Below are positions 1 to 64,000 of a DNA stretch of 64,000 bases, piece by piece. This DNA comes from Flavobacterium sp. K5-23 (lineage in GTDB: Bacteria; Bacteroidota; Bacteroidia; Flavobacteriales; Flavobacteriaceae). Position 1 is the first letter of the stretch, and each line of letters starts with the position of its first letter. Where the stretch lies: contig NZ_CP056783.1 in NCBI RefSeq assembly GCF_023278045.1, positions 2,389,501-2,453,500 of the forward strand, read 5' to 3'. A program made the position numbers and the translations under genes. Below the pieces are notes generated by a model that saw only the letters and a list, made by a program, of their open reading frames with translations, did not search any database and was not told the origin of the DNA.

Positions 1-2347
1 TTGCATTTCCAGGTTTTAGTAATCCAATCATTTTATCAACATACAGTTTTTGTATATTTCTACGATAGATGTCAATTGAGGTGTTGCTTTTCAATTCTGA
101 AAAAATACCATTTTTAAGATCATCCATTAATTCGTCTATAGAATAGTTGTTTTTGTTTGTAGAAGAAGTCTCAATAAGTCTTACCACTCTGTCTCCTGCC
201 AAAAGACTGGATAAAGTTGCGTCTTGCATACTTTTAATAGACTCAACACCGCTTTCTGGATTTATTTTCGAAAGGATATTTTGATCCATTAACCATTTTG
301 GGGTAGTAAATAATTGGGTGTTCAAGAAGGCTACTGCCTCTTTTTGTATGCTTTTAGGAACAACTTCAAACTGATTTCCTGTCATATCATATGTTTTAGG
401 AGAATCGTATATCCCTCCAACATTTTTGGTTACATGTCCCATGTATCTTCTAAATTGTCCTAGAAGTGCATTATAAAGATTATCTAGTTCAGCATAACTT
501 TCCCCATTTTCTTTACTCCATTCTAACAAATTAGGTAAAATTCTTTTTAGGTTTTTTATTCCGTATTCAGATGCTCTCATAGCATTATCACCTATGTCTT
601 CTGTTTGGTATCTAGGGTCATAAGGACTAGTTTCAGTTCCAAACCATAAACGACGGTTTTTGTATGCTTCCTTTGTCATTTCATTCAAAATCGCTTTTTC
701 TTCCTTTTCGCTTTTCGCATCGTCAAAATAGGAGTAACCCCATTTTATAGCCCACTTGTCATAATCTCCAATTCTTGGAAATAAAGCAGTTACTCCATCC
801 TCTGGCTGAGCTACATAATTAAAACGAGCGTAATCCATAATAGAAGAAGTATGTCCGTTTTTATCTTGATAATCTTTATCTCTTAGTTTTTCAACTGGCG
901 TAGCTGAACTAGCTCCCATATTGTGACGTAAACCAAGAGTGTGTCCTACTTCATGAGAAGAAACAAAACGAATCAATTCTCCCATTAAATTGTCATCAAA
1001 TTTCTTATTTCTTGCAGCTGGATCTACAGCCGCTGTTTGAATCAAATACCAATCTCTTAAAAGACTCATAATGTTATGGTACCAACCAATGTGGCTTTCT
1101 AATATTTCACCGCTTCGAGGGTCATTAACATTTGGTCCATATGCATTTTTAATTTCGGCAGCAAAATATCTTAATACTGAAAAACGGGCATCTTCCAAAC
1201 TCATTGTAGGATCGTTTTCTGGCCAGTATTCTCCTCTAATGGCATTTTCCCAACCCGCACTTTCAAAGGCAACTTGCCAGTCGTCTATACCCTGTTTGAT
1301 GTGCTTTTTCCATTTTTCAGGAGTAGCTGGGTCAATATAGTAGACAATAGGTTTCAAAGGTTCAATCAATTCACCGTTTTTTTGTCTTTGTGCATCCTCA
1401 GCTGATTTTGGCTCTAAACGCCATCTAACTGCAAATACTTCGGTTTCTGATTTTTGTGATTCTTCTTCAAAGACACCGTGTTGATTTGCAAAATACCCAA
1501 CACGGGCATCAAATGTTCTTTTGCGCATTGGAGTTTTTGGTAGTAGAATCATTGAGGTATTGATCTCTAATGTAACTACTCCTGCATCCAAAGCAGATGG
1601 TACATCAACTCCAATTTTTGGTGTTGGTGTGGTGTTGATTTTTTGTGGTGTTGTTGTAAATGTTTTTACGCTTCTAATTTCTGTGTTTATTGGAAAACTA
1701 CTTACTTTAGAAATAAAAGACCTGTCTTTTTGAAACGATTGTATGTTTAACAATTGTTTCTTAATTGGATCTAATGAAAAAGTTTGAACATCAGCATCAA
1801 ATGTTGGTGTTAAATCTAGCACATAACCAGTGATTTTTCCTGATGCATCTTTTTTATAAGCCAGTACATCATAATTACCGATAATAGGATCAGAAGTTGA
1901 GTTTTTAACCGCTTGAGCCATTGGCTTGTCTTCGTCTGGGGACATTATTACATAAGTAATTGACCTAAGAAGGATATTGTTATTAAGTCCTTTCTCCCAT
2001 TTTATTACTTGTCTGTTGATTTCTTCTCCACCAAATATTCCTCCTCCAGCTGGAGTTTTTGAATATCGGGTGATCGTCATAATTTCAGCTCCCAAAAGTG
2101 ATTCCGGAATTTCAAAAAGGTATTTGTCATCCATTTTATGAATGTCAATCAATCCTCTTTGAGTGACTGCTGTAGAGTCAATAACTTTGTTGTACGGTTT
2201 TGGTACTTTTTTGACATCAGCTTTTTTTGTGTCAACTGTTGCAACGGCATCCGTGTCCTTTTTTTTCTTTTTTTTGCTCTGTGCAAATGTTCCTTGGCTT
2301 AGGCCCAAAAGGAGACAAGTGGTAATTAAAATTATTTTTTTTTGCAT
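1..2347 (-). CDS. Secreted zinc-dependent metalloprotease (metzincin-like, DUF5117/DUF4953 type), 3' end cut by window edge
   Basis: Reading from an ATG at 2347 leftwards gives at least 782 residues with no stop before the window edge, so only the C-terminus is missing. The protein starts with a signal peptide ending near FAQ, followed by six lysines (SKKKKKKD). The zinc signature HEVGHTLGLRH lies at about residues 465-475 and matches HExxHxxGxxH of metzincins; a downstream SIMDYARFNY segment resembles the Met-turn. This architecture is that of the large Bacteroidota zinc-dependent metalloproteases of about 800-850 residues. It is probably exported and degrades protein or peptide outside the cytoplasm; the substrate cannot be read from the sequence. 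The lysine run is encoded by two A8 tracts (2259-2266 and 2268-2275 on the plus strand), which could slip. Family call is firm, role is inferred. Confidence 0.9.
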   Translation of the reverse strand, partial: MQKKIILITTCLLLGLSQGTFAQSKKKKKKDTDAVATVDTKKADVKKVPKPYNKVIDSTAVTQRGLIDIHKMDDKYLFEIPESLLGAEIMTITRYSKTPAGGGIFGGEEINRQVIKWEKGLNNNILLRSITYVIMSPDEDKPMAQAVKNSTSDPIIGNYDVLAYKKDASGKITGYVLDLTPTFDADVQTFSLDPIKKQLLNIQSFQKDRSFISKVSSFPINTEIRSVKTFTTTPQKINTTPTPKIGVDVPSALDAGVVTLEINTSMILLPKTPMRKRTFDARVGYFANQHGVFEEESQKSETEVFAVRWRLEPKSAEDAQRQKNGELIEPLKPIVYYIDPATPEKWKKHIKQGIDDWQVAFESAGWENAIRGEYWPENDPTMSLEDARFSVLRYFAAEIKNAYGPNVNDPRSGEILESHIGWYHNIMSLLRDWYLIQTAAVDPAARNKKFDDNLMGELIRFVSSHEVGHTLGLRHNMGASSATPVEKLRDKDYQDKNGHTSSIMDYARFNYVAQPEDGVTALFPRIGDYDKWAIKWGYSYFDDAKSEKEEKAILNEMTKEAYKNRRLWFGTETSPYDPRYQTEDIGDNAMRASEYGIKNLKRILPNLLEWSKENGESYAELDNLYNALLGQFRRYMGHVTKNVGGIYDSPKTYDMTGNQFEVVPKSIQKEAVAFLNTQLFTTPKWLMDQNILSKINPESGVESIKSMQDATLSSLLAGDRVVRLIETSSTNKNNYSIDELMDDLKNGIFSELKSNTSIDIYRRNIQKLYVDKMIGLLKPGNA

Positions 2348-2393
2348 TTGTTTATTTGTATTAAAAAGATTGATTTTAGTTTCTATTAGTATC

Positions 2394-2401
2394 CAAATTT
2401 A
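2394..2401 (-). promoter_or_regulatory. Putative -7 box (TAnnTTTG) for the metalloprotease gene
   Basis: TAAATTTG on the minus strand, 46 bases before the ATG at 2347, matches the Bacteroidota -7 consensus. No convincing -33 TTG is seen at the usual 17-23 base spacing, so the call is tentative. Confidence 0.4.
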
Positions 2402-2636
2402 TTTATATAATTTAGATTATGATTGTATTTGTATGTTTAATTTTGAATATTATAATTATTGCCATTCGAATCATATTATTCGATAACATGATTTATCTCA
2501 TAAATGGATTTATTCTTTTGAACTATCTTTGTTTTGGAACAAGAATAAAGTCTGTTATCTGATTTGTTTTTAAGAAAATGAATAATAATAATGATTCGTT
2601 TTTTTATAAAAGATTTCCGTAATTTTATGGTGTAAA

Positions 2637-3707
2637 ATGTTTATAATGAAATATAAAAAATCAAGAAGATTACCGCATTTAAATCTAGAATATACCGGGA
2701 TACATACAAGCAAAGAATCGGAGATGCAATTGTTCGTTTTTGATGATTCGTCTATGGATGAATATGAGGATTTCACTTTGTCTGATTTAGACAAGTACAT
2801 CGATACAAACAAAACAAATTGGCTTAATTTACACGGATTAAACAATGCAGACTTAATTCAGAATATTGGGGATTATTTTAAAATTGACGATTTTATGCTT
2901 TTTGATATTTTAAATACTTCAAGAAGAACAAAGCTAGAAGAACTCTCTGATACCTTGTTTTTTAACATAAAGTCTATATTACCCACGGAACACTCTGATA
3001 ATATTAATCTCGAACAAATCAGTTTTCTAATTAAAGATGGAATGTTAATTTCTTTTCAAGAAAAACGTTCTGATTTTTTTACGCATATTCGAGAAAGAAT
3101 CAGGAAGCATACCGGAATAGTGAGAACCAAAAAAGTGGACTATTTACTGTATATCCTTCTAGATTCTATTATGGAGAATTTCTATATCACCTTAGAGAAT
3201 GAAGAGTCTAAGGTAGAAGAGCTTATTACACTTTCAAAAATAAGCACAGATCCAGTAATTTTAGTGAATATTGAAAAACACAGAGACAATTATAATTTCT
3301 TGAAACGTTCTATTATACCTCTTCGGGATTCTTTATTTGCCATAAAAAGTATAAAAGATGACAATGTATTCAATTTAATTGAAGCCGAAAATTTCACCTT
3401 TTTCTTCAGATTGCATCAAAAAAGTTTGGAACTATTGGAACAAATTGAATCGGATATGGGAATGCTGGAAAGTGCTTCTAATTTTTACTTCTCCTCACAA
3501 ACACATAAGATGAACGAGATAATGAAAACCCTGACGATTGTTTCGGCTATTTTTATACCTATGACTTTTATTGTAGGTGTGTATGGAATGAATTTTGAAC
3601 ATATGCCCGAATTAAAATATCAAAATGGCTATTATACTGTCATCGGGATTATGGTTTTGATTGGAATAGGAATGATTTTCTATTTTAAAAGGAGACGTTG
3701 GTTTTGA
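2637..3707 (+). CDS. corA: CorA-family magnesium/cobalt transporter
   Basis: The 356-residue protein has the CorA layout: a long acidic, alpha/beta and helical cytoplasmic N-terminal part, then two membrane helices at the C-terminus (about 298-318 and 330-350) with the signature YGMN at about residues 316-319 in the connecting region, and a basic tail (FKRRRWF). CorA forms a pentameric channel for Mg2+ (and Co2+/Ni2+) uptake in the inner membrane. Length is normal. Translation may start at 2637 or at the in-frame ATG at 2646; I keep 2637. The gene stands 104 bases upstream of pta with no visible terminator between, so read-through is possible. Confidence 0.93.
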   Translation: MFIMKYKKSRRLPHLNLEYTGIHTSKESEMQLFVFDDSSMDEYEDFTLSDLDKYIDTNKTNWLNLHGLNNADLIQNIGDYFKIDDFMLFDILNTSRRTKLEELSDTLFFNIKSILPTEHSDNINLEQISFLIKDGMLISFQEKRSDFFTHIRERIRKHTGIVRTKKVDYLLYILLDSIMENFYITLENEESKVEELITLSKISTDPVILVNIEKHRDNYNFLKRSIIPLRDSLFAIKSIKDDNVFNLIEAENFTFFFRLHQKSLELLEQIESDMGMLESASNFYFSSQTHKMNEIMKTLTIVSAIFIPMTFIVGVYGMNFEHMPELKYQNGYYTVIGIMVLIGIGMIFYFKRRRWF

Positions 3708-3811
3708 AATTAGTGAGAAGTGAAATGTATAATAAATAGAGATTACGATAATAAAGTGAAATATAAGTTGACCAATTAGAATTGGGATATAAAAATGTAA
3801 AAATAAACAGA

Positions 3812-5905
3812 ATGAATAAGGCGATATATATTGCAACTAGCGAACATAACAGCGGTAAGTCCATAGTTACTCTTGGATTGATGAGTATGTTAATAGGTAA
3901 AACTGCCAAAGTAGGTTATTTTAGACCTATTATTGAAGATTTTGAAGACGGGAAATTAGACAACCACATTGAGACTGTTATTTCTCACTTTGGGCTTGAT
4001 ATCGACTTTGAAGATGCTTTTGCTATTACCAAAAGTAAGCTGATCAAAAAGAAAAATAAGGGAAAAATAGGAGAAGTGCTCGATCTGATTATTGAGAAAT
4101 ACAAAAAATTAGAGGAGCAGTTTGATTTTGTTTTAGTGGAAGGAACGAGCTTTAGTGGTGAAGGTACCGTTATCGAACTTGATATGAATGTACTGATTGC
4201 TAAAAACCTGGGGATACCAACTATTATTGTAGGTTCGGGTGTGGGGAAAACACTGGAGGAATTAATAGACAGTCTTTATCTTGCTTATGATTCTTTTAAA
4301 GTTAAAGATGTAGAGGTATTAGCGGTTATAGCCAATAAAGTCCAACCGGAAAACATCGATTTAGTAACAAATGGTTTAAAATCCAACTTACCAAAAGAAG
4401 TTTTGGTTAATGCTATTCCAATTATTTCCAGTTTGAATAATCCAACGATTAAGGAAATTGTGGATGAACTGGGTGCTAAAGTTTTATTTGGAAAGGAATT
4501 TTTGAATAACGAAGTAGGTAATTTTAGTGTAGGTGCTATGCAATTGCGTAATTATCTAATTCATTTAAAAGAAAACGCTCTTGTAATTACTCCTGGAGAC
4601 AGAGCAGATATTATTTTGGGTGCATTACAAGCTAATGAGTCGGCTAATTATCCTTCGGTATCAGGAATTGTCTTAACGGGAAACATTCTTCCAGAGGATA
4701 GTATTTTAAAGTTAATCGAAGGATTGACAAGTATTGTTCCAATAATCACTGTAGAAGGGGGGACCTATAGTATTACAAATAAAATAGGAAACATAAAGTC
4801 CAAAATTTATGCGGATAATACCCAGAAAATTGAAACATCTATAAATACATTCGAAAAGTATGTTGATCTGGACAGTTTATCTACTAAGTTAAGTGCTTTT
4901 GAAGCTGATGGAATTACTTCTAAAATGTTTCAATACAATCTGGTAAAAAGAGCTAAAAAGCATAGAAAACACATTGTATTGCCCGAAGGAAGTGACGAAA
5001 GAATCATTATTGCTACCTCTCGATTACTGGCAATGGATGTTGTTGATATTTCGATTATTGGAAACAAAAAACAAATAGAAAACAAGGTAGCCGAATTAGG
5101 GATTGCTTTTGACTTTTCGAAAGTAAAAATCATAAACCCGATTGAGTCCGAAAATTACGAGGATTATGCAAATACGTATTACGAGTTGCGTAAAAATAAA
5201 AATGTAACCATAAGAATGGCCAAAGATTTAATGGAAGACGTTTCTTATTTTGGTACGATGATGGTGTATAAAGGGCACGCTGACGGAATGGTTTCTGGTG
5301 CTGCGCATACAACCCAACATACCATTTTACCAGCGTTACAATTCATAAAAACTAAACCGGATACTTGTATTGTTTCGTCCATATTTTTTATGTGCTTGGA
5401 AGACCGCGTTTCTGTTTTTGGGGATTGTGCCATAAACCCAAATCCTACTGCCGAACAATTAGCTGAAATCGCTATATCTTCTGCCGACTCAAGTTTGGCT
5501 TTTGGTATCGAACCAAAAATTGCTATGCTATCTTATTCTTCTGGTTCTTCTGGAAAAGGGGATGAAGTGGATAAAGTAAGAAAGGCTACTGAAATTGTAC
5601 GTGAAAAACGACCTGACTTAAAAATTGAAGGCCCTATACAATATGACGCTGCCGTAGATATGGAAATAGGTCAAAGCAAAATGCCAAATTCCGAAGTAGC
5701 GGGACAAGCAAGCGTCCTTATTTTTCCTGATTTGAACACAGGAAACAATACCTATAAAGCAGTTCAGAGAGAAACGGGTGCTTTGGCTATTGGGCCAATG
5801 TTACAAGGATTAAACAAGCCCGTAAATGATTTAAGTAGAGGTTGCACTGTAGATGATATTATCAATACGGTGGTGATTACTGCAATACAAGCACAAGGGT
5901 TGTAA
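3812..5905 (+). CDS. pta: Phosphate acetyltransferase (long form)
   Basis: Interconverts acetyl-CoA plus phosphate with acetyl-phosphate plus CoA. About 697 residues, the length of the long multi-domain Pta: an N-terminal P-loop NTPase-like domain (SEHNSGKS near residues 9-16), a central DRTGG-type domain, and the C-terminal catalytic PTA_PTB domain from about residue 370 (LPEGSDERI, SYSSGSSGKGDEVDKV, GPIQYDAAVD). A TTG at 3782 would extend the frame by ten residues, but the ATG at 3812 gives the usual MNKAIYIATSE start. The partner ackA lies 189 bases downstream on the same strand; together they form the acetate overflow/activation pathway. The gap between them is filled with repeats rather than a terminator. 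Confidence 0.97.
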   Translation: MNKAIYIATSEHNSGKSIVTLGLMSMLIGKTAKVGYFRPIIEDFEDGKLDNHIETVISHFGLDIDFEDAFAITKSKLIKKKNKGKIGEVLDLIIEKYKKLEEQFDFVLVEGTSFSGEGTVIELDMNVLIAKNLGIPTIIVGSGVGKTLEELIDSLYLAYDSFKVKDVEVLAVIANKVQPENIDLVTNGLKSNLPKEVLVNAIPIISSLNNPTIKEIVDELGAKVLFGKEFLNNEVGNFSVGAMQLRNYLIHLKENALVITPGDRADIILGALQANESANYPSVSGIVLTGNILPEDSILKLIEGLTSIVPIITVEGGTYSITNKIGNIKSKIYADNTQKIETSINTFEKYVDLDSLSTKLSAFEADGITSKMFQYNLVKRAKKHRKHIVLPEGSDERIIIATSRLLAMDVVDISIIGNKKQIENKVAELGIAFDFSKVKIINPIESENYEDYANTYYELRKNKNVTIRMAKDLMEDVSYFGTMMVYKGHADGMVSGAAHTTQHTILPALQFIKTKPDTCIVSSIFFMCLEDRVSVFGDCAINPNPTAEQLAEIAISSADSSLAFGIEPKIAMLSYSSGSSGKGDEVDKVRKATEIVREKRPDLKIEGPIQYDAAVDMEIGQSKMPNSEVAGQASVLIFPDLNTGNNTYKAVQRETGALAIGPMLQGLNKPVNDLSRGCTVDDIINTVVITAIQAQGL

Positions 5906-5910
5906 AAAAA

Positions 5911-5955
5911 GTTTAAAAGTTTAAAGTTTAAAGTTTAAAAGTTTCAGGTTTCAAA
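5911..5955 (+). repeat. Short tandem GTTTAAA-type repeat between pta and ackA
   Basis: Five or so imperfect copies of a 7-8 base GTTTAAA(A) unit follow the pta stop directly, ending in GTTTCAGGTTTCAA. Simple tandem repeats of this kind are common between Flavobacterium genes. No function is evident. Confidence 0.7.
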
Positions 5956-5961
5956 TAAAAT

Positions 5962-6079
5962 AATAAACACAAAATATATCCGTCCAGTCCCCCTCTCCTT
6001 TGGAGAGGGCCGGGGAGAGGAATAAACACAAAGTATATCCTTCCAGTCCCCCTCTCCTTCGGAGAGGGTCGGGGAGAGG
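5962..6079 (+). repeat. Two tandem 59-bp GC-rich palindromic repeat units
   Basis: Unit 1 (5962-6020) and unit 2 (6021-6079) are both 59 bases and differ at about four positions. Each ends in a strong hairpin CCCTCTCC-TTyG-GAGAGGG followed by a second G-rich arm (CGGGGAGAGG) that can compete for the same C-rich arm. The GC content stands out sharply from the AT-rich surroundings. The unit is related to the palindrome at 23061-23092 (reverse orientation) in the end of the RND pump gene. It reads as a REP-like dispersed element, duplicated here just before the ackA start. Confidence 0.85.
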
Positions 6080-6094
6080 AAAATAAATAAAACA

Positions 6095-7279
6095 ATGAAA
6101 ATAGTAATAGTAAATACAGGAAGTTCTTCAATCAAATATCAATTAATAGATATGCCTTCTAAGGAAGTAATTTGTAGTGGTATGATAGATAGAATAGGCT
6201 TGGAAACATCAAATCTAAGCTATAAAACAAGTACAAATTCGGTTGAAGAGATTTTACCAATTTCGGATCATAAAGAAGGATTGGAAAAGATTGCTCAATT
6301 GTTGATGGATGAAAAGATTGGAGTAATTAAAAGTACTAAAGAGATAGATGTTGTTGGACATCGTGTTGTTCATGGAGGAAGTACTTTTTCTGATACCGTA
6401 GTGATTACTGAAGAGGTGAAAGATCAAATAAAGAAACTTTTTTCCTTAGCGCCATTGCACAATCCATCAAATCTGGAAGGAATAGAAGTTGCCGAAGAAA
6501 TATTTGCAACAGCAAAACAAGTAGCCGTATTTGATACTGCCTTTCATCAGACAATTCCCGTTGTGGCTCATAAATATGCCATTCCTAATAGATTATTAAC
6601 GGAGAATAAGATTCGGGTTTATGGTTTCCATGGTACAAGTCATAAATACGTTTCTGAACAAGCTGCAGAATATCTGGATAAAAGCGATAAGATTATCAGT
6701 ATCCATTTAGGGAATGGTTGTAGTATGACGGCAATAAAAGGCGGCGTAAGCATCGATCATACTTTGGGTTTCGGTCCTATGAACGGATTAGTGATGGGAA
6801 CGCGAAGCGGCGATATTGACCAATCGGTTATTTTTTATATGGTCAAATCATTAGGTTATACTCTTGATGAGGTTTATAATATGTTACAAAAAGAAAGCGG
6901 TATGCTAGGCCTTACAGGTTATAGTGACCTAAGAGATATAGAAGCGCATGCTGAAAAAGGAAATGCCAACTGCCAACTTGCATTAGCCATGAATGCGTAT
7001 CGCATAAAAAAATATATAGGTTCTTATACTGCTGTAATGAATGGTCTAGACGCTATAGTATTTACGGCTGGTGTTGGTGAGAATTCATCTTATGTTCGAA
7101 AATTAGTGTGTACTGATATGGAGTATTTCGGAATCGAATTAGATAATGAAAAAAATGAAATCCGCTCCAAAGAAATCCGTGAAATAAATCTTCCTGAGTC
7201 TAAAACAAAAGTTTTGGTTATTCCTACCAATGAAGAAATCGAAATTGCAAAGCAAGTATATAATTTGCTTTTGGGTTAA
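6095..7279 (+). CDS. ackA: Acetate kinase
   Basis: Transfers phosphate between acetyl-phosphate and ADP, giving acetate and ATP; cytoplasmic partner of Pta. The 394-residue length is standard. ASKHA-fold signatures are clear: VNTGSSSIKYQL at the N-terminus, VGHRVVHGG, FDTAFHQTIP, RVYGFHGTSHKYV, ISIHLGNGCS, GTRSGDIDQ and FTAGVGENS. The ATG at 6095 is 15 bases after the palindromic tandem repeat, so the ribosome binding region is squeezed between repeat hairpins and start. An efficient terminator follows. Confidence 0.98.
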   Translation: MKIVIVNTGSSSIKYQLIDMPSKEVICSGMIDRIGLETSNLSYKTSTNSVEEILPISDHKEGLEKIAQLLMDEKIGVIKSTKEIDVVGHRVVHGGSTFSDTVVITEEVKDQIKKLFSLAPLHNPSNLEGIEVAEEIFATAKQVAVFDTAFHQTIPVVAHKYAIPNRLLTENKIRVYGFHGTSHKYVSEQAAEYLDKSDKIISIHLGNGCSMTAIKGGVSIDHTLGFGPMNGLVMGTRSGDIDQSVIFYMVKSLGYTLDEVYNMLQKESGMLGLTGYSDLRDIEAHAEKGNANCQLALAMNAYRIKKYIGSYTAVMNGLDAIVFTAGVGENSSYVRKLVCTDMEYFGIELDNEKNEIRSKEIREINLPESKTKVLVIPTNEEIEIAKQVYNLLLG

Positions 7280-7298
7280 AATAAACTTCTTATACTAT

Positions 7299-7329
7299 AA
7301 AAAGCTTCTCGTTTGAGAGGCTTTTTTTT
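7299..7329 (+). terminator. Rho-independent terminator after ackA
   Basis: Hairpin AAAGCTTCTC-GTTT-GAGAGGCTTT followed by a run of T, 20 bases after the ackA stop. Confidence 0.9.
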
Positions 7330-7475
7330 CGTTATAACCAATAAACGGTTCTGTGTTTATAAGTTTGGAATTCAAGGGTTTAGGGTGTAATGTAGTATTG
7401 TTTGTTAAATCAGATTCTGATAGAAAATAATATTTAACTATTTTAGCAAAACTAAAACTAAAAATTAAATACAAA

Positions 7476-9575
7476 TTGAAACATTATTTATCCCTTTTCC
7501 TGCTTTGTGCTATGAGCATATTGCAGGCGCAAAGCATTCAGTCCCCTTCAAACAAAATCATTTTAAATTTTAAGTTAGGGACAAATGGACAGCCATTCTA
7601 CTCCGTAAATTACAAAGAAAAACCAATCATTCTTGAAAGTGCCTTAGGTATTAAACTGAAAGAGAAAGCAGCTTTAGATGCGAATTTTGAAGTCATGGAT
7701 ACTAAAAAAGCAACTTTTAATGAATCTTGGAAACCTGTACTAGGAGAGCAATCATCTATCTTAAATCATTATAATGAATTGACTGTTTCTCTTATTCAAA
7801 AAGAAACTAAGGTAAAAATGAATATCATTTTTAGAGTTTTTGATGAGGGTGTTGCTTTTCGCTATGATTTCCCTAAACAAAACGAACTTAATTATTTCAT
7901 TATTTCTGATGAGGTATCTCAATTTAATCTAACGGATAATTATAAAGCATTTTGGATTCCGGGAGATTTTGATAGTAATGAGTACGAGTACAACGAAACA
8001 AAACTTTCTGAAATTGATAATTCTAAAATAGATATGAATAATGGTATTGGTGTGAAATCCATTCCAGGAAAATACATTGTTCAATCGCCGTTGATGATGA
8101 AATCTACATCGGGGTTATATCTTAATATTTTTGAAGCGGCGGTAGTTAATTATCCTATAATGCATTTAAATGTTGATGTTGAAAAATATAAATTGAATGC
8201 ACAATTGGTTCCTAACGCTATAGGTGACAAAGCCTATTTGCAAACACCTTGCGTTTCTCCTTGGAGAACGATAATGATAAGTGATGATGCCAGAGATATT
8301 GTAGGCTCAAAAATGATTCTGAACCTTAACGAACCTTCAAAAATTGAAGATACTTCTTGGATTAAGCCTATGAAGTATGTTGGGATTTGGTGGGAAATGC
8401 ACGTTGGGAAAGCTACCTGGGATTATGCAGGTTCACAAAATGCTCAAAACTCAGTGACTAAGGATTTATTACCTTCAGGAAAACACGGAGCAACTACAGA
8501 AAACACTAAAAGATACATCGACTTTGCTGCCAAAAACGGTTTTGATGGAGTTCTGGTAGAAGGATGGAATGTCGGTTGGGAAGATTGGTTTGGCAACTGG
8601 AAAGAAGAGGTTTTTGACTTTGTAACTCCTTATCCTGATTTTAATATTGATGAGGTTACGGCTTACGCCAAAGCAAAAAATGTAAAAATGATTATGCATC
8701 ATGAGACTTCGGGCTCAGTTGCTAATTATGAAAGAAGATTAGACCGTGCATTTGATTATATGAAGAAATACGATTATCCGGCTGTAAAGTCAGGATACGT
8801 AGGTAAAATTATTCCTAGAGGAGAATTCCATGACGGGCAGTCTATGGTCAACCATTTTAATTTTGTTGCAAGACGTGCTGCTGATTATAAAATTATGATT
8901 AATTCACACGAATCTTCCAGACCTACAGGCTATAGCAGAACCTATCCAAATTATATTGCTGCCGAAGCTGCTCGTGGAAATGAATTCAATGCTTGGAGTA
9001 TTGGAAACCCACCTATGCACGAAACAATATTGCCTTTCACAAGACTACTTGGAGGACCTATGGATTATACTCCTGGTATTTTCGAAATAAAAATGAGCCA
9101 TTACGATAAAAGTAAAACGGAACAAGTACATACTACATTGGCAAAACAACTAGCTTTGTATGTAACGATGTATTCTCCTTTGCAAATGGCAGCTGATTTA
9201 CCTGAAAACTACGAGAAATACAATGATGCTTTTCAATTCATTAAAGACGTAGCTGCAGATTGGGATGAGAGTATATATCTAGAAGCAGAACCAGGTGATT
9301 ATTTAACGGTAGTTAGAAAAGAAAAAGGAAAAGAATCGTGGTTCCTGGGTGCAATCACCGATGAAAATGCAAGAAACTCTGAAATTAAGTTGGATTTCCT
9401 AACAAAAGGACAAAAGTATAAAGCGACCATTTACGAAGATGCAAATAATGCTCATTGGAAAAACAATCCTATTGCTTATAAAATTAGAACTATGATAGTT
9501 ACCACTAAGTCAAAAATTAAATTGAAATTGGCTGCCGGCGGAGGAACCGCTATCAGTTTTGAACCAATTAAATAA
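7476..9575 (+). CDS. Secreted glycoside hydrolase family 97 alpha-glucosidase-like enzyme (SusB type)
   Basis: The 699-residue protein has a signal peptide (MKHYLSLFLLCAMSILQAQS), an N-terminal beta-sandwich, a TIM barrel and a C-terminal beta domain as in GH97. Glutamates at residues 410 (in HHETSG), 479 (SHESSRP), 497 and 503 (AARGNEF) have exactly the spacing of E439, E508, E526 and E532 of Bacteroides SusB, the base, acid and calcium-binding set of the inverting subgroup. It should therefore cleave alpha-glucosidic bonds with inversion, probably in the periplasm. The start is TTG: no in-frame ATG lies near, and TTG gives a complete signal peptide. No SusC/SusD pair is adjacent, so it is not in a recognisable polysaccharide utilisation locus here. 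Confidence 0.93.
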   Translation: MKHYLSLFLLCAMSILQAQSIQSPSNKIILNFKLGTNGQPFYSVNYKEKPIILESALGIKLKEKAALDANFEVMDTKKATFNESWKPVLGEQSSILNHYNELTVSLIQKETKVKMNIIFRVFDEGVAFRYDFPKQNELNYFIISDEVSQFNLTDNYKAFWIPGDFDSNEYEYNETKLSEIDNSKIDMNNGIGVKSIPGKYIVQSPLMMKSTSGLYLNIFEAAVVNYPIMHLNVDVEKYKLNAQLVPNAIGDKAYLQTPCVSPWRTIMISDDARDIVGSKMILNLNEPSKIEDTSWIKPMKYVGIWWEMHVGKATWDYAGSQNAQNSVTKDLLPSGKHGATTENTKRYIDFAAKNGFDGVLVEGWNVGWEDWFGNWKEEVFDFVTPYPDFNIDEVTAYAKAKNVKMIMHHETSGSVANYERRLDRAFDYMKKYDYPAVKSGYVGKIIPRGEFHDGQSMVNHFNFVARRAADYKIMINSHESSRPTGYSRTYPNYIAAEAARGNEFNAWSIGNPPMHETILPFTRLLGGPMDYTPGIFEIKMSHYDKSKTEQVHTTLAKQLALYVTMYSPLQMAADLPENYEKYNDAFQFIKDVAADWDESIYLEAEPGDYLTVVRKEKGKESWFLGAITDENARNSEIKLDFLTKGQKYKATIYEDANNAHWKNNPIAYKIRTMIVTTKSKIKLKLAAGGGTAISFEPIK

Positions 9576-9580
9576 AAACC

Positions 9581-9615
9581 AAATCCTGTAAGCATTAAAC
9601 CTTACAGGATTTTTA
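9581..9615 (+). terminator. Rho-independent terminator after the GH97 gene
   Basis: Perfect 12-bp stem AAATCCTGTAAG / CTTACAGGATTT with an 8-base loop and a following T-rich stretch, just after the GH97 stop. Confidence 0.9.
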
Positions 9616-9663
9616 ATTATATTGCGATTCTATTTACCTATTAAAAATTGTAATTATTTCCAA

Positions 9664-11043
9664 ATGAAAAAAAATACCTTTTTAGCTCTTCTTTTATTAA
9701 ACGGTTCGGTGCTCCTTGCTCAAAATAATGAAGCCAAAACGATTAAAGAAATTTACAACTCCTCTTTGACAAATTCAAAATGTTATTCTTGGTTGGATTA
9801 TTTATCCAATTCAATTGGAGGTCGTTTATCAGGATCTACTAACGCTGAAAAAGCCGTTCAGTACACCAAATCCGAAATGGAGAAACTAGGTTTTGACCGT
9901 GTTTATCTTCAGGAAGTAATGGTGCCAAAATGGGTGAGAGGTACAAAAGAAACTGCTTTTATATTAGATAATAAGACAAAAATCAGTGTGCCTATTTGTG
10001 CTTTAGGAGGTTCTATTGCTACCCCAAAAAACGGATTGACTGCTGAGGTTATTGAAGTTCAAAGTCTTAAAGAATTAACTGAATTAGGAGTAGATAAGAT
10101 AAAAGGGAAAATAGTGTTTTTTAACCGCCCGATGGACAATTCAGTAATTGAATCATTTGAAGCCTATTCTGGTGCTGTGGATCAAAGAGGTGCTGGAGCT
10201 AAGGAGGCATCAAAATTTGGAGCTGTAGGTACAATTATTCGTTCTATGAATTTGAGATTGGATGACTTTCCACATACGGGTAATCAAAGTTATGGTGATA
10301 TTCCTATGTCACAATATATTCCAACAGCCGCAATTAGTACTAATGGAGCAGAGTTATTGTCTAAATCATTAAAAAAGAATCCAAAACTAACATTCTATTT
10401 TAAACAATCCTGTGAACAATTTGACGATGTGTTGTCTTATAACGTAATTGGCGAAATAAAAGGGAGTGAACATCCTGAAAACATTATGGTTGTAGGTGGT
10501 CATCTCGATTCTTGGGACCTTGCTGATGGTTCTCATGATGATGGAGCAGGTGTGGTGCAAAGTATGGAAGTGGCAAATATTTTTAAAAACCTGGGTTATA
10601 AGCCAAAAAACACAATTCGTGTTGTTCTTTTTATGAATGAAGAGAATGGACTAAGAGGAGGGAAAAAATACGAAGAATTAGCACAAGCTAACAAGGAGAA
10701 CCACATTTTTGCTTTCGAAAGTGATTCTGGAGGATTTACTCCAAGAGGGTTTTCATTAGATTGTGACGAAGCAAATTTTAATAAAATCACAAGTTATAAA
10801 AACCTTTTTAAGCCATATTTAATCCATAGTTTTGAAAAAGGGCATTCAGGGTCGGACATTGGTCCTTTAACCTCTAAAACAATTGTAAAAGCGGGTTTAC
10901 ACCCAGATTCACAACGTTATTTTGATTACCATCATGCTGCAAACGATACATTTGATGCTGTAAATAAAAGAGAACTAGAATTAGGAGCTGCCACAATGGC
11001 TTCCCTAATCTATTTAATAGATCAAAACGGTATTGTGAAATAG
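9664..11043 (+). CDS. Secreted M28-family zinc aminopeptidase/carboxypeptidase Q-like peptidase
   Basis: About 459 residues from the ATG at 9664; the longer frame from 9622 adds 14 residues before an obvious signal peptide (MKKNTFLALLLLNGSVLLAQ), so 9664 is preferred. A PA-domain-like segment spans roughly residues 120-270. Zinc ligands of M28 are visible: H280 and D292 in GGHLDSWDLADGSHDDGAG, E326/E327 in MNEENGLRGG, a D in ESDSGG and H424 in DYHHAANDTFD. M28 enzymes remove terminal residues from peptides using two zinc ions. It probably works outside the cytoplasm in peptide scavenging. It is separated from the GH97 gene by a terminator, so it is likely a single-gene unit. Confidence 0.93.
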   Translation: MKKNTFLALLLLNGSVLLAQNNEAKTIKEIYNSSLTNSKCYSWLDYLSNSIGGRLSGSTNAEKAVQYTKSEMEKLGFDRVYLQEVMVPKWVRGTKETAFILDNKTKISVPICALGGSIATPKNGLTAEVIEVQSLKELTELGVDKIKGKIVFFNRPMDNSVIESFEAYSGAVDQRGAGAKEASKFGAVGTIIRSMNLRLDDFPHTGNQSYGDIPMSQYIPTAAISTNGAELLSKSLKKNPKLTFYFKQSCEQFDDVLSYNVIGEIKGSEHPENIMVVGGHLDSWDLADGSHDDGAGVVQSMEVANIFKNLGYKPKNTIRVVLFMNEENGLRGGKKYEELAQANKENHIFAFESDSGGFTPRGFSLDCDEANFNKITSYKNLFKPYLIHSFEKGHSGSDIGPLTSKTIVKAGLHPDSQRYFDYHHAANDTFDAVNKRELELGAATMASLIYLIDQNGIVK

Positions 11044-11078
11044 AGAAATGTATTTTTTTAGATTGCGTTTTTAAATAT

Positions 11079-11112
11079 AAAAGCTACAAGAGTATTTCTT
11101 GTAGCTTTTATG
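11079..11112 (+). terminator. Bidirectional terminator between the M28 and AI-2E genes
   Basis: Stem AAAAGCTACAAG / CTTGTAGCTTTT with a 7-base loop sits between two convergent genes (ends at 11043 and 11135), flanked by A and T runs so that it can work on both strands. Confidence 0.85.
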
Positions 11113-11134
11113 TTTTTGGCTATTATAAATAATA

Positions 11135-12217
11135 TTATTTTTTTTCAAGATTACCATCTCCTAATAATATGGATAATGATTTTAAACTCTCCGTTCGATC
11201 TGCAATTAATTTAATGATACTCGTAAATGGAATGAATAATATCATTCCGGCAGCACCCCATATAATACCACCAATAATTATCATTACAATAATTACAAGT
11301 GTATTTATTTTTAATCGGTTTCCTACGGCAAAAGGAAAAATCACATAGGCTTCCAGGATTTGTACAATACCAAAAACCACGATCACGGCTAATGGATACC
11401 ATATAGAATTAAAAGTGATCCAGGAAACGGCAATAGGCAATAAGGCAGATATCATTATACCAACATAGGGTATAAAAGTCAAGATGGCTGCTATAAAACC
11501 AAAAAGAAAAGGATGTGGAACTCCCACAATGGCTAGTCCAATGCTGTTTAAAACACCTACAATAAAGTAGACTAACAGCATTCCTTTTATAAAATTATAA
11601 TAGGCATGAATGGTTTCGATCAAAATTTCATGAATGGTTTCTTTCTTATTTACAGGAAATAGCTGGTATAAAGCATTCATAAGAATTTTGCGATGATAAA
11701 GTATAAGTCCTGATAAAACGGGGATTATTAAAATATAAAAAATGGACTCAGAAAAAATAAACGCAACCCTGCGTACCATTGAAATAGTTTGGGTACCCGA
11801 GTTGTTTATGGAGTTTTTGAAATATATCGATTGTTCTTCTAAGCTTATCCCAAAACGCTCTGAGATAAATATACTAACCTGATTTGCGGTTTCAAGTAGT
11901 TTCTCTTTGAAGGGTTGCCATTCCTGTGAAAATTCAATTACTTGCAAAAACAGTAAATATATAATTGCTCCCATTAATAGGGTTACACCCATAATAGAAA
12001 TAAAAATAGCTGCGCTTTGGCTGATTTTTTTTGTTTCAAGCCATTTGCACAAAGGGTACAGTATAAAACTAATCAACAGCGAAAAGCTCAAGGGAATAAA
12101 AAGTGTTTTCCCATAATAGAGTAGCAATGAAATCAATACAATGTACTGGAGAATTTCAAGAAGGGAAAACTTTCTTACGGTATGGATAACTATTGGTGTT
12201 TTTGGAATTTCTATCAT
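11135..12217 (-). CDS. AI-2E family transporter (PerM/YdiK-like permease)
   Basis: The 360-residue inner-membrane protein has about eight hydrophobic helices and the family signature near the C-terminus: VGVPHPFLFGFIAAILTFIP, then PYVG, and later GIVQILEAYVIFPFAVGNRL and a GGIIWGAAGMILFIP block. The family was named for AI-2 export in E. coli TqsA, but members also act as Na+/H+ antiporters or have unknown substrates, so no substrate is assigned. It is the last gene in a minus-strand run and lies 70 bases downstream of the histidine kinase, with which it may be cotranscribed. Confidence 0.9.
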   Translation of the reverse strand: MIEIPKTPIVIHTVRKFSLLEILQYIVLISLLLYYGKTLFIPLSFSLLISFILYPLCKWLETKKISQSAAIFISIMGVTLLMGAIIYLLFLQVIEFSQEWQPFKEKLLETANQVSIFISERFGISLEEQSIYFKNSINNSGTQTISMVRRVAFIFSESIFYILIIPVLSGLILYHRKILMNALYQLFPVNKKETIHEILIETIHAYYNFIKGMLLVYFIVGVLNSIGLAIVGVPHPFLFGFIAAILTFIPYVGIMISALLPIAVSWITFNSIWYPLAVIVVFGIVQILEAYVIFPFAVGNRLKINTLVIIVMIIIGGIIWGAAGMILFIPFTSIIKLIADRTESLKSLSILLGDGNLEKK

Positions 12218-12287
12218 ATAAGGACCTAGCTTTTACAGTTAGTTATTCTATACGCTATAAAATAATATTCAGATTCAAGATCTTGTT

Positions 12288-13388
12288 TTATTCTTTAAAG
12301 GTAATTATAAATTTGGCACCTTCATTTACCTTGCTTTCGACAACAATTTGACCTCCAAGATTTGTAATATGATTGTAAACAAGATAAAGTCCAATTCCGT
12401 GACTGTCTACATTATCGTGAAACTTTTGGTGTAAACCAAAAATCTTGTCCTTGACTAAATCCATTTCAAATCCAATTCCATTGTCGGAGATTATCAATTG
12501 TTTCCTTTTTTTGAATTTTCTGGAAGTAATTGTAATGTTAGCTCGGCAATCAGGCTTTGAATATTTTATTGAATTTGTTATTAAATTTAAGAAAACACTT
12601 TTTAAGGATGCTTTATTAAATATCACATTTTCAAACTCTGAAAAGTCAACATTAATAGTAGTTACTGAATTTTGAATTAAAGATATGATAGATAGTAATA
12701 CTTCATTTAAGGAATCATTTAAATTTAATTCTTCGGTATAAATATCGGATTCATTTTTTTTATCGAGAATTTCAATAGATTCATTTAAAGTTTCTCTTAG
12801 GGTAAGGGTAATCGACTTTAATATGGAAATAAATTCTTGCGTTTCAGTGTCGGTTATTTTTGAGGGGTCTAATAGTTCAAATACAGAAAGCATATTATTT
12901 ACCGGCGATCTTAAATCGTGAGCAGTAGTGTAAGTGAGCTGTTTAAATTCGTGGTTTATTTTTGTTAATTCTGTAAGGTGATTGTTTCTTTCTTCCTCAA
13001 GTTCCTTTTTATGAGTAATATTTTTGGCAATAGCATAAACAAGATTTTTATTTTCTATGGGCATTGAAGTCCATAGTAACCAAACTATTGAACCACTTTT
13101 TGTGATGTATCTATTTTCGAAATTATATAAGGATTTTTTTCTCCTCATATCACTTCTAGCTTCTGTAGTTATGAGTTGATCATCAAAATAAACAAATTCA
13201 TTTATAGGCTTTGCTAATAACTCTTCGTTAGTATATCCTAATAGCTTACAAACAGCAGGGTTTATTCTTTTAAAATAACCATCAAATCCTGCTATGCACA
13301 ATAAGTCTTGTGATATGTCAAAAAAAGCTTCGAAATCTTTAAAAGAATTCACTTCAGTATTTATAATATTTTCATTTGATAATATCAT
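12288..13388 (-). CDS. PAS-domain sensor histidine kinase
   Basis: A 366-residue soluble kinase with no membrane helix. A PAS domain covers about residues 20-125 (DLLCIAGFDGYFKRINPAVC, LGYTNEELL) with a PAC-like end (IAKNITHKKELEEE). A coiled linker leads to the H-box TTAHDLRSPVNNM with phospho-acceptor H157. The ATPase domain shows the N-box (LNLITNSIKYS), G1 (ISDNGIGFEMD) and G2 (SHGIGLYLVYNH) motifs, so it should be catalytically active. It senses an unknown cytoplasmic signal through the PAS domain. No response regulator is adjacent, making it an orphan in this window; the LytTR regulator at 46260 is distant and normally pairs with a different kinase type. Confidence 0.93.
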   Translation of the reverse strand: MILSNENIINTEVNSFKDFEAFFDISQDLLCIAGFDGYFKRINPAVCKLLGYTNEELLAKPINEFVYFDDQLITTEARSDMRRKKSLYNFENRYITKSGSIVWLLWTSMPIENKNLVYAIAKNITHKKELEEERNNHLTELTKINHEFKQLTYTTAHDLRSPVNNMLSVFELLDPSKITDTETQEFISILKSITLTLRETLNESIEILDKKNESDIYTEELNLNDSLNEVLLSIISLIQNSVTTINVDFSEFENVIFNKASLKSVFLNLITNSIKYSKPDCRANITITSRKFKKRKQLIISDNGIGFEMDLVKDKIFGLHQKFHDNVDSHGIGLYLVYNHITNLGGQIVVESKVNEGAKFIITFKE

Positions 13389-13550
13389 ACTCTTACAATG
13401 GTTTAGTTATTTACTAACAATCTGCTTTATTGTCAATGTACACTTATACTAAAGTAATAATATTTTTTTTAATATGAGTTCGATTATAGGATAATCTGTT
13501 GAAAATGAATGCTTATAGTGGAAAATGGTTTGTTTTATTGGAAACGTAAT

Positions 13551-13584
13551 AAAAAAAAAGAGGCTGTCTCATTGGAGCAGCCTC
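13551..13584 (-). terminator. Rho-independent terminator after the kdsA-membrane protein operon
   Basis: On the minus strand, stem GAGGCTG / CAGCCTC with a short internal loop is followed by an uninterrupted T8-9 run. It lies 28 bases downstream of the stop at 13612. Confidence 0.9.
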
Positions 13585-13611
13585 ATATCTGAAATTATTT
13601 GTAAGTATTAA

Positions 13612-14457
13612 TTATATTTTAAAAATCCCACCAAAAGCGATTATTTTCTGAAAAAAGAAAAAATCTTGAGAAGCACTATCGTCTCCACTATTTGTAGTTT
13701 TGATATCTTGCATATTGATGTAACCTCCTTTTAGCTCTCCTTGGATATAAAAATGTTTGAAAAAAGTCACATTTAAACCAGCTTTTAGAGAAGCTCCATA
13801 TCCTGAAACATGAAAGTCATCGTGACGATCTTTACCTAATAGCTTAGCATTTGTTTTAGGATATAATAAACCTACACCAGCTCCTTCTGTTAAGTTAATT
13901 TGGACCTTGTCAGTATCCCCAATTTTAAATATTGATGAAATATCATCGTGTCTTGAAATTTCAGTATTTACATAATTCAAACCATCTGTGTGTTCAAATG
14001 TTAGGAATTCACGAGTTAATAATACTTGATTACCGGTTAGGATTTCCCCGTAAGTTCCTGGTTTAGGATAATAACCGTCTAATGCAACCGCAATATCTTG
14101 ATTCATCACATATTTCATATGATCAACTCCTATTGCAATACTGTAATGGTCATTAATGAAATACCCCATTCTAAAATTTGTTTGAGGAATAGTCATTCTT
14201 GCAGGATTTATATAATCTATATGCCATCCTTTAGGTCTGTCATGAGCTGATACGTCGTTTAAAGTAAAATCATAATCTTTCCCTTTAAATGTAATATCCG
14301 ACTTGCTGTAAACTTCTCTATTTCCTCCCCATGAAAAAAAGAATTTACCTTTGTTATGAGCAGTATATTTATCTTGTAATTTAATTCCGTCTTGCGCGTT
14401 TGCTATATTTGAAAATAGTAAACCAAAGAATAAAGAATATAAAACTATATTTTTCAA
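13612..14457 (-). CDS. Putative outer-membrane beta-barrel protein of unknown function
   Basis: The 281-residue protein begins with a signal peptide (MKNIVLYSLFFGLLFSNIANAQ). The rest alternates polar and aromatic residues in short strand-like stretches (KFFFSWGGNREVY, FRMGYFINDHYSIAIGVDHM, GASLKAGLNVTFF, FYIQGELKGGYINM) and ends in a hydrophobic residue (GGIFKI), the pattern of a small outer-membrane barrel. I do not recognise a named family. It starts 10 bases after the kdsA stop and shares its terminator, so it is very probably cotranscribed with kdsA. The link to lipopolysaccharide core synthesis is only positional. Confidence 0.75.
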   Translation of the reverse strand: MKNIVLYSLFFGLLFSNIANAQDGIKLQDKYTAHNKGKFFFSWGGNREVYSKSDITFKGKDYDFTLNDVSAHDRPKGWHIDYINPARMTIPQTNFRMGYFINDHYSIAIGVDHMKYVMNQDIAVALDGYYPKPGTYGEILTGNQVLLTREFLTFEHTDGLNYVNTEISRHDDISSIFKIGDTDKVQINLTEGAGVGLLYPKTNAKLLGKDRHDDFHVSGYGASLKAGLNVTFFKHFYIQGELKGGYINMQDIKTTNSGDDSASQDFFFFQKIIAFGGIFKI

Positions 14458-14466
14458 TGTGTAAAA

Positions 14467-15285
14467 TTAAAATTTATTAATGGTTTGTCTGATGGCAACT
14501 AGCTTCGTCATCAAGTCTTCAAAGTAATCTAAATGCAACATATTTGCTCCATCACTTTTAGCATTCGCAGGATCAAAATGAGTTTCAATAAAGATACCAT
14601 CCACTCCTACAGCAATTCCAGCTTTAGCAACAGTTTCAATCATATCAGGTCTTCCACCTGTAACACCAGCCATTTGGTTTGGTTGTTGTAAAGAATGGGT
14701 TACATCAAGTACTGTAGTCGCATATTGTTGCATAGTTGGGATTCCTCTATAATCAACAATCATGTCTTGGTACCCAAACATAGTTCCACGGTCAGTAACC
14801 ATTATGTTTTGATTGTTGCAATCCAATACCTTTTGAACTGCATGTTTCATACTTTCAGGACTCATAAATTGTCCTTTTTTCAGGTTCACCACTTTTCCAG
14901 TATTGGCAGCAGCCACCACTAAATCAGTTTGACGAACTAAAAACGCCGGAATTTGAAGTATATCAACATATTGAGCCGCCATATCCGCATCTTCATTTGT
15001 ATGAATATCCGTTACCGTAGGAACTTTGAAAGTTTCAGATACTTTTCTAAGGATTTTTAGCGCTTTTTCATCTCCAATTCCTGAAAAACTGTCAATTCTT
15101 GAACGGTTTGCTTTCTTAAACGAACCTTTAAAAACGAAAGGAATTTGTAATTTATCAGTGATGCCAATTAATTTTTCGGCAATTCGCATCGCCATTTCTT
15201 CTCCTTCAATTGCACAAGGCCCAGCAAGTAAAAAAAAGTTACCACTCTCTGTATGTTTAATTTGAGGAATATGTTGTATGTTCAT
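14467..15285 (-). CDS. kdsA: 3-deoxy-8-phosphooctulonate synthase (KDO-8-P synthase)
   Basis: Condenses phosphoenolpyruvate with arabinose-5-phosphate to give KDO-8-phosphate, the precursor of the sugar linking lipid A to the LPS core. The 272 residues carry the family motifs LLAGPCAIEGEE, FKGSFKKANRSRIDSF, VTDIHTNEDA, GQFMSPESM, VTDRGTMFGY and DVTHSLQQPN. The cysteine in AGPCAIE (C24) is the metal-binding residue of the metal-dependent class; non-metallo enzymes such as E. coli KdsA have Asn there. It leads a two-gene unit with the putative outer-membrane protein at 13612. Confidence 0.97.
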   Translation of the reverse strand: MNIQHIPQIKHTESGNFFLLAGPCAIEGEEMAMRIAEKLIGITDKLQIPFVFKGSFKKANRSRIDSFSGIGDEKALKILRKVSETFKVPTVTDIHTNEDADMAAQYVDILQIPAFLVRQTDLVVAAANTGKVVNLKKGQFMSPESMKHAVQKVLDCNNQNIMVTDRGTMFGYQDMIVDYRGIPTMQQYATTVLDVTHSLQQPNQMAGVTGGRPDMIETVAKAGIAVGVDGIFIETHFDPANAKSDGANMLHLDYFEDLMTKLVAIRQTINKF

Positions 15286-15308
15286 AATAGGATTATTTTT
15301 AGAAAGTG

Positions 15309-15316
15309 CAAAGGTA
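15309..15316 (-). promoter_or_regulatory. Putative -7 box for the kdsA operon
   Basis: TACCTTTG on the minus strand matches TAnnTTTG and lies 24-31 bases before the kdsA ATG at 15285. No clear -33 element is visible. Confidence 0.5.
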
Positions 15317-15358
15317 GTTATGATTTGCCATTTACAGTTTAGATTTGTATTTTTTTTA

Positions 15359-15430
15359 GGAGCTATTCCTGCTATTCGTTACAATCCACGCTAAAAAAAG
15401 CGTGGGATTTTCTCTTCTATCAGGGCTAGG
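15359..15430 (+). repeat. Dispersed element, short form, copy A (conserved flanks, variable hairpin)
   Basis: Conserved left flank with GCTATTCGTTACAATC (15371-15386), central hairpin CCACGCT / AGCGTGG (15386-15392 with 15399-15405), right flank GGATTTTCTCTTCTATC (15405-15421) running into AGGGCTA. The flanks match the reverse complement of 19741-19757 and 19813-19828 (15/16 and 14/17 identical), and the start and end match 43150-43170 and 43208-43221. The central stems share nothing. It lies between kdsA and a lipoprotein gene, both on the minus strand. Confidence 0.85.
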
Positions 15431-15445
15431 AGTATGGAATCAGAA

Positions 15446-15898
15446 TTACATTTTTTTCAAGCTAAGTCCTACTGGTACCATAAGAACCCCTTTTTCGTAG
15501 ATATTTAAATACAATGTGATTGGTTTTGTTTGACCTTCCCATTTTACTTCATATACATCCAGAAAACCTGCTCCCATATCACTTCTCGTTGTTGGAAACG
15601 GACAACAACTTTCTAGTTTAGTATAACTTAATTCTTCTCCATTAGGGCCAGCCAAAGCACTTAAATAACGTTGTTGGTTGATTGTCTCATTTTTAGTGTG
15701 AATGAAGAATATATTTATTGGGTAATCGGGATCATAACCGTATTTTGTGTCTTTACTGTACTCCGTAATTATAAAGCTGTTGTCCTTAGATAGTTTTGGA
15801 ATAGGAGCATTATCATCTACGTTTTTCAATGTTGATTTTGTGCTTACACAAGAGACAGTAAGGATTAAAAGAGCGATAAAAACTATAGTTTTTTTCAT
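15446..15898 (-). CDS. Small conserved lipoprotein, function unknown
   Basis: From the ATG at 15898 the protein is 150 residues with a lipoprotein signal (MKKTIVFIALLILTVSC, lipid-accepting C17). The reading frame extends 24 residues further upstream, but a good promoter box lies inside that extension (15928-15935), so the shorter start is right. The mature part has a predicted beta-rich fold with GAGFLDVYEVKWEGQTKPI near the end and a paired cysteine (ESCCPFP). I recognise no domain. It sits upstream of kdsA on the same strand, with repeat element A between; similar small lipoproteins next to kdsA should not be labelled KdsA merely by position. Confidence 0.8.
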   Translation of the reverse strand: MKKTIVFIALLILTVSCVSTKSTLKNVDDNAPIPKLSKDNSFIITEYSKDTKYGYDPDYPINIFFIHTKNETINQQRYLSALAGPNGEELSYTKLESCCPFPTTRSDMGAGFLDVYEVKWEGQTKPITLYLNIYEKGVLMVPVGLSLKKM

Positions 15899-15927
15899 AT
15901 TTTGAGGACGATTTTTTTTTACTGTTA

Positions 15928-15935
15928 CAAATATA
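15928..15935 (-). promoter_or_regulatory. Putative promoter for the lipoprotein gene
   Basis: TATATTTG on the minus strand (perfect TAnnTTTG) 30 bases before the ATG at 15898, with a TTGG about 22 bases upstream (15957-15960) as a candidate -33 element. It decides between the two possible starts. Confidence 0.55.
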
Positions 15936-16039
15936 AACAGTTCTGTAATTTTGAAGCCAACTTCAACCAATAATTTAGTTTTCTAGGTTGATTTTGGATA
16001 AATCTGGTAATTCTCACTTATATCAATGCAAATGGTTCT

Positions 16040-16047
16040 TATATTTG
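16040..16047 (+). promoter_or_regulatory. Putative -7 box for the YeeE/YedE gene pair
   Basis: TATATTTG, a perfect TAnnTTTG, 18 bases before the ATG at 16065. It excludes the ATG at 16026 as start. The -33 element is not clear. Confidence 0.5.
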
Positions 16048-16064
16048 CAAAAAAATATAACAAT

Positions 16065-16622
16065 ATGGAATTTATTTCTCAAACCTGGTCTTGGTATGTT
16101 TCTGGGTTTTTAATTGGCTTGATTATGCTATGTTTAATCTATTTTGGTAAAGCCTTTGGAATGTCATCAAACCTTCGCTCTATGTGTTCAATTGCAGGTG
16201 TTGGAAAATATGTTGATTTTTTTGATTTTGATTGGAAAGCTCAACGTTGGAATTTGGTTGTAATAGCTGGAGCGATGCTAGGTGGTTTTGTAGCAATCCA
16301 TTATTTATCGTCACCTTCAAATATAGCTTTAAATCCTAAATCAATTGAACAGTTAGCTCTTTATGGTATCGATGCGCCTAATGGTAAATTTTTGCCTGAT
16401 GAACTTTTTGGACTACAAATATTAGAATCACCAAAAAGTATTTTTATTTTACTTATTGGAGGAGTATTAATTGGCTTTGGTTCCCGTTATGCTGGTGGAT
16501 GTACTTCAGGACATGCAATATCAGGATTAAGTAATTTACAGTTACCGTCTCTAAAAGCTGTAATAGGATTTTTTATTGGTGGATTGATTATGGTTCACTT
16601 GTTATTCCCTTTAATTTTTTAA
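16065..16622 (+). CDS. YeeE/YedE family sulfur-compound transporter, first half-size subunit
   Basis: A 185-residue membrane protein with about four to five helices. The conserved cysteine motif SRYAGGCTSGHAISGLSNL near the C-terminus is the YeeE/YedE (DUF395, sulf_transp) signature; in thiosulfate transporters of this family such cysteines line the path and pass thiosulfate. Full-length YeeE/TsuA proteins are about 330-400 residues with two such halves; here the halves are separate genes, this one followed 3 bases later by 16626-17039. Together they probably build one transporter. No sulfurtransferase or persulfide dioxygenase is adjacent. The ATG at 16065 is preferred because the promoter box overlaps the longer frame. 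Confidence 0.9.
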   Translation: MEFISQTWSWYVSGFLIGLIMLCLIYFGKAFGMSSNLRSMCSIAGVGKYVDFFDFDWKAQRWNLVVIAGAMLGGFVAIHYLSSPSNIALNPKSIEQLALYGIDAPNGKFLPDELFGLQILESPKSIFILLIGGVLIGFGSRYAGGCTSGHAISGLSNLQLPSLKAVIGFFIGGLIMVHLLFPLIF

Positions 16623-16625
16623 AAT

Positions 16626-17039
16626 ATGAAAGTAATAAAATATTTATTAGTTGGTTTCATTTTCGGAATCGTACTTACAAAATCTGAAGCAGTTTCTTGG
16701 TACCGTATTTATGAAATGTTTCAATTTCAATCGTTTCATATGTATGGAATCATTGGTGTAGCTATTGCTACGGGACTTATTGGTATTCAAGTCATTAAGA
16801 GGAAAGATATAAAGGATATTAAAGGGCAACCTATTGAAATTCAGGATAAAGAAAAAGGATCAACACGTTATTGGATTGGTGGATTGTTTTTCGGTCTCGG
16901 TTGGGCGTTAGTTGGTGCTTGTCCAGGACCAATATTTATTCTCTTAGGAGCCGGTTTTTGGAGCTTGATAATTGTTCTTATCGGAGCTTTACTGGGTACT
17001 TTTATTTATGGATTATTAATGAAAAAATTACCTCATTAA
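16626..17039 (+). CDS. YeeE/YedE family (DUF6691-like) transporter, second half-size subunit
   Basis: A 137-residue protein with four hydrophobic helices. The motif GWALVGACPGPIFILLGAG carries the conserved cysteine of the second YeeE/YedE half. It begins 3 bases after the preceding half-subunit, so the two are translated together and likely assemble. The role would be uptake of thiosulfate or a related sulfur compound across the inner membrane, inferred from family only. A terminator closes the two-gene operon. Confidence 0.88.
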   Translation: MKVIKYLLVGFIFGIVLTKSEAVSWYRIYEMFQFQSFHMYGIIGVAIATGLIGIQVIKRKDIKDIKGQPIEIQDKEKGSTRYWIGGLFFGLGWALVGACPGPIFILLGAGFWSLIIVLIGALLGTFIYGLLMKKLPH

Positions 17040-17061
17040 TATTTTCAGTAACAATAGATAT

Positions 17062-17102
17062 AAAAAGCATTTTTCTTAAACAGGAAAATGCTTTTTTTTT
17101 TG
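17062..17102 (+). terminator. Rho-independent terminator after the YeeE/YedE pair
   Basis: Stem AAAAAGCATTTT / AAAATGCTTTTT followed by a long T run, 23 bases after the stop at 17039. Confidence 0.9.
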
Positions 17103-17190
17103 TTTTACTATTTTCGAAAAAACAACAACCACTTTTCACCTTTATTTTGGTAATGTGACATTTGTTACTGTGCACGCATTTTCATCACTA

Positions 17191-17198
17191 TACCTTTG
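17191..17198 (+). promoter_or_regulatory. Putative -7 box for the RND efflux operon
   Basis: TACCTTTG, a perfect TAnnTTTG match, 24 bases before the ATG of the TolC-like gene at 17222. A TTTG at 17161-17164 is somewhat too far upstream (26-base spacer) to be a confident -33 element. Confidence 0.5.
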
Positions 17199-17221
17199 TT
17201 TCATAATTAAGAAAACCAATT

Positions 17222-18535
17222 ATGAAGAAAATAAATGTAATAGTATTTACAGCAACTATTTTGATCTCCGCTTTTAGTTACGGTCAGGATACTTTGGCTA
17301 TTTCTAAGAGTGACCTTTGGCAAAAAGTTTCCGATAAAAACTTACAGATTAAAATTGCCAATCAGGAATTTAAATCAGCTCAAGCGGATTATAAACAATC
17401 AAATTCCCTTTTCTTACCGAATATCACGGCTTCCCACACAGCCATTTCTACCACAAATCCACTGATGGCTTTTGGATCTAAACTGAATCAGGGAATATTA
17501 ACGGCTTCCGATTTTGACCCTAGTTTATTGAACAATCCTAATCGTACTCAAAATTACGCTACTAAAATTGAGGTTTTACAACCTTTAATAAATGTGGATG
17601 GAATCTACGGTAGACAAGCTGCTAAAGCAAAAATGAATGCTTTTCAATTGCAAACAGAACGTACTAAGGAATATCTGGAACTGGAAGTCAATAAATCATT
17701 TATGGAATTGCAACTGGGGTATAAAGCTGTCGCTGTTTTAGCAAAAGCGAATACTACTGCAGATGCCAACTTGAAATTGATTAAAAATTATTTCAAACAA
17801 GGAATACTGCAAAAAACAGATTTACTTTCGGTACAAGTACGTGTAAACGAAATAAAAAACCAATTGCAATATGCAAAAAGCAATGTGCAAAACGCTTCTG
17901 ATTATTTAGCTTTTTTATTGAATGAAGACATTGGTGACAATGTTTACAAACCAACTGAAGCATTAGAAAACACGATTTCGATTATAAATAACGAAACTAA
18001 ACTTTCTGATAACAGAAAAGATATCCAGGCAATGGATCAATCAACAGAAGCGTATCAAAAGATGTTTCTTTCCAGTAAAATGAACTTTTTACCACGATTG
18101 AACGCTTTTGGTAGTTATGAATTGTATGATGATAAATTATTTGGGACAACTGCCAAAGGTTATGTTGTAGGAGCACAATTGTTATGGAATGTATTTGACG
18201 GTTTTAAATCAATAGGAAAAATGGAAAAAGCAAAAGCGGACTTTCAAAAAGCCGAGATTGAAACTCAACAATACAAAGCCAAAAGCCAATTAGAACTGAA
18301 TAAAATCAATCGTCAGATAAAAGATGCTGAAAACAAGGTCAATCTTTCTAAGTTGGATTTAGAACAATCGCAGGAAGCCTACAGAATAAGAAGCAATCGT
18401 TTTACGCAAGGGTTAGAAAAAACCACTGACTTACTGCAAGCTGAAACTCAAATGTTCAAAAAAGAATTGGAATACCTACAAGCCGTTTTTGAATACAATT
18501 TTACACAACAATATTTACAATTCTTAACGAAGTAA
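17222..18535 (+). CDS. TolC-family outer-membrane efflux channel
   Basis: A 437-residue protein with signal peptide (ends near FSYGQ) and the two-fold repeated, Gln/Lys/Glu-rich long helices typical of outer membrane efflux proteins (for instance LQIKIANQEFKSAQADYKQS and later LELNKINRQIKDAENKVNLS), separated by short strand regions that form the beta barrel (NAFGSYELYD, YVVGAQLLWNVFDG). Three copies make a channel through the outer membrane and periplasm. It opens the operon with the adaptor (18607) and RND pump (19875). No TetR-type regulator is adjacent. Confidence 0.95.
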   Translation: MKKINVIVFTATILISAFSYGQDTLAISKSDLWQKVSDKNLQIKIANQEFKSAQADYKQSNSLFLPNITASHTAISTTNPLMAFGSKLNQGILTASDFDPSLLNNPNRTQNYATKIEVLQPLINVDGIYGRQAAKAKMNAFQLQTERTKEYLELEVNKSFMELQLGYKAVAVLAKANTTADANLKLIKNYFKQGILQKTDLLSVQVRVNEIKNQLQYAKSNVQNASDYLAFLLNEDIGDNVYKPTEALENTISIINNETKLSDNRKDIQAMDQSTEAYQKMFLSSKMNFLPRLNAFGSYELYDDKLFGTTAKGYVVGAQLLWNVFDGFKSIGKMEKAKADFQKAEIETQQYKAKSQLELNKINRQIKDAENKVNLSKLDLEQSQEAYRIRSNRFTQGLEKTTDLLQAETQMFKKELEYLQAVFEYNFTQQYLQFLTK

Positions 18536-18606
18536 AAGGTAGAAAAAAGAGTAAAGAATATAGATCAAAGAACATAGAAGAAAGACAAAAATTCAAACGA
18601 AAAATC

Positions 18607-19686
18607 ATGAAAAAAATAATATCACTAATTTCAATCTCCCTTTTTATTTTAACATCCTGCAAGGGAGAAAAAAAAGAAGCTGTAACTGAATCTCCTGCAA
18701 TTGCTGTAAAAGTTAGCGGAGTTTCAGAAAATGACAACAGTCCATTTGTAAGTGCAAGTGGAAAAATTGAAGCTGAGAACAGTGCTGATTTAAGTACTCG
18801 AATGATGGGTTATGTAACTAAAGTTTATGTAACAGTAGGGCAAAAAGTAAATGCTGGTCAATCATTAGTTAGTATAAATAATACTGACTTACAAGCTAAA
18901 AAAGCACAAGTAGACGCAAGTGTTCTTCAGGCTACTGCGGGTTACAATAGCGCCAAAAAGGACTATGATCGTTTTGTGAATTTATTCAAACAACAAAGTG
19001 CTTCGCAAAAAGAATTAGACGATATGACTGCTCGTTACGAGATGGCCAAAGCTGGACTTGAAGGAGCAAAACAAATGCGAAATGAAGTTTTGGCACAGTT
19101 CAATTATTCTAATATTACGGCTCCGTTTTCAGGTGTTGTGACTAATACTTTTGTAAAAGAAGGAGATATGGCAAACCCAGGAATGCCTTTAGTAAGCGTT
19201 GAAGGAGCTTCAAAACTACAAGTGACTGCTATGGTTTCTGAAAGTGACATTACGGAAATTAAAAAAGGAATGCCGGTAAAAGTTTTAGTAAAATCATCCA
19301 ACAAAAACTTAACTGGAAAAGTGAGCGAAGTGAGTGTATCAGCTAAAAATACGGGCGGTCAGTATTTAGTGAAAATAAATTTAGATAAAACCGATAGTTC
19401 TATCTTATCTGGGATGTTTGTTAATGTTCAATTTCCTGTTGAAAATAAAGTAAGTACTACTTCAAATAATATGGTTTTGGTTCCTGAAAGTGCTTTGGTA
19501 AAACAAGGACAACTTACCGGAATATATACAATAGGAAATGAAAATATTGCCATTCTAAGATGGTTGCGTACAGGAAAAACTTTTGGGAATCAAGTAGAAA
19601 TATTATCTGGATTATCAGCCGATGAGAAATACATCGTATCAGCCGAAGGGAAATTGTTTAATGGAGCGAAAGTTAGTGTTCAGTAA
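18607..19686 (+). CDS. RND efflux periplasmic adaptor (membrane fusion protein), lipoprotein
   Basis: The 359-residue protein has a lipoprotein signal (LFILTSC, C18) anchoring it to the inner membrane. The order is that of the HlyD/MexA family: a first lipoyl half (GYVTKVYVTVGQKVNAGQSL), a helical hairpin with coiled-coil character (ASVLQATAGYNSAKKDYDRF onward), a second lipoyl half (ITAPFSGVVTNTFVKEGDMA), then beta-barrel and membrane-proximal domains. It joins the RND pump to the TolC-like channel. The stop codon lies inside a 26-base repeat (19681-19706) that recurs inverted at 32685-32710. Confidence 0.95.
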   Translation: MKKIISLISISLFILTSCKGEKKEAVTESPAIAVKVSGVSENDNSPFVSASGKIEAENSADLSTRMMGYVTKVYVTVGQKVNAGQSLVSINNTDLQAKKAQVDASVLQATAGYNSAKKDYDRFVNLFKQQSASQKELDDMTARYEMAKAGLEGAKQMRNEVLAQFNYSNITAPFSGVVTNTFVKEGDMANPGMPLVSVEGASKLQVTAMVSESDITEIKKGMPVKVLVKSSNKNLTGKVSEVSVSAKNTGGQYLVKINLDKTDSSILSGMFVNVQFPVENKVSTTSNNMVLVPESALVKQGQLTGIYTIGNENIAILRWLRTGKTFGNQVEILSGLSADEKYIVSAEGKLFNGAKVSVQ

Positions 19687-19706
19687 TCAGTTTTTAGTGT
19701 TCAGTC
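19681..19706 (+). repeat. 26-base dispersed repeat overlapping the adaptor stop codon
   Basis: Starts CAGTAATCAG and ends GTGTTCAGTC; the reverse complement matches 32685-32710 at 25 of 26 positions. The TAA stop of the adaptor gene is part of the repeat. Confidence 0.75.
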
Positions 19707-19730
19707 GAATTAAAAAATAGTCCTTTAATA

Positions 19731-19860
19731 CTGCGTGAGGGATAGCAGTGGAAATCCTTTTTCGTCAGTTCGAGTTTCCGCTTTTTAGCGGAAGTATCGA
19801 GAACACGAAAATGATTGAAACGAATAGCCCGACCCGACCTTTTGAGAGGGTCACGCCCAA
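19731..19860 (-). repeat. Dispersed element, long form, copy C (inside the efflux operon)
   Basis: On the minus strand this 130-base element has the same conserved flanks as copy A (GCTATTCGTTTCAATC from 19828 to 19813; GGATTTCCACTGCTATC from 19757 to 19741). Its centre is a long hairpin tipped by TTCCGCT / AGCGGAA (19776-19782 with 19787-19793) and extended by GTTCGA/TCGAGAAC and TTTTCGT/ACGAAAA segments. The outer ends GCGTGA (19733-19738) and TCACGC (19851-19856) are complementary, and GACCC/GGGTC (19831-19835, 19848-19852) forms a competing small hairpin. It fills the gap between adaptor and pump genes and ends 14 bases before the pump start. It may be a structured RNA or a REP/MITE-like element. 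Confidence 0.85.
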
Positions 19861-19874
19861 ATAAATAAAAAATT

Positions 19875-22800
19875 ATGCAAGAAGGAATTTCAGGTAAAAT
19901 TGCCCATTTTTTCATCAACTCAAAACTAACCATTTTGATGATGGTTGCTTTGATGATCATTGGTGTCTATAGTTCTTTTCTCATTCCAAGAGAAGAAGAA
20001 CCACAAATTAATGTTCCTATGGCCGACGTAATGGTGGGTTATCCAGGAGCGAGTCCTACTGAAGTGGAAAGTCGTGTGGCAAAACCTCTTGAGAAAATTA
20101 TCTCTAATATTAAAGGGGTGGAGCACGTGCATACGATGGCGATGAATGGTCAAGCAATGCTTATTGTTCAGTTTTATGTAGGTCAAGATGTGGAGCGTTC
20201 GTATGTGAAATTATATGACGAACTGGCAAAACACGAAGATATGTTCCCAAAAGGAGTGTACAAACCTATGGTTAAAACACGTTCTATTGATGATGTTCCT
20301 ATGCTTGGAATAACGCTATGGAGTGAAAAAATGGATGATTTTCAATTACGCCAAATTGCGGAAGAAGTGACATCGGAAATTGAAAAAGTGAAGGATGTTG
20401 CCATTACCAAAGAAATTGGTGGAAGAAGTAGAACGCTGAAAGTGGTTCTGGACAAAGATAAAATGGCTGAGAATGGCATTGATGCTTTAGGGATTATGCA
20501 AATGATTCAGGCAAATAACAGCAGTTCTCAATCGGGTAATTTTGTCAATAACGATCAAGAATATTTAATTACTACCGGGAAATTCTTAACATCGGCAGAC
20601 GATGTAGAAAATCTTGTTGTGGGTGTGAATAAAAATAGGCCTGTTTATTTGAAACAAGTTGCCACAATTCAGGATGGTCCTTCGACAGCCAAAAGTTATG
20701 TGTCTTTTGGATACGGAAAAACAAACGATAAATTTAAAACAGCACAATCTGAATATCCTGCGGTTACCATTTCTATTGGTAAAGTAAAAGGAGCAGATGC
20801 AATGAAAATTTCGGAGAAAATCATTGAAAAAGTTGAACATTTAAAGTCGAATTTAATTCCGAATGACGTTCATGTTGAAGTAACTCGTAATTACGGAGAA
20901 ACGGCTTCTGATAAAGTAGGTGAATTGTTATTACACCTTGGTATTGCTATTTTGGCGGTTACATTCTTAGTGATGTTGGCTATGGGATGGCGTGGTGGAT
21001 TAGTTGTTTTCTTCTCGGTTCCACTGACTTTTGCATTGACTTTATTCAGTTATTATATGCTGGATTATACGCTGAATCGTATTACCCTTTTTGCCTTAGT
21101 TTTTGTGGTGGGAATTGTTGTCGATGACAGTATTATTATTGCAGAGAATATGCACAGGCATTTCAAGATGAAACGATTGCCCTTTAAACAAGCAGCAATT
21201 TATGCGATAAATGAAGTAGGGAATCCAACGATTTTAGCAACATTTACGGTTATTGCAGCTATTCTGCCTATGGCATTTGTATCTGGAATGATGGGGCCAT
21301 ATATGAGCCCGATGCCTATAGGTGCTTCGATTGCAATGATTTTATCACTGTTTGTGGCATTGACGGTAACTCCTTATTTAGGATATCATTTATTACAAGA
21401 AAAAGATACGCAAGAACATAAAGAAGCCGAAGGTTTAGAAACCAGTTTTATATATAAAATGTACAATAAACTGGAGCGTCCTTTCTTAGAAAGCAGTATG
21501 AAGAGAAAAGTGCTTCTGGGAGTTACTGTTTTATTGTTATTCGGTTCGATTGCTATGTTCTTTACTCAATCCGTTTTAGTTAAAATGTTACCTTTTGATA
21601 ACAAAAACGAATTCCAAATTGTTATTGATATGCCTGAAGGTACAACGCTGGAAAGAACATCGGCGGTTACTAAGGAAATTGCTCAATATCTGTCAACTAA
21701 GCCAGAAGTAGTCAATTACCAAAACTACATTGGTACATCGGCACCAATTACTTTCAATGGATTAGTGCGTCATTATGATTTGCGTGGTGGAAGCAATATG
21801 GCTGATATCCAAGTGAATTTATTGCACAAAGAAGATCGAAAGTTACAAAGTCATGATATCGCAAAAGAGCTGCGTCCTGAAATTCAGAAAATAGCACAAA
21901 AGTATGGTGCAAATGTAAAAATTATTGAAGTTCCGCCAGGGCCTCCAGTATTGTCAACATTAGTGGCAGAGATATATGGACCGGACTATAATGAACAAAT
22001 AAAAGTGGCTGATCAGGTAAAAGGGATTCTTCAAAAAACGGAAGGAATTGTAGATATTGATTGGACAGTTGAAGACAATCAAGTAGAATACAAGTTGGAA
22101 GTGGACAAAGAAAAAGCAATGCTAAATGGGATTGCACCACAACAAATTGTTGGGAATTTGACCTATTTATTAAAAGAATATCCCGTTTCTAATTTATATG
22201 ATGAAAATTCGAATGATAATGTAGGTATTGTTCTTTCGCTTGACGATAAAGACAAAACAAGTTTGCAAGACATTCAGAACCTTAAAATAAAAGGAAATCA
22301 AGGGAATATGATTCCGGTGAGTGATTTGGTTAAAGTAAAAACAGGAACACTTGAAAAAACCATTTATAGAAAAGACCAAAAGCGAGTTGTTTATGTAACG
22401 GCTGATATGGCTGGAGCTTTAGAAAGTCCCGTGTATGCTATTCTTGGAATGGATAAAGAATTGCAAAAAATAAAATTACCAAAAGGATATAAGATCAATG
22501 AGCTTTATATGGAGCAACCTTCAGACGAAAGTGATTTTACGGTAAAATGGGATGGTGAATGGCAAATTACCTTGGAAGTGTTCCGTGATTTAGGTGTTGC
22601 CTTTATGGTTGTAATCGTCATCATCTATATGTTGATTGTGGGTTGGTTTCAAAACTTCAAAACGCCAATTGTGATGATGCTTGCGATTCCGTTATCCTTA
22701 ATCGGGATTGTATTAGGGCACTGGGTATTAGGAGCGTTCTTTACGGCGACTTCGTTTATTGGTATGATTGCTTTGGCAGGTGTTATGGTCAGGAACTCGG

Positions 22801-23117
22801 TCTTACTTATCGATTTTATCGAAATACGACTGAATGATGGTGTGCCTTTGAAAGAAGCTATTATTGAAGCTGGAGCGGTTAGAACAACCCCTATTTTGTT
22901 AACTACCGGAGCGGTTGTAATAGGTGCGTCAATCATATTGTTTGATCCTATTTTCCAAGGATTGGCAATTTCATTAGTAGCTGGAGCAATTGTTTCCACA
23001 ATACTTACATTAATTGTGGTGCCGTTGATTTATTATATAACGGAGAGAAAGAAGTGGGAATCCTCCCCCAACCCCTCCGAAGGAGGGGAGTCAGAAACCA
23101 ATACTCATAATTCATAA
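19875..23117 (+). CDS. RND efflux transporter permease (AcrB/HAE family)
   Basis: The 1080-residue protein has the duplicated RND architecture: one membrane helix, a large periplasmic loop, a helix bundle, a second large loop and a second bundle. The proton-relay aspartates D417 and D418 are in GIVVDDSIIIAENMHRH; the second half shows SLIGIVLGHWVLGAFFTATS and MIALAGVMVRNSVLLIDFIE. It exports drugs, bile-like detergents or metabolites by proton antiport with its adaptor and TolC partners; the substrate is not readable. The last residues after ITERKKWE (SSPNPSEGGES and on) are not native RND sequence: they are the translation of a GC-rich palindromic repeat (23061-23092). Confidence 0.96.
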   Translation: MQEGISGKIAHFFINSKLTILMMVALMIIGVYSSFLIPREEEPQINVPMADVMVGYPGASPTEVESRVAKPLEKIISNIKGVEHVHTMAMNGQAMLIVQFYVGQDVERSYVKLYDELAKHEDMFPKGVYKPMVKTRSIDDVPMLGITLWSEKMDDFQLRQIAEEVTSEIEKVKDVAITKEIGGRSRTLKVVLDKDKMAENGIDALGIMQMIQANNSSSQSGNFVNNDQEYLITTGKFLTSADDVENLVVGVNKNRPVYLKQVATIQDGPSTAKSYVSFGYGKTNDKFKTAQSEYPAVTISIGKVKGADAMKISEKIIEKVEHLKSNLIPNDVHVEVTRNYGETASDKVGELLLHLGIAILAVTFLVMLAMGWRGGLVVFFSVPLTFALTLFSYYMLDYTLNRITLFALVFVVGIVVDDSIIIAENMHRHFKMKRLPFKQAAIYAINEVGNPTILATFTVIAAILPMAFVSGMMGPYMSPMPIGASIAMILSLFVALTVTPYLGYHLLQEKDTQEHKEAEGLETSFIYKMYNKLERPFLESSMKRKVLLGVTVLLLFGSIAMFFTQSVLVKMLPFDNKNEFQIVIDMPEGTTLERTSAVTKEIAQYLSTKPEVVNYQNYIGTSAPITFNGLVRHYDLRGGSNMADIQVNLLHKEDRKLQSHDIAKELRPEIQKIAQKYGANVKIIEVPPGPPVLSTLVAEIYGPDYNEQIKVADQVKGILQKTEGIVDIDWTVEDNQVEYKLEVDKEKAMLNGIAPQQIVGNLTYLLKEYPVSNLYDENSNDNVGIVLSLDDKDKTSLQDIQNLKIKGNQGNMIPVSDLVKVKTGTLEKTIYRKDQKRVVYVTADMAGALESPVYAILGMDKELQKIKLPKGYKINELYMEQPSDESDFTVKWDGEWQITLEVFRDLGVAFMVVIVIIYMLIVGWFQNFKTPIVMMLAIPLSLIGIVLGHWVLGAFFTATSFIGMIALAGVMVRNSVLLIDFIEIRLNDGVPLKEAIIEAGAVRTTPILLTTGAVVIGASIILFDPIFQGLAISLVAGAIVSTILTLIVVPLIYYITERKKWESSPNPSEGGESETNTHNS
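23061..23092 (+). repeat. GC-rich palindromic repeat inside the 3' end of the RND pump gene
   Basis: CCCCTCC (23072-23078) pairs with GGAGGGG (23082-23088) around a GAA loop. Read in reverse it matches the core of the tandem repeat at 5962-6079 (GTCCCCCTCTCC then GGAGAGGG, against GACTCCCCTCC then GGAGGGG). The sequence is in frame and encodes SSPNPSEGGES. Confidence 0.85.
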
Positions 23118-23128
23118 CTCATAATTGT

Positions 23129-23434
23129 ATGAAGCTACTAATCATAACAGCCATAGCGGCATTTGACAAAGACATCAAAAAAATGCTGAAGCTGGCAGAT
23201 GTAAAAACCTTTACATACAAAGAGGTAATTGGATTCAAAGATTTATCTGAAGAAGCTATTGAAAGTAATTGGTTTGGAAGCGAAATGAATGAAAATGAAT
23301 CGGTACTTTATTATGCTTTTATAAAGAAAGAAAAAGTGGATCCGTTTTTTGAACTTGTAAATAAATTTAATGGGGAACAGGAAAGTTTATCCAATATTCA
23401 TATCGCCGTATTAAACATTGAAAAATCAAATTAA
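23129..23434 (+). CDS. Small PII-like protein of the efflux operon
   Basis: A 101-residue cytoplasmic protein that starts 11 bases after the pump stop. The pattern, a first strand (MKLLIITAIAAF), a helix (DKDIKKMLKLA), strands (VKTFTYKEVIGF and SVLYYAFIKKE), a helix (KVDPFFELVNKFN) and a last strand (NIHIAVLNIEKS), is that of a ferredoxin-like PII/DUF3240 fold. Such small proteins accompany some metal-type RND pumps, where regulatory binding of nucleotide or metal is suspected. The assignment rests on fold pattern and position, not on a firm motif. Confidence 0.65.
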   Translation: MKLLIITAIAAFDKDIKKMLKLADVKTFTYKEVIGFKDLSEEAIESNWFGSEMNENESVLYYAFIKKEKVDPFFELVNKFNGEQESLSNIHIAVLNIEKSN

Positions 23435-23449
23435 TAACATTTAATTTAG

Positions 23450-23481
23450 AGGAGGAGATTACTTCGTACCTCGCAATAACA
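23450..23481 (+). repeat. Short dispersed intergenic repeat
   Basis: The sequence AGGAGATTACTTCGTACC followed by TCGCAATAAC resembles a widespread intergenic motif (GGAGATTGCTTCGT..CCTCGCAATGAC) that I know from Flavobacterium and other genomes. Only this copy is visible in the window. It lies directly before the DUF2892 gene. Confidence 0.5.
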
Positions 23482-23483
23482 GT

Positions 23484-23669
23484 ATGAAAAATAAAGTTTT
23501 TAGAATTTTAGTGGGCTCATTTATTTTAATCAGTTTGCTATTGACAAATTATGTAGATCAAAACTGGTTGTGGTTTACGGTATTTATAGGAGTCAATTTA
23601 ATTCAATCTGGTTTTACTAAATGGTGTTTATTGGAAACTATTTTGTCCAAATTAGGATTAAAAGACTAA
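23484..23669 (+). CDS. DUF2892-family small membrane protein
   Basis: Only 61 residues with two hydrophobic helices (about 6-22 and 27-46) and the family pattern GSFILISLLL, then WLWFTVFIGVNLIQSGFTKW followed by a cysteine and the short amphipathic end LSKLGLKD. DUF2892 (YgaP transmembrane-like) proteins often accompany sulfur or heavy-metal handling genes, usually with CP after the second helix; here it is CL. It is the last gene of the efflux operon, before a double terminator. Confidence 0.82.
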   Translation: MKNKVFRILVGSFILISLLLTNYVDQNWLWFTVFIGVNLIQSGFTKWCLLETILSKLGLKD

Positions 23670-23686
23670 TGACATCAGATTATTAT

Positions 23687-23780
23687 TTTATGGCTTTTGA
23701 TGTAATTTATACCACAAAAGCCATAAAATAATTTAATAGTATTTCCTTTATTAGTATTCAAAGGGAATACTATTTTTTTT
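23687..23780 (+). terminator. Two successive hairpins between convergent operons, bidirectional terminator
   Basis: Hairpin 1 is a perfect 13-bp stem (TTTATGGCTTTTG 23687-23699 with CAAAAGCCATAAA 23715-23727). Hairpin 2 pairs 23735-23749 (AATAGTATTTCCTTT) with 23760-23774 with one mismatch and is followed by T8. Hairpin 2 overlaps the last codons of the convergent lysoplasmalogenase gene (ends 23770), and its A/T-rich borders can serve both directions. Confidence 0.85.
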
Positions 23781-24441
23781 GATTCAATTTTAAAATCCCA
23801 ATAACAATAAGATACTGAGCCAAAAGATAAGTGGCCATTATGAAAAACGAACTCCATATAACTGGTTCGTAAAATTTATTGAAAGCAAGAATACTGTCAG
23901 AGGTTACAAAAAACACTGCGCCCAATAGTATGTAGTTATTAGCTGGTTTTCCCCAAATAAAATAACCTTTAAAGGCAAATAAAAGCATAGTTGAAATAAC
24001 CATAGCATAAACAAACACCGGAATTTTTAAATCCCCAAGGTTTGGAAATAATACGGCCAACATCACCATTAAATAAACTATAATTGCTGTTATTCCAATC
24101 CAATAGATAGCTTTGTTTTTCTTTCGGATAGTTTTTAATTGCTTGCTGAATAAAATTATATAGACAATATGAGAGATAAGAAAAGCGATCAATCCTAAAA
24201 TAAAATAAATTTCAGCAGTGTCTGCAAATAACAAAATAATATCTCCTATCCACGAAAAAGTTAGGGCTGCCAAAAGTATGTTTTTGGTTGTGAAATATTC
24301 CTGATTATATACTGCCAAGATTAGAAACGGAATCAAAAATGGTTTCATAAACCAAGCAATATCTTCTCTGCCGGTCAGGATAACAAAAAGATAAATAGCA
24401 CTAAATCCAATAAAGCTTTTTAAGAGTAGATTGCCCTTCAT
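23770..24441 (-). CDS. Lysoplasmalogenase (YhhN/TMEM86 family)
   Basis: A 223-residue membrane protein with about seven to eight helices. The YhhN signatures are present: FMKPFLIPFL, SWIGDIILL with conserved D67, HIVYIILF, and TSDSILAFNKF with conserved D182; these two aspartates are the candidate catalytic pair. The family hydrolyses the vinyl-ether bond of lysoplasmalogens, releasing an aldehyde. It lies 66 bases downstream of the AGMO-like gene on the same strand, which points to a shared role in ether-lipid turnover. Confidence 0.92.
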   Translation of the reverse strand: MKGNLLLKSFIGFSAIYLFVILTGREDIAWFMKPFLIPFLILAVYNQEYFTTKNILLAALTFSWIGDIILLFADTAEIYFILGLIAFLISHIVYIILFSKQLKTIRKKNKAIYWIGITAIIVYLMVMLAVLFPNLGDLKIPVFVYAMVISTMLLFAFKGYFIWGKPANNYILLGAVFFVTSDSILAFNKFYEPVIWSSFFIMATYLLAQYLIVIGILKLNQKK

Positions 24442-24478
24442 AACTATATTTTAAAAATTAATTTTTTGTTTTTTTGAT

Positions 24479-24486
24479 CAAAACTA
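24479..24486 (-). promoter_or_regulatory. Possible -7 box for the lysoplasmalogenase gene
   Basis: TAGTTTTG on the minus strand matches TAnnTTTG and lies 38 bases before the ATG at 24441. It suggests the gene may have its own promoter besides read-through from the upstream gene. No certain -33 box. Confidence 0.4.
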
Positions 24487-24507
24487 AATGTATGTCAACA
24501 ATATGAT

Positions 24508-25773
24508 TTAAGCAATTATTGCTTTTTCTTTTTCGAAATTTACACTTACTAAATAGACGCTTACCCCTAATGACAAAACAAGATAAGTGATAATAATAGT
24601 ATTAGAATATGGAAACAGTTGATTCATTCCGAACCAATCTCCAAAATAAGCAATTATTCCTATCCCGAATAAAAAACGGATGCCTTCCCATAAAACTGAA
24701 ACCTTTCGTGTATCCATTAATTCCGTATAACTATAAACAGAAATGAAGACGAACGCACCAAAAACAAAAACATTTGGCAAACCAATAAATGCAATTGAGT
24801 TGTATAAATAGCTTATAAATAGAAGGGTAATTACAGCTTGAAACATCGACCAATACATCAATTTTTGTGAATGTTGCGTACCGTATTTTTCGAAATCATA
24901 AACGTTTTCTATTTTGTTTACAGGATACTTTTCTTCAAAATTCTCTGGACGCCATCCTGTAGGTTTAAACCAGATGGTAAACTTATCTTTCCAGCTTTCT
25001 GTTCGCCAAGCATCAGTAATCATCAACCACAGGTGCTGGAAATTAATTCGGAATGGATTCCAAGTTTGTGCAGGACGCGTAATACCAAATACCGGGGGGA
25101 CTGTTTCTAATTCCTCTTGAAACGTACCAAATAACTTATCCCAAAAAATGAATATTTGAGAATGGTTTTTATCCATATACTCTGGATTTATGGCGTGATG
25201 TACCCGATGGTGTGAAGGAGAAACAAGAATGTTTTCCAGAAAACCAATTTTTTTGATGTGTTTAGTGTGATACCAGAATTGTAAAAACAAGTGGAGAGGA
25301 AGCGTAATCGCAATCACTTTGGAAGGAACTCCCAAAAGAGCTGCAGGAATCAGTAAAAAGGTAAATAAGTTCACAAAACTGGATACAGGTTGGCGTAAAG
25401 CACAAGCCAAGTTGAATTCTTCACTACTGTGGTGAATGGCGTGTTTGTTCCATAAAAAATTGATCTGGTGGGATAATCTATGGCTCCAATAGCCGTAAAA
25501 ATCTATGGCTATAAAGCCTATGAAATAGGCCAATGTGGTAGCTTCCAGTTGAAAAATGGCAATATGGGAAACAATCCAATCATAGGATATGAGAGTAATG
25601 CTAAGTCCTAGGACATCTTTAAGTGAATTGACCATTCCTGAGCTTACACTAGAGACTGAATCCATTGTTGTGACTGTGTTTTCCCCTTTATAATGACCGT
25701 ATAGTTTTTCTAATATGATTAATATTAGAAATATAGGCATTACATAAACCAGAATTTTACCATATTCTTCCAT
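24508..25773 (-). CDS. Sterol desaturase/fatty acid hydroxylase family membrane di-iron enzyme (AGMO-like)
   Basis: A 421-residue polytopic membrane protein with the full histidine set of the family: HRLSH, HAIHH and HHRVHH, which bind two irons. The longer C-terminal membrane part and the SHQINFLWNKHAIHHSSEEFN surroundings resemble mammalian alkylglycerol monooxygenase (TMEM195) more than short sterol desaturases. Such enzymes hydroxylate lipids using oxygen. With the YhhN gene downstream, ether-lipid cleavage is a reasonable inference, but hydroxylation of a sterol or fatty acyl chain is not excluded. Confidence 0.88.
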   Translation of the reverse strand: MEEYGKILVYVMPIFLILIILEKLYGHYKGENTVTTMDSVSSVSSGMVNSLKDVLGLSITLISYDWIVSHIAIFQLEATTLAYFIGFIAIDFYGYWSHRLSHQINFLWNKHAIHHSSEEFNLACALRQPVSSFVNLFTFLLIPAALLGVPSKVIAITLPLHLFLQFWYHTKHIKKIGFLENILVSPSHHRVHHAINPEYMDKNHSQIFIFWDKLFGTFQEELETVPPVFGITRPAQTWNPFRINFQHLWLMITDAWRTESWKDKFTIWFKPTGWRPENFEEKYPVNKIENVYDFEKYGTQHSQKLMYWSMFQAVITLLFISYLYNSIAFIGLPNVFVFGAFVFISVYSYTELMDTRKVSVLWEGIRFLFGIGIIAYFGDWFGMNQLFPYSNTIIITYLVLSLGVSVYLVSVNFEKEKAIIA

Positions 25774-25793
25774 GAAAGTGTTTTATTTTTTCT

Positions 25794-25801
25794 CAAATAT
25801 A
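25794..25801 (-). promoter_or_regulatory. Putative -7 box for the AGMO-like gene
   Basis: TATATTTG on the minus strand, perfect TAnnTTTG, 21 bases before the ATG at 25773. No -33 box visible. Confidence 0.5.
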
Positions 25802-25858
25802 GAATAAAAATGGAATTTCAGTAAATTATTAATACATAATTAACGCATAAAACAAATT

Positions 25859-25905
25859 AAGGGTTGAAAGACAACAAACAAATGTTTAGTTGCATTTTAA
25901 CCCTT
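25859..25905 (-). terminator. Imperfect inverted repeat after clpS, probable terminator
   Basis: AAGGGTTGAAAGACAAC (25859-25875) pairs with 25889-25905 at 14 of 17 positions. On the minus strand it is followed by TTAATTTGTTTT. Two further small palindromes overlap its right side (AACCCTTGGGTT at 25899-25910; GGTTGTAAACC next to it). Confidence 0.5.
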
Positions 25906-25940
25906 GGGTTGTAAACCTTTTTAGGTCTATGTTTTGTGTT

Positions 25941-26216
25941 TTAAACTATTTCCGCACTCAAACCTGCTTCGAGTAATTGACTGCATTGGGGTTTTAGTTT
26001 GTCATATGACCCAGTTTTCACTGTGCATTTTCCATTATAATGCACAATCAGGGAACATTGTTCCGCTTGTTCTGAAGTATGCTCACATACACGTATTAAA
26101 GTGTCTATTACGTGGTCAAAAGTGTTGACATCATCATTATATACTATAATCTCATTATTTAATGATGTTGCTTCTTTATGACTGACTTTTTCTCTTATTT
26201 TTTCTTTTGTACTCAT
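25941..26216 (-). CDS. clpS: ATP-dependent Clp protease adaptor ClpS
   Basis: A 91-residue adaptor that delivers N-degron substrates to ClpAP/ClpCP. The core signature is VYNDDVNTFDHVIDTLIRVC, followed by SEQAEQCSLIVHYNGKCTV and a C-terminal helix-strand (QLLEAGLSAEIV). The N-terminal 20-odd residues are the usual charged flexible tail. Length is normal. It is third in a minus-strand run prmA, methyltransferase, clpS; prmA and clpS are commonly neighbours. Confidence 0.95.
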   Translation of the reverse strand: MSTKEKIREKVSHKEATSLNNEIIVYNDDVNTFDHVIDTLIRVCEHTSEQAEQCSLIVHYNGKCTVKTGSYDKLKPQCSQLLEAGLSAEIV

Positions 26217-26257
26217 TTTTAAATAATTTTTAGGGTTAAATAAAAATACAGTTGGAT

Positions 26258-26872
26258 TTATCTTTTCTTAAAGCTGCAAAATATAAAATTTTGTATTGTA
26301 TTAAAAGGTGTTTCGTGTTCTGTAAGGAGGCATTTTTGTTTTTCAAAACCTTCAAGAAATTGATTTTCTAAAGTAGATTCTGAATATTGTTTGATATTGA
26401 GCCCGCTGCATTTGCTAGGACCATTATCCGAAAAAGTGCCTATAATTAGATTTCCTATTACCCATTTCTGTGCGATAGAACGATATATTTCAATATCTTT
26501 TTCCGATGTCAGAAAATGAAAAGTAGCTCGGTCGTGCCAAATATCATAAGTTGTATCAGGTTTGAATTCCGTTATATCCGAAACAATCCAGTTTACTTTT
26601 GATGCATTTTTACCTAGACGTTTTTTAGCTCGCTCTAATGCTTTGGCTGAAATATCTAAAACACTTATATTTTCGTACCCTTCTTCAATTAAAAAATCTA
26701 CAAGTTTACTGTCGCCACCGCCAATGTCAATGATTTTTGCCGACTTAGGAGTGCCAATTAACCGGATAAAATCTAGTGATAGTACCGGTTTGTCTTGTGT
26801 CCAACTTACTTCTTCGGGTTGTTTGGTTTCATAAACCGTTTCCCAATGATTCTTTTTATTGTCGTTTATCAC
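26258..26872 (-). CDS. Class I SAM-dependent methyltransferase, substrate unknown
   Basis: A 204-residue cytoplasmic protein. The SAM-binding motif I is IIDIGGGDSKLVDFL, with motif II acidic strand end NISVLDISAKAL and motif III-like WIVSDITEF; a WHDRATFHFL segment follows, a pattern seen in the thiopurine/tellurite-type small methyltransferases. The exact acceptor cannot be named. It begins 14 bases after prmA, so is probably cotranscribed with prmA and clpS. Confidence 0.85.
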   Translation of the reverse strand: MINDNKKNHWETVYETKQPEEVSWTQDKPVLSLDFIRLIGTPKSAKIIDIGGGDSKLVDFLIEEGYENISVLDISAKALERAKKRLGKNASKVNWIVSDITEFKPDTTYDIWHDRATFHFLTSEKDIEIYRSIAQKWVIGNLIIGTFSDNGPSKCSGLNIKQYSESTLENQFLEGFEKQKCLLTEHETPFNTIQNFIFCSFKKR

Positions 26873-26886
26873 CTTGATATTTGATA

Positions 26887-27720
26887 CTAATTTACGTATT
26901 TTAAAGAAACCCAGTTGTTTTTTTGAAACTTTTTAACATAAGTTAAACCTTTTTCGGTGCATGAAGCATCGATAAACGGGATGTCTTCTTCATAGAAACC
27001 ACTCAATAAAAGTGTTCCTTTTGGATTAAGACAATCAACGTATGATTGCATATCGTTCAACAATATGTTTCTGTTGATATTAGCAATAATCAAGTCATAT
27101 TTTTTGTCTTTTAATAAGGAAGTCTCTCCTTCATAAACGGTAATATGTTGACAATTATTACGTTCTGCATTTTCAATTGAATTAAGGTAACACCAGTTGT
27201 CAATATCTATAGCATCTATTGGTTGTGCGCCTTTCATTTCAGCAAGAATTGCTAAAATTGCCGTACCGCAACCCATATCTAGAGTTTTCATTCCAGTTAC
27301 ATCCGTCTCTAATAAATGCTGTATCATCATATGAGTAGTTTCATGATGACCTGTACCAAAACTCATTTTTGGCTCTATAAGAATATCAAATTCTGCATCT
27401 GTTTTAGGATGAAAAGGAGCGCGTACATGACAATTTCCTTCTACATCGATAGGCTCAAAATTCTTTTCCCATTCTTCATTCCAGTTGACTTGATCAATTT
27501 CTTCAAAAGTATATTCAATTTTGAATTCTTCTGATTGTAATATATTGATGTTATCAAGGATATTCTCATCCCATAAATCTTTCTGAACAAAACCTGAAAT
27601 TCCAGTTTCAGTTTCTGTAAAACTCTCAAAAGCTGTTTCTCCTAATTCGGCAATTAATATCTCTGAACCAAGTTCCTTTGGCTCAATGTTAAAATGATAG
27701 CCTATATAAATATTTGACAT
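26887..27720 (-). CDS. prmA: Ribosomal protein L11 methyltransferase
   Basis: Trimethylates lysine and N-terminal amino groups of ribosomal protein L11. The 277-residue protein has an N-terminal L11-recognition domain (about 1-120) and the SAM domain with MSFGTGHHETTHMMIQHLLE, the PrmA hallmark, followed by MKTLDMGCGTAILAILAE (motif I), DIDNWCYLNSIENAERN and LIIANINRNIL. Length is normal. It starts the prmA, methyltransferase, clpS unit behind its own promoter, since a terminator separates it from tpiA. Confidence 0.96.
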   Translation of the reverse strand: MSNIYIGYHFNIEPKELGSEILIAELGETAFESFTETETGISGFVQKDLWDENILDNINILQSEEFKIEYTFEEIDQVNWNEEWEKNFEPIDVEGNCHVRAPFHPKTDAEFDILIEPKMSFGTGHHETTHMMIQHLLETDVTGMKTLDMGCGTAILAILAEMKGAQPIDAIDIDNWCYLNSIENAERNNCQHITVYEGETSLLKDKKYDLIIANINRNILLNDMQSYVDCLNPKGTLLLSGFYEEDIPFIDASCTEKGLTYVKKFQKNNWVSLKYVN

Positions 27721-27736
27721 GTTTGTTTATTTTTTG

Positions 27737-27744
27737 CAAAGGTA
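27737..27744 (-). promoter_or_regulatory. Putative -7 box for prmA
   Basis: TACCTTTG on the minus strand, perfect TAnnTTTG, 17 bases before the prmA ATG at 27720. No -33 box is certain. Confidence 0.5.
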
Positions 27745-27773
27745 CTATTTCTCTTTTGGAAATATATAAAAAT

Positions 27774-27811
27774 AAAAAAAGAGGTTTGATTAAGTATCAA
27801 ACCTCTTTTTA
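27774..27811 (-). terminator. Rho-independent terminator after tpiA
   Basis: Stem AAAAGAGGTTTGAT / ATCAAACCTCTTTT with a short loop and a T run on both strands, 19 bases downstream of the tpiA stop at 27830. Confidence 0.9.
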
Positions 27812-27829
27812 GATATATGTGAATGCTTT

Positions 27830-28582
27830 TTAAAAGGCATTGATGATTGCAACAAAATCAGCCGCTTTTAATGCAGCTCCACCTATAAGACCTCCGTCCA
27901 CATCCGGTTTAGAGAAAATTTCTTTAGCATTTTCAGGTTTTACACTACCACCATAAAGAATTGATACTTCTTCAGCGATATCTTTTCCAAAAACTTTACG
28001 AACCGTTTCTCTAATGAATTCATGCATTTCCTGAGCTTGATCTGGCGAAGCAGTCTCTCCAGTTCCTATTGCCCAAACTGGCTCATAAGCCAATACAATA
28101 TTCGACCAAGATGCCTTTTCTATATGAAACAATCCGTCACGCAATTGATTTTCAACTACATTAAAGTGTTGTTTGTTTTGACGGTCTTTTAATTCTTCTC
28201 CGAAACAAAAAATCACAGTCATTTCATGTTTCAAAGCTGTATCTACTTTGTTTGCAATTAACGCATCAGTTTCATTGAAAATTGCTCTTCGTTCAGAGTG
28301 ACCTAGAATTACTGTGTTTACACCAATACTTTTTAACATATCAGCCGAGATTTCTCCAGTAAATGCACCACTTTCTGCTTGGTGCATATTTTGTGCAGCT
28401 ACATCAATTGAAGTGAATTCTAAATGATCAACAGCTGAAGCCAAGTTGATAAATGTTGGTGCAACAATTATTTGAGTGTCTGTTTCTGTTGGAACATTTG
28501 CTATTAATTCATTTAATAAATCATCTGTTTGTTCTACATTATTATGCATTTTCCAGTTTCCTGCAACTATTTTCTTTCTCAT
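27830..28582 (-). CDS. tpiA: Triosephosphate isomerase
   Basis: Interconverts dihydroxyacetone phosphate and glyceraldehyde 3-phosphate in glycolysis. The 250-residue TIM barrel has catalytic Lys in GNWKMHNN, His in VILGHSERR, Glu in LAYEPVWAIGTGETAS (with the loop-6 region following) and the phosphate loop YGGSVKPEN. It lies 55 bases downstream of the TlpA-like lipoprotein gene on the same strand and is followed by a strong terminator. Confidence 0.98.
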   Translation of the reverse strand: MRKKIVAGNWKMHNNVEQTDDLLNELIANVPTETDTQIIVAPTFINLASAVDHLEFTSIDVAAQNMHQAESGAFTGEISADMLKSIGVNTVILGHSERRAIFNETDALIANKVDTALKHEMTVIFCFGEELKDRQNKQHFNVVENQLRDGLFHIEKASWSNIVLAYEPVWAIGTGETASPDQAQEMHEFIRETVRKVFGKDIAEEVSILYGGSVKPENAKEIFSKPDVDGGLIGGAALKAADFVAIINAF

Positions 28583-28637
28583 TTTGTTCTTGGTTTGTAT
28601 AGTTTTAATATTTTTGAAATTTTATACCAGATTGGTT

Positions 28638-29132
28638 TTATTTCAACTTACTTAATGTTTCATTTATTTTATCAAAATCAGTTTCTATAGCTCGGTATAA
28701 AACGATTTTTCCATTCTTGTCTATGATTATATATCTTGGTATCCAATCAATATCAACTTCTTTAGCGAAGACACCATTCATCTGGTCATTCACCATATAG
28801 TGGTCTCCTTTAAGATTATGTTTTTCAATACCTGCAGTCCATTTGTCAGCTGCTTTATCCATAGAAATAAATACGAAGTCCACATCGGGATTGTTTGCTT
28901 GTAATTCATGAATTTGCGGCATTGCTTTTATGCAATCTCCACACCAAGAAGCCCAAACTTCAATAACTAATGTTTTTCCCTCATGTTTTTTAAGGATATT
29001 ACTGAAGGCAAGTTGACCTCCATCAGTTGTTAATAAAGTTTCTGATAATGCTTTTTTAGTAAACTCTTTTTTTTGCTCTTTCGAACAAGAAAAAGTAACG
29101 AAAGCAATTACTAAGACAAATAGTTTTTTCAT
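28638..29132 (-). CDS. TlpA-like thioredoxin-fold lipoprotein
   Basis: A 164-residue protein with lipoprotein signal (FVTFSC, C16) and a thioredoxin fold with redox motif WASWCGDCIKAMP (C64 and C67). It is anchored to a membrane facing the periplasm and probably reduces or exchanges disulfides, or delivers reducing power for cytochrome c maturation, as TlpA/ResA proteins do. It shares a minus-strand run with tpiA and the DoxX/thioredoxin gene at 29416, an order I associate with Flavobacteriaceae. Confidence 0.9.
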   Translation of the reverse strand: MKKLFVLVIAFVTFSCSKEQKKEFTKKALSETLLTTDGGQLAFSNILKKHEGKTLVIEVWASWCGDCIKAMPQIHELQANNPDVDFVFISMDKAADKWTAGIEKHNLKGDHYMVNDQMNGVFAKEVDIDWIPRYIIIDKNGKIVLYRAIETDFDKINETLSKLK

Positions 29133-29147
29133 TTATTATAGTTTTAA

Positions 29148-29155
29148 CAAAGTTA
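29148..29155 (-). promoter_or_regulatory. Possible -7 box for the TlpA-like gene
   Basis: TAACTTTG on the minus strand, 16 bases before the ATG at 29132. Matches TAnnTTTG; no clear -33 box. Confidence 0.4.
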
Positions 29156-29355
29156 GACAATCAAACGGATTGAGTGATATAGATGCTATTTATTTGAATT
29201 CTGTGTTTAAAAATAACGAAATTCACAATTTAAGCTTTCAAAAAAAAGTATGAAATCGTAATAGTTGTTTTGTAAAATGATGATATTTCATCAAAAGGCA
29301 GAAAGAATGTCTCTAATTTGAATACAAAACACATAATTGAAAGTACAAAAAGTAA

Positions 29356-29408
29356 AAATCCAAGTACATTCAGTCAATTTATATTCGAATGAATGTCCTT
29401 GGATTTTA
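29356..29408 (-). terminator. Hairpin terminator after the DoxX/thioredoxin gene
   Basis: An 18-bp stem with one mismatch (AAAATCCAAGTACATTCA at 29356-29373 with 29391-29408) lies just downstream of the stop at 29416 and is followed on the minus strand by T-rich sequence. The remaining 200 bases up to the TlpA-like gene hold nothing recognisable apart from that gene's possible promoter. Confidence 0.8.
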
Positions 29409-29415
29409 TTGTTTA

Positions 29416-30516
29416 CTATAATTTCAAATCTTCGATATCGTTATGATGCAGTTTTTGTATTATTGTTCCTCTATTAAGAATTACAATACTAGGATTAGCT
29501 CTTTCGATGGTTTTTAATGCAATAGCATCACAGAAATAAAAATCAAATGAAAGGTTGTATTGTTTTTGGGCTGTAGCTATTTCTTCAGGAGAAGATGTAG
29601 TCATACCTATTACTTTATATCCTTTTACTTTCGCCTCTTGATTTAGTTTTTCCAGCTTTGCTAATCCATTTCCATCTGCATTTGGCAAATCATAAGTGAC
29701 AAACATTAGTAATTTAGGTTCTTCTAATAATTCTTCTTTATAATCAGAATCATTTTTCATCATTGTGAAATCATGAATAGGAGGAACGTAACCCTGAGTT
29801 ATAACCTTGTCTTTTCTATCAACAAATGTTGCGCCTTCTGGAATATTCATTAAATCCTTCTCCGTAAATTCAGTATCAACTCCATTTACATTGTAAATAA
29901 ACACCATTTCTACTACTGATTTAGGAGCACCATCAGGAATTTCCATTCCTTTTTGGATATTGTTACCCACTTTATAGGGACGGAAATCAATTAATGGCAA
30001 ATGATTTAAAACCCATACTCCCATAAACATACACAATATGATACTTACGTAAGCAAGTATGTTTTGAACGTTTTTATCGAACAATGGTTTTACTAATTTT
30101 TGATTTACATACAAAATAACAATAAAGAATAACAAAACAATATCCTTTGTAAATGATTGCCAAGGAGTTAATTTTAAAGCGTCTCCAAAACATCCACAGT
30201 CTTTTACCACATTAAAATAAGCGGAGTAAAAAGTAAGGAATGTGAAAAGTACAATTAGAATAAGCAAGCTCCATATTGTAATTTTTGATTTGTATCCAAT
30301 AAGTAACATTACACCCAAAACTACTTCAAGTATTACAAGAAACAATGCTAATCCAAGCGCTAAAGGAGTTAAGAATGGCAAGTTGAATACAGGTTCACTA
30401 AAATATTCAGCTAGTTTATATGAAAAACCAACAGGGTCATTTAATTTAATTAATCCTGATATGATAAATAATAGTCCAACAAAAAGTCGTGAGAATTGAG
30501 TAATGATGTTTTTCAT
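29416..30516 (-). CDS. BT_3928-type membrane protein: DoxX/MauE domain fused to thioredoxin-like domain
   Basis: The 366-residue protein starts with four membrane helices of DoxX/MauE type (SRLFVGLLFIISGLIKLNDP at the N-terminus, then GLALFLVILEVVLGVMLLIG) and a conserved KDCGCFGDALKLTPWQS segment with a cysteine pair typical of MauE-like redox membrane proteins. The C-terminal third is a soluble thioredoxin-like domain without a CxxC (VIGMTTSSPEEIATAQKQYN, then SIVILNRGTI). It likely handles reducing equivalents across the inner membrane. It follows the DUF1599 gene by 9 bases, so the two form an operon. Confidence 0.85.
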   Translation of the reverse strand: MKNIITQFSRLFVGLLFIISGLIKLNDPVGFSYKLAEYFSEPVFNLPFLTPLALGLALFLVILEVVLGVMLLIGYKSKITIWSLLILIVLFTFLTFYSAYFNVVKDCGCFGDALKLTPWQSFTKDIVLLFFIVILYVNQKLVKPLFDKNVQNILAYVSIILCMFMGVWVLNHLPLIDFRPYKVGNNIQKGMEIPDGAPKSVVEMVFIYNVNGVDTEFTEKDLMNIPEGATFVDRKDKVITQGYVPPIHDFTMMKNDSDYKEELLEEPKLLMFVTYDLPNADGNGLAKLEKLNQEAKVKGYKVIGMTTSSPEEIATAQKQYNLSFDFYFCDAIALKTIERANPSIVILNRGTIIQKLHHNDIEDLKL

Positions 30517-30525
30517 ATTTATTGT

Positions 30526-31077
30526 TTAATTATTTTTATTTCCAAACTCCATTAATATTAATGCGAATATGGAGTAATTTATCATGTCTTGGTAATTTGC
30601 ATCAATGCCTTCAGACACAATAGTTTTTCCTTTATTGTCTTCTATTTGCTTTACGCGAAGTAGTTTTTGTAATATCAAATCGGTTAGTGAACTCACTCGC
30701 ATTTCACGCCAAGCTTCTCCGTAATCATGGTTTTTTGCTTCCATCAATTCCTTTGTTAACTTGATTTTAGCATCATATAATTCGGTTGCTTTTTCTACAT
30801 TCAAATCAGGCTGATCTACAACTCCAAGTTCTAATTGTATTAATGCCATTATCGAATAATTGATGATTCCAATAAATTCACCTGTTTCATCTTCGTCCAC
30901 TTTACGAACTTCGTTTTCCTGCAAGCTTCTGATTCTTTGGGCTTTTATGAATATTTGATCGGTTAATGAAGGTAATCTAAGGATGCGCCAAGCACTACCG
31001 TAATCAGTCATTTTATTGATAAAAAGCGTGCGACATATTGCAATTACATTATCATATTCTTGAGAAGTATTCTTCAT
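30526..31077 (-). CDS. DUF1599 domain protein with an internal duplication
   Basis: A 183-residue cytoplasmic protein made of two similar halves: DYGSAWRILRLPSLTDQIF with INYSIMALIQLELG in the first, DYGEAWREMRVSSLTDLIL with INYSIFALILMEFG in the second. DUF1599 (nucleotide modification associated) proteins are found in Bacteroidota near folP and the DoxX gene as here; the function is unknown, with a link to modified nucleotides suggested by the family name. It is divergent from folP, with a shared intergenic region of 131 bases. Confidence 0.88.
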   Translation of the reverse strand: MKNTSQEYDNVIAICRTLFINKMTDYGSAWRILRLPSLTDQIFIKAQRIRSLQENEVRKVDEDETGEFIGIINYSIMALIQLELGVVDQPDLNVEKATELYDAKIKLTKELMEAKNHDYGEAWREMRVSSLTDLILQKLLRVKQIEDNKGKTIVSEGIDANYQDMINYSIFALILMEFGNKNN

Positions 31078-31106
31078 TATTGATGTATATTTGTATAAAA
31101 TTTCTT

Positions 31107-31114
31107 CAAAAATA
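31107..31114 (-). promoter_or_regulatory. Putative -7 box for the DUF1599 operon
   Basis: TATTTTTG on the minus strand, perfect TAnnTTTG, 30 bases before the ATG at 31077. Confidence 0.45.
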
Positions 31115-31208
31115 GCATTTTTTTGTTTAATGTGAAATTATGAATGAGCAATAGTGAATTCAGTATTGAAACTACTTGTTCTAAAGTATCAACAGAATAT
31201 TAAATACA

Positions 31209-32033
31209 ATGACAATTAACTGTAAAGGGCAATTAATCGATCTCTCAATTCCTAAAGTAATGGGAATTTTGAACGTAACTCCCAATTCTTTTTTTGATGG
31301 CGGTAAGTATAAAAACGAATCCGAAATACTGACTCAGGTAGAAGAAATGCTGCGTGACGGGGCTACTTTTATTGATATAGGAGCTTATTCCAGTAAGCCC
31401 AATGCCGAATTCGTTTCGGAAGAGGAAGAGCTAAACAGAATTATTCCCGTGATTCAATTAATTCTAAAAAAATTCCCAGAAGCTCATCTTTCTATAGATA
31501 CTTTTAGATCTGAAGTGGCCAGAGCTTGTATTGAAAACGGAGCTGCCATAATCAATGATATATCAGCAGGGAATTTAGATCCAAAAATGTTTGAAGTTAT
31601 TGCACAGTTTAATGTCCCTTACATTATGATGCACATGCGTGGTACTCCTCAAACGATGCAAGGCTTGACAAATTATGAAGATATCATAAAAGAAATGCTT
31701 TTCTATTTTTCTAAAAAAATCAATGTAGCCCGAAGTTTTGGAATCAATGATTTGATAATCGATCCTGGATTTGGCTTTGCCAAAACCTTAGAGCAGAACT
31801 TTGAAGTAGTAAGAAATCTGGAATTATTTAAGCTCTTGGAATTGCCTATATTAGTTGGGATATCCAGAAAGTCAATGGTTTATAAGTCGCTGAATACCAG
31901 TAGTCAAGAAGCTTTAAACGGAACCACTGTTTTAAATACAATTTCCCTTACTAAAGGAGCTAATATTCTTAGAGTTCACGATGTTAAAGAAGCTATGGAA
32001 TGTGTTACATTATTTAATAAAACCAATTCGTAA
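31209..32033 (+). CDS. folP: Dihydropteroate synthase
   Basis: Joins p-aminobenzoate to the pterin pyrophosphate in folate synthesis; sulfonamide target. The 274-residue TIM barrel has the family motifs MGILNVTPNSFFDGGKY, IDIGAYSSKPNAEFVSEEEE, LSIDTFRSEVARA, IINDISAGN, IIDPGFGFAKT, LVGISRKSM and the phosphate-binding end LRVHDVKEA. Length is normal. In many relatives a diadenylate cyclase gene follows; here a lipoprotein gene starts two bases after the stop. Confidence 0.97.
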   Translation: MTINCKGQLIDLSIPKVMGILNVTPNSFFDGGKYKNESEILTQVEEMLRDGATFIDIGAYSSKPNAEFVSEEEELNRIIPVIQLILKKFPEAHLSIDTFRSEVARACIENGAAIINDISAGNLDPKMFEVIAQFNVPYIMMHMRGTPQTMQGLTNYEDIIKEMLFYFSKKINVARSFGINDLIIDPGFGFAKTLEQNFEVVRNLELFKLLELPILVGISRKSMVYKSLNTSSQEALNGTTVLNTISLTKGANILRVHDVKEAMECVTLFNKTNS

Positions 32034-32035
32034 AG

Positions 32036-32656
32036 ATGAAATACCTTAGTCTAATTGTTGTTTTTCTATTGCTTTCTTGTGGAAACAAAGAAGATATTTT
32101 ATTACCAAAATCGGATAAAACGATAGTTGCCGATGTACTGGATCATTCCCCAATCTATATTTTCTTTAGAACAAATGGAAAAGATACCTTGGCTGAAGTT
32201 AATAGAAAAAATAGTATCATTACAACCAATTGGATTTTTAATATCGACAAACGATTGCCGTTGCGTCTCGTGATTCCAGAAGTTATGAAGTTGCAGGATA
32301 AGAAGCGAAAAGAAAAAGCGCATAAAAACGACAAAGCCGAAAACTATTATTCTTATGCTGATAGCATCGGGAAGAATATGGCTTTTATTCCTTTTACGAA
32401 TGTGTATTATAAAATGGAGAAGCCTTCTGCAGAATTGCAATTGTATTTTACAAAAAACGACGAAATCCTGGTCAATAATCAAATTGTTAATCGAAAAGAC
32501 TTAACGGAATATTTAAAAAAAATAACAGCTACTACACCAAGAAATTATCAGTTGTATTTTGACAAAAAAATGTCATTTGACACATATTTAAGAACTAAAG
32601 TTTTTCTTCATTCAATAAATATTGGTAACGAAAATCAAGAAGAGATTATATTCTAA
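32036..32656 (+). CDS. Lipoprotein of unknown function, cotranscribed with folP
   Basis: The 206-residue protein has a lipoprotein signal (FLLLSC, C15). The middle is charged (QDKKRKEKAHKNDKAEN), and the C-terminal part (LQLYFTKNDEILVNNQIVNRKDLTEYLKKI) loosely recalls the periplasmic domain of ExbD/TolR, but no membrane helix of that kind is present. I recognise no family. It starts two bases after the folP stop, so translation is probably coupled. The gene is convergent with rlmH; a dispersed repeat lies between. Confidence 0.75.
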   Translation: MKYLSLIVVFLLLSCGNKEDILLPKSDKTIVADVLDHSPIYIFFRTNGKDTLAEVNRKNSIITTNWIFNIDKRLPLRLVIPEVMKLQDKKRKEKAHKNDKAENYYSYADSIGKNMAFIPFTNVYYKMEKPSAELQLYFTKNDEILVNNQIVNRKDLTEYLKKITATTPRNYQLYFDKKMSFDTYLRTKVFLHSINIGNENQEEIIF

Positions 32657-32684
32657 AATCGGTTATTTGAAATCAGAACCTTTT

Positions 32685-32710
32685 GACTGAACACTAAAAA
32701 CTGTTTACTG
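32685..32710 (-). repeat. 26-base dispersed repeat, inverted copy of 19681-19706
   Basis: Begins GACTGAACAC and ends TGTTTACTG; reverse complement of 19681-19706 with one mismatch. It is followed by further ACTGA-type short repeats (ATCACTGAATACTGAACACT, 32711-32730), extending the repetitive stretch to about 32735. Confidence 0.75.
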
Positions 32711-32734
32711 ATCACTGAATACTGAACACTAATA

Positions 32735-33208
32735 CTATTGGTGATGATAAGGTTCGTTTTTCAAAATCGTAAAGCCACGATACAATTGTTCGATAAAAAA
32801 CAAACGCACCATTTGATGAGAGAACGTCATTAAAGAAAGCGATATTTTTCCTTTTGCTTTAGCATAAACCGTATCTGAAAAACCATAAGGACCACCGATT
32901 ACAAAAACTAAGGTCTTCACACCCGAATTCATTTTTTTCTGTAATTCCTCAGAGAAACCTACGCTAGAGAAGTTTTTTCCGTTTTCATCCAATAAAATCA
33001 ATTGGTCTGTTGGAGTAATTTTGGCCAAAATCAATTCCCCTTCTTTTTCCTTTTGTTGACTCTCTGACAAGTTTTTTACATTTTTAATATCAGGAATAAC
33101 CTCTAGGTCAAACTTGATATAAAAAGACAAACGCTTGGTGTAATCGTCTATTAAAGATTGTAAGGCTTTGTTGTCGGTCTTGCCAATAGCGATTAGTTTA
33201 ATGTTCAT
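32735..33208 (-). CDS. rlmH: 23S rRNA (pseudouridine-1915-N3)-methyltransferase
   Basis: A 157-residue SPOUT methyltransferase that methylates pseudouridine 1915 in helix 69 of 23S rRNA. Diagnostic motifs: MNIKLIAIGKTDN at the start, LDENGKNFSSVGFSEEL, VFVIGGPYGFSD (SAM-binding knot) and the end HQMVRLFFIEQLYRGFTIL followed by YHH. Length matches E. coli RlmH (155). The gene sits 6 bases after the adenosine deaminase stop and may be cotranscribed with it. Confidence 0.97.
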   Translation of the reverse strand: MNIKLIAIGKTDNKALQSLIDDYTKRLSFYIKFDLEVIPDIKNVKNLSESQQKEKEGELILAKITPTDQLILLDENGKNFSSVGFSEELQKKMNSGVKTLVFVIGGPYGFSDTVYAKAKGKISLSLMTFSHQMVRLFFIEQLYRGFTILKNEPYHHQ

Positions 33209-33214
33209 TCTGGT

Positions 33215-34633
33215 TTATTTTTTCGAAAAGTTAGCCTCAAATTTTTTAAATCTCATATCTAAATCTTTCAATAACTGATTCTTTACTGATTGATCCTGAA
33301 TAAAGCTATAATTGATACTATTATACACATATTGTTTTATATCCGTATAAGTAACGTCTTTGTATCTTTTGGCTAACAATACATATTGCTCAATCATATT
33401 GGTACGTAAAATACCAGCATCGTCAGTACTGATAATGATAGGAACACCAAATTCTTTATATAAAGAAATAGGATGACGGTTTTCTTTTACTTTTAAGATG
33501 AACTCATTACTAACTAGATTGATTTCGATAGGAATACGCTGCTTAGCCATATATCGTAATAAGTCATAAGAATTGGCTTCATAAGCCATATCTACTCCAT
33601 GACCAATACGATGTGCGCCAGCTGTATAAACGGCTGAATTGATGTGCCAGCTTAGGTCTTCCGGTTGTACAAGACCTAAGGTAAGTTCACCTGCATGCAA
33701 AGTATATTTTACATTTGGAAAACGACTATGACAATATTTAAACATAACCATATGTAACCAGTAATCTTTCATTGAAGTTTCACCATCTTCAGGAGAAACG
33801 ATATTAACACCTGCCATAAGTGGACTGCTATCAGCCGAAATAAAAGCAATAACTAAGTTTTTAAACAAATCTACCGGTTCCATAAAACGCAATACAAAAT
33901 TTTGATAACGCATCGTGAAACGGGAATCGTCAATTTTATTGTCGTTATGTAATTTTGCAACGAAATTAGTGTTGAAATCGGCTGCGCTTTTTGCTGTATC
34001 TCTTTTTATTAGAGTAGCGTATAATGCGTCCAGAGATTGTAAAACTGCTTTTTCCTCTTTATTGACAGCCATTTTACGTAACTGCTCATTAAAGCTAATT
34101 AAATCGTCAGTATTGATGTCTGTGGGGATTGTAGACAGCTGCGTTTCGATATAGCTTAGATTTTCGTTTATGGCTCTATTTTTTAATTCCAATAAACCTT
34201 CGCCAAAATTCCCTGCGATAGTGGGAGTAAATTTACCGAATGAATCAAAAAACAACTTGTCAGAAGGGTAAGAAACCCCGTTATAGTCTTTTACAGACCA
34301 ATTTTGCATCAGCTGTTGTTTGTAGTAATCTAATTTACCTTTATTTTTTAGATCCGAAAAAGTTTCCCATTTACCGGTAGTTCCTTTTTCTTTTGCTACT
34401 TGCATAGTTTCTAGATTCAAATAGAAATTTTCGGTAATTGCTCGAGCAACCATAGGTTCTGCATAAATAGAACCACTGTAGTGATGATGCAAATCACCTC
34501 CTTTTGGCATTTGAGAAAAGAAAGCAGTAGATAAGGCTTCGTTGTTTCTTATTTTTTCGAAATAAGCATTAGTAGATTGTGAATATCCAATATTTACTAT
34601 AGCCGAAAATACGAGTGCGATGTATAATTTCAT
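33215..34633 (-). CDS. Secreted adenosine deaminase family protein (ADGF/ADA2-like)
   Basis: The 472-residue protein has a signal peptide (MKLYIALVFSAIVNIGYSQS), unlike cytoplasmic adenosine deaminases. The zinc and catalytic motifs are complete: DLHHHYSGSIY, TLHAGELT (catalytic Glu), AHRIGHGVD and IISTDDAGIL. It should deaminate adenosine or a related nucleoside to inosine outside the cytoplasm, helping purine scavenging. Length and the extended N-terminal part fit the extracellular ADGF-like group. rlmH follows closely. Confidence 0.9.
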   Translation of the reverse strand: MKLYIALVFSAIVNIGYSQSTNAYFEKIRNNEALSTAFFSQMPKGGDLHHHYSGSIYAEPMVARAITENFYLNLETMQVAKEKGTTGKWETFSDLKNKGKLDYYKQQLMQNWSVKDYNGVSYPSDKLFFDSFGKFTPTIAGNFGEGLLELKNRAINENLSYIETQLSTIPTDINTDDLISFNEQLRKMAVNKEEKAVLQSLDALYATLIKRDTAKSAADFNTNFVAKLHNDNKIDDSRFTMRYQNFVLRFMEPVDLFKNLVIAFISADSSPLMAGVNIVSPEDGETSMKDYWLHMVMFKYCHSRFPNVKYTLHAGELTLGLVQPEDLSWHINSAVYTAGAHRIGHGVDMAYEANSYDLLRYMAKQRIPIEINLVSNEFILKVKENRHPISLYKEFGVPIIISTDDAGILRTNMIEQYVLLAKRYKDVTYTDIKQYVYNSINYSFIQDQSVKNQLLKDLDMRFKKFEANFSKK

Positions 34634-34746
34634 ATTTGTGTTTTTACAGGAAAAGTTCCAGTTAAAAGCGTTCTGTTGTCAAAAAAATTTTCATTTCTGA
34701 AAAATCTTTATAAGTAGGAGCTAATTGTTTTGGAACCAATTTTGGG

Positions 34747-34754
34747 CAAATATA
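34747..34754 (-). promoter_or_regulatory. Possible -7 box for the adenosine deaminase gene
   Basis: TATATTTG on the minus strand, perfect TAnnTTTG, about 115 bases before the ATG at 34633. The long leader and missing -33 box keep confidence low. Confidence 0.35.
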
Positions 34755-34913
34755 ATAGAATTGTTTTAAAAATTAATTTTTTCCTTTTTTGCATTAATGG
34801 AAACTTATAATTCATTGAGTTATAAATGAGATGTAATTTTAACAAATTCGTTTCATTTATGTTGGGGTTATAAATAAAATATGTTTTAAAATAATTTTAT
34901 TCGAATGCAATGA

Positions 34914-35876
34914 CTATTTATAGTTGCTGTTTGATGCTTTAATTGTATTTATTAATTTATGGGTAAATAGCTCAGCCCCTTTTTTATTGAGATGCAAGCT
35001 ATTGTAAAAATATTTTTTATTGTAAGACATTGTATCATTCGAGTAATCATAAAAAGGAATTTTATATTCTTTACTGAATTTATTATACATTGTAATTATT
35101 GAATCTCTGTTCTTGACAAATTTTTGTCCTTCAATATATTCAGGAGTGTATACAAGTACAATCTGGATTTTTTTAGATTGGCATTCCTTGAGATAATCCT
35201 CAAATAAATGAAGGGAAGGAGTATCAATTTTCACATTGTAGGCTTTCATTTTTGACTTCGCTTTTTCAAAGTCGGAATTCCATACACGAGCTTGTCCCTG
35301 ATATCCACTGATTCTTTGAATCGGATTATCTTGGGGATTTAAATATAATTCAAATGCTGTATTTATCGCTTTTTGTCTGCCGTAATAACGAATTATCGGA
35401 ATTTCATAATCGACGAAAGGAAAGCCATTATAACTGATGGTAGCCTCTTTTATTTGGTTGTTCCAAAGCATATACGGTAAAAACTGCTCAGCATTATAGA
35501 GGTCTTCATTTTTTTGTAAGGTGAAAGCATCCAGGGAATGAATGATTAATTTTGGTTTACTGTTGTTTTTTAACAAAAGTCTATGTCTCAAGTCTTGCAA
35601 CCAGAAATTATGTCCGTTTATCCCTAGATTGTAGCAGGAAACGTTAAGGCTGTCGCTTATCATTTTTGGATCGATATGAACCCAAGCTCTTGAACTTCCG
35701 TAAATAACAATATCCGAGTTTACTTTACTATCTCTAATGGCATTCCAAACAGGATATTCTTTTTTTGCAAAAGAGTTTGATTCCTTTAAATACTTAGATA
35801 CAAAAACATCAAAAGCGTATGCAGCTATAAGAGCCGGTAGGCAAAAGAGTATAAATTGGGTTATGAATTTTTTCAT
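34914..35876 (-). CDS. SGNH-like membrane-anchored protein paired with an MBOAT acyltransferase
   Basis: About 320 residues from the ATG at 35876, two bases after the MBOAT stop (35879); the open frame extends upstream inside the MBOAT gene, but the internal start gives one N-terminal membrane helix (ITQFILFCLPALIAAYAFDV) and a normal context. The rest is extracytoplasmic, with an SGNH-like first block (IVIYGSSRAWVHIDPKM), a second block (NLGINGHN) and a late D..H pair (YDYSNDTM, NSLHLNKKGAELF). This recalls AlgX/AlgJ/DltD partners that pass an acetyl group from an MBOAT protein to an exported polymer. The polymer is unknown. Confidence 0.85.
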   Translation of the reverse strand: MKKFITQFILFCLPALIAAYAFDVFVSKYLKESNSFAKKEYPVWNAIRDSKVNSDIVIYGSSRAWVHIDPKMISDSLNVSCYNLGINGHNFWLQDLRHRLLLKNNSKPKLIIHSLDAFTLQKNEDLYNAEQFLPYMLWNNQIKEATISYNGFPFVDYEIPIIRYYGRQKAINTAFELYLNPQDNPIQRISGYQGQARVWNSDFEKAKSKMKAYNVKIDTPSLHLFEDYLKECQSKKIQIVLVYTPEYIEGQKFVKNRDSIITMYNKFSKEYKIPFYDYSNDTMSYNKKYFYNSLHLNKKGAELFTHKLINTIKASNSNYK

Positions 35877-35878
35877 AT

Positions 35879-37321
35879 CTAAAATTGGAAATAAATAAAT
35901 TGTTGTGCCGTTCCGCCAAAGTAAAATATTGCTGCAATCAGGACATAATAAAATCCCCAACGTACAGGTTTAGGCATCTCCAGTTTTGCAATAGCGTACT
36001 GTTGTTCTCTGCCTAACCATTCGATAGTCATAAAAATTAATATAAGTACAAGCATCGTGTAAATAGAAAAAGTATCAGGAAGCTTAGTGGCTTCCATAAA
36101 ATCTGTCGAAAAGATTTTTGAAATAATGCGCCATGCATGACCTACGTTTTCTGCTCTAAAGAAAATCCAGGCGAACACTGTTAAACTAAATGTGATTACA
36201 ATAGAAAGTAATTCTTTTAGATTTGGGAAATATTTGCCTTGAGCAACAATATCCAGATAATTTCTATTGGTATTAAAAATAATTGAAGGCATAATGTATA
36301 AGGCGTTTAGAAAACCCCAGATGATAAAAGTCCAATTGGCTCCATGCCAAAAACCACTCACAAGAAAGATGATAAATGTGTTTCTAATTTTCATCAAAGT
36401 TCCACCTTTGCTTCCGCCAAGAGGAATGTATAAATAATCTTTGAACCAACTAGACAAAGAGATATGCCAACGCCTCCAGAACTCAGCGATGTCTCTGGAA
36501 AAATAGGGGAAGGCAAAATTGCGCAACAATTCTATTCCGAATAGACGTGCCGTTCCTAAGGCAATATCTGAGTAACCCGCGAAGTCACCATAGATCTGGA
36601 ATGTGAATAATACAGCTCCAAGAATTAAGGTGCTCCCTGAATAATTGTCTGAATTATTAAAAATATGATTGGCCATCTCAGCACACTGATCAGCAATGAC
36701 GATTTTTTTAAATAATCCCCAAATAATCTGTCTTAAACCGTCAATTGCTTTAGAGTAGTCGAAAGTTCTTTTTTTCTGTATTTGAGGCAGTAAATGAGTA
36801 GCACGTTCAATAGGTCCGGCTACTAAAAGGGGAAAGAAACTAACAAAAACGGCATAATCTATAAAATCTCTTTCGGCCTTAATACGATCTTTGTAGATAT
36901 CAATTACATAGGATAGTCCATGGAATGTATAAAACGATATTCCAACAGGTAAAATAAGATTCAGGGTCATAGGATTGACTTGCAAGCCTAAATTCCCTAT
37001 TGCTTCAGCAAAAGATTCTGCAAAAAAGTTATAATATTTAAAAACCCCTAAAAAACCCAGATTGACCGATATGCTGAACCAAAACCAAAACTTTTTAATA
37101 GTATTCGTTTTTGCTTCGGCCATTTTAATTCCGGTGTAATAATCGAGCAGAGTAGAGAAAACAAGTAAAAATAAAAAACGCCAGTCCCAACAGGCATAGA
37201 AAACATAACTGGAAACCATAAGCAACAAATTCTGTGCTTTAAGGTTTTTATTGGTTACAAACCAATAAAGAACAAAAACGATTGCTAAGAAAAGAGCAAA
37301 GTGGATAGAGTTAAAAAGCAT
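35879..37321 (-). CDS. MBOAT family O-acyltransferase (AlgI-like)
   Basis: A 480-residue inner-membrane protein with about eleven helices and typical AlgI motifs: LPVGISFYTFHGLSYVIDIY, FFPLLVAGPIERATHLLPQI, YGDFAGYSDIALGTARLFGI, FWRRWHISLSSWFKDYLYIP and the catalytic His in LVSGFWHGANWTFIIWG. It moves acetyl or acyl groups across the membrane for O-acylation of an exported glycan. The SGNH-like partner follows by two bases. No polysaccharide synthesis genes are adjacent. Confidence 0.95.
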   Translation of the reverse strand: MLFNSIHFALFLAIVFVLYWFVTNKNLKAQNLLLMVSSYVFYACWDWRFLFLLVFSTLLDYYTGIKMAEAKTNTIKKFWFWFSISVNLGFLGVFKYYNFFAESFAEAIGNLGLQVNPMTLNLILPVGISFYTFHGLSYVIDIYKDRIKAERDFIDYAVFVSFFPLLVAGPIERATHLLPQIQKKRTFDYSKAIDGLRQIIWGLFKKIVIADQCAEMANHIFNNSDNYSGSTLILGAVLFTFQIYGDFAGYSDIALGTARLFGIELLRNFAFPYFSRDIAEFWRRWHISLSSWFKDYLYIPLGGSKGGTLMKIRNTFIIFLVSGFWHGANWTFIIWGFLNALYIMPSIIFNTNRNYLDIVAQGKYFPNLKELLSIVITFSLTVFAWIFFRAENVGHAWRIISKIFSTDFMEATKLPDTFSIYTMLVLILIFMTIEWLGREQQYAIAKLEMPKPVRWGFYYVLIAAIFYFGGTAQQFIYFQF

Positions 37322-37552
37322 TCAGCTTAATGGTATTTGTTTAGTTGATTTCAGTTTGTATATTCAATTCTATTTGACTTTGTATTCACAAAGTAGCTGC
37401 GAATTTATTACTAAAAAAAATAAGGACAAAATAGGTTTTATAATAGTTTGATAGGAATAAAAAGGAGATGTTGATTTCGGGAAAATATATCAGTAAAAAG
37501 GGAACTAATTTATGGATTTTTATGTTCCGACTCTGTTTTTGATAATTCTATT

Positions 37553-37585
37553 AAAAAAAAGACAGCAAAATTAGTTGCTGTCTCC
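37553..37585 (-). terminator. Rho-independent terminator after the sortilin-like gene
   Basis: Stem GACAGCAA / TTGCTGTC with a 6-base loop, followed on the minus strand by T8; 19 bases after the stop at 37604. Confidence 0.92.
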
Positions 37586-37603
37586 CTTATACTAGTTTTA
37601 ATA

Positions 37604-40600
37604 TTATTTTTTGTCTAAAATAATAGCTGGAATTTGTTGCTTGAGTATAAAAGCATTGAACTCTTTTACGTCTTTATCTACAATGTCTTTTATTTTATTA
37701 ATTTCGATGTCAATTTTAGCAGCTAAATCTTCATAAACTACGTACGCATTTTTTGTAGGTTTTGATTCAGATGAAGAAACATTCGATCCTAATCCTGCCA
37801 TTTTATCATTTAATTGAATAGGGAATGCTAATACATCTTGAGGCGCTTTTGCTTTTGGTTGCATCAATGTAGATTCTATTTTTTCAAGTGATTCCAGTGT
37901 GGCTTTTGATAATTTCTTTATCTGATTAACCATAACTGTATCTTTTACTGTTGTGGTATACCCATTTATTTGGGCACGGATTATTCGAATTTGATTTATG
38001 GCTATATGTGCTTCATCCACTTTTTTGTTTATTTTTTGATGAAGGTCAAATTGCTCTTTTAAATCGGCATCACTAACTGTAACACGAGGGTCTTTTTTAA
38101 TTTCAAAAGGGTGTTCGGCAATTATTGTTTTGTCTTCAATTAATCTTATTTTATAAGTACCTGGAACAACTTTTGCTCCTTCACCTGATCCTGCCCACAT
38201 TACATTTGTTCCTTCTACTGCAGTTACATTCGGGTAACGCATATTCCAAACAAATGAATTCATACCCGATTTTGCAGTTACAAAACCTGGTAATTCTTTT
38301 TTAGTATCTTGAAAAAACTCTTTTGCAACTTTCATTGGCTCTCCTTTTAAATCTTTAGTAGAAGAGTAGGTGATAATAGTGTCGCCTTTTTGAGTCAAGA
38401 ACTGAAGTTTTATTTCTTTGGAAGGTTTGTCTTTTAAATAATATCTAATAATTACACCATTAGGGGCATTTGTACCACTATTTGTTTTACTACTTTGTCC
38501 ACCTTGCATACGGTATGAATGACGGGGTTTGAAAAGATATTTGTTTGCAATATTCTTGTTATCCATAATTTCATATAGCGGAGTAATGTCATCCAAAATC
38601 CAAAAAGCACGCCCATGTGTAGCTACAACCAAATCTTTTTCTCTTTTTTGGATTTGTAAATCACGAATAGGAGTAAGGGGTAAATTTAAATTTAGTTTTT
38701 GCCATGAATCGCCATCATTAAAAGATACGTAAACTCCTCTTTCAGTTCCTGCAAACAATAACCCTGGCTTATTAGGGTCTTCACGTAATACTCTACAGTA
38801 TTCGTCCGCTGGGATACCTTTGGTAATTTTCGTCCAGTTTTTACCGTAATCTACAGTTTTAAACATATAAGGAGTACGATCACCATACATATACTTATTG
38901 GCTGTTAGGTAAGCTTTTCCTTTTTCATATTCTGAAGTATGAATCATACTAATTAATGAAAACTCAGGTAATAAATTCTTTGGAAGTGATATGTTTTCCC
39001 ATTTCTCTCCATTGTTTTTTGTCACATGAACTAAACCATCATCTGAACCAGTCCATATTACTCCTTTTTCTAAAGGAGATTCAGATAGTGTGAATATTGT
39101 TGCATAAGCTTCAGCACCTGTTTGGTCTTTTGTTATTGGTCCACCTGTTTCTCCTATTGTTTTTGGATCATTTCTTGATAAATCAGGACTGATTATTTCA
39201 AAAGAATTTCCTTGATCTTCTGTAACATGAACCACTTGAGACGTTACATACATTCTTTTAGGGTTATGAGGAGAGAAAACGATAGGGTAGGTCCACTGAA
39301 AACGGTATTTTTTTGCATTTGAAGGCGCTCCAATGTTCGATTCAGGGTAAGGAGAGATATCTTTCGCTTGTTCTGTTTTTTTATTGTAAGTGCTTAATTG
39401 CCCGTCATACTCTCCTCCAAAAGTAATATCAGAGTTAGTAGGATCTGCTTGAATATATCCAGCTTCTCCACCTGCGACAGGATACCATGATTCAGTACCT
39501 ATACTGTAACCGTTTGATCTCGAGGCGATACGTATAGAGGAATTGTCTTGTTGCGCTCCATATATATTGTACGGGAATTCATTATCTAATGAAACGTGAT
39601 AAAATTGACTTGTAGGTATATCTAACTCGGTGAAAGTTTCTCCTCCATTGAAAGTTACTTCTCCACCACCATCATCTCCAATAATAAAATTTTCAGGATT
39701 TTCAGGATTAATCCACACATCATGTGTGTCTCCATGATGAACGTTAATTTTTTTAAAGCTTTTACCACCGTCTGTAGTTTTCCATGAGTCGACATTTAAA
39801 ACGATTAATCCATTTTCATTTTTAGGATCTGTTTGTAAATTCATATAATACCAAGGTCGTTGCCATAAATTTTTATCCTCATTGATTAATTCCCAATGTT
39901 CACCAGCGTCATCTGAACGATATAGTCCACCTTTTGTATTTTCAATTAAAGCATATAATCGATTTGGATTCACGGGAGATACAGCAACCCCCATTTTCCC
40001 TAAGATTCCAACAGGCATCCCAGGCTTCTCATTCAAGGACTCCCAAGTGTCGCCACCATCAATTGATTTATACATTCCTGAACCTTTTCCACCAGAAGAC
40101 ATTGAATGTCCGTTTCTATATGCTTCCCAAAGTGTTGCATAGATTATTCTTGGGTTTTTAGAATCGATACGTACGCAAACACCACCTGTATTTTCATTTT
40201 TAGATAATACTAATTGCCATGTTTTACCTCCGTCTTGAGTTCGATAAATTCCTCTTTCTTTATTAGGATGAAATGGGTTACCCATAGCAGATACAAAAAC
40301 GATATCTGAATTTGTTGGGTGAACTTCTATGTTAGCTATGGCATCTGCTTTTTCTAAACCTAGCTTAGACCATAATTTACCACCATTTACAGATTTATAC
40401 ATTCCGTCACCAAACGAAATATTAGATCTCATATCAGCTTCGCCCATACCGGCATATACTACATTATAATCAGATGGAGCAACAGTTATTGCACCCACAG
40501 CAGAAGATTTAAAGATGCTATCCGAAATAGGAAACCAATCATTTCCGCCATTTATTGTTTTCCAAATTCCACCTCCTGTGAATCCGGTATAATAAGTTAA

Positions 40601-40819
40601 AGGCTGGTCAGCGTGTCCAGCAACTGCTAAAGATCGACCTGAACGGAATGGGCCAATATTTCGCCATTTAAGAGCATTGAAAATACTGTCAGATATAAAA
40701 TTTGAAGAAGTGTTATTCTTTTTTTTAGATTTTTGAGCGTGACTCATAAATGGGGTCAGGCACATAAAAAATGTAAAAAGTAAACAATACAGGAAGTTTC
40801 TTGTATAATAAAAGTTCAT
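37604..40819 (-). CDS. Exported sortilin/VPS10-like BNR-repeat (WD40/YVTN beta-propeller) protein
   Basis: A 1071-residue protein with a signal peptide (FMCLTPFMSHAQ) followed at once by a lysine-rich stretch (KSKKKNN). Repeated Asp-box/BNR motifs (S-x-D-x-G-x-T-W) are seen many times: NGGNDWFPI, DGGKTWQLV, DGGDTWESL, DAGEHWELI, NGEKWENI, YGKNWTKI, DGDSWQKL, giving two beta-propellers as in sortilin-type glycosyl hydrolase-like proteins. The C-terminal quarter (from about residue 870) is helical. No type IX C-terminal sorting domain is evident. The function of these large Bacteroidota proteins is not established; carbohydrate or peptide binding is plausible. Confidence 0.88.
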   Translation of the reverse strand: MNFYYTRNFLYCLLFTFFMCLTPFMSHAQKSKKKNNTSSNFISDSIFNALKWRNIGPFRSGRSLAVAGHADQPLTYYTGFTGGGIWKTINGGNDWFPISDSIFKSSAVGAITVAPSDYNVVYAGMGEADMRSNISFGDGMYKSVNGGKLWSKLGLEKADAIANIEVHPTNSDIVFVSAMGNPFHPNKERGIYRTQDGGKTWQLVLSKNENTGGVCVRIDSKNPRIIYATLWEAYRNGHSMSSGGKGSGMYKSIDGGDTWESLNEKPGMPVGILGKMGVAVSPVNPNRLYALIENTKGGLYRSDDAGEHWELINEDKNLWQRPWYYMNLQTDPKNENGLIVLNVDSWKTTDGGKSFKKINVHHGDTHDVWINPENPENFIIGDDGGGEVTFNGGETFTELDIPTSQFYHVSLDNEFPYNIYGAQQDNSSIRIASRSNGYSIGTESWYPVAGGEAGYIQADPTNSDITFGGEYDGQLSTYNKKTEQAKDISPYPESNIGAPSNAKKYRFQWTYPIVFSPHNPKRMYVTSQVVHVTEDQGNSFEIISPDLSRNDPKTIGETGGPITKDQTGAEAYATIFTLSESPLEKGVIWTGSDDGLVHVTKNNGEKWENISLPKNLLPEFSLISMIHTSEYEKGKAYLTANKYMYGDRTPYMFKTVDYGKNWTKITKGIPADEYCRVLREDPNKPGLLFAGTERGVYVSFNDGDSWQKLNLNLPLTPIRDLQIQKREKDLVVATHGRAFWILDDITPLYEIMDNKNIANKYLFKPRHSYRMQGGQSSKTNSGTNAPNGVIIRYYLKDKPSKEIKLQFLTQKGDTIITYSSTKDLKGEPMKVAKEFFQDTKKELPGFVTAKSGMNSFVWNMRYPNVTAVEGTNVMWAGSGEGAKVVPGTYKIRLIEDKTIIAEHPFEIKKDPRVTVSDADLKEQFDLHQKINKKVDEAHIAINQIRIIRAQINGYTTTVKDTVMVNQIKKLSKATLESLEKIESTLMQPKAKAPQDVLAFPIQLNDKMAGLGSNVSSSESKPTKNAYVVYEDLAAKIDIEINKIKDIVDKDVKEFNAFILKQQIPAIILDKK

Positions 40820-41188
40820 ATTATTTTGGTTTACAGGTAATTAATTAGTGGTTTTAAAATTAAATAAATTATTGGTAATGTGGAGTATTTATAAGTAAAT
40901 ATTTTTTTTTATAAAGAAGTTCTGTGTTCATTTATTATAGTATTTGACAGAGATTGATTATTTGTTTTTATTGATATTAAGATGATTTTTTTATTGTGTT
41001 TTTGTATAATTTAAATGTCTCTCTATAATTTTAACTTGCTTATTTTTAAGTTGGTATTCCATAGAGTTACAATACTCCTTAATTCTCCTAAGCTTCCGGC
41101 ATTATTGATTTTTCCAATCCAATATGAAACAAATTTTTAAATGCCCAAAATATATCCTACTTTAGCATTAAATAAATTTTCTGTAAAA
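40820..41188. other. Divergent intergenic region without recognisable gene
   Basis: About 370 very AT-rich bases between the divergent sortilin-like gene and nadC. I found no open frame with coding character, no RNA gene and no full TAnnTTTG promoter on either strand. A small AACTT/AAGTT hairpin lies around 41032-41052. Promoters for both flanking genes must be here but diverge from the consensus. Confidence 0.6.
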
Positions 41189-42046
41189 ATGATTAGCGAA
41201 GCACAGTTCGAAAAAGAGTTACAAATCATAATAGCTAATGCCATTCGGGAAGATGTGGGTGATGGCGATCACAGTTCACTAGCCTGTATTCCGGATTCAG
41301 CACAAGGAAAAGCAAAATTATTAGTTAAAGATGAAGGTATTATTGCCGGTGTCGATTTTGCTAAAATGATATTCAATTATGTGGATTCAAGTTTAAAGAT
41401 AGAAACTTTCATCACTGACGGAGCTCCGGTAAAGTACGGCGATGTGGTGTTTCATGTTTCGGGAAGTTCACAGTCGATTTTAAAAGCAGAACGGTTGGTG
41501 TTAAACTCTATGCAACGCATGTCGGCAATTGCAACAAAAACCAATAGTTATGTACAATTGCTATACGGAACTGACACTAAAATATTAGATACCCGTAAAA
41601 CAACACCGGGTTTTCGTGCCGCCGAGAAATGGGCAGTAAAAATAGGAGGTGGAGAAAACCACCGTTTTGCTTTGTATGATATGGTGATGTTAAAGGATAA
41701 TCATAATGATTTTGCAGGAGGAATACCATTGGCCATAGCCAAAACAAAAACCTACTTAAAGGATCATAATCTCGATCTTAAAATTATTGTCGAAGCCAGA
41801 AATCTCGAAGAAGTAAAACAAATTATTTCATGTGGTGGGGTGTATAGAATTCTACTGGATAATTTTGATTATGAAACTACAAGAGAAGCTGTAACAATTG
41901 TTGGAAATCAATGTTTAACGGAATCATCTGGAAATATTAATGAAGAAACCGTACGTCATTATGCTGATTGTGGTGTGAATTACATTTCATCGGGAGCATT
42001 GACACATTCTATTTACAATATGGATTTGAGTTTGAAAGCGATATAA
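41189..42046 (+). CDS. nadC: Nicotinate-nucleotide pyrophosphorylase (carboxylating)
   Basis: Makes nicotinate mononucleotide from quinolinate and PRPP in NAD synthesis. From the ATG at 41189 the protein has 285 residues, the standard length; the ATG at 41141 would add 16 atypical residues. Motifs: IREDVGDGDHSS, LVKDEGIIAGV, ERLVLNSMQRMSAIATKT, LDTRKTTPGFRAAEKWAVKI, GGGENHRFALYDMVMLKDNH, VEARNLEEV and VNYISSGALTHS. It is the first of several plus-strand genes, followed by yihY. Confidence 0.97.
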   Translation: MISEAQFEKELQIIIANAIREDVGDGDHSSLACIPDSAQGKAKLLVKDEGIIAGVDFAKMIFNYVDSSLKIETFITDGAPVKYGDVVFHVSGSSQSILKAERLVLNSMQRMSAIATKTNSYVQLLYGTDTKILDTRKTTPGFRAAEKWAVKIGGGENHRFALYDMVMLKDNHNDFAGGIPLAIAKTKTYLKDHNLDLKIIVEARNLEEVKQIISCGGVYRILLDNFDYETTREAVTIVGNQCLTESSGNINEETVRHYADCGVNYISSGALTHSIYNMDLSLKAI

Positions 42047-42172
42047 GGAAGAAGTTACATTTGGAAGCTATTTATAAACAAGTGTAAGCTTAAAATAATT
42101 TAGATTTTCTTTGTGATGCTTTGTGTTTTTTTGCGGTTAAAAGTTAGCTGCTCTAATGAAAATTTATAATTA

Positions 42173-43102
42173 ATGTCTGCAGAAATAGAAGAAAGAATTG
42201 AAAAGGTTCCAGTACTAAGAGATGTGGTTCGTTTTCTTAAAAAGATTGAGCTACCTTGGTTAGAGGGACTTTCGTTATATGATTTAATAGAAATATACGG
42301 AATAGGTATTGCTGAAGGAGCTTTATCGAATCGTGCGGGTGCAATTGCCTTCAGTTTTTTTATGGCTTTGTTTCCTTTTGCCCTTTTTATTCTGAATCTA
42401 ATCCCCTACATTCCGATTGAAGGTTTTCAGGAAGATTTTTTGAAATTCATTGCTGAGGGTGTTCCTCCAAATACTTATTATGCGATATCAAACATCATAA
42501 ACGACATTCTTAATAATAGCCATTCCGGATTGCTGTCATATGGTTTTTTACTATCCATTTTATTAATGGCAAACGGTTTAAATGCTATTCTAGGAGGTTT
42601 TGATGCCTCTCGCCACGTATTGATTAAAAGAGGCTTTTTTCAACAGTATTTTATTGCTGTTGGAATGTCATTAATCCTATCATTTTTATTGATTCTTACT
42701 GTCGCTATAATTGTAGTTTTTGAAGTGTTTATACAAAAATTAAATGCGCATCATGTCCTGAACGATAAAATTCCACTAATTATTATGGGGAGGTACGGAT
42801 TTTTAGTATTGATGATATTAATTACAACATCGATATTGTTTAAGTTTGGAACCAAACATGATAAAACCCGTTCATTTATTTCTATAGGATCCGTGTTCAC
42901 AACAATTTTTGCTATTTTTATATCCTATATATTTGGAATTTGGGTAATAAGGTTCTCTCAGTATAATCAACTGTACGGTTCTATCGGGACCTTATTGATT
43001 ATGATGTTTTATATTTGGATTAACTGTATGGTTTTATTGCTCGGTTTTGAGTTAAACGCAACCATCAATAATTTGAAAAGAAAAAAAAGATTATCGATTT
43101 AA
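42173..43102 (+). CDS. YihY/BrkB-family inner membrane protein
   Basis: A 309-residue protein with six membrane helices. The family pattern is visible: SNRAGAIAFSFFMALFPFAL near residue 56, a GLLSYGFLLSILLMANGLNA block, and the end YGSIGTLLIMMFYIWINCMV. It was once listed as a ribonuclease BN, which is wrong for this family; the true function is not known, though transport or envelope roles are assumed. It lies 126 bases after nadC. Confidence 0.93.
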   Translation: MSAEIEERIEKVPVLRDVVRFLKKIELPWLEGLSLYDLIEIYGIGIAEGALSNRAGAIAFSFFMALFPFALFILNLIPYIPIEGFQEDFLKFIAEGVPPNTYYAISNIINDILNNSHSGLLSYGFLLSILLMANGLNAILGGFDASRHVLIKRGFFQQYFIAVGMSLILSFLLILTVAIIVVFEVFIQKLNAHHVLNDKIPLIIMGRYGFLVLMILITTSILFKFGTKHDKTRSFISIGSVFTTIFAIFISYIFGIWVIRFSQYNQLYGSIGTLLIMMFYIWINCMVLLLGFELNATINNLKRKKRLSI

Positions 43103-43146
43103 GCTAAAGGGTTCTACTATTTTATAGTAAATTTGATAAAAGTTTA

Positions 43147-43223
43147 AAGCTGTTTCCTGCTGTCCGCTGTATTTTTTATTCTGAACCCCAGAATAAAAAG
43201 ATGCTGCTTCCATCAGGGCTAAA
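43147..43223 (+). repeat. Dispersed element, short form, copy B (conserved flanks, variable hairpin)
   Basis: Begins AGCTGTTTCCTGCTGTCCG, matching the start of copy A (AGCTATTCCTGCTATTCG), and ends TTCCATCAGGGCTA (43208-43221), which matches 15415-15428 at 13 of 14 positions. The centre is an 11-bp hairpin TTTTTATTCTG (43173-43183) with CAGAATAAAAA (43189-43199), unrelated to the centres of copies A and C. It sits between yihY and the DUF2147 gene, ending 13 bases before the latter's start. Confidence 0.82.
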
Positions 43224-43235
43224 ATAAAAGAAACC

Positions 43236-43667
43236 ATGAAGAATATCATAACTATTGCCGTTTTGCTTTTAAGTACAATTTTCTATTCACAAAATCATAC
43301 TGTTATAGGTAAATGGAAAACCATTGATGATGAAACCGGAAAAGCGAAGTCTATTATAGAAATTTATGAGAAATCAGGAAAAATCTATGGTAGAGTAGTG
43401 GAAATATTAGATGAAGAACATAGAAAAGATTTGTGTACTAATTGTGAAAACGAAGATAGAAATAAACCCATCATTGGTATGACCATAATTAAAGGTCTTT
43501 CTAAAAATGGTAAGGAGTATGATTCTGGGAAAATTTTAGATCCTAAAAACGGAAAAATATACAAATGTATGATGTCATTAGAAGGGAATGATAAGCTGAA
43601 GGTTCGTGGCTATATAGGATTTGCGTTGATAGGTAGAACGCAGTATTGGTATAGAGTAAAAGGCTAA
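43236..43667 (+). CDS. DUF2147 domain exported protein
   Basis: A 143-residue protein with signal peptide (MKNIITIAVLLLSTIFYSQ). The DUF2147 pattern is clear: VIGKWKTIDDETGKAKSIIE, YEKSGKIYGRVVEI, a DLCTNCENEDRN loop with two cysteines, then GMTIIKGLSKNGKEYDSGKI, LDPKNGKIYKCMM and LKVRGYIGFALIGRTQYWYR. Members form a small lipocalin-like beta barrel in the periplasm with unknown ligand. The start lies 13 bases after repeat element B. Confidence 0.93.
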   Translation: MKNIITIAVLLLSTIFYSQNHTVIGKWKTIDDETGKAKSIIEIYEKSGKIYGRVVEILDEEHRKDLCTNCENEDRNKPIIGMTIIKGLSKNGKEYDSGKILDPKNGKIYKCMMSLEGNDKLKVRGYIGFALIGRTQYWYRVKG

Positions 43668-43799
43668 TAAGAGAAAAAAATCAATACCAATACCAAATAA
43701 TCAAATTAATAGTTTGTCTACAATCTGACACCTATTGTTAAATACGATTTAGTAAAATCATACGGTCACTATTTTAACCTATAATTTCTAATTTCCACA

Positions 43800-46250
43800 A
43801 TGCATTTCGTCGAAGTAATTTTACCGCTTTCATTGGCTAAGACGTTTACTTATAGCGTTTCTGAAGCTGAGTATCATTATATAAAAAAAGGAATGCGACT
43901 GGCAGTTCCTTTCGGGAAAAGTAAAATCTATACTGCTTTAGTTATAGATATTCATCAAAATAAACCCACTCTTTACGATGCTAAAGAAATTCATCAGATT
44001 CTTGATGAAAAACCAATCGTAACTGAAATCCAAATTGCCCATTGGCAATGGATTGCCTCCTATTATATGTGTGCCATTGGTGATGTGTATCGCGGTGCGA
44101 TGCCAAGTGCTTTACTATTAGAGAGTGAAACGTTAATCTCACAGAAAACAACAACCTTTGTGGATGAAAGTCAGCTTACGGATGATGAGTATCTCGTTTT
44201 TCAGGCTTTACAGCTTCAATCCTCTCTTAAAATACACGAAATAATTGCTATTTTGAACAAGAAAAATATTTTTCCGGTCATTCAAAAAATGATCGACAAA
44301 AATATTTTAGTGTTACAGGAGGAAATGCAAGAAAGCTATAAGCCTAAATTAGTTCGTTATCTTAAATTGCATTCTAAATATGATTCAAATCAAGGGTTAA
44401 GTGAATTGTTAGAAACGCTCAAAAACGCCAACAAGCAAAAAGAAATTGTGATGGCGTATTTCCAATTGAGTGCTTCTGAAAAGAAGCCTATAACCGTAAA
44501 AAAACTGGTTGATGCTGCCGGTTCCACTTCGGCAATCGTTAAGGCCTTAATAGATAAAGAAATATTTGAGGATTATTTACTTCAAGAAGACCGAGTAAAT
44601 TTTACGGGTAAAACTAAGGAAGAGCAACTTCAATTGAGCGTTGTGCAAAACAAAGCTTTCGAAGAGATAAATAACAGTTTTATAGAAAAAGAAGTGTGTC
44701 TTTTACACGGTGTGACATCCAGTGGTAAAACGGAAATTTATATTAAGCTTATTGAGGGATATCTTCATGAAGGAAAACAGGTTTTGTATTTATTACCGGA
44801 AATTGCATTAACGACTCAATTAGTAGGGAGATTACGCGCTTATTTTGGTAATAAAGTGGCTGTTTTTCATTCGAAATATAACAATAATGAACGGGTAGAA
44901 GTTTGGAATCAGGTATTGAATAACTCTGTGAAAGCTCAAATTGTTATTGGTGCAAGATCAGCTTTGTTTTTGCCCTTTGGGAATCTCGGATTTATAATTG
45001 TAGATGAAGAACACGAACAGACTTTTAAACAAGTTGATCCTGCGCCTCGCTATCACGCTCGTGATGCGGCAATAGTCTTGGCGAATTTTCATAAAGCTAA
45101 AGTATTGCTGGGATCGGCTACGCCAAGTATTGAAACTTATTTTAATGCAAAATCAGAAAAGTATGGTTTGGTTGAAATTACCGAAAGATACGGAAAGGTG
45201 ATGATGCCAGATATTAAGTTGGTTGATCTTAAAGATAAATATTTCCGTAAACAAATGAAAGGGCATTTTAGCGATGTTCTTATTGATGAAATTACTGCTG
45301 CCGTATCTTTAGGAGAACAAGTCATTTTGTTTCAAAATAGAAGGGGTTATTCTCCTTTATTAGAGTGTATGACTTGTGGCCACGTACCTCAATGTCAACA
45401 GTGTGATGTAAGTTTAACTTATCATAAACATAGAAATCAGTTGCGTTGTCATTATTGCGGCTATTCAATTGCTAAACCTACCCATTGTCATAGTTGTTCC
45501 AGTGTTGATTTAACAACTAAAGGTTTTGGAACTGAGCAGATTCAGCAGGAATTGGTAACTCTTTTTCCGGATAGTAAGGTAGGGAGAATGGATCAGGATA
45601 CGACAAGGGGAAAATACGGTTTCGAAAAAATAATTGACGGTTTTAAAAATAGGGAATTTGATATATTGGTAGGTACTCAAATGTTGGCCAAAGGACTCGA
45701 TTTTGACAATGTCAGTTTAGTGGGAATAATGAATGCTGATAATATGTTGTATCATCCTGATTTCAGAGCTTTTGAAAGAAGTTTTCAAATGATGATGCAG
45801 GTGTCAGGACGTTCAGGCCGTTCAGAAAAACAAGGGAAAGTTATTATTCAAACTTATAATCCGGATCATAATACGATTCAACAGGTTGCTTCAAATAATT
45901 ATGCAGGAATGTATAAGGAACAATTGTATGATCGTCAGATTTATAAGTACCCACCATATTTTAGAATTATCAAATTAACTTTAAAGCAACGTGATTTCGA
46001 TAAGTTAAAGGAAGGGGCAATGTGGTTGTATCAAGTGATGAGTCAGAATCTAGATATGCCAGTTTTGGGTCCAGAGGAACCAGGAATAAACAGAATTAGG
46101 AATGAGTATATCCGAACGATAATTATTAAAATTCCACAAAATTCATCAATAGGAGGAACAAAAAAAACTATTCAGAAAATGCTAAATAGTTTTGATGCTG
46201 TTGCTCAGTTTAGAGCTATTAGAGTTTCGATAAATGTAGACTTCTATTAA
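43800..46250 (+). CDS. priA: Primosomal protein N' (replication restart helicase PriA)
   Basis: A 3'-to-5' DNA helicase that reloads the replisome at stalled forks. The 816-residue protein has the N-terminal 3'-DNA-binding domain (FVEVILPLSLAKTFTYSV), Walker A GVTSSGKTEIY near residues 304-314, DEEH box near 401, a zinc-binding insertion with paired cysteines (LECMTCGHVPQCQQCDVSL, CHYCGYS, CHSCSS, about 523-570) and helicase motifs V/VI (GTQMLAKGLDFDNV, QVSGRSGRS). It ends 9 bases before the convergent LytTR gene with no terminator between. Confidence 0.97.
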   Translation: MHFVEVILPLSLAKTFTYSVSEAEYHYIKKGMRLAVPFGKSKIYTALVIDIHQNKPTLYDAKEIHQILDEKPIVTEIQIAHWQWIASYYMCAIGDVYRGAMPSALLLESETLISQKTTTFVDESQLTDDEYLVFQALQLQSSLKIHEIIAILNKKNIFPVIQKMIDKNILVLQEEMQESYKPKLVRYLKLHSKYDSNQGLSELLETLKNANKQKEIVMAYFQLSASEKKPITVKKLVDAAGSTSAIVKALIDKEIFEDYLLQEDRVNFTGKTKEEQLQLSVVQNKAFEEINNSFIEKEVCLLHGVTSSGKTEIYIKLIEGYLHEGKQVLYLLPEIALTTQLVGRLRAYFGNKVAVFHSKYNNNERVEVWNQVLNNSVKAQIVIGARSALFLPFGNLGFIIVDEEHEQTFKQVDPAPRYHARDAAIVLANFHKAKVLLGSATPSIETYFNAKSEKYGLVEITERYGKVMMPDIKLVDLKDKYFRKQMKGHFSDVLIDEITAAVSLGEQVILFQNRRGYSPLLECMTCGHVPQCQQCDVSLTYHKHRNQLRCHYCGYSIAKPTHCHSCSSVDLTTKGFGTEQIQQELVTLFPDSKVGRMDQDTTRGKYGFEKIIDGFKNREFDILVGTQMLAKGLDFDNVSLVGIMNADNMLYHPDFRAFERSFQMMMQVSGRSGRSEKQGKVIIQTYNPDHNTIQQVASNNYAGMYKEQLYDRQIYKYPPYFRIIKLTLKQRDFDKLKEGAMWLYQVMSQNLDMPVLGPEEPGINRIRNEYIRTIIIKIPQNSSIGGTKKTIQKMLNSFDAVAQFRAIRVSINVDFY

Positions 46251-46259
46251 AAAGTATTT

Positions 46260-46955
46260 TTATTCATATGATAATGCTTTTACGAGGTCTTCTTTTTTAT
46301 TTCTGCTTAATGGGATTTTTGTTGGTCCTATCTCAGCAAATCTACTATTAAAACGTTCTATTTTGTCAATGTTTACAATGTATGATTTATGAACCCTAAC
46401 AAATTTATTTTGAGGTAAATCATTTTCAAACGACTTCATAGTCGAAAGAACGAGGTTGCTATCGTCTTCTGTAACAACACGTACATAATCTCCAAAAGCT
46501 TCAATCCATTTGATTTTTGAAGTGAATATCTTCAATTTTTTCAGATTGCTTTTGATGAAAATATGCTCTCCTTCATCCTCTTTGTTGTCTTTCTTGTACA
46601 AGTGTATGTCAACGGCTCTTTTTACTGAGGCATTAAAACGATCAACGGCAATAGGTTTTTGTAAATAATCTGTTGCATCATAATCAAAAGCCTTCATGGC
46701 ATATTCTGCTTTAGAGGTGATGAATATAATTTGGGGTTTTACTTTTAAACCGTCAAGAAAATCAAAACCACTTATAACTGGCATTTCTATGTCCAGAAAA
46801 ATCAAGTCTACATTTTGGATAGACATACAGCTTTTGGCTTCGATTGCGTTAGAAAAATCACCAATTAGATGTAGATTGGGATGATTATTAACTAACTTTG
46901 CGATGATCATTCTTTGAATAGAACTATCATCTACTACTACACAATTTAGTTTCAT
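46260..46955 (-). CDS. LytTR-family response regulator
   Basis: A 231-residue protein with an N-terminal receiver domain (acidic pair D9 D10, phospho-acceptor D55 in LIFLDIEMP, TSKAEYA, K in YLQKPI) and a C-terminal LytTR DNA-binding domain from about residue 130 (IFIKSNLKKLKIF, IKWIEAFGDYVRV, FVRVHKSYIVNIDKIERF, IPLSRNKKEDLVKAL). It binds promoter repeats as a dimer after phosphorylation. Its usual partner, a LytS-type membrane kinase (His_kinase family), is not in the window. Targets are unknown. Confidence 0.95.
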   Translation of the reverse strand: MKLNCVVVDDSSIQRMIIAKLVNNHPNLHLIGDFSNAIEAKSCMSIQNVDLIFLDIEMPVISGFDFLDGLKVKPQIIFITSKAEYAMKAFDYDATDYLQKPIAVDRFNASVKRAVDIHLYKKDNKEDEGEHIFIKSNLKKLKIFTSKIKWIEAFGDYVRVVTEDDSNLVLSTMKSFENDLPQNKFVRVHKSYIVNIDKIERFNSRFAEIGPTKIPLSRNKKEDLVKALSYE

Positions 46956-47064
46956 ATCATTTGCATTTAAAGATTTCAGGTAAGTAAAAGTAAAGTATAT
47001 TTTTTAGTTTGACTAAAATTATATCGTTTTTTTTTGCAGTACGTCGAATAAAGCGTATTTATAC

Positions 47065-47094
47065 TTGGTCGTTTGAAAAAAATGATTACTTTTG
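47065..47094 (+). promoter_or_regulatory. Promoter of the rpsF-rpsR-rplI operon
   Basis: TTG at 47065-47067, a 19-base spacer and TACTTTTG at 47087-47094 form a full Bacteroidota promoter (TTG-N19-TAnnTTTG). It lies 30 bases before the ATG at 47124 and overlaps the longer frame from 47073, which rules out that start. Confidence 0.7.
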
Positions 47095-47123
47095 CATCCA
47101 ATTTAACAATAAAATATATTTTT

Positions 47124-47465
47124 ATGAATCATTATGAAACTGTTTTCATTTTAAATCCCGTTTTATCTGAGGTTCAGGTAAAGGAAACAGTAAGCAAATT
47201 TGAAGATTTTCTTACTAGTAGAGGAGCTGAAATGGTATCTAAAGAGGATTGGGGCCTGAAAAAAATGGCTTACGAAATCCAAAACAAAAAAAGTGGTTTT
47301 TATCACTTATTCGAATTCAAAGTAGCAGGAGAAGTTCTTATTGCTTTTGAAACAGAATTTAGACGTGACGAGAGAATTATGCGTTTCTTGACTGTAAGTC
47401 TTGATAAACATGCTATTTCTTGGGCTGAAAGAAGAAGAACTAAACTTAAATCTACAAAAGCTTAA
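47124..47465 (+). CDS. rpsF: 30S ribosomal protein S6
   Basis: From the ATG at 47124 the protein is 113 residues, the usual size, starting [16 protein letters not shown]. Motifs: [20 protein letters not shown] and [21 protein letters not shown]6 binds S18 and the central domain of 16S rRNA. It begins the S6-S18-L9 operon behind a strong promoter; the 17 extra residues of the longer frame overlap this promoter. Confidence 0.97.
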
Positions 47466-47470
47466 TTATC

Positions 47471-47767
47471 ATGGCTACATTACAACAATCTGCTTCAGGA
47501 AAAAAAGACGGGGATATCAGATATCTTACGCCTTTAAATATAGAGACTAACAAACAAAAGAAATACTGTCGTTTCAAAAAATCAGGTATCAAATATATTG
47601 ATTATAAAGATGCTGATTTCTTATTGAAATTCGTTAACGAACAAGGGAAAATTCTTCCTCGTCGTTTAACTGGAACTTCATTGAAATACCAAAGAAAAGT
47701 TTCTGTTGCTGTGAAAAGAGCACGTCACTTAGCTTTTATGCCATATGTGGCTGATTTACTAAAATAA
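47471..47767 (+). CDS. rpsR: 30S ribosomal protein S18
   Basis: A 98-residue basic protein with the S18 core: [60 protein letters not shown] and [14 protein letters not shown]. The single cysteine in KKYCRF is the lone one of the usual N-terminal region. It begins 5 bases after rpsF and binds S6 in the 30S platform. Confidence 0.98.
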
Positions 47768-47832
47768 TATTTTAACTCAGTTGTTGGTTTTCTGAAACAT
47801 GAAACCTAACTTCTATAATAAAGGACAACAAC

Positions 47833-48270
47833 ATGGAACTTATTTTAAAACAAGACGTTCAAAATTTAGGATTTAAAGATGATATTGTATCTGTGAAAAA
47901 TGGTTACGGTCGTAACTTTTTAATTCCACAAGGTCACGCTCATTTAGCTACTTCTTCTGCAAAGAAAGTGTTAGCTGAAAACCTAAAACAAAGAGCACAT
48001 AAAGAAGCTAAAGTTGTAGCAGATGCACAAGCATTAGCTGAAACTATTAAAGCTATCGAAATTAAAATTACTGCAAAAGCAGGTGGAGAAAAATTATTCG
48101 GTTCAATTACTAATATTGATATCGCTGATGCATTAGCAAAAGGTGGTCAAGTAATTGATAGAAAATTCATCACTAGCGGAATTGTTAAACGTACTGGTAA
48201 ATATACTGCAAACGTACGTTTACACAGAGATGTAATAGTTGAATTAGCTTACGAAATCATAGCTGAATAA
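47833..48270 (+). CDS. rplI: 50S ribosomal protein L9
   Basis: A 145-residue protein with the L9 signature MELILKQDVQNLGFKDDIVS, VKNGYGRNFLIPQGHAHLAT, then the long connecting helix (AENLKQRAHKEAKVVADAQA) and the C-terminal domain (AGGEKLFGSITNIDIADAL, HRDVIVELAYEI). It is the third gene of the operon, 65 bases after rpsR, and is followed by a terminator. Confidence 0.98.
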   Translation: MELILKQDVQNLGFKDDIVSVKNGYGRNFLIPQGHAHLATSSAKKVLAENLKQRAHKEAKVVADAQALAETIKAIEIKITAKAGGEKLFGSITNIDIADALAKGGQVIDRKFITSGIVKRTGKYTANVRLHRDVIVELAYEIIAE

Positions 48271-48305
48271 TAAGATTTAGTTAACGTTTTGTTAAAAAAA
48301 AATGA

Positions 48306-48335
48306 AAATCACTCCTCGGAGTGATTTTTTTTTGC
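48306..48335 (+). terminator. Rho-independent terminator after rplI
   Basis: Perfect 10-bp arms AAATCACTCC / GGAGTGATTT around TC (effective loop four bases), then a run of T. It ends just before the promoter box of the TonB receptor gene. Confidence 0.93.
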
Positions 48336-48336
48336 T

Positions 48337-48344
48337 TAATTTTG
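48337..48344 (+). promoter_or_regulatory. Putative -7 box for the Oar-like receptor gene
   Basis: TAATTTTG, perfect TAnnTTTG, 27 bases before the ATG at 48371. The -33 region would fall in the preceding terminator and shows no TTG. Confidence 0.5.
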
Positions 48345-48370
48345 CACCAAATTAATTCATAATCAAACAA

Positions 48371-51300
48371 ATGAAAAAAATTATCGCTTTATTGTTTATT
48401 GTATTTGGAACCCATATTATGATGGGACAAACGACAACTTCTAGCATTAAGGGAATTGTAAAAAGTTCGGATGCTGAATTACTGCCAGGCGCAAATGTAC
48501 TGGCTATTCATACACCAACAGGATCTAAATATTCCGCATTATCAAATGCTGATGGTAGATTTAATATGTTGAACATGAGAATAGGTGGGCCATACAAGGT
48601 CGTGGTTTCATTTATTGGTTTTCAAGATCAAGAATTCAACGATGTATATCTTGAATTAGGAAAAGCTTTTAGTTTAGACGTTCTTTTAAAAGATTCAAGT
48701 CAAGAACTTAAAGAAGTTAAAATTACAACTTCTAAAAACAAAGTATTTGAAAGCGGCCGTACTGGTGCAGAAACTACTATTGGAAGAAGAGAATTAGCTG
48801 CTTTGCCAACTATTTCCAGATCTGCTGAAGATTTTACACGTATGGAGCCAAGCGCAAGTGGTGGTTCTTTTGGTGGTAGAAATGATCAATACAATAGCTA
48901 CTCTTTAAATGGTGCTGTTTTTAATAATCCTTTCGGATTAGATGCTGCAACTCCAGGAGGACAAACGGGGTCTCAACCTATTTCATTAGATGCTATCGAC
49001 CAAATTCAGGTTGCTACTGCTCCTTATGATGTTACCTTGTCTGGTTTTACAGGTGCTTCGGTAAATGCTGTTACTAAATCAGGTACAAATGAATTTCACG
49101 GAACTGCTTATAGCTTTTTTAGAAATCAAGATTTAACTGGTAGTAAGATTAAAGGAGAAAAAATATTTGTTCCTTCATTAGAACAAACTCAAGCAGGTGT
49201 AAGTTTTGGTGGTCCAATTATCAAAGATAAATTGTTCTTTTTCGCCAATTATGAAATCGACAAAAGAAGTGATTTAGGATCTAATTTTGTTGCTAATAAT
49301 AATAATGGTTCAACTGACGTAAATGAATCAAGAGTTTTAGAATCAGATTTAATGGCTGTTTCTAATGCGTTAAATTTATTAGGATACAACCCAGGTGCTT
49401 ACCAAGGTTTTACTCATAACTCTGATTCTAATAAAGGAGTTATTAAGATTGACTGGAATATTAATGATGATCATAAACTAGCAGTTATTTATAATTTCTT
49501 GAATGCATCTAAAGACAAACCTGCTCACCCAACAGCTTTAGGGTTTAGAGGGCCAAATTCTTCTATTCTTCAATTTGAAAAATCGGGATATCAAATAAAC
49601 AATGAATTAGATTCATTTTTAGTTGAATTAAATTCGAAATTCAGTGAAACTGTTTCGAATAAATTACAAGCAGGTTATACTCATTTTAATGACTATAGAA
49701 GACCTTTCTCAACTCCAGCTCCAATTATTAATATTCAGGATGGATCAGGTTCTAATTATATAATTGCAGGACACGAACCATTTTCTATTAACAATACATT
49801 AGATCAAAAGGTTCTTCAAATTACAAATAATTTGAATTATGTTACCGGAGATCATACTTTTACTTTTGGTACTTCATTTGAGAAATATCAATTTAAGAAT
49901 TCATTTAACTTAACAGCTTTTGAAAATTTCGGAACTTTCGGAACTTTAGGAAATTATAAAGGTTTATTCAGCCCTTATTCAAGTGTTAATGAATTTTTAT
50001 TAGATGCTGCAGCTCCTTTAGCTACAAGTTTTATTAAACAAAATCTTATTTATGCTCAAAACCAGTCTAATTCATTAAATTCTTTTGGAGTTGGTGAGGA
50101 TAAAGGTTTTAAATTAGCTGAATTAAATGTTGGACAATTAGCATTTTATGTTCAAGACGATTGGAATATCACAGAAGATTTTAAATTATCTTTAGGTTTA
50201 AGAGCTGATAAGCCGTTGTATTTTGATACAGCTGATTTAATCCAAAAGTATATCAATACAGATAATGGTGCTTCAAGAGACAATCTAAAAGACTATTTTG
50301 ATCCTGAAACTAATGCTGCGGTTAAATTAATTTCTACAACTTTACCAAGTAAAAGTATTCTATGGTCTCCAAGATTAGGATTCAATTGGGATGTTAAAGG
50401 GGATAGAACTTTACAAGTACGTGGTGGTACAGGTATCTTTACTGGGAAACTACCATTTGTATGGTTAGGTAATCAGGTAAGTGGTTCAGATGATGGTTTT
50501 TTCCAAATTATGGATAAAGATTTCAAATGGCCACAAGTTTGGAGAACAAGTTTAGGATTGGATAAAAAGTTGGCTGATAACTATATTGTTACTCTTGACT
50601 TATCATACAATAAAGATATTAACGGAGTTCACGTTCAAAACTGGGGATTAAGAGTTCCAACAAGTACTTTGGTTGGATCTGATTCAAGAGCTATTTACAG
50701 AGCTTCTGATAAAGGAACAAACAGTGCTTATGTAATGACAAATTCTAATAAAGGAAGTGTTTTCAATACTTCTGTTAAAGTTCAAAAGAACTTTGATAAT
50801 GGTTTGTATGCTAGTTTAGCTTATAACTTTTTAGTTGCAAAAGATGTGAATTCTATTGAAGCTGAAATTACTGGTGATGCTTTTGCTTTTAATCCAGCTG
50901 TTGGAAATGTAAATAATGCAGTATTGTCTAATTCTAAATATGGAGACAGAAACCGTTTTATTGGTATTGCTTCTAAAAAATGGAAATACGGTACTAATGA
51001 TAAATGGGCGACTACAGTTTCTACATTCTTTGAATATGCTCAAGGAGGTCGTTTTAATTATATTTATGGTGGAGACATCAATAATGATGGTTCTGGAACA
51101 AATGACTTAATTTATGTTCCAACAACTGCACAAATTGCTGGAATGACATTTACTGGAGGTCCAAGTCAAGGTGTTGCTTATGATAAATTCATTAGTCAAG
51201 ATGATTATTTAAGTGGAAGAAGAGGACAGTATGCTGAGCGTTACGGAGCTTTATCTCCTTGGAGAGGAAAATGGGATTTTAAATTTATGCAAGATTATAA

Positions 51301-51559
51301 CTTTAAAATATCTTCATCTTCTGAGAAAAAGAATACTATTCAATTCAGTATTGATGTGTTAAACTTAGGAAACTTACTTAACTCTGACTGGGGTATAGTG
51401 CAAGTACCTACAAATGTACAGCCAATAGGTGTTTCTGTTGATCCAAATACAAATATACCAACATATACATTTAACGGTACGCAGACTAAGACCTTTAATT
51501 ATGACGCTAGTTTATTGTCAAGATGGCAAGCGCAATTTGGAATTAGATATATTTTCTAA
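48371..51559 (+). CDS. Oar-like TonB-dependent outer-membrane receptor with carboxypeptidase-regulatory domain
   Basis: The 1062-residue protein has a signal peptide (ends GTHIMMGQ), a CarboxypepD_reg-like beta-sandwich (about 23-110: SSIKGIVKSSDAELLPGANV, FIGFQDQEF), a plug domain (about 115-240: YNSYSLNGAVFNNPFG, LDAIDQIQVATAPYDVTLSG, GASVNAVTKSGTNEFHGTAY) and a long beta barrel ending in FGIRYIF with terminal Phe. The plug layout is that of Oar/OmpA-related receptors rather than SusC, and no SusD gene follows. The substrate is unknown. High and even Asn content agrees with outer-membrane barrels of the group. Confidence 0.95.
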   Translation: MKKIIALLFIVFGTHIMMGQTTTSSIKGIVKSSDAELLPGANVLAIHTPTGSKYSALSNADGRFNMLNMRIGGPYKVVVSFIGFQDQEFNDVYLELGKAFSLDVLLKDSSQELKEVKITTSKNKVFESGRTGAETTIGRRELAALPTISRSAEDFTRMEPSASGGSFGGRNDQYNSYSLNGAVFNNPFGLDAATPGGQTGSQPISLDAIDQIQVATAPYDVTLSGFTGASVNAVTKSGTNEFHGTAYSFFRNQDLTGSKIKGEKIFVPSLEQTQAGVSFGGPIIKDKLFFFANYEIDKRSDLGSNFVANNNNGSTDVNESRVLESDLMAVSNALNLLGYNPGAYQGFTHNSDSNKGVIKIDWNINDDHKLAVIYNFLNASKDKPAHPTALGFRGPNSSILQFEKSGYQINNELDSFLVELNSKFSETVSNKLQAGYTHFNDYRRPFSTPAPIINIQDGSGSNYIIAGHEPFSINNTLDQKVLQITNNLNYVTGDHTFTFGTSFEKYQFKNSFNLTAFENFGTFGTLGNYKGLFSPYSSVNEFLLDAAAPLATSFIKQNLIYAQNQSNSLNSFGVGEDKGFKLAELNVGQLAFYVQDDWNITEDFKLSLGLRADKPLYFDTADLIQKYINTDNGASRDNLKDYFDPETNAAVKLISTTLPSKSILWSPRLGFNWDVKGDRTLQVRGGTGIFTGKLPFVWLGNQVSGSDDGFFQIMDKDFKWPQVWRTSLGLDKKLADNYIVTLDLSYNKDINGVHVQNWGLRVPTSTLVGSDSRAIYRASDKGTNSAYVMTNSNKGSVFNTSVKVQKNFDNGLYASLAYNFLVAKDVNSIEAEITGDAFAFNPAVGNVNNAVLSNSKYGDRNRFIGIASKKWKYGTNDKWATTVSTFFEYAQGGRFNYIYGGDINNDGSGTNDLIYVPTTAQIAGMTFTGGPSQGVAYDKFISQDDYLSGRRGQYAERYGALSPWRGKWDFKFMQDYNFKISSSSEKKNTIQFSIDVLNLGNLLNSDWGIVQVPTNVQPIGVSVDPNTNIPTYTFNGTQTKTFNYDASLLSRWQAQFGIRYIF

Positions 51560-51577
51560 TCATAAAATACAATAGGG

Positions 51578-51608
51578 AAAGCCTTCTTGAAAAAGAAGGC
51601 TTTTTTTT
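51578..51608 (+). terminator. Rho-independent terminator after the Oar-like receptor gene
   Basis: Stem AAAGCCTTCTT / AAGAAGGCTTT with a 4-base loop, followed by T run; 19 bases after the stop. Confidence 0.93.
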
Positions 51609-51705
51609 GGTTAAATTTTTTTAAATTAGCGGCTTCTAAATCTTTTATTATTCAAATGGATAATATCAGGTGATAGATGAAATAAGCATTAATCAACAAA
51701 TTATA

Positions 51706-52179
51706 ATGAAATACTCAAGATTAACAAAAGAACAGTTTGAGGAATTGAATCAGGAATTCAGTAACTTTTTAGCTACTCAGGCTATTGATAAAGGGGAATG
51801 GGATAAAATTAAAGCAGAGAAACCTGAAGTTGCTGAACAAGAATTAGATGTTTTTTCAGATTTGATTTGGGAAGGTGTTTTAACAAAAACCGAATATTTA
51901 GAACATTTTTCTAAGAACCATATATTTTTGTTTCAAAGTTTTGATACACATGTTCAATCAATTGTTCTTAAATCTTTAGACACTGATGTTGACTTTTTGT
52001 CTAAGGATGGATTGCAATGGTTGAGTGATAATATGTTCACAGATACCATTGAAATGAAAGTTGGAAAAAAGGAATTTACTGAAGAACGCAATAGTTCTCT
52101 TTTTGCATTAATTCAACAAGGCGCTTTTTTAAGTGATGGTCAATTATTCAAACAAATAAATTCAATTATTGAAGCTTAA
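51706..52179 (+). CDS. Conserved Flavobacteriaceae protein (DUF6495-like)
   Basis: From the ATG at 51706 the protein has 157 residues (MKYSRLTKEQFEELNQEF); a GTG start at 51670 would add 12 residues without support. It is acidic, soluble and mostly helical, with blocks FSNFLATQAIDKGEWDKIKA, EQELDVFSDLIWEGVL and FLFQSFDTHVQSIVLKSL. I recall it as a conserved small protein of this family of bacteria (DUF6495) but no function is known. It stands alone between the receptor terminator and the hairpin upstream of ligA. Confidence 0.78.
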   Translation: MKYSRLTKEQFEELNQEFSNFLATQAIDKGEWDKIKAEKPEVAEQELDVFSDLIWEGVLTKTEYLEHFSKNHIFLFQSFDTHVQSIVLKSLDTDVDFLSKDGLQWLSDNMFTDTIEMKVGKKEFTEERNSSLFALIQQGAFLSDGQLFKQINSIIEA

Positions 52180-52196
52180 ATTTAATGATCTTTCTT

Positions 52197-54260
<2,064 letters not shown>

Positions 54261-54272
54261 ATATACGCTCAA

Positions 54273-54986
54273 ATGAATATTTTGAAAAGCGAAAATGTTT
54301 TGGGAAAATGGTTGACTACCTGTTATTTTGTATTTGCTTTTGTGGAAGTAATTGCAGAATATTATTTCTGTAAACCTATTCTTTTTATTTTTAAACCATT
54401 AATGTTTGTACCATTAGTGATTCTTTATTGGAAGAATTCAAAAGAGAGAAGTTATATTTTTTTTGGAATTATTTTCTTTTTGTTAATTACAAATGTTTTT
54501 TTTATTCCCAATACAGAAGGTATGCTTTACATAGGCGCTGTTGCTTATCTGTTTCATCGTGTTTTGATGATTCTCTATATTATAAGACTAAGTAAGCTCA
54601 GGGATTATTTCCCAGTGTTAATTGGGGTTATTCCCTTTTTGTTTTTTTTCTTTTATTTATTGAGTATTTCAGGCGAATTACCTAAAGATAGCTTGGTTGT
54701 GTTAGTTCTTCAAAACATTTTAATGTCTATTCTCGGTGGCATGATTCTGTCTTTTTATATGATGAAGGGAAGTCTATATAACTCATGGATTTTGATATTT
54801 GGTTTATTATCTGTATCTGTTTATTTTGTTGTATTTGTGGAAAAAGTGTATCTCAATCATTTATCTCTTATAGTTTTTAGGCCTTTAGCAATGATTTTAA
54901 ATACGATGGTATATTACACTTTTTATCGATTTGTTATGGAATTTGAAAATAAAAATGCAGGTTCTAAGGAATTATTCGTCAATTGA
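54273..54986 (+). CDS. YhhN-like multi-spanning membrane protein lacking the conserved aspartates
   Basis: A 237-residue, very hydrophobic protein with seven to eight helices. It aligns by eye with the YhhN protein at 23770-24441: FIFKPLMFVPLVILY with WFMKPFLIPFLILAVY, MLYIGAVAYLFHRVLMILYI with IYFILGLIAFLISHIVYIIL, and NSWILIFGLLSVSVYFVV with NNYILLGAVFFVTSDSIL. The two conserved aspartates are replaced (N74 for D67; V or Y for D182), so lysoplasmalogenase activity is unlikely. It starts 12 bases after ligA and is probably cotranscribed. Function unknown; a lipid-binding or pseudoenzyme role is a guess. Confidence 0.75.
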   Translation: MNILKSENVLGKWLTTCYFVFAFVEVIAEYYFCKPILFIFKPLMFVPLVILYWKNSKERSYIFFGIIFFLLITNVFFIPNTEGMLYIGAVAYLFHRVLMILYIIRLSKLRDYFPVLIGVIPFLFFFFYLLSISGELPKDSLVVLVLQNILMSILGGMILSFYMMKGSLYNSWILIFGLLSVSVYFVVFVEKVYLNHLSLIVFRPLAMILNTMVYYTFYRFVMEFENKNAGSKELFVN

Positions 54987-55149
54987 TTTTAACTTTTGTT
55001 TTCTAATAAAAGCTATGTCGTTGTTATTTATATTGTTAATGATCTTTAGTAAGTTTGAAAACACAAATAAATGTTAAGGATATAACAAATAGTTTAAAAA
55101 ATCCCTTTTACTTTTTTAGATTTACCATTTTAAATGCAACCTAAATATC

Positions 55150-55157
55150 TAATTTTG
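55150..55157 (+). promoter_or_regulatory. Putative -7 box for the DUF6913-like gene and dapA
   Basis: TAATTTTG, perfect TAnnTTTG, 18 bases before the ATG at 55175. A TTTA about 18 bases upstream could serve as a weak -33 element. Confidence 0.5.
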
Positions 55158-55174
55158 CAAACAATTAAATAGCT

Positions 55175-55693
55175 ATGTTTTTAAATTATTTAAAAAATAT
55201 TTCTGTAAAGAGATCTTTAAAAAACCGTTTGCATAATGTAGCTAACAACGGTCTTTCGGGGCCTGTTGAAACTATAGGTGTTCTTATTGATGAAAGTTTA
55301 TTTAAAGAAAAAGAAGCTTTAGTGCAAGAGTTAATTAAATCTGGTTTTTTAGAGAGCAATATAAAAGTTATAGTTTACAGTGATAAGTTTAAAAAAAACA
55401 GGATTTATTCCCAGCCTACTTTTGGCTTGGCACATCTAAATTGGAGAGCTGAAATTACAAATGTGGCAATAAATAGTTTTATCAATGAGAATTTTGATTT
55501 ATTGATTAGTTATTATGATGTTGAAAAAGCAATTTTGTTGCTAGTCACTAATAATTCCAAAGCAAAATTTAAAATTGGATTTTCATCTATAGACAAGAGA
55601 TTAAATCATTTGGTAATCGATACGAATGTTGGGAATTACAAAGTTTTCGTTCATGAATTATTTAAGTATTTAAAAATATTAAACAAAATATAA
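55175..55693 (+). CDS. Conserved protein (DUF6913-like) upstream of dapA
   Basis: A 172-residue soluble protein. It starts with a basic helix ([18 protein letters not shown]), then an alternating strand/helix pattern ([75 protein letters not shown]) that suggests a Rossmann-like fold, perhaps akin to glycosyltransferase-B halves. I do not know its function. The stop is 7 bases before dapA, so the two are likely cotranscribed; DUF6913 proteins are often found here. Confidence 0.78.
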
Positions 55694-55700
55694 ATTTATT

Positions 55701-56582
55701 ATGCAATCATTAATAGGAACTGGTGTTGCCCTTGTAACTCCATTTAAAGAAGATTTTTCAATAGATACTGAGGCATTGACAAGAATTGTTAATTTTTCAG
55801 TAGATGGTGGAATTGAATATTTGGTAATATTAGGTACAACGGCAGAAAACGCCACTTTATCACAAGCAGAAAAAGAATTAGTGATAAAGACGGTTGTAGA
55901 TAGTAACAAAGGGAGATTGCCTTTAGTACTTGGGGTAGGTGGTAATAACACAATGAAAGTAGTTGAAGAACTTAAAACAAGGGATTTATCTGCATTTGAA
56001 GCAATTCTTTCAGTTTCGCCATATTATAATAAACCAACACAGGAAGGGATTTATCAACATTTTAAAGCGGTATCCGAAGCTTCTCCAATTCCAGTTATAA
56101 TATACAATGTGCCTGGTAGAACAGCGAGTAATATGTTGCCTGCAACCGTTTTGCGCCTAGCTAATGATTTCAAGAATATTGTTGCTATAAAAGAAGCTGC
56201 CGGTGACATTGTACAAGCAATGCAAATTATAAAAGACAAACCAAAAGATTTTCTTGTAATTTCAGGGGATGATATGATTGCTTTACCAATGGTTTTAGCA
56301 GGTGGTTCGGGTGTTATTTCCGTAATTGGACAGGGATTTCCAAAAGAATTTTCTGAAATGATTCGTTTAGGATTAAATCACAAGGTGGTTGATGCCTATA
56401 AAATTCACTATCTTTTAGCTGATAGCATTGACATGATTTTTGAGCAGGGGAATCCTGCAGGAATCAAACAGTTGTTTCAGGCATTGGGTATAGCGGAAAA
56501 CACAGTGCGTTTGCCTTTGGTAAAAGTAGATGAATCTTTGGCCAATAGATTAAGTGAATTCGTTGAGAAAATATATAAATAA
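55701..56582 (+). CDS. dapA: 4-hydroxy-tetrahydrodipicolinate synthase
   Basis: Condenses pyruvate with aspartate semialdehyde in the lysine/diaminopimelate pathway. The 293-residue TIM barrel has the Schiff-base lysine K164 (VAIKEAAGD), T46-T47 in [11 protein letters not shown]135 in IIYNVPGRT and [20 protein letters not shown]. Length is standard. Downstream is only a weak hairpin before bamD. Confidence 0.98.
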
Positions 56583-56606
56583 GCATCAAAAACACTGCTT
56601 TTTTTT
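56581..56606 (+). terminator. Weak hairpin with T run after dapA
   Basis: AAGCA / TGCTT with a ten-base loop then T8, overlapping the dapA stop. A second small hairpin, ACCGAA / TTCGGT (56654-56667) followed by T6, lies 47 bases further on and may help. Confidence 0.5.
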
Positions 56607-56718
56607 AAGCAAATAAATATTTTGTAGTAGCTAAATTAATGACTAAATTTGTCACCGAAACTTCGGTATGATTTTTTGTTGCTATTTAGTAAGCAATTAA
56701 TCATAAAAAAAGAAAAAA

Positions 56719-57513
56719 ATGAAAAAAATAATATCTCTATTGTTTGTTGTTGCCCTTTTTTGTTCTTGTAATGAATACCAAAAAGCAATTAAGAACGACG
56801 ATGTTGCCGTTAAATTTGCAACAGCAACTACATTATACGAGGCAGGGAAATATTCAAAAGCGATTCGTCTTTTTGAACAAATTGCACCAAGTTATAGAGG
56901 TAAACCTCAGGCTGAAAAATTATTTTACATGTTTGCACAGTCTTACTATAATACAAAACAGTATACTTTATCAGGATACCAGTTTGAGAGTTTTGCTTCC
57001 GGTTACCCAAAAAGCGAAAAGATACAGGAAGCATCTTATTTAGGTGCCAAAAGTTACTCCATGTTATCTCCAGAATACAGTTTAGATCAAACAGACACGC
57101 ACAAAGCGATTGATAAATTACAAATTTTTATTGATAAATATCCTAATTCAGAGTATTTAAAAGAAGCGAATGAGTCAGTAAAAACGCTACGTGAGAAATT
57201 AGAGAAAAAAGTGTATGAAAATGCAAAGGGATACAATACCATATCAGATTATAAATCGGCATTAGTTGCTTTTGATAATTTTATTGCTGACTATCCTGGA
57301 ACACCTTTCAAAGAAGACGCTTTATATTATAAATTAGATTCAGCTTATAAACTGGCAATCAACAGTATTCCTTCAAAAATTGAAGAAAGATTGATTGTCG
57401 CTAAATCAGCACATTCGAATTTAATAAAATTTAATGAGAATTCCCAATACAAAGAAAAAGCGAGCCAAATGTTGGTTCGAATTGAAAATGATCTACAAAA
57501 AATTACTAAATAA
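56719..57513 (+). CDS. bamD: Outer membrane protein assembly factor BamD
   Basis: A 264-residue lipoprotein (signal VALFCSC, C17) made of TPR-like helical repeats: AGKYSKAIRLFEQIAPSYRG, YNTKQYTLSGYQFESFASGY, DKLQIFIDKYPNSEYLKEAN and DYKSALVAFDNFIADYPGTP. The repeated Y-P-x-S/T motifs at helix turns are typical of BamD/YfiO. It works with BamA to insert beta-barrel proteins into the outer membrane and is essential in most species. It begins the conserved run bamD, rpoZ, coaBC, porD, recN. Confidence 0.95.
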   Translation: MKKIISLLFVVALFCSCNEYQKAIKNDDVAVKFATATTLYEAGKYSKAIRLFEQIAPSYRGKPQAEKLFYMFAQSYYNTKQYTLSGYQFESFASGYPKSEKIQEASYLGAKSYSMLSPEYSLDQTDTHKAIDKLQIFIDKYPNSEYLKEANESVKTLREKLEKKVYENAKGYNTISDYKSALVAFDNFIADYPGTPFKEDALYYKLDSAYKLAINSIPSKIEERLIVAKSAHSNLIKFNENSQYKEKASQMLVRIENDLQKITK

Positions 57514-57521
57514 ATAAAGTC

Positions 57522-57839
57522 ATGGATTTAAAAAAGACGAATGCTCCAGTAAACACAATAACTTACAATAAAACAGTTATTGAAGAACCTACTGGTAATG
57601 TGTATGAAGCGATAACCATTATGGCTAAAAGAGCAAATCAAATCAATTCTGAAATCAAAAAAGAATTGACTGAAAAATTAGAAGAATTTGCTACATATAA
57701 TGACAGTCTTGAAGAAGTTTTTGAAAATAAAGAACAAATTGAAGTTTCAAAATTCTATGAAAAATTGCCTAAGCCTCACGCTTTAGCAGTTCAAGAATGG
57801 TTAGACGGTAAAATTTACCATAGAGATTCAAATAAATAA
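57522..57839 (+). CDS. rpoZ: RNA polymerase omega subunit (Bacteroidota type)
   Basis: A 105-residue protein with the omega core GNVYEAITIMAKRANQINSE followed by a helical acidic part (KKELTEKLEEFATYNDSLEE) and the lineage-specific C-terminus (FYEKLPKPHALAVQEWLDGK). Omega stabilises beta-prime during polymerase assembly. It starts 8 bases after bamD and ends 7 bases before coaBC. Confidence 0.93.
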   Translation: MDLKKTNAPVNTITYNKTVIEEPTGNVYEAITIMAKRANQINSEIKKELTEKLEEFATYNDSLEEVFENKEQIEVSKFYEKLPKPHALAVQEWLDGKIYHRDSNK

Positions 57840-57846
57840 TACTACG

Positions 57847-59058
57847 ATGTCAGTTTTAAGCGGTAAGAAAATTTTACTTGGGGTTTCCGGTGGGATTGCC
57901 GCCTATAAAACGGCTGCATTAGTACGACTTTTTATAAAAGCAGGTGCACATGTCCAAGTGATAATGACACCTGCTTCTAAGGATTTTGTAACCCCTCTTA
58001 CATTATCCACCCTTTCCAAAAACGCGGTGCATTCTTCTTTTTTTAATGAAGATGGAGAGAATGAGCAGTGGAATAACCACGTTGAATTAGGTCTTTGGGC
58101 TGATTTAATGCTAGTTGCCCCGGCTACGGCAAATACCATGTCAAAAATGGCCAATGGTACTTGCGACAATCTTTTGGTAGCAACTTATTTGTCTGCTAAA
58201 TGTCCCGTGTATTTTGCTCCGGCAATGGATTTGGATATGTACAAACATCCTTCTACAATTTTAAGTTTTAACGCGCTTCAGCAATTTGGGAATACAATAA
58301 TTCCTGCCGAAAGCGGTGAGCTTGCTAGTGGTCTTTCAGGTGAAGGTAGAATGGCTGAACCGGAAAACATCGTTGCTTTTATTGAAGCCGATTTAGAAAG
58401 CAAATTACCTTTAAAAGGAAAAAAAATACTAATTACGGCTGGTCCCACATACGAAGCTATAGATCCAGTACGTTTTATAGGAAATCATTCCTCTGGAAAA
58501 ATGGGTTTTGATATTGCAAAAAGTGCTGCTAATTTAGGTGCTTCCGTAATATTAGTTTCAGGACCAACAAATTTTAAAGTAAATCATTCTTTAATACAAG
58601 TGATTAATGTGGTTTCGGCTCAGGATATGTATGAAGCTTGTCACGAATATTTTGATAAAGTAGATGTCGCTATAGCTGCAGCAGCAGTTGCCGATTACAG
58701 GCCTAAACATGTAGCTACTCAAAAAATTAAAAAAAACGAGGATAGTTTTAATATTGAATTAGAAAGAACAAAAGATATTTTAGCTTCTTTAGGACAAATC
58801 AAAAAAAATCAGTTTTTAATAGGGTTTGCGCTAGAAACGGAAAATGAAATTGAAAATGCAAAGCTTAAAATCCAGAAAAAAAACTTAGATTTGATAGTTC
58901 TCAATTCATTACAGGATTCGGGAGCAGGTTTTGGTAAAAAAACCAATAAGATTACTTTTATCGATAAGAACTTCAATATGGAGCCAATGGAGCTAAAATT
59001 GAAAGAAGCTGTAGCCGATGATATTTTAAACAAAGTAATAGCGCATTTTTATGAATAA
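57847..59058 (+). CDS. coaBC: Bifunctional phosphopantothenoylcysteine decarboxylase/phosphopantothenate-cysteine ligase
   Basis: Two steps of coenzyme A synthesis. The 403-residue protein has the FMN-binding CoaC half (GKKILLGVSGGIAAYKTAAL, the catalytic His in NHVELGLWADLMLVAPATAN, CPVYFAPAMDLDMY) and the CoaB half from about residue 190 (KKILITAGPTYEAIDPVRFI, GNHSSGKMGFDIAKSAANLG, AAAVADYRP, KKTNKITFID). The end overlaps the porD start by 8 bases, a sign of translational coupling. Confidence 0.98.
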   Translation: MSVLSGKKILLGVSGGIAAYKTAALVRLFIKAGAHVQVIMTPASKDFVTPLTLSTLSKNAVHSSFFNEDGENEQWNNHVELGLWADLMLVAPATANTMSKMANGTCDNLLVATYLSAKCPVYFAPAMDLDMYKHPSTILSFNALQQFGNTIIPAESGELASGLSGEGRMAEPENIVAFIEADLESKLPLKGKKILITAGPTYEAIDPVRFIGNHSSGKMGFDIAKSAANLGASVILVSGPTNFKVNHSLIQVINVVSAQDMYEACHEYFDKVDVAIAAAAVADYRPKHVATQKIKKNEDSFNIELERTKDILASLGQIKKNQFLIGFALETENEIENAKLKIQKKNLDLIVLNSLQDSGAGFGKKTNKITFIDKNFNMEPMELKLKEAVADDILNKVIAHFYE

Positions 59059-59935
59059 GATATTTACGTTTTTATTGCTGTTTACTTTTGGGCTTTCTCA
59101 AGCGCAACAACTAAATTGTACCGTTACTGTAAATTCACAAAAACTAAGTAATTCGAATCAACAGGTTTTCAAAACCCTTGAAACGGCATTAACTGAATTT
59201 GTAAATAAGACGGACTGGACTGGACAGGCATTTAAACAACAAGAGAAAATTAATTGCTCTATGTTCATTACTATTTCATCTAATAACGCTGATCAATTTG
59301 TTGCTACTTTACAAGTGCAGTCTTCAAGACCTATTTATAATTCCTCTTATTCATCTCCGGTATTAAACTATAATGATAAAGACTTTAGTTTTAATTATTC
59401 GGAATTCGAGAATTTGACTTTTAATCCTACTGCATTCGATTCTAATCTAGTTTCTGTAATAGCTTTTTATAGTTATGTGATTTTAGGAATGGATAATGAT
59501 AGTTTTGTTTTAAAATCAGGTAACACTTATTTAGAAACAGCACAAAACATTGCGAATGTAGCCCAACAGGGAAGTTATAAAGGTTGGAGTCAGATTGATG
59601 GAAATCAAAATCGTTTCTTTTTAATTAACGATTTATTGTCACCAAAATTTTCCGAAATTAGGCAAGCTATATATAATTACCATACTGGTTTAGATTTAAT
59701 GTCGAAAGATTTAAAATCCGCTAAGGAAAAAATTAAAACGGCATTATTGAATTTAGGTAAACTAAATGCTTCTAGACCTAATGCTTTTTTAACTCGTGTA
59801 TTTTTTGATGCTAAATCAGATGAAATTGTTTCTATATTCACGGGAGGGCCTAGTATTACTATTAGTGATCTAGTAGAAAGTCTAAGTAAAACTTCCCCTT
59901 TAAATTCTAGTAAATGGATAACGATAAAATACTAA
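59051..59935 (+). CDS. porD: Type IX secretion-associated protein PorD (DUF4835)
   Basis: A 294-residue exported protein (signal FTFLLLFTFGLSQAQ). The DUF4835 pattern is clear: LNCTVTVNSQKLSNSNQQVF, KTLETALTEFVNKTDWTGQA, YSSPVLNYNDKDFSFNYSEF, FYSYVILGMDNDSFVLKSGN and FFDAKSDEIVSIF. PF16119 members are called PorD, linked to type IX secretion, the pathway for gliding and surface enzymes in Bacteroidota; the exact role is unclear. The overlap with coaBC and position before recN are the usual arrangement. Confidence 0.85.
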   Translation: MNKIFTFLLLFTFGLSQAQQLNCTVTVNSQKLSNSNQQVFKTLETALTEFVNKTDWTGQAFKQQEKINCSMFITISSNNADQFVATLQVQSSRPIYNSSYSSPVLNYNDKDFSFNYSEFENLTFNPTAFDSNLVSVIAFYSYVILGMDNDSFVLKSGNTYLETAQNIANVAQQGSYKGWSQIDGNQNRFFLINDLLSPKFSEIRQAIYNYHTGLDLMSKDLKSAKEKIKTALLNLGKLNASRPNAFLTRVFFDAKSDEIVSIFTGGPSITISDLVESLSKTSPLNSSKWITIKY

Positions 59936-59990
59936 ATATTTAGTATTTTTAGATTATTACATTCTTTTCCTCATTTCAAATATTATATAA

Positions 59991-61643
59991 ATGATAAGTT
60001 CACTTTCAATAAAAAACTATGCTCTTATAGAAAAATTGAGTATCGATTTTTCAAATGGATTTTCAATTATTACCGGAGAAACTGGTGCGGGAAAATCAAT
60101 AATTTTGGGAGCTTTAGGTTTGGTTTTAGGAAAAAGAGCCGACTTATCTTCTTTAAAAAATAAAGAGGAGAAATGTGTTATCGAAGCTAATTTTGAAATC
60201 TCAAAATACAATTTACTTCCTTTTTTTGAAGCCAATGATTTAGATTATGAAAATGATACTATCATCAGGCGTGAAATTTTACCTTCGGGTAAGTCTAGGG
60301 CTTTTATAAATGACAGTCCTGTTAATCTTCAGGAACTTCAGGAATTAGGAGTCCATTTAATAGATATTCATTCGCAACATCAAACTCAGGAGCTTTCTGA
60401 TGAAAATGTACAGTTTGAAATTATAGATGCAATTGCAAATAATCAATCTGCCATTTTAGATTTCCAGGCGCTATTAAAAAGCTATAAGTCTGATAAAACC
60501 AAATTGAATTCGCTTCTTAAAAAACAAAGTGATTCTGCAAAAGAGCAGGAATACAATACTTTTTTACTTGATGAATTAGTTTCGGCTCAATTAAAATCAG
60601 GGGAACAGGAATTGCTTGAATCTGATTTTGAAAAGTTAAATAATGTTGAAATAATAAAAGAATCCATTGATAAATCTTTGGCTATTGCCAATGAAGAGCA
60701 AATTGGAGTTCTGTATAATTTGAATGAGATTAAAGTCTCTTTACAAAAAATCGCCGCTTTTTCACCAGATTATCAATCCTTGTTGGAAAGAACAACAAGC
60801 TTGAAAATTGAGCTAGATGATATTTCTGAGGAGTTAAACCGTTGTTCTGAAAAGTTGGTTAATGATCCCGAACAATTAGAACTAATCAGCCAGAAACTAC
60901 AGTTAATTTATAATTTACAAAAGAAACATCAGGTTTCTACAGTAGATGAATTGATCGAAATCCAAACTAATCTTGAAAATTCTGTTTTGGAATTAGGGAA
61001 TATTGAAGGGGAAATTAAGGAACTGACGTTTTCAATAGTACAAAAAGGGACTGCTTTAGACTTGATTTCTGAGGAAATTCATAAAAATCGTGAGGTTTCT
61101 ATTCCGGTTTTATCTAATCAATTAATCAGTATTTTAGATACATTAGGAATGCCTAATGCGCGTTTTAAGATTGCTATAAATGAAACTTCATCTTATTTTG
61201 CAAATGGTAAAGATGAACTTCAGTTTTTGTTTTCGGCCAATAAAGGGACTGATTTCGGAATACTGAAGAAAGTGGCTTCAGGAGGAGAGATGTCTAGAAT
61301 TATGCTTGCCGTTAAAGCTATTTTAGCGCAATATTCAAAATTACCAACATTGATTTTTGACGAAATTGACACAGGGGTTTCCGGCGAAATTGCTAATAAA
61401 ATGGGTGAAATAATGAAAGAAATGAGTCGCAATATGCAAATTTTTGCCATTACTCATTTACCCCAAATCGCAGCCAAAGGGAATGCTCATTTTAAAGTGT
61501 CTAAATCCACTGTTAATGAAGATACTCAATCTGAATTAAAGTTACTTTCAGAGGAGGAACGAGTTGTGGAAATTGCCCAAATGTTATCCGGAACTATTGT
61601 TTCGGATTCAGCCTTAAATCACGCAAAAGCCTTGCTGAACTAA
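59991..61643 (+). CDS. recN: DNA repair protein RecN
   Basis: An SMC-like ATPase for double-strand break repair. The 550-residue protein has the N-terminal ATP-binding half with Walker A GETGAGKS (29-36), Q-loop region DIHSQHQTQEL, long coiled-coil arms in the middle (about 150-370, rich in E/K/L) and the C-terminal half with signature ASGGEMSRIMLAVKA, Walker B LIFDEIDTGVSGEIA and ITHLPQIAAKG. Length is standard. The last codons contain the -33 element of the fabV promoter. Confidence 0.97.
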   Translation: MISSLSIKNYALIEKLSIDFSNGFSIITGETGAGKSIILGALGLVLGKRADLSSLKNKEEKCVIEANFEISKYNLLPFFEANDLDYENDTIIRREILPSGKSRAFINDSPVNLQELQELGVHLIDIHSQHQTQELSDENVQFEIIDAIANNQSAILDFQALLKSYKSDKTKLNSLLKKQSDSAKEQEYNTFLLDELVSAQLKSGEQELLESDFEKLNNVEIIKESIDKSLAIANEEQIGVLYNLNEIKVSLQKIAAFSPDYQSLLERTTSLKIELDDISEELNRCSEKLVNDPEQLELISQKLQLIYNLQKKHQVSTVDELIEIQTNLENSVLELGNIEGEIKELTFSIVQKGTALDLISEEIHKNREVSIPVLSNQLISILDTLGMPNARFKIAINETSSYFANGKDELQFLFSANKGTDFGILKKVASGGEMSRIMLAVKAILAQYSKLPTLIFDEIDTGVSGEIANKMGEIMKEMSRNMQIFAITHLPQIAAKGNAHFKVSKSTVNEDTQSELKLLSEEERVVEIAQMLSGTIVSDSALNHAKALLN

Positions 61644-61661
61644 AAAAATGCCTTATATTTG
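61632..61661 (+). promoter_or_regulatory. Promoter of fabV
   Basis: TTG at 61632-61634, 19-base spacer, TATATTTG at 61654-61661: a complete Bacteroidota promoter overlapping the end of recN. The leader to the fabV ATG is about 80 bases. Confidence 0.65.
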
Positions 61662-61749
61662 TCGATTAAATTGATGCTTTTTACGTATTAAAAACATTGT
61701 TTCAGTTGACTTCTTTTAGATAAAAATAAAAAATAATATTTTCAAAATT

Positions 61750-62940
61750 ATGATCATAGAACCTAGAATGAGAGGATTTATTTGTTTGACATCACACCCA
61801 ACAGGATGCGAGCAAAATGTTAAGAATCAAATCGAATATGTAAAATCAAAAGGCGCTATCAATGGAGCCAAAAAAGTATTAGTTATTGGTGCGTCAACCG
61901 GTTTTGGTTTGGCTTCAAGAATATCAAGTGCTTTTGGATCAGATGCAGCAACTATTGGTGTATTTTTTGAAAAACCCCCTACAGCTGGAAAGACAGCTTC
62001 TCCGGGTTGGTACAATTCTGCCGCTTTTGAAAAAGAAGCGAAAAATGCAGGATTATATGCAAAAAGTGTAAATGGAGATGCATTTTCGAATGAAGTAAAA
62101 CAACAAACATTAGACCTTATAAAAGCTGATTTAGGTCAGGTGGATATGGTTATCTACAGTTTGGCTTCTCCTGTTCGTATGCATCCTACAACAGGTGTAT
62201 TGCACCGTTCAGTATTGAAACCTATTGGAAGTACTTTTACTAATAAAACAGTTGATTTTCACACTGGAAAAGTTTCTGAAATTTCTATCGAGCCTTGTGG
62301 TGGTGATGATATTGAAAATACAGTTGCAGTAATGGGTGGTGAAGACTGGGCTATGTGGATAGATGCTTTGAAAGCTGAAAATCTATTAGCTCCTGGAGCA
62401 ACGACTGTTGCTTATTCTTATATTGGGCCATCATTAACTGAGGCTGTTTATAGAAAAGGAACTATCGGTCGTGCCAAAGACCATCTTGAAGCTACTGCTT
62501 TTTCTATCACTGACAGCTTAGCTGATATTCAGGGTAAAGCGTATGTTTCTGTAAATAAAGCTTTGGTTACACAAGCAAGTTCAGCAATTCCAGTTATTCC
62601 ATTGTATATTTCTTTATTGTATAAAATAATGAAAGAAGAAGGAATTCACGAAGGATGTATTGAGCAAATTCAACGTTTGTATCAAGACAGACTTTTCTCT
62701 GGTGCTGCAGTTCCTACGGATGAGAAAGGAAGAATTCGTATCGACGATTTAGAGATGCGTGCTGATGTTCAAGAAAAAATCGGCAAATTATGGCTAGAAG
62801 CTACTACTGAAAATTTAGCCGAATTAGGAGATTTAGAAGGATATAGAAGTGATTTCCATAATCTTTTTGGTTTTGGATTTGATGGAGTTGATTACAAAGC
62901 TGACACTGACGAAATGGTAAATGTAGAGAGTATCGCATAA
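61750..62940 (+). CDS. fabV: Enoyl-ACP/trans-2-enoyl-CoA reductase FabV
   Basis: Reduces the enoyl double bond in the last step of fatty acid elongation. The 396-residue length (long-type SDR) and motifs are those of FabV: MIIEPRMRGFICLTSHPTGC, nucleotide loop VIGASTGFGLASRI (47-60), DMVIYSLASPVRMHPTTG, and the active site Y234-x8-K243 in AVYRKGTIGRAKDHLE. FabV is insensitive to triclosan in characterised species. It has its own promoter and a strong terminator, and is directly followed by fabI on the same strand. Confidence 0.96.
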   Translation: MIIEPRMRGFICLTSHPTGCEQNVKNQIEYVKSKGAINGAKKVLVIGASTGFGLASRISSAFGSDAATIGVFFEKPPTAGKTASPGWYNSAAFEKEAKNAGLYAKSVNGDAFSNEVKQQTLDLIKADLGQVDMVIYSLASPVRMHPTTGVLHRSVLKPIGSTFTNKTVDFHTGKVSEISIEPCGGDDIENTVAVMGGEDWAMWIDALKAENLLAPGATTVAYSYIGPSLTEAVYRKGTIGRAKDHLEATAFSITDSLADIQGKAYVSVNKALVTQASSAIPVIPLYISLLYKIMKEEGIHEGCIEQIQRLYQDRLFSGAAVPTDEKGRIRIDDLEMRADVQEKIGKLWLEATTENLAELGDLEGYRSDFHNLFGFGFDGVDYKADTDEMVNVESIA

Positions 62941-62973
62941 TCATATAAGGCTAAGATTAATATTTAGTTTTAG

Positions 62974-63033
62974 TAATGCATCTTAATTTCATAATGGTTT
63001 ATTCCTTTAGAAATTAAGGTGCATTAGTTTTTT
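62974..63033 (+). terminator. Rho-independent terminator between fabV and fabI
   Basis: 17-bp stem (TAATGCATCTTAATTTC at 62974-62990 with 63010-63026, one G-U pair) and 19-base loop, followed by T6. It separates the two reductase genes into different transcripts or attenuates read-through. Confidence 0.85.
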
Positions 63034-63065
63034 ATAAAAATGAGTAAAAATTAATTTCATTTATT

Positions 63066-63872
63066 ATGTATAACTTATTAAAAGGTAAAAGAGGAATCAT
63101 ATTTGGTGCCTTAGATGAAAATTCTATTGCTTGGAAAACTGCCGAACGAGTTCATGAAGAAGGTGGCGTTTTTGTATTGTCGAATGCTCCAGCGGCTATG
63201 CGATTAGGAGATATTGATGTTCTTGCCAAAAAGACAAATTCACAAATCATTCCTGCTGATGCTACTTCGGTTGCTGATTTAGAGCTTTTAGTTGATCAGG
63301 CAGTGGAGATTCTTGGAGGTAAAATTGATTTTGTTTTGCATTCCATCGGAATGTCCGTAAATGTTAGAAAAGGAAATCATTATACAAACCAAAACTATGA
63401 TTATACGGAGAAAGGATGGAACGTATCCGCCCTTTCATTTCATAAAGTAATGCAAGTATTGTATAAAAAAGACGCGATGAATGAATGGGGAAGTATCGTG
63501 GCTTTGTCTTATATGGCTGCGCAACGCGTATTTCCAGATTATAATGACATGGCTGATAATAAAGCCTACTTAGAGTCAATTGCCCGTAGTTTTGGGTATT
63601 TCTTTGGAAGAGATAAAAAGGTAAGAGTAAATACAATTTCGCAATCTCCAACAGATACAAGAGCTGGTAAGGGAGTTAAAGGGTTTGGCGGTTTTATTGC
63701 CTTTTCTGAAAAAATGTCTCCTTTAGGAAATGCATCTGCTTTAGATTGCGCTAATTACACCGTGACTTTATTCTCTGATTTGACCAGAAAAGTGACGCTT
63801 CAAAATTTGTTGCATGACGGTGGATTTTCTAATATGGGAGTCAGTCAAGGTGTGATGGAAATGTTTGAATAA
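63066..63872 (+). CDS. fabI: Enoyl-ACP reductase FabI
   Basis: NAD(P)H-dependent enoyl-ACP reductase of fatty acid synthesis, short-chain dehydrogenase type. The 268 residues include IIFGALDENSIAWKTAERVH (cofactor loop), FVLHSIGMS, SIVALSYMAAQRVFPDYN, active site Y159-x6-K166 (YNDMADNK) and VRVNTISQSPTDTRAGKGVK. It is the classical triclosan/diazaborine target. No consensus promoter is seen in the short gap after the fabV terminator. Confidence 0.96.
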   Translation: MYNLLKGKRGIIFGALDENSIAWKTAERVHEEGGVFVLSNAPAAMRLGDIDVLAKKTNSQIIPADATSVADLELLVDQAVEILGGKIDFVLHSIGMSVNVRKGNHYTNQNYDYTEKGWNVSALSFHKVMQVLYKKDAMNEWGSIVALSYMAAQRVFPDYNDMADNKAYLESIARSFGYFFGRDKKVRVNTISQSPTDTRAGKGVKGFGGFIAFSEKMSPLGNASALDCANYTVTLFSDLTRKVTLQNLLHDGGFSNMGVSQGVMEMFE

Positions 63873-63900
63873 TCAAGAAAATATATTAAGGAATACTAAG

Positions 63901-63930
63901 AAACATCAATTTATATTGGTGTTTTTTTTA
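63901..63930 (+). terminator. Rho-independent terminator after fabI
   Basis: ACATCAAT / ATTGGTGT stem (with G-U pairs), short loop and T8, 28 bases after the fabI stop. Confidence 0.8.
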
Positions 63931-63941
63931 GCGATATAGTA

Positions 63942-63949
63942 TATCTTTG
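63942..63949 (+). promoter_or_regulatory. Possible -7 box for a gene beyond the window
   Basis: TATCTTTG matches TAnnTTTG just after the fabI terminator; any gene it serves starts near or past position 64000. Confidence 0.35.
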
Positions 63950-64000
63950 TTAATTAAAATCTTGTTATTATATAATTAATACCACTTTCAAAAATATGTT

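What the first reader, a model, noticed from the sequence alone, without database searches (positions are those of the whole stretch)
19731..19860. Structured 130-base element placed inside the RND efflux operon
Seen: a GC-richer block with complementary ends, a long composite hairpin and a second competing hairpin fills the gap between adaptor and pump genes and ends 14 bases before the pump ATG. Its conserved flanks recur in two shorter copies elsewhere in the window. Inference: as part of the operon mRNA it could set the ratio of pump to adaptor by attenuation or processing, or be a mobile REP/MITE-like element that landed there. It may also belong to a described Flavobacteria RNA class such as Flavo-1; I cannot test that here.
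Basis: partly seen in the sequence, partly recalled or inferred. Interest (0 to 1): 0.75.

Follow-up and report, generated by a model that had tools for sequence, protein, structure and literature searches.

The report
Hairpin repeat inside an efflux-pump operon
The element is an enlarged copy of Flavo-1, a known but unexplained family of folded repeats in flavobacteria, and many related bacteria carry such a copy at the same place and the same way round inside this efflux-pump operon, which suggests that it acts there on the messenger RNA rather than having landed by chance.

Summary
The element is real and is Rfam Flavo-1 (RF01705, 52 bits), one of 81 hits in this 3.49-Mb genome. Its limits are about 19733-19858. 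It is an extended form ("type B"): an outer helix, the Flavo-1 stem and a third helix make one three-way junction with strong covariation. The helices are compatible, not competing. A second dispersed repeat is nested in the apex.

The main new result is positional. Of 96 adaptor-pump junctions from Flavobacterium and relatives, 35 hold a type B element, all sense, none antisense. It ends 14-19 nt before the pump start in 28 of 34 measurable cases. The OMF-adaptor gap of the same operons holds a Flavo-1 copy in 1 of 92. Other recurrent sites exist (trpB, lepA).

A RAYT transposase is not required; no terminator-like site was found; downstream genes are too diverse for one riboswitch ligand.

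Best reading: a retained intercistronic RNA working like ERIC repeats, uncoupling the adaptor and pump cistrons. Its effect on expression is inferred, not shown. Known class, new architecture and a conserved site.

The parts
19733..19858 (+). Flavo-1 element, extended three-way-junction form (type B)
   Evidence: Rfam RF01705 match 19715-19838; model R1 match G000:C1:2409232-2409358 = window 19732-19858, 71.4 bits; fold z -4.0
19733..19738 (+). outer helix, 5' strand GCGTGA
   Evidence: pairs with 19851-19856. Five of the six pairs hold widely; the sixth (A with T) holds in 11 of 33 junction copies and 30 of 80 others
19739..19756 (+). Flavo-1 stem, 5' strand, with two purine-rich internal loops
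19764..19804 (+). second dispersed repeat nested in the apex (GTCAGTTCGAGT..ATCGAGAAC)
   Evidence: two further copies in the genome, neither at a listed Flavo-1 hit; reversed control pattern 0; same nested repeat in junction elements of L086, L140, L141, L145
19813..19830 (+). Flavo-1 stem, 3' strand
19833..19850 (+). third helix (CCC 19833-19835 with GGG 19848-19850)
   Evidence: the columns are empty in 14 of 33 junction copies
19851..19856 (+). outer helix, 3' strand TCACGC
19859..19874 (+). 16-nt spacer of A and T only before the pump ATG
   Evidence: the spacer is 14-19 nt in 28 of 34 junctions
18607..19686 (+). RND periplasmic adaptor gene
   Evidence: NCBIfam TIGR01730, 212 bits, over its cut-off
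19875..23117 (+). RND pump gene
   Evidence: Pfam PF00873 ACR_tran, 514 bits
17222..18535 (+). outer-membrane efflux protein gene, first gene of the trio
   Evidence: Pfam PF02321 OEP
15361..15431 (-). Flavo-1 copy, common form (type A)
   Evidence: 57.6 bits
43149..43224 (-). Flavo-1 copy, common form (type A)
   Evidence: 70.9 bits

Best explanation
The element is a copy of the dispersed structured repeat Flavo-1, in an extended three-way-junction form. It has been retained, or repeatedly re-acquired, in the sense orientation between adaptor and pump, where it would be co-transcribed and act in cis as an intercistronic RNA. The compact fold ends 16 nt before the pump start codon. There it would separate the two cistrons: it leaves an unstructured A/T-only initiation region for independent translation of the pump, and it would be a boundary for mRNA decay or cleavage, so that adaptor and pump messages have different lifetimes, much as ERIC repeats are reported to act in Yersinia. 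Shown: family membership, fold with compensatory changes, conserved site, orientation and spacing. Inferred: co-transcription, translational uncoupling, differential decay.
For: Type B element in 35 of 96 adaptor-pump junctions, 35 sense and 0 antisense; of 38 R1 hits at E<=0.1 in 100 of the 101 loci, 35 lie in this junction. End 14-19 nt before the pump start in 28 of 34. A Flavo-1 copy in 1 of 92 OMF-adaptor gaps of the same operons. Presence clusters on the pump tree: 20 changes against a mean of 29.5 and a minimum of 24 in 300 label shuffles. Covariation in 24 of 30 pairs over 33 junction copies. Elsewhere, sense copies lie 8-30 nt before a start codon in 18 of 42, antisense copies in 7 of 78. 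No terminator-like site. The strand of the operon mRNA folds better than its complement (-43.9 against -37.4 kcal/mol). Precedent: ERIC in Yersinia, orientation-dependent effect on upstream and downstream mRNA stability (PMC2229807, passages).
Against: 61 of 96 junctions have no type B element by the pattern used; in one genome (G025) one paralogous operon has it and the other has not (L171, L186). In 6 of 34 junctions the element ends 48-120 nt before the start. Most type B copies in tandem contexts elsewhere are antisense to their neighbours (62 against 25), so the family as a whole is not a sense leader element. In F. psychrophilum Flavo-1 hits were reported in sense and antisense of transcribed regions and many outside them (PMC9723704, passages). 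The G.T over A.C excess expected for RNA is weak and does not follow gene orientation. None of the 28 best-per-genome hits from other genera is at this junction. No expression data were available.
Confidence: 0.5

Rival explanations
1. A passive repeat: one or a few old insertions of a selfish hairpin element at a permissive gap, inherited vertically and sometimes refreshed by gene conversion or re-insertion, with no effect on the operon.
For: 81 hits in the genome; each recurrent site elsewhere also keeps one orientation (trpB 10 loci, lepA 6, serB-like 5), as plain descent predicts; 20 parsimony changes; other palindromic repeats occupy some element-free junctions; element-free junctions over 60 nt fold no better than control gaps (z below -2 in 6 of 25 against 7 of 27).
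Against: Long persistence in many genera at 14-19 nt from the start codon while the neighbouring OMF-adaptor gap has 1 of 92; outer helix and stem keep pairing while their letters change, although gene conversion from other copies could also do that.
Confidence: 0.33
2. An independent small-RNA gene, as the Rfam type label 'Gene; sRNA' suggests.
For: Rfam type label; 'RNA? probably; cis-regulatory? no' in Weinberg et al. 2010 (PMC2864571, table passage).
Against: 81 hits in one genome; place just before a start codon inside an operon; no sigma-70-type promoter match in 19400-20100 (a scan that does not cover flavobacterial promoters).
Confidence: 0.05
3. An attenuator or riboswitch that senses a signal and stops or lets pass transcription or translation of the pump.
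For: Intercistronic position and conserved internal loops.
Against: No terminator-like site in 19400-20100; helices compatible rather than alternative; sense copies 8-30 nt before starts precede unrelated genes.
Confidence: 0.05
4. A REP/REPIN-type DNA element moved by a RAYT (Y1/HuH) transposase.
For: Two Y1 loci of the genome have a Flavo-1 copy within about 1.5 kb.
Against: The RAYT-like gene in L033 is flanked by its own 25-nt inverted repeat, not by Flavo-1; 21 of 61 congeneric genomes have no Y1 match at E<=1e-3, among them G004 with 101 and G011 with 46 Flavo-1 hits.
Confidence: 0.04

Closest known systems
Flavo-1 RNA, Rfam RF01705 (Weinberg et al. 2010)
   Same: Scores 52 bits against a gathering score of 42 and has the same stem with its two internal loops
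   Different: Adds an outer helix and a third helix that the 76-position model lacks, and a nested repeat in the apex
ERIC repeats of enterobacteria
   Same: Works like: about 127-bp hairpin repeat, co-transcribed between genes, orientation-dependent effect on mRNA stability (PMC2229807 passages)
   Different: Unrelated by the letters seen (no alignment run) and another phylum; effect of Flavo-1 on mRNA not measured
NEMIS/Correia elements of Neisseria
   Same: Dispersed hairpin repeat proposed to act in neighbouring mRNAs through RNase III (PMC2229807 passages)
   Different: Terminal inverted repeats and target duplication are reported for Correia/NEMIS and were not tested here; RNase III processing not tested
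REP elements with TnpA-REP/RAYT (subclass 2.6 of Bacteroidetes)
   Same: Dispersed palindromic repeats near stop codons; subclass 2.6 genes are said to be flanked by atypical structures (PMC6006769 passages)
   Different: Occurs in quantity without any Y1 gene; the RAYT-like gene here has another repeat

Membership tests
Flavo-1 (RF01705) | Score over the curated gathering threshold | tested here: met
   52.0 against 42 bits
Flavo-1 (RF01705) | Stem with the conserved internal loops | tested here: met
   Alignment to the model; pairs recovered by RNAalifold on junction copies
Flavo-1 (RF01705) | Function as a free small RNA (Rfam type label) | not testable with these tools
   No transcript data; 81 hits in the genome speak against
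REP/RAYT elements | Dependence on a Y1 transposase in the genome | tested here: not met
   21 of 61 congeners without a Y1 match, some rich in Flavo-1
REP/RAYT elements | Copies flanking the RAYT gene | tested here: not met
   L033 gene flanked by a different 25-nt repeat; one genome examined
MITE | Target-site duplication at the ends | not tested
   Flanks were printed but no systematic test was made
Intrinsic terminator / attenuator | G+C-rich hairpin followed by a U-run | tested here: not met
   0 terminator-like sites in 19400-20100
Metabolite riboswitch | Association with functionally related downstream genes | tested here: not met
   Sense copies 8-30 nt before a start precede unrelated genes
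ERIC-like intercistronic element (works like) | Different stability of upstream and downstream mRNA | not testable with these tools
   Needs RNA decay data

The most novel reading that the evidence does not exclude
Flavo-1 type B is an ancient cis-acting RNA of Flavobacteriia that is kept (or repeatedly re-acquired) at chosen operon joints, the RND adaptor-pump junction being the most widespread seen here. A dimeric protein would read its nearly dyad-symmetric core, in which both strands run 5'-GNA, two paired bases, GNA-3' and form two facing 3x3 internal loops, and so uncouple the expression of adjacent cistrons.
Probability: 0.15. Interest if true: 0.8.

Novelty: new variant of a known kind. 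Interest (0 to 1): 0.52.

Why it matters
Flavo-1 came from the 2010 survey without a function, and the one transcriptome paper found here that discusses it reports no real clue (passages). A site where the element is kept in one orientation at a near-fixed distance from a start codon in many genera, with an internal control junction that lacks it, makes its function directly testable. If the mechanism holds, part of the expression balance of a widespread RND efflux system depends on a repeat family. The extended architecture also means the Rfam model's boundaries should be revised.

Tried and rejected
RAYT/REP origin: pursued because two Y1 loci lie near Flavo-1 copies; dropped after L033's own inverted repeat and the Y1-free genomes rich in Flavo-1.

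Strand test by G.T against A.C mispairs: two first versions were confounded by conserved loop positions; the third gave 76:48, p 0.015. On the fitted alignments it was 17:7 and 29:6, which lean towards G.T by construction. The lean is the same in antisense copies (11:2). Weak, not used as proof.

Junction selected for any hairpin at all: element-free junctions over 60 nt fold no better than control gaps (6 of 25 against 7 of 27 with z below -2).

Integron attC likeness was considered from the ends and dropped by eye (recalled consensus, no call).

Rows dropped or sorted: the regular-expression sorting into types A and B mis-sorted some copies, so later counts use model R1. L122 has a divergent junction element by eye that R1 does not match; it is counted only where I write 36. 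One search was given 34 sources, without L088 (it has a second partial hit) and L141 (same sequence as L140). The context count used 134 of the 137 hits; L194 and L195 (weakest) and L221 (same copy as L048) were left out. The 80 pump loci are a capped best list and were not de-duplicated. One search listed only part of its matches, and I fetched 80 of those.

Papers: 'Flavo-1 RNA' 0, 'Flavo-1' 3, 'RF01705' 4. Passages only were seen of PMC9723704, PMC9029176, PMC2864571, PMC6006769, PMC3733652, PMC12306157 and PMC2229807; PMC3765529 and PMC7682815 were seen as listing only. The library lacks most subscription journals, and supplements could not be read.

Full report
What is there. The gap between the RND adaptor (18607-19686) and pump (19875-23117) is 188 nt. 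Adaptor, pump and upstream OMF gene were identified with NCBIfam and Pfam. Rfam finds three Flavo-1 (RF01705) members in the window: 19715-19838 (+) at 52 bits, 15361-15431 (-) at 57.6 and 43149-43224 (-) at 70.9, gathering score 42. The whole genome (3,490,877 bases, one contig) has 81 hits at E<=1e-3, 68 of them over the gathering score.

Two architectures. The 81 copies were read with flanks. The common form (type A) runs TAGCCC..GAT..stem..AGC..GGAA..AGCTCC. The finding belongs to a second form (type B), GCGTGAGGGAT..stem..AGCCCGACCC..GGGTCACGCCC, with an outer helix and a third helix that the 76-position Rfam model does not contain; Rfam's match is stretched into the 5' flank instead. A covariance model R1, built from 21 natural junction copies, gives 51 hits in the genome at E<=0.01, 25 of them at 48 bits or more. 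Many of the weaker ones coincide with type A copies. The window copy is 19732-19858 in R1.

Fold. 19733-19858 folds at -43.9 kcal/mol (z -4.0, 0 of 200 shuffles as good); its reverse complement at -37.4 (z -2.9, 2 of 200). Over 33 junction copies 90.7% of cells pair and 24 of 30 pairs show changes on both sides; the covariation score is 0.366 against 0.130 in shuffles and at most 0.107 in slid versions. Over 82 type B copies from other sites the figures are 93.3%, 25 of 30, and 0.524 against 0.147. Limits: these alignments are fitted to the model. The sixth outer pair fails in 22 of 33 and 50 of 80. The third helix has no letters in 14 of 33 junction copies. RNAalifold's own prediction on the unfitted alignment recovers the Flavo-1 stem (15 pairs, 12 with double changes) but not the outer and third helices. 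The core is nearly dyad-symmetric: each strand reads 5'-GNA, two paired bases, GNA-3' in the copies read.

Apex. The long hairpin of the window copy is composite. GTCAGTTCGAGT..ATCGAGAAC (19764-19804) occurs at two other places in the genome, the reversed control at none, and is nested likewise in the junction elements of L086 (F. degerlachei), L140, L141 and L145. Other copies carry other palindromes in the apex (for example L020 and L023).

The site is conserved. One search gave the 80 best pump loci of the genome collection, a capped list; one search gave 21 loci from 20 of 61 genomes of the genus, the window's own included. Of these 101 loci 96 show an adaptor-pump pair. 35 of the 96 hold a type B element in sense and none in antisense; 61 have none by the pattern used, among them L122, where a divergent one can be seen by eye. 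R1, over 100 of the 101 loci, found 38 hits at E<=0.1: 35 in this junction and 3 elsewhere (L088 at 9674, L101, L113). Named holders include Flavobacterium, Confluentibacter, Mariniflexile, Polaribacter, Lacinutrix, Cellulophaga, Zobellia, Salinimicrobium and Cryomorpha (record titles). The element ends 14-19 nt before the pump start in 28 of 34 measurable cases and 48-120 nt in 6.

Control and tree. The OMF-adaptor gap of the same operons could be delimited in 92 loci. R1 finds one copy there (L113, reverse-oriented, reading as type A); I also read the 14 gaps over 100 nt. These gaps are shorter (median 48 against 79 nt). 36 of 96 (L122 counted) against 1 of 92 gives Fisher p 1.5e-11, not corrected for descent. 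On a FastTree tree of 96 pumps presence changes 20 times, against a mean of 29.5 and a minimum of 24 in 300 shuffles. The pattern is clustered but has many gains or losses: with equal costs the root lacks the element, with gains five times as costly it has it.

Elsewhere. For 134 type B copies of this genome and congeners, neighbours called by a simple codon-usage ORF finder were tandem-antisense 62, tandem-sense 25, convergent 18, divergent 15, unclear 14. The 3' end of the element lies within 25 nt of a gene boundary in 61 of 132, the 5' end in 14 of 122 (p 7e-10). Sense copies lie 8-30 nt before a start codon in 18 of 42, antisense copies in 7 of 78 (p 3e-5). These p-values ignore that orthologous sites repeat. 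Sites recur in several genomes: beside trpB (10), lepA (6, with one more homologous neighbour in another arrangement), an aspartate-aminotransferase-like gene (7), a serB-like gene (5), RND (5), an hflX-like gene (4 loci) (gene names recalled from the sequences). Of 28 best-per-genome hits from other genera, two precede a 3-hydroxyanthranilate-dioxygenase-like gene (name recalled) at 13 and 14 nt, one lies beside an hflX-like gene, and none is at the RND junction. Type B occurs at E<=1e-8 in 80 of 149 family genomes and at E<=1e-9 in 51 of 61 congeners.

How it may work. A transposase link is not supported: 21 of 61 congeners have no Y1 match, among them G004 with 101 Flavo-1 hits and G011 with 46, and the RAYT-like gene of this genome has its own flanking repeat. 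Termination is not supported. A single ligand is unlikely, since downstream genes are unrelated. What remains is an RNA structure in the operon transcript that ends just short of the pump's A/T-only initiation region. The nearest tested precedent is ERIC in Yersinia, co-transcribed and orientation-dependent in its effect on upstream and downstream mRNA stability (PMC2229807, passages). I commit to that mechanism at 0.5; a passive old repeat is the main rival at 0.33, since other sites also keep their orientation, as descent alone would give. The mispair asymmetry (76:48) leans towards RNA of this strand but does not follow gene orientation.

What is known. Weinberg et al. list Flavo-1 as probably RNA, not cis-regulatory, not a switch (table passage). 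The F. psychrophilum transcriptome paper says that several 5' transcribed regions coincide with Flavo-1 hits, but that hits lie in sense and antisense and many outside transcribed regions, giving no real clue to function (passages). The TnpA-REP and RepRanger papers are not among the 3 papers that hold the word Flavo-1. The class is known; the extended architecture and the conserved operon site were not seen in print in the searches, which cover an open-access library only.

Noticed in passing
L049, L080, L083, L085 (Flavo-1 copies at locus position 1501 onward): Four copies of this genome share a long conserved apex with GAGCGACC..GGAAGCTCC, apparently a further subfamily.
   Followed up: no
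L069, L072, L082: Three copies carry a shared extra segment (..GTTCAGTGAACTTCGTTTG..) between the TAGCCC box and the stem.
   Followed up: no
L033:1258-1985: A RAYT-like Y1 gene is flanked by inverted copies of TAGCGCGGATTTGCAATCCGTGCCC, with a third copy at 2798 near a Flavo-1 copy.
   Followed up: partly
L034:1670-1959: A second Y1-like gene contains arrays of a 15-nt repeat (GAGACGCACGACGTA type) inside its reading frame.
   Followed up: no
L031:1-2610: Two nearly identical Y1 genes lie in a tandem duplication that also repeats the start of a Flavo-1 copy.
   Followed up: no
trpB-adjacent type B copies: L078, L213, L215, L220, L228, L246, L268, L271, L298, L299: In ten genomes a type B copy lies 2-25 nt beyond the trpB stop codon, in the reverse orientation to trpB (gene name recalled).
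   Followed up: partly
adaptor-pump gaps of L096, L107, L128, L169, L170, L175: Some element-free junctions carry other palindromic repeats (CCCCTTTGGGG, CCTGCAAGG and ACCACATAGAAACATAG types).
   Followed up: partly
23129-23434 +: A 101-aa gene directly after the pump has no Pfam or NCBIfam match at E<=1e-3.
   Followed up: no
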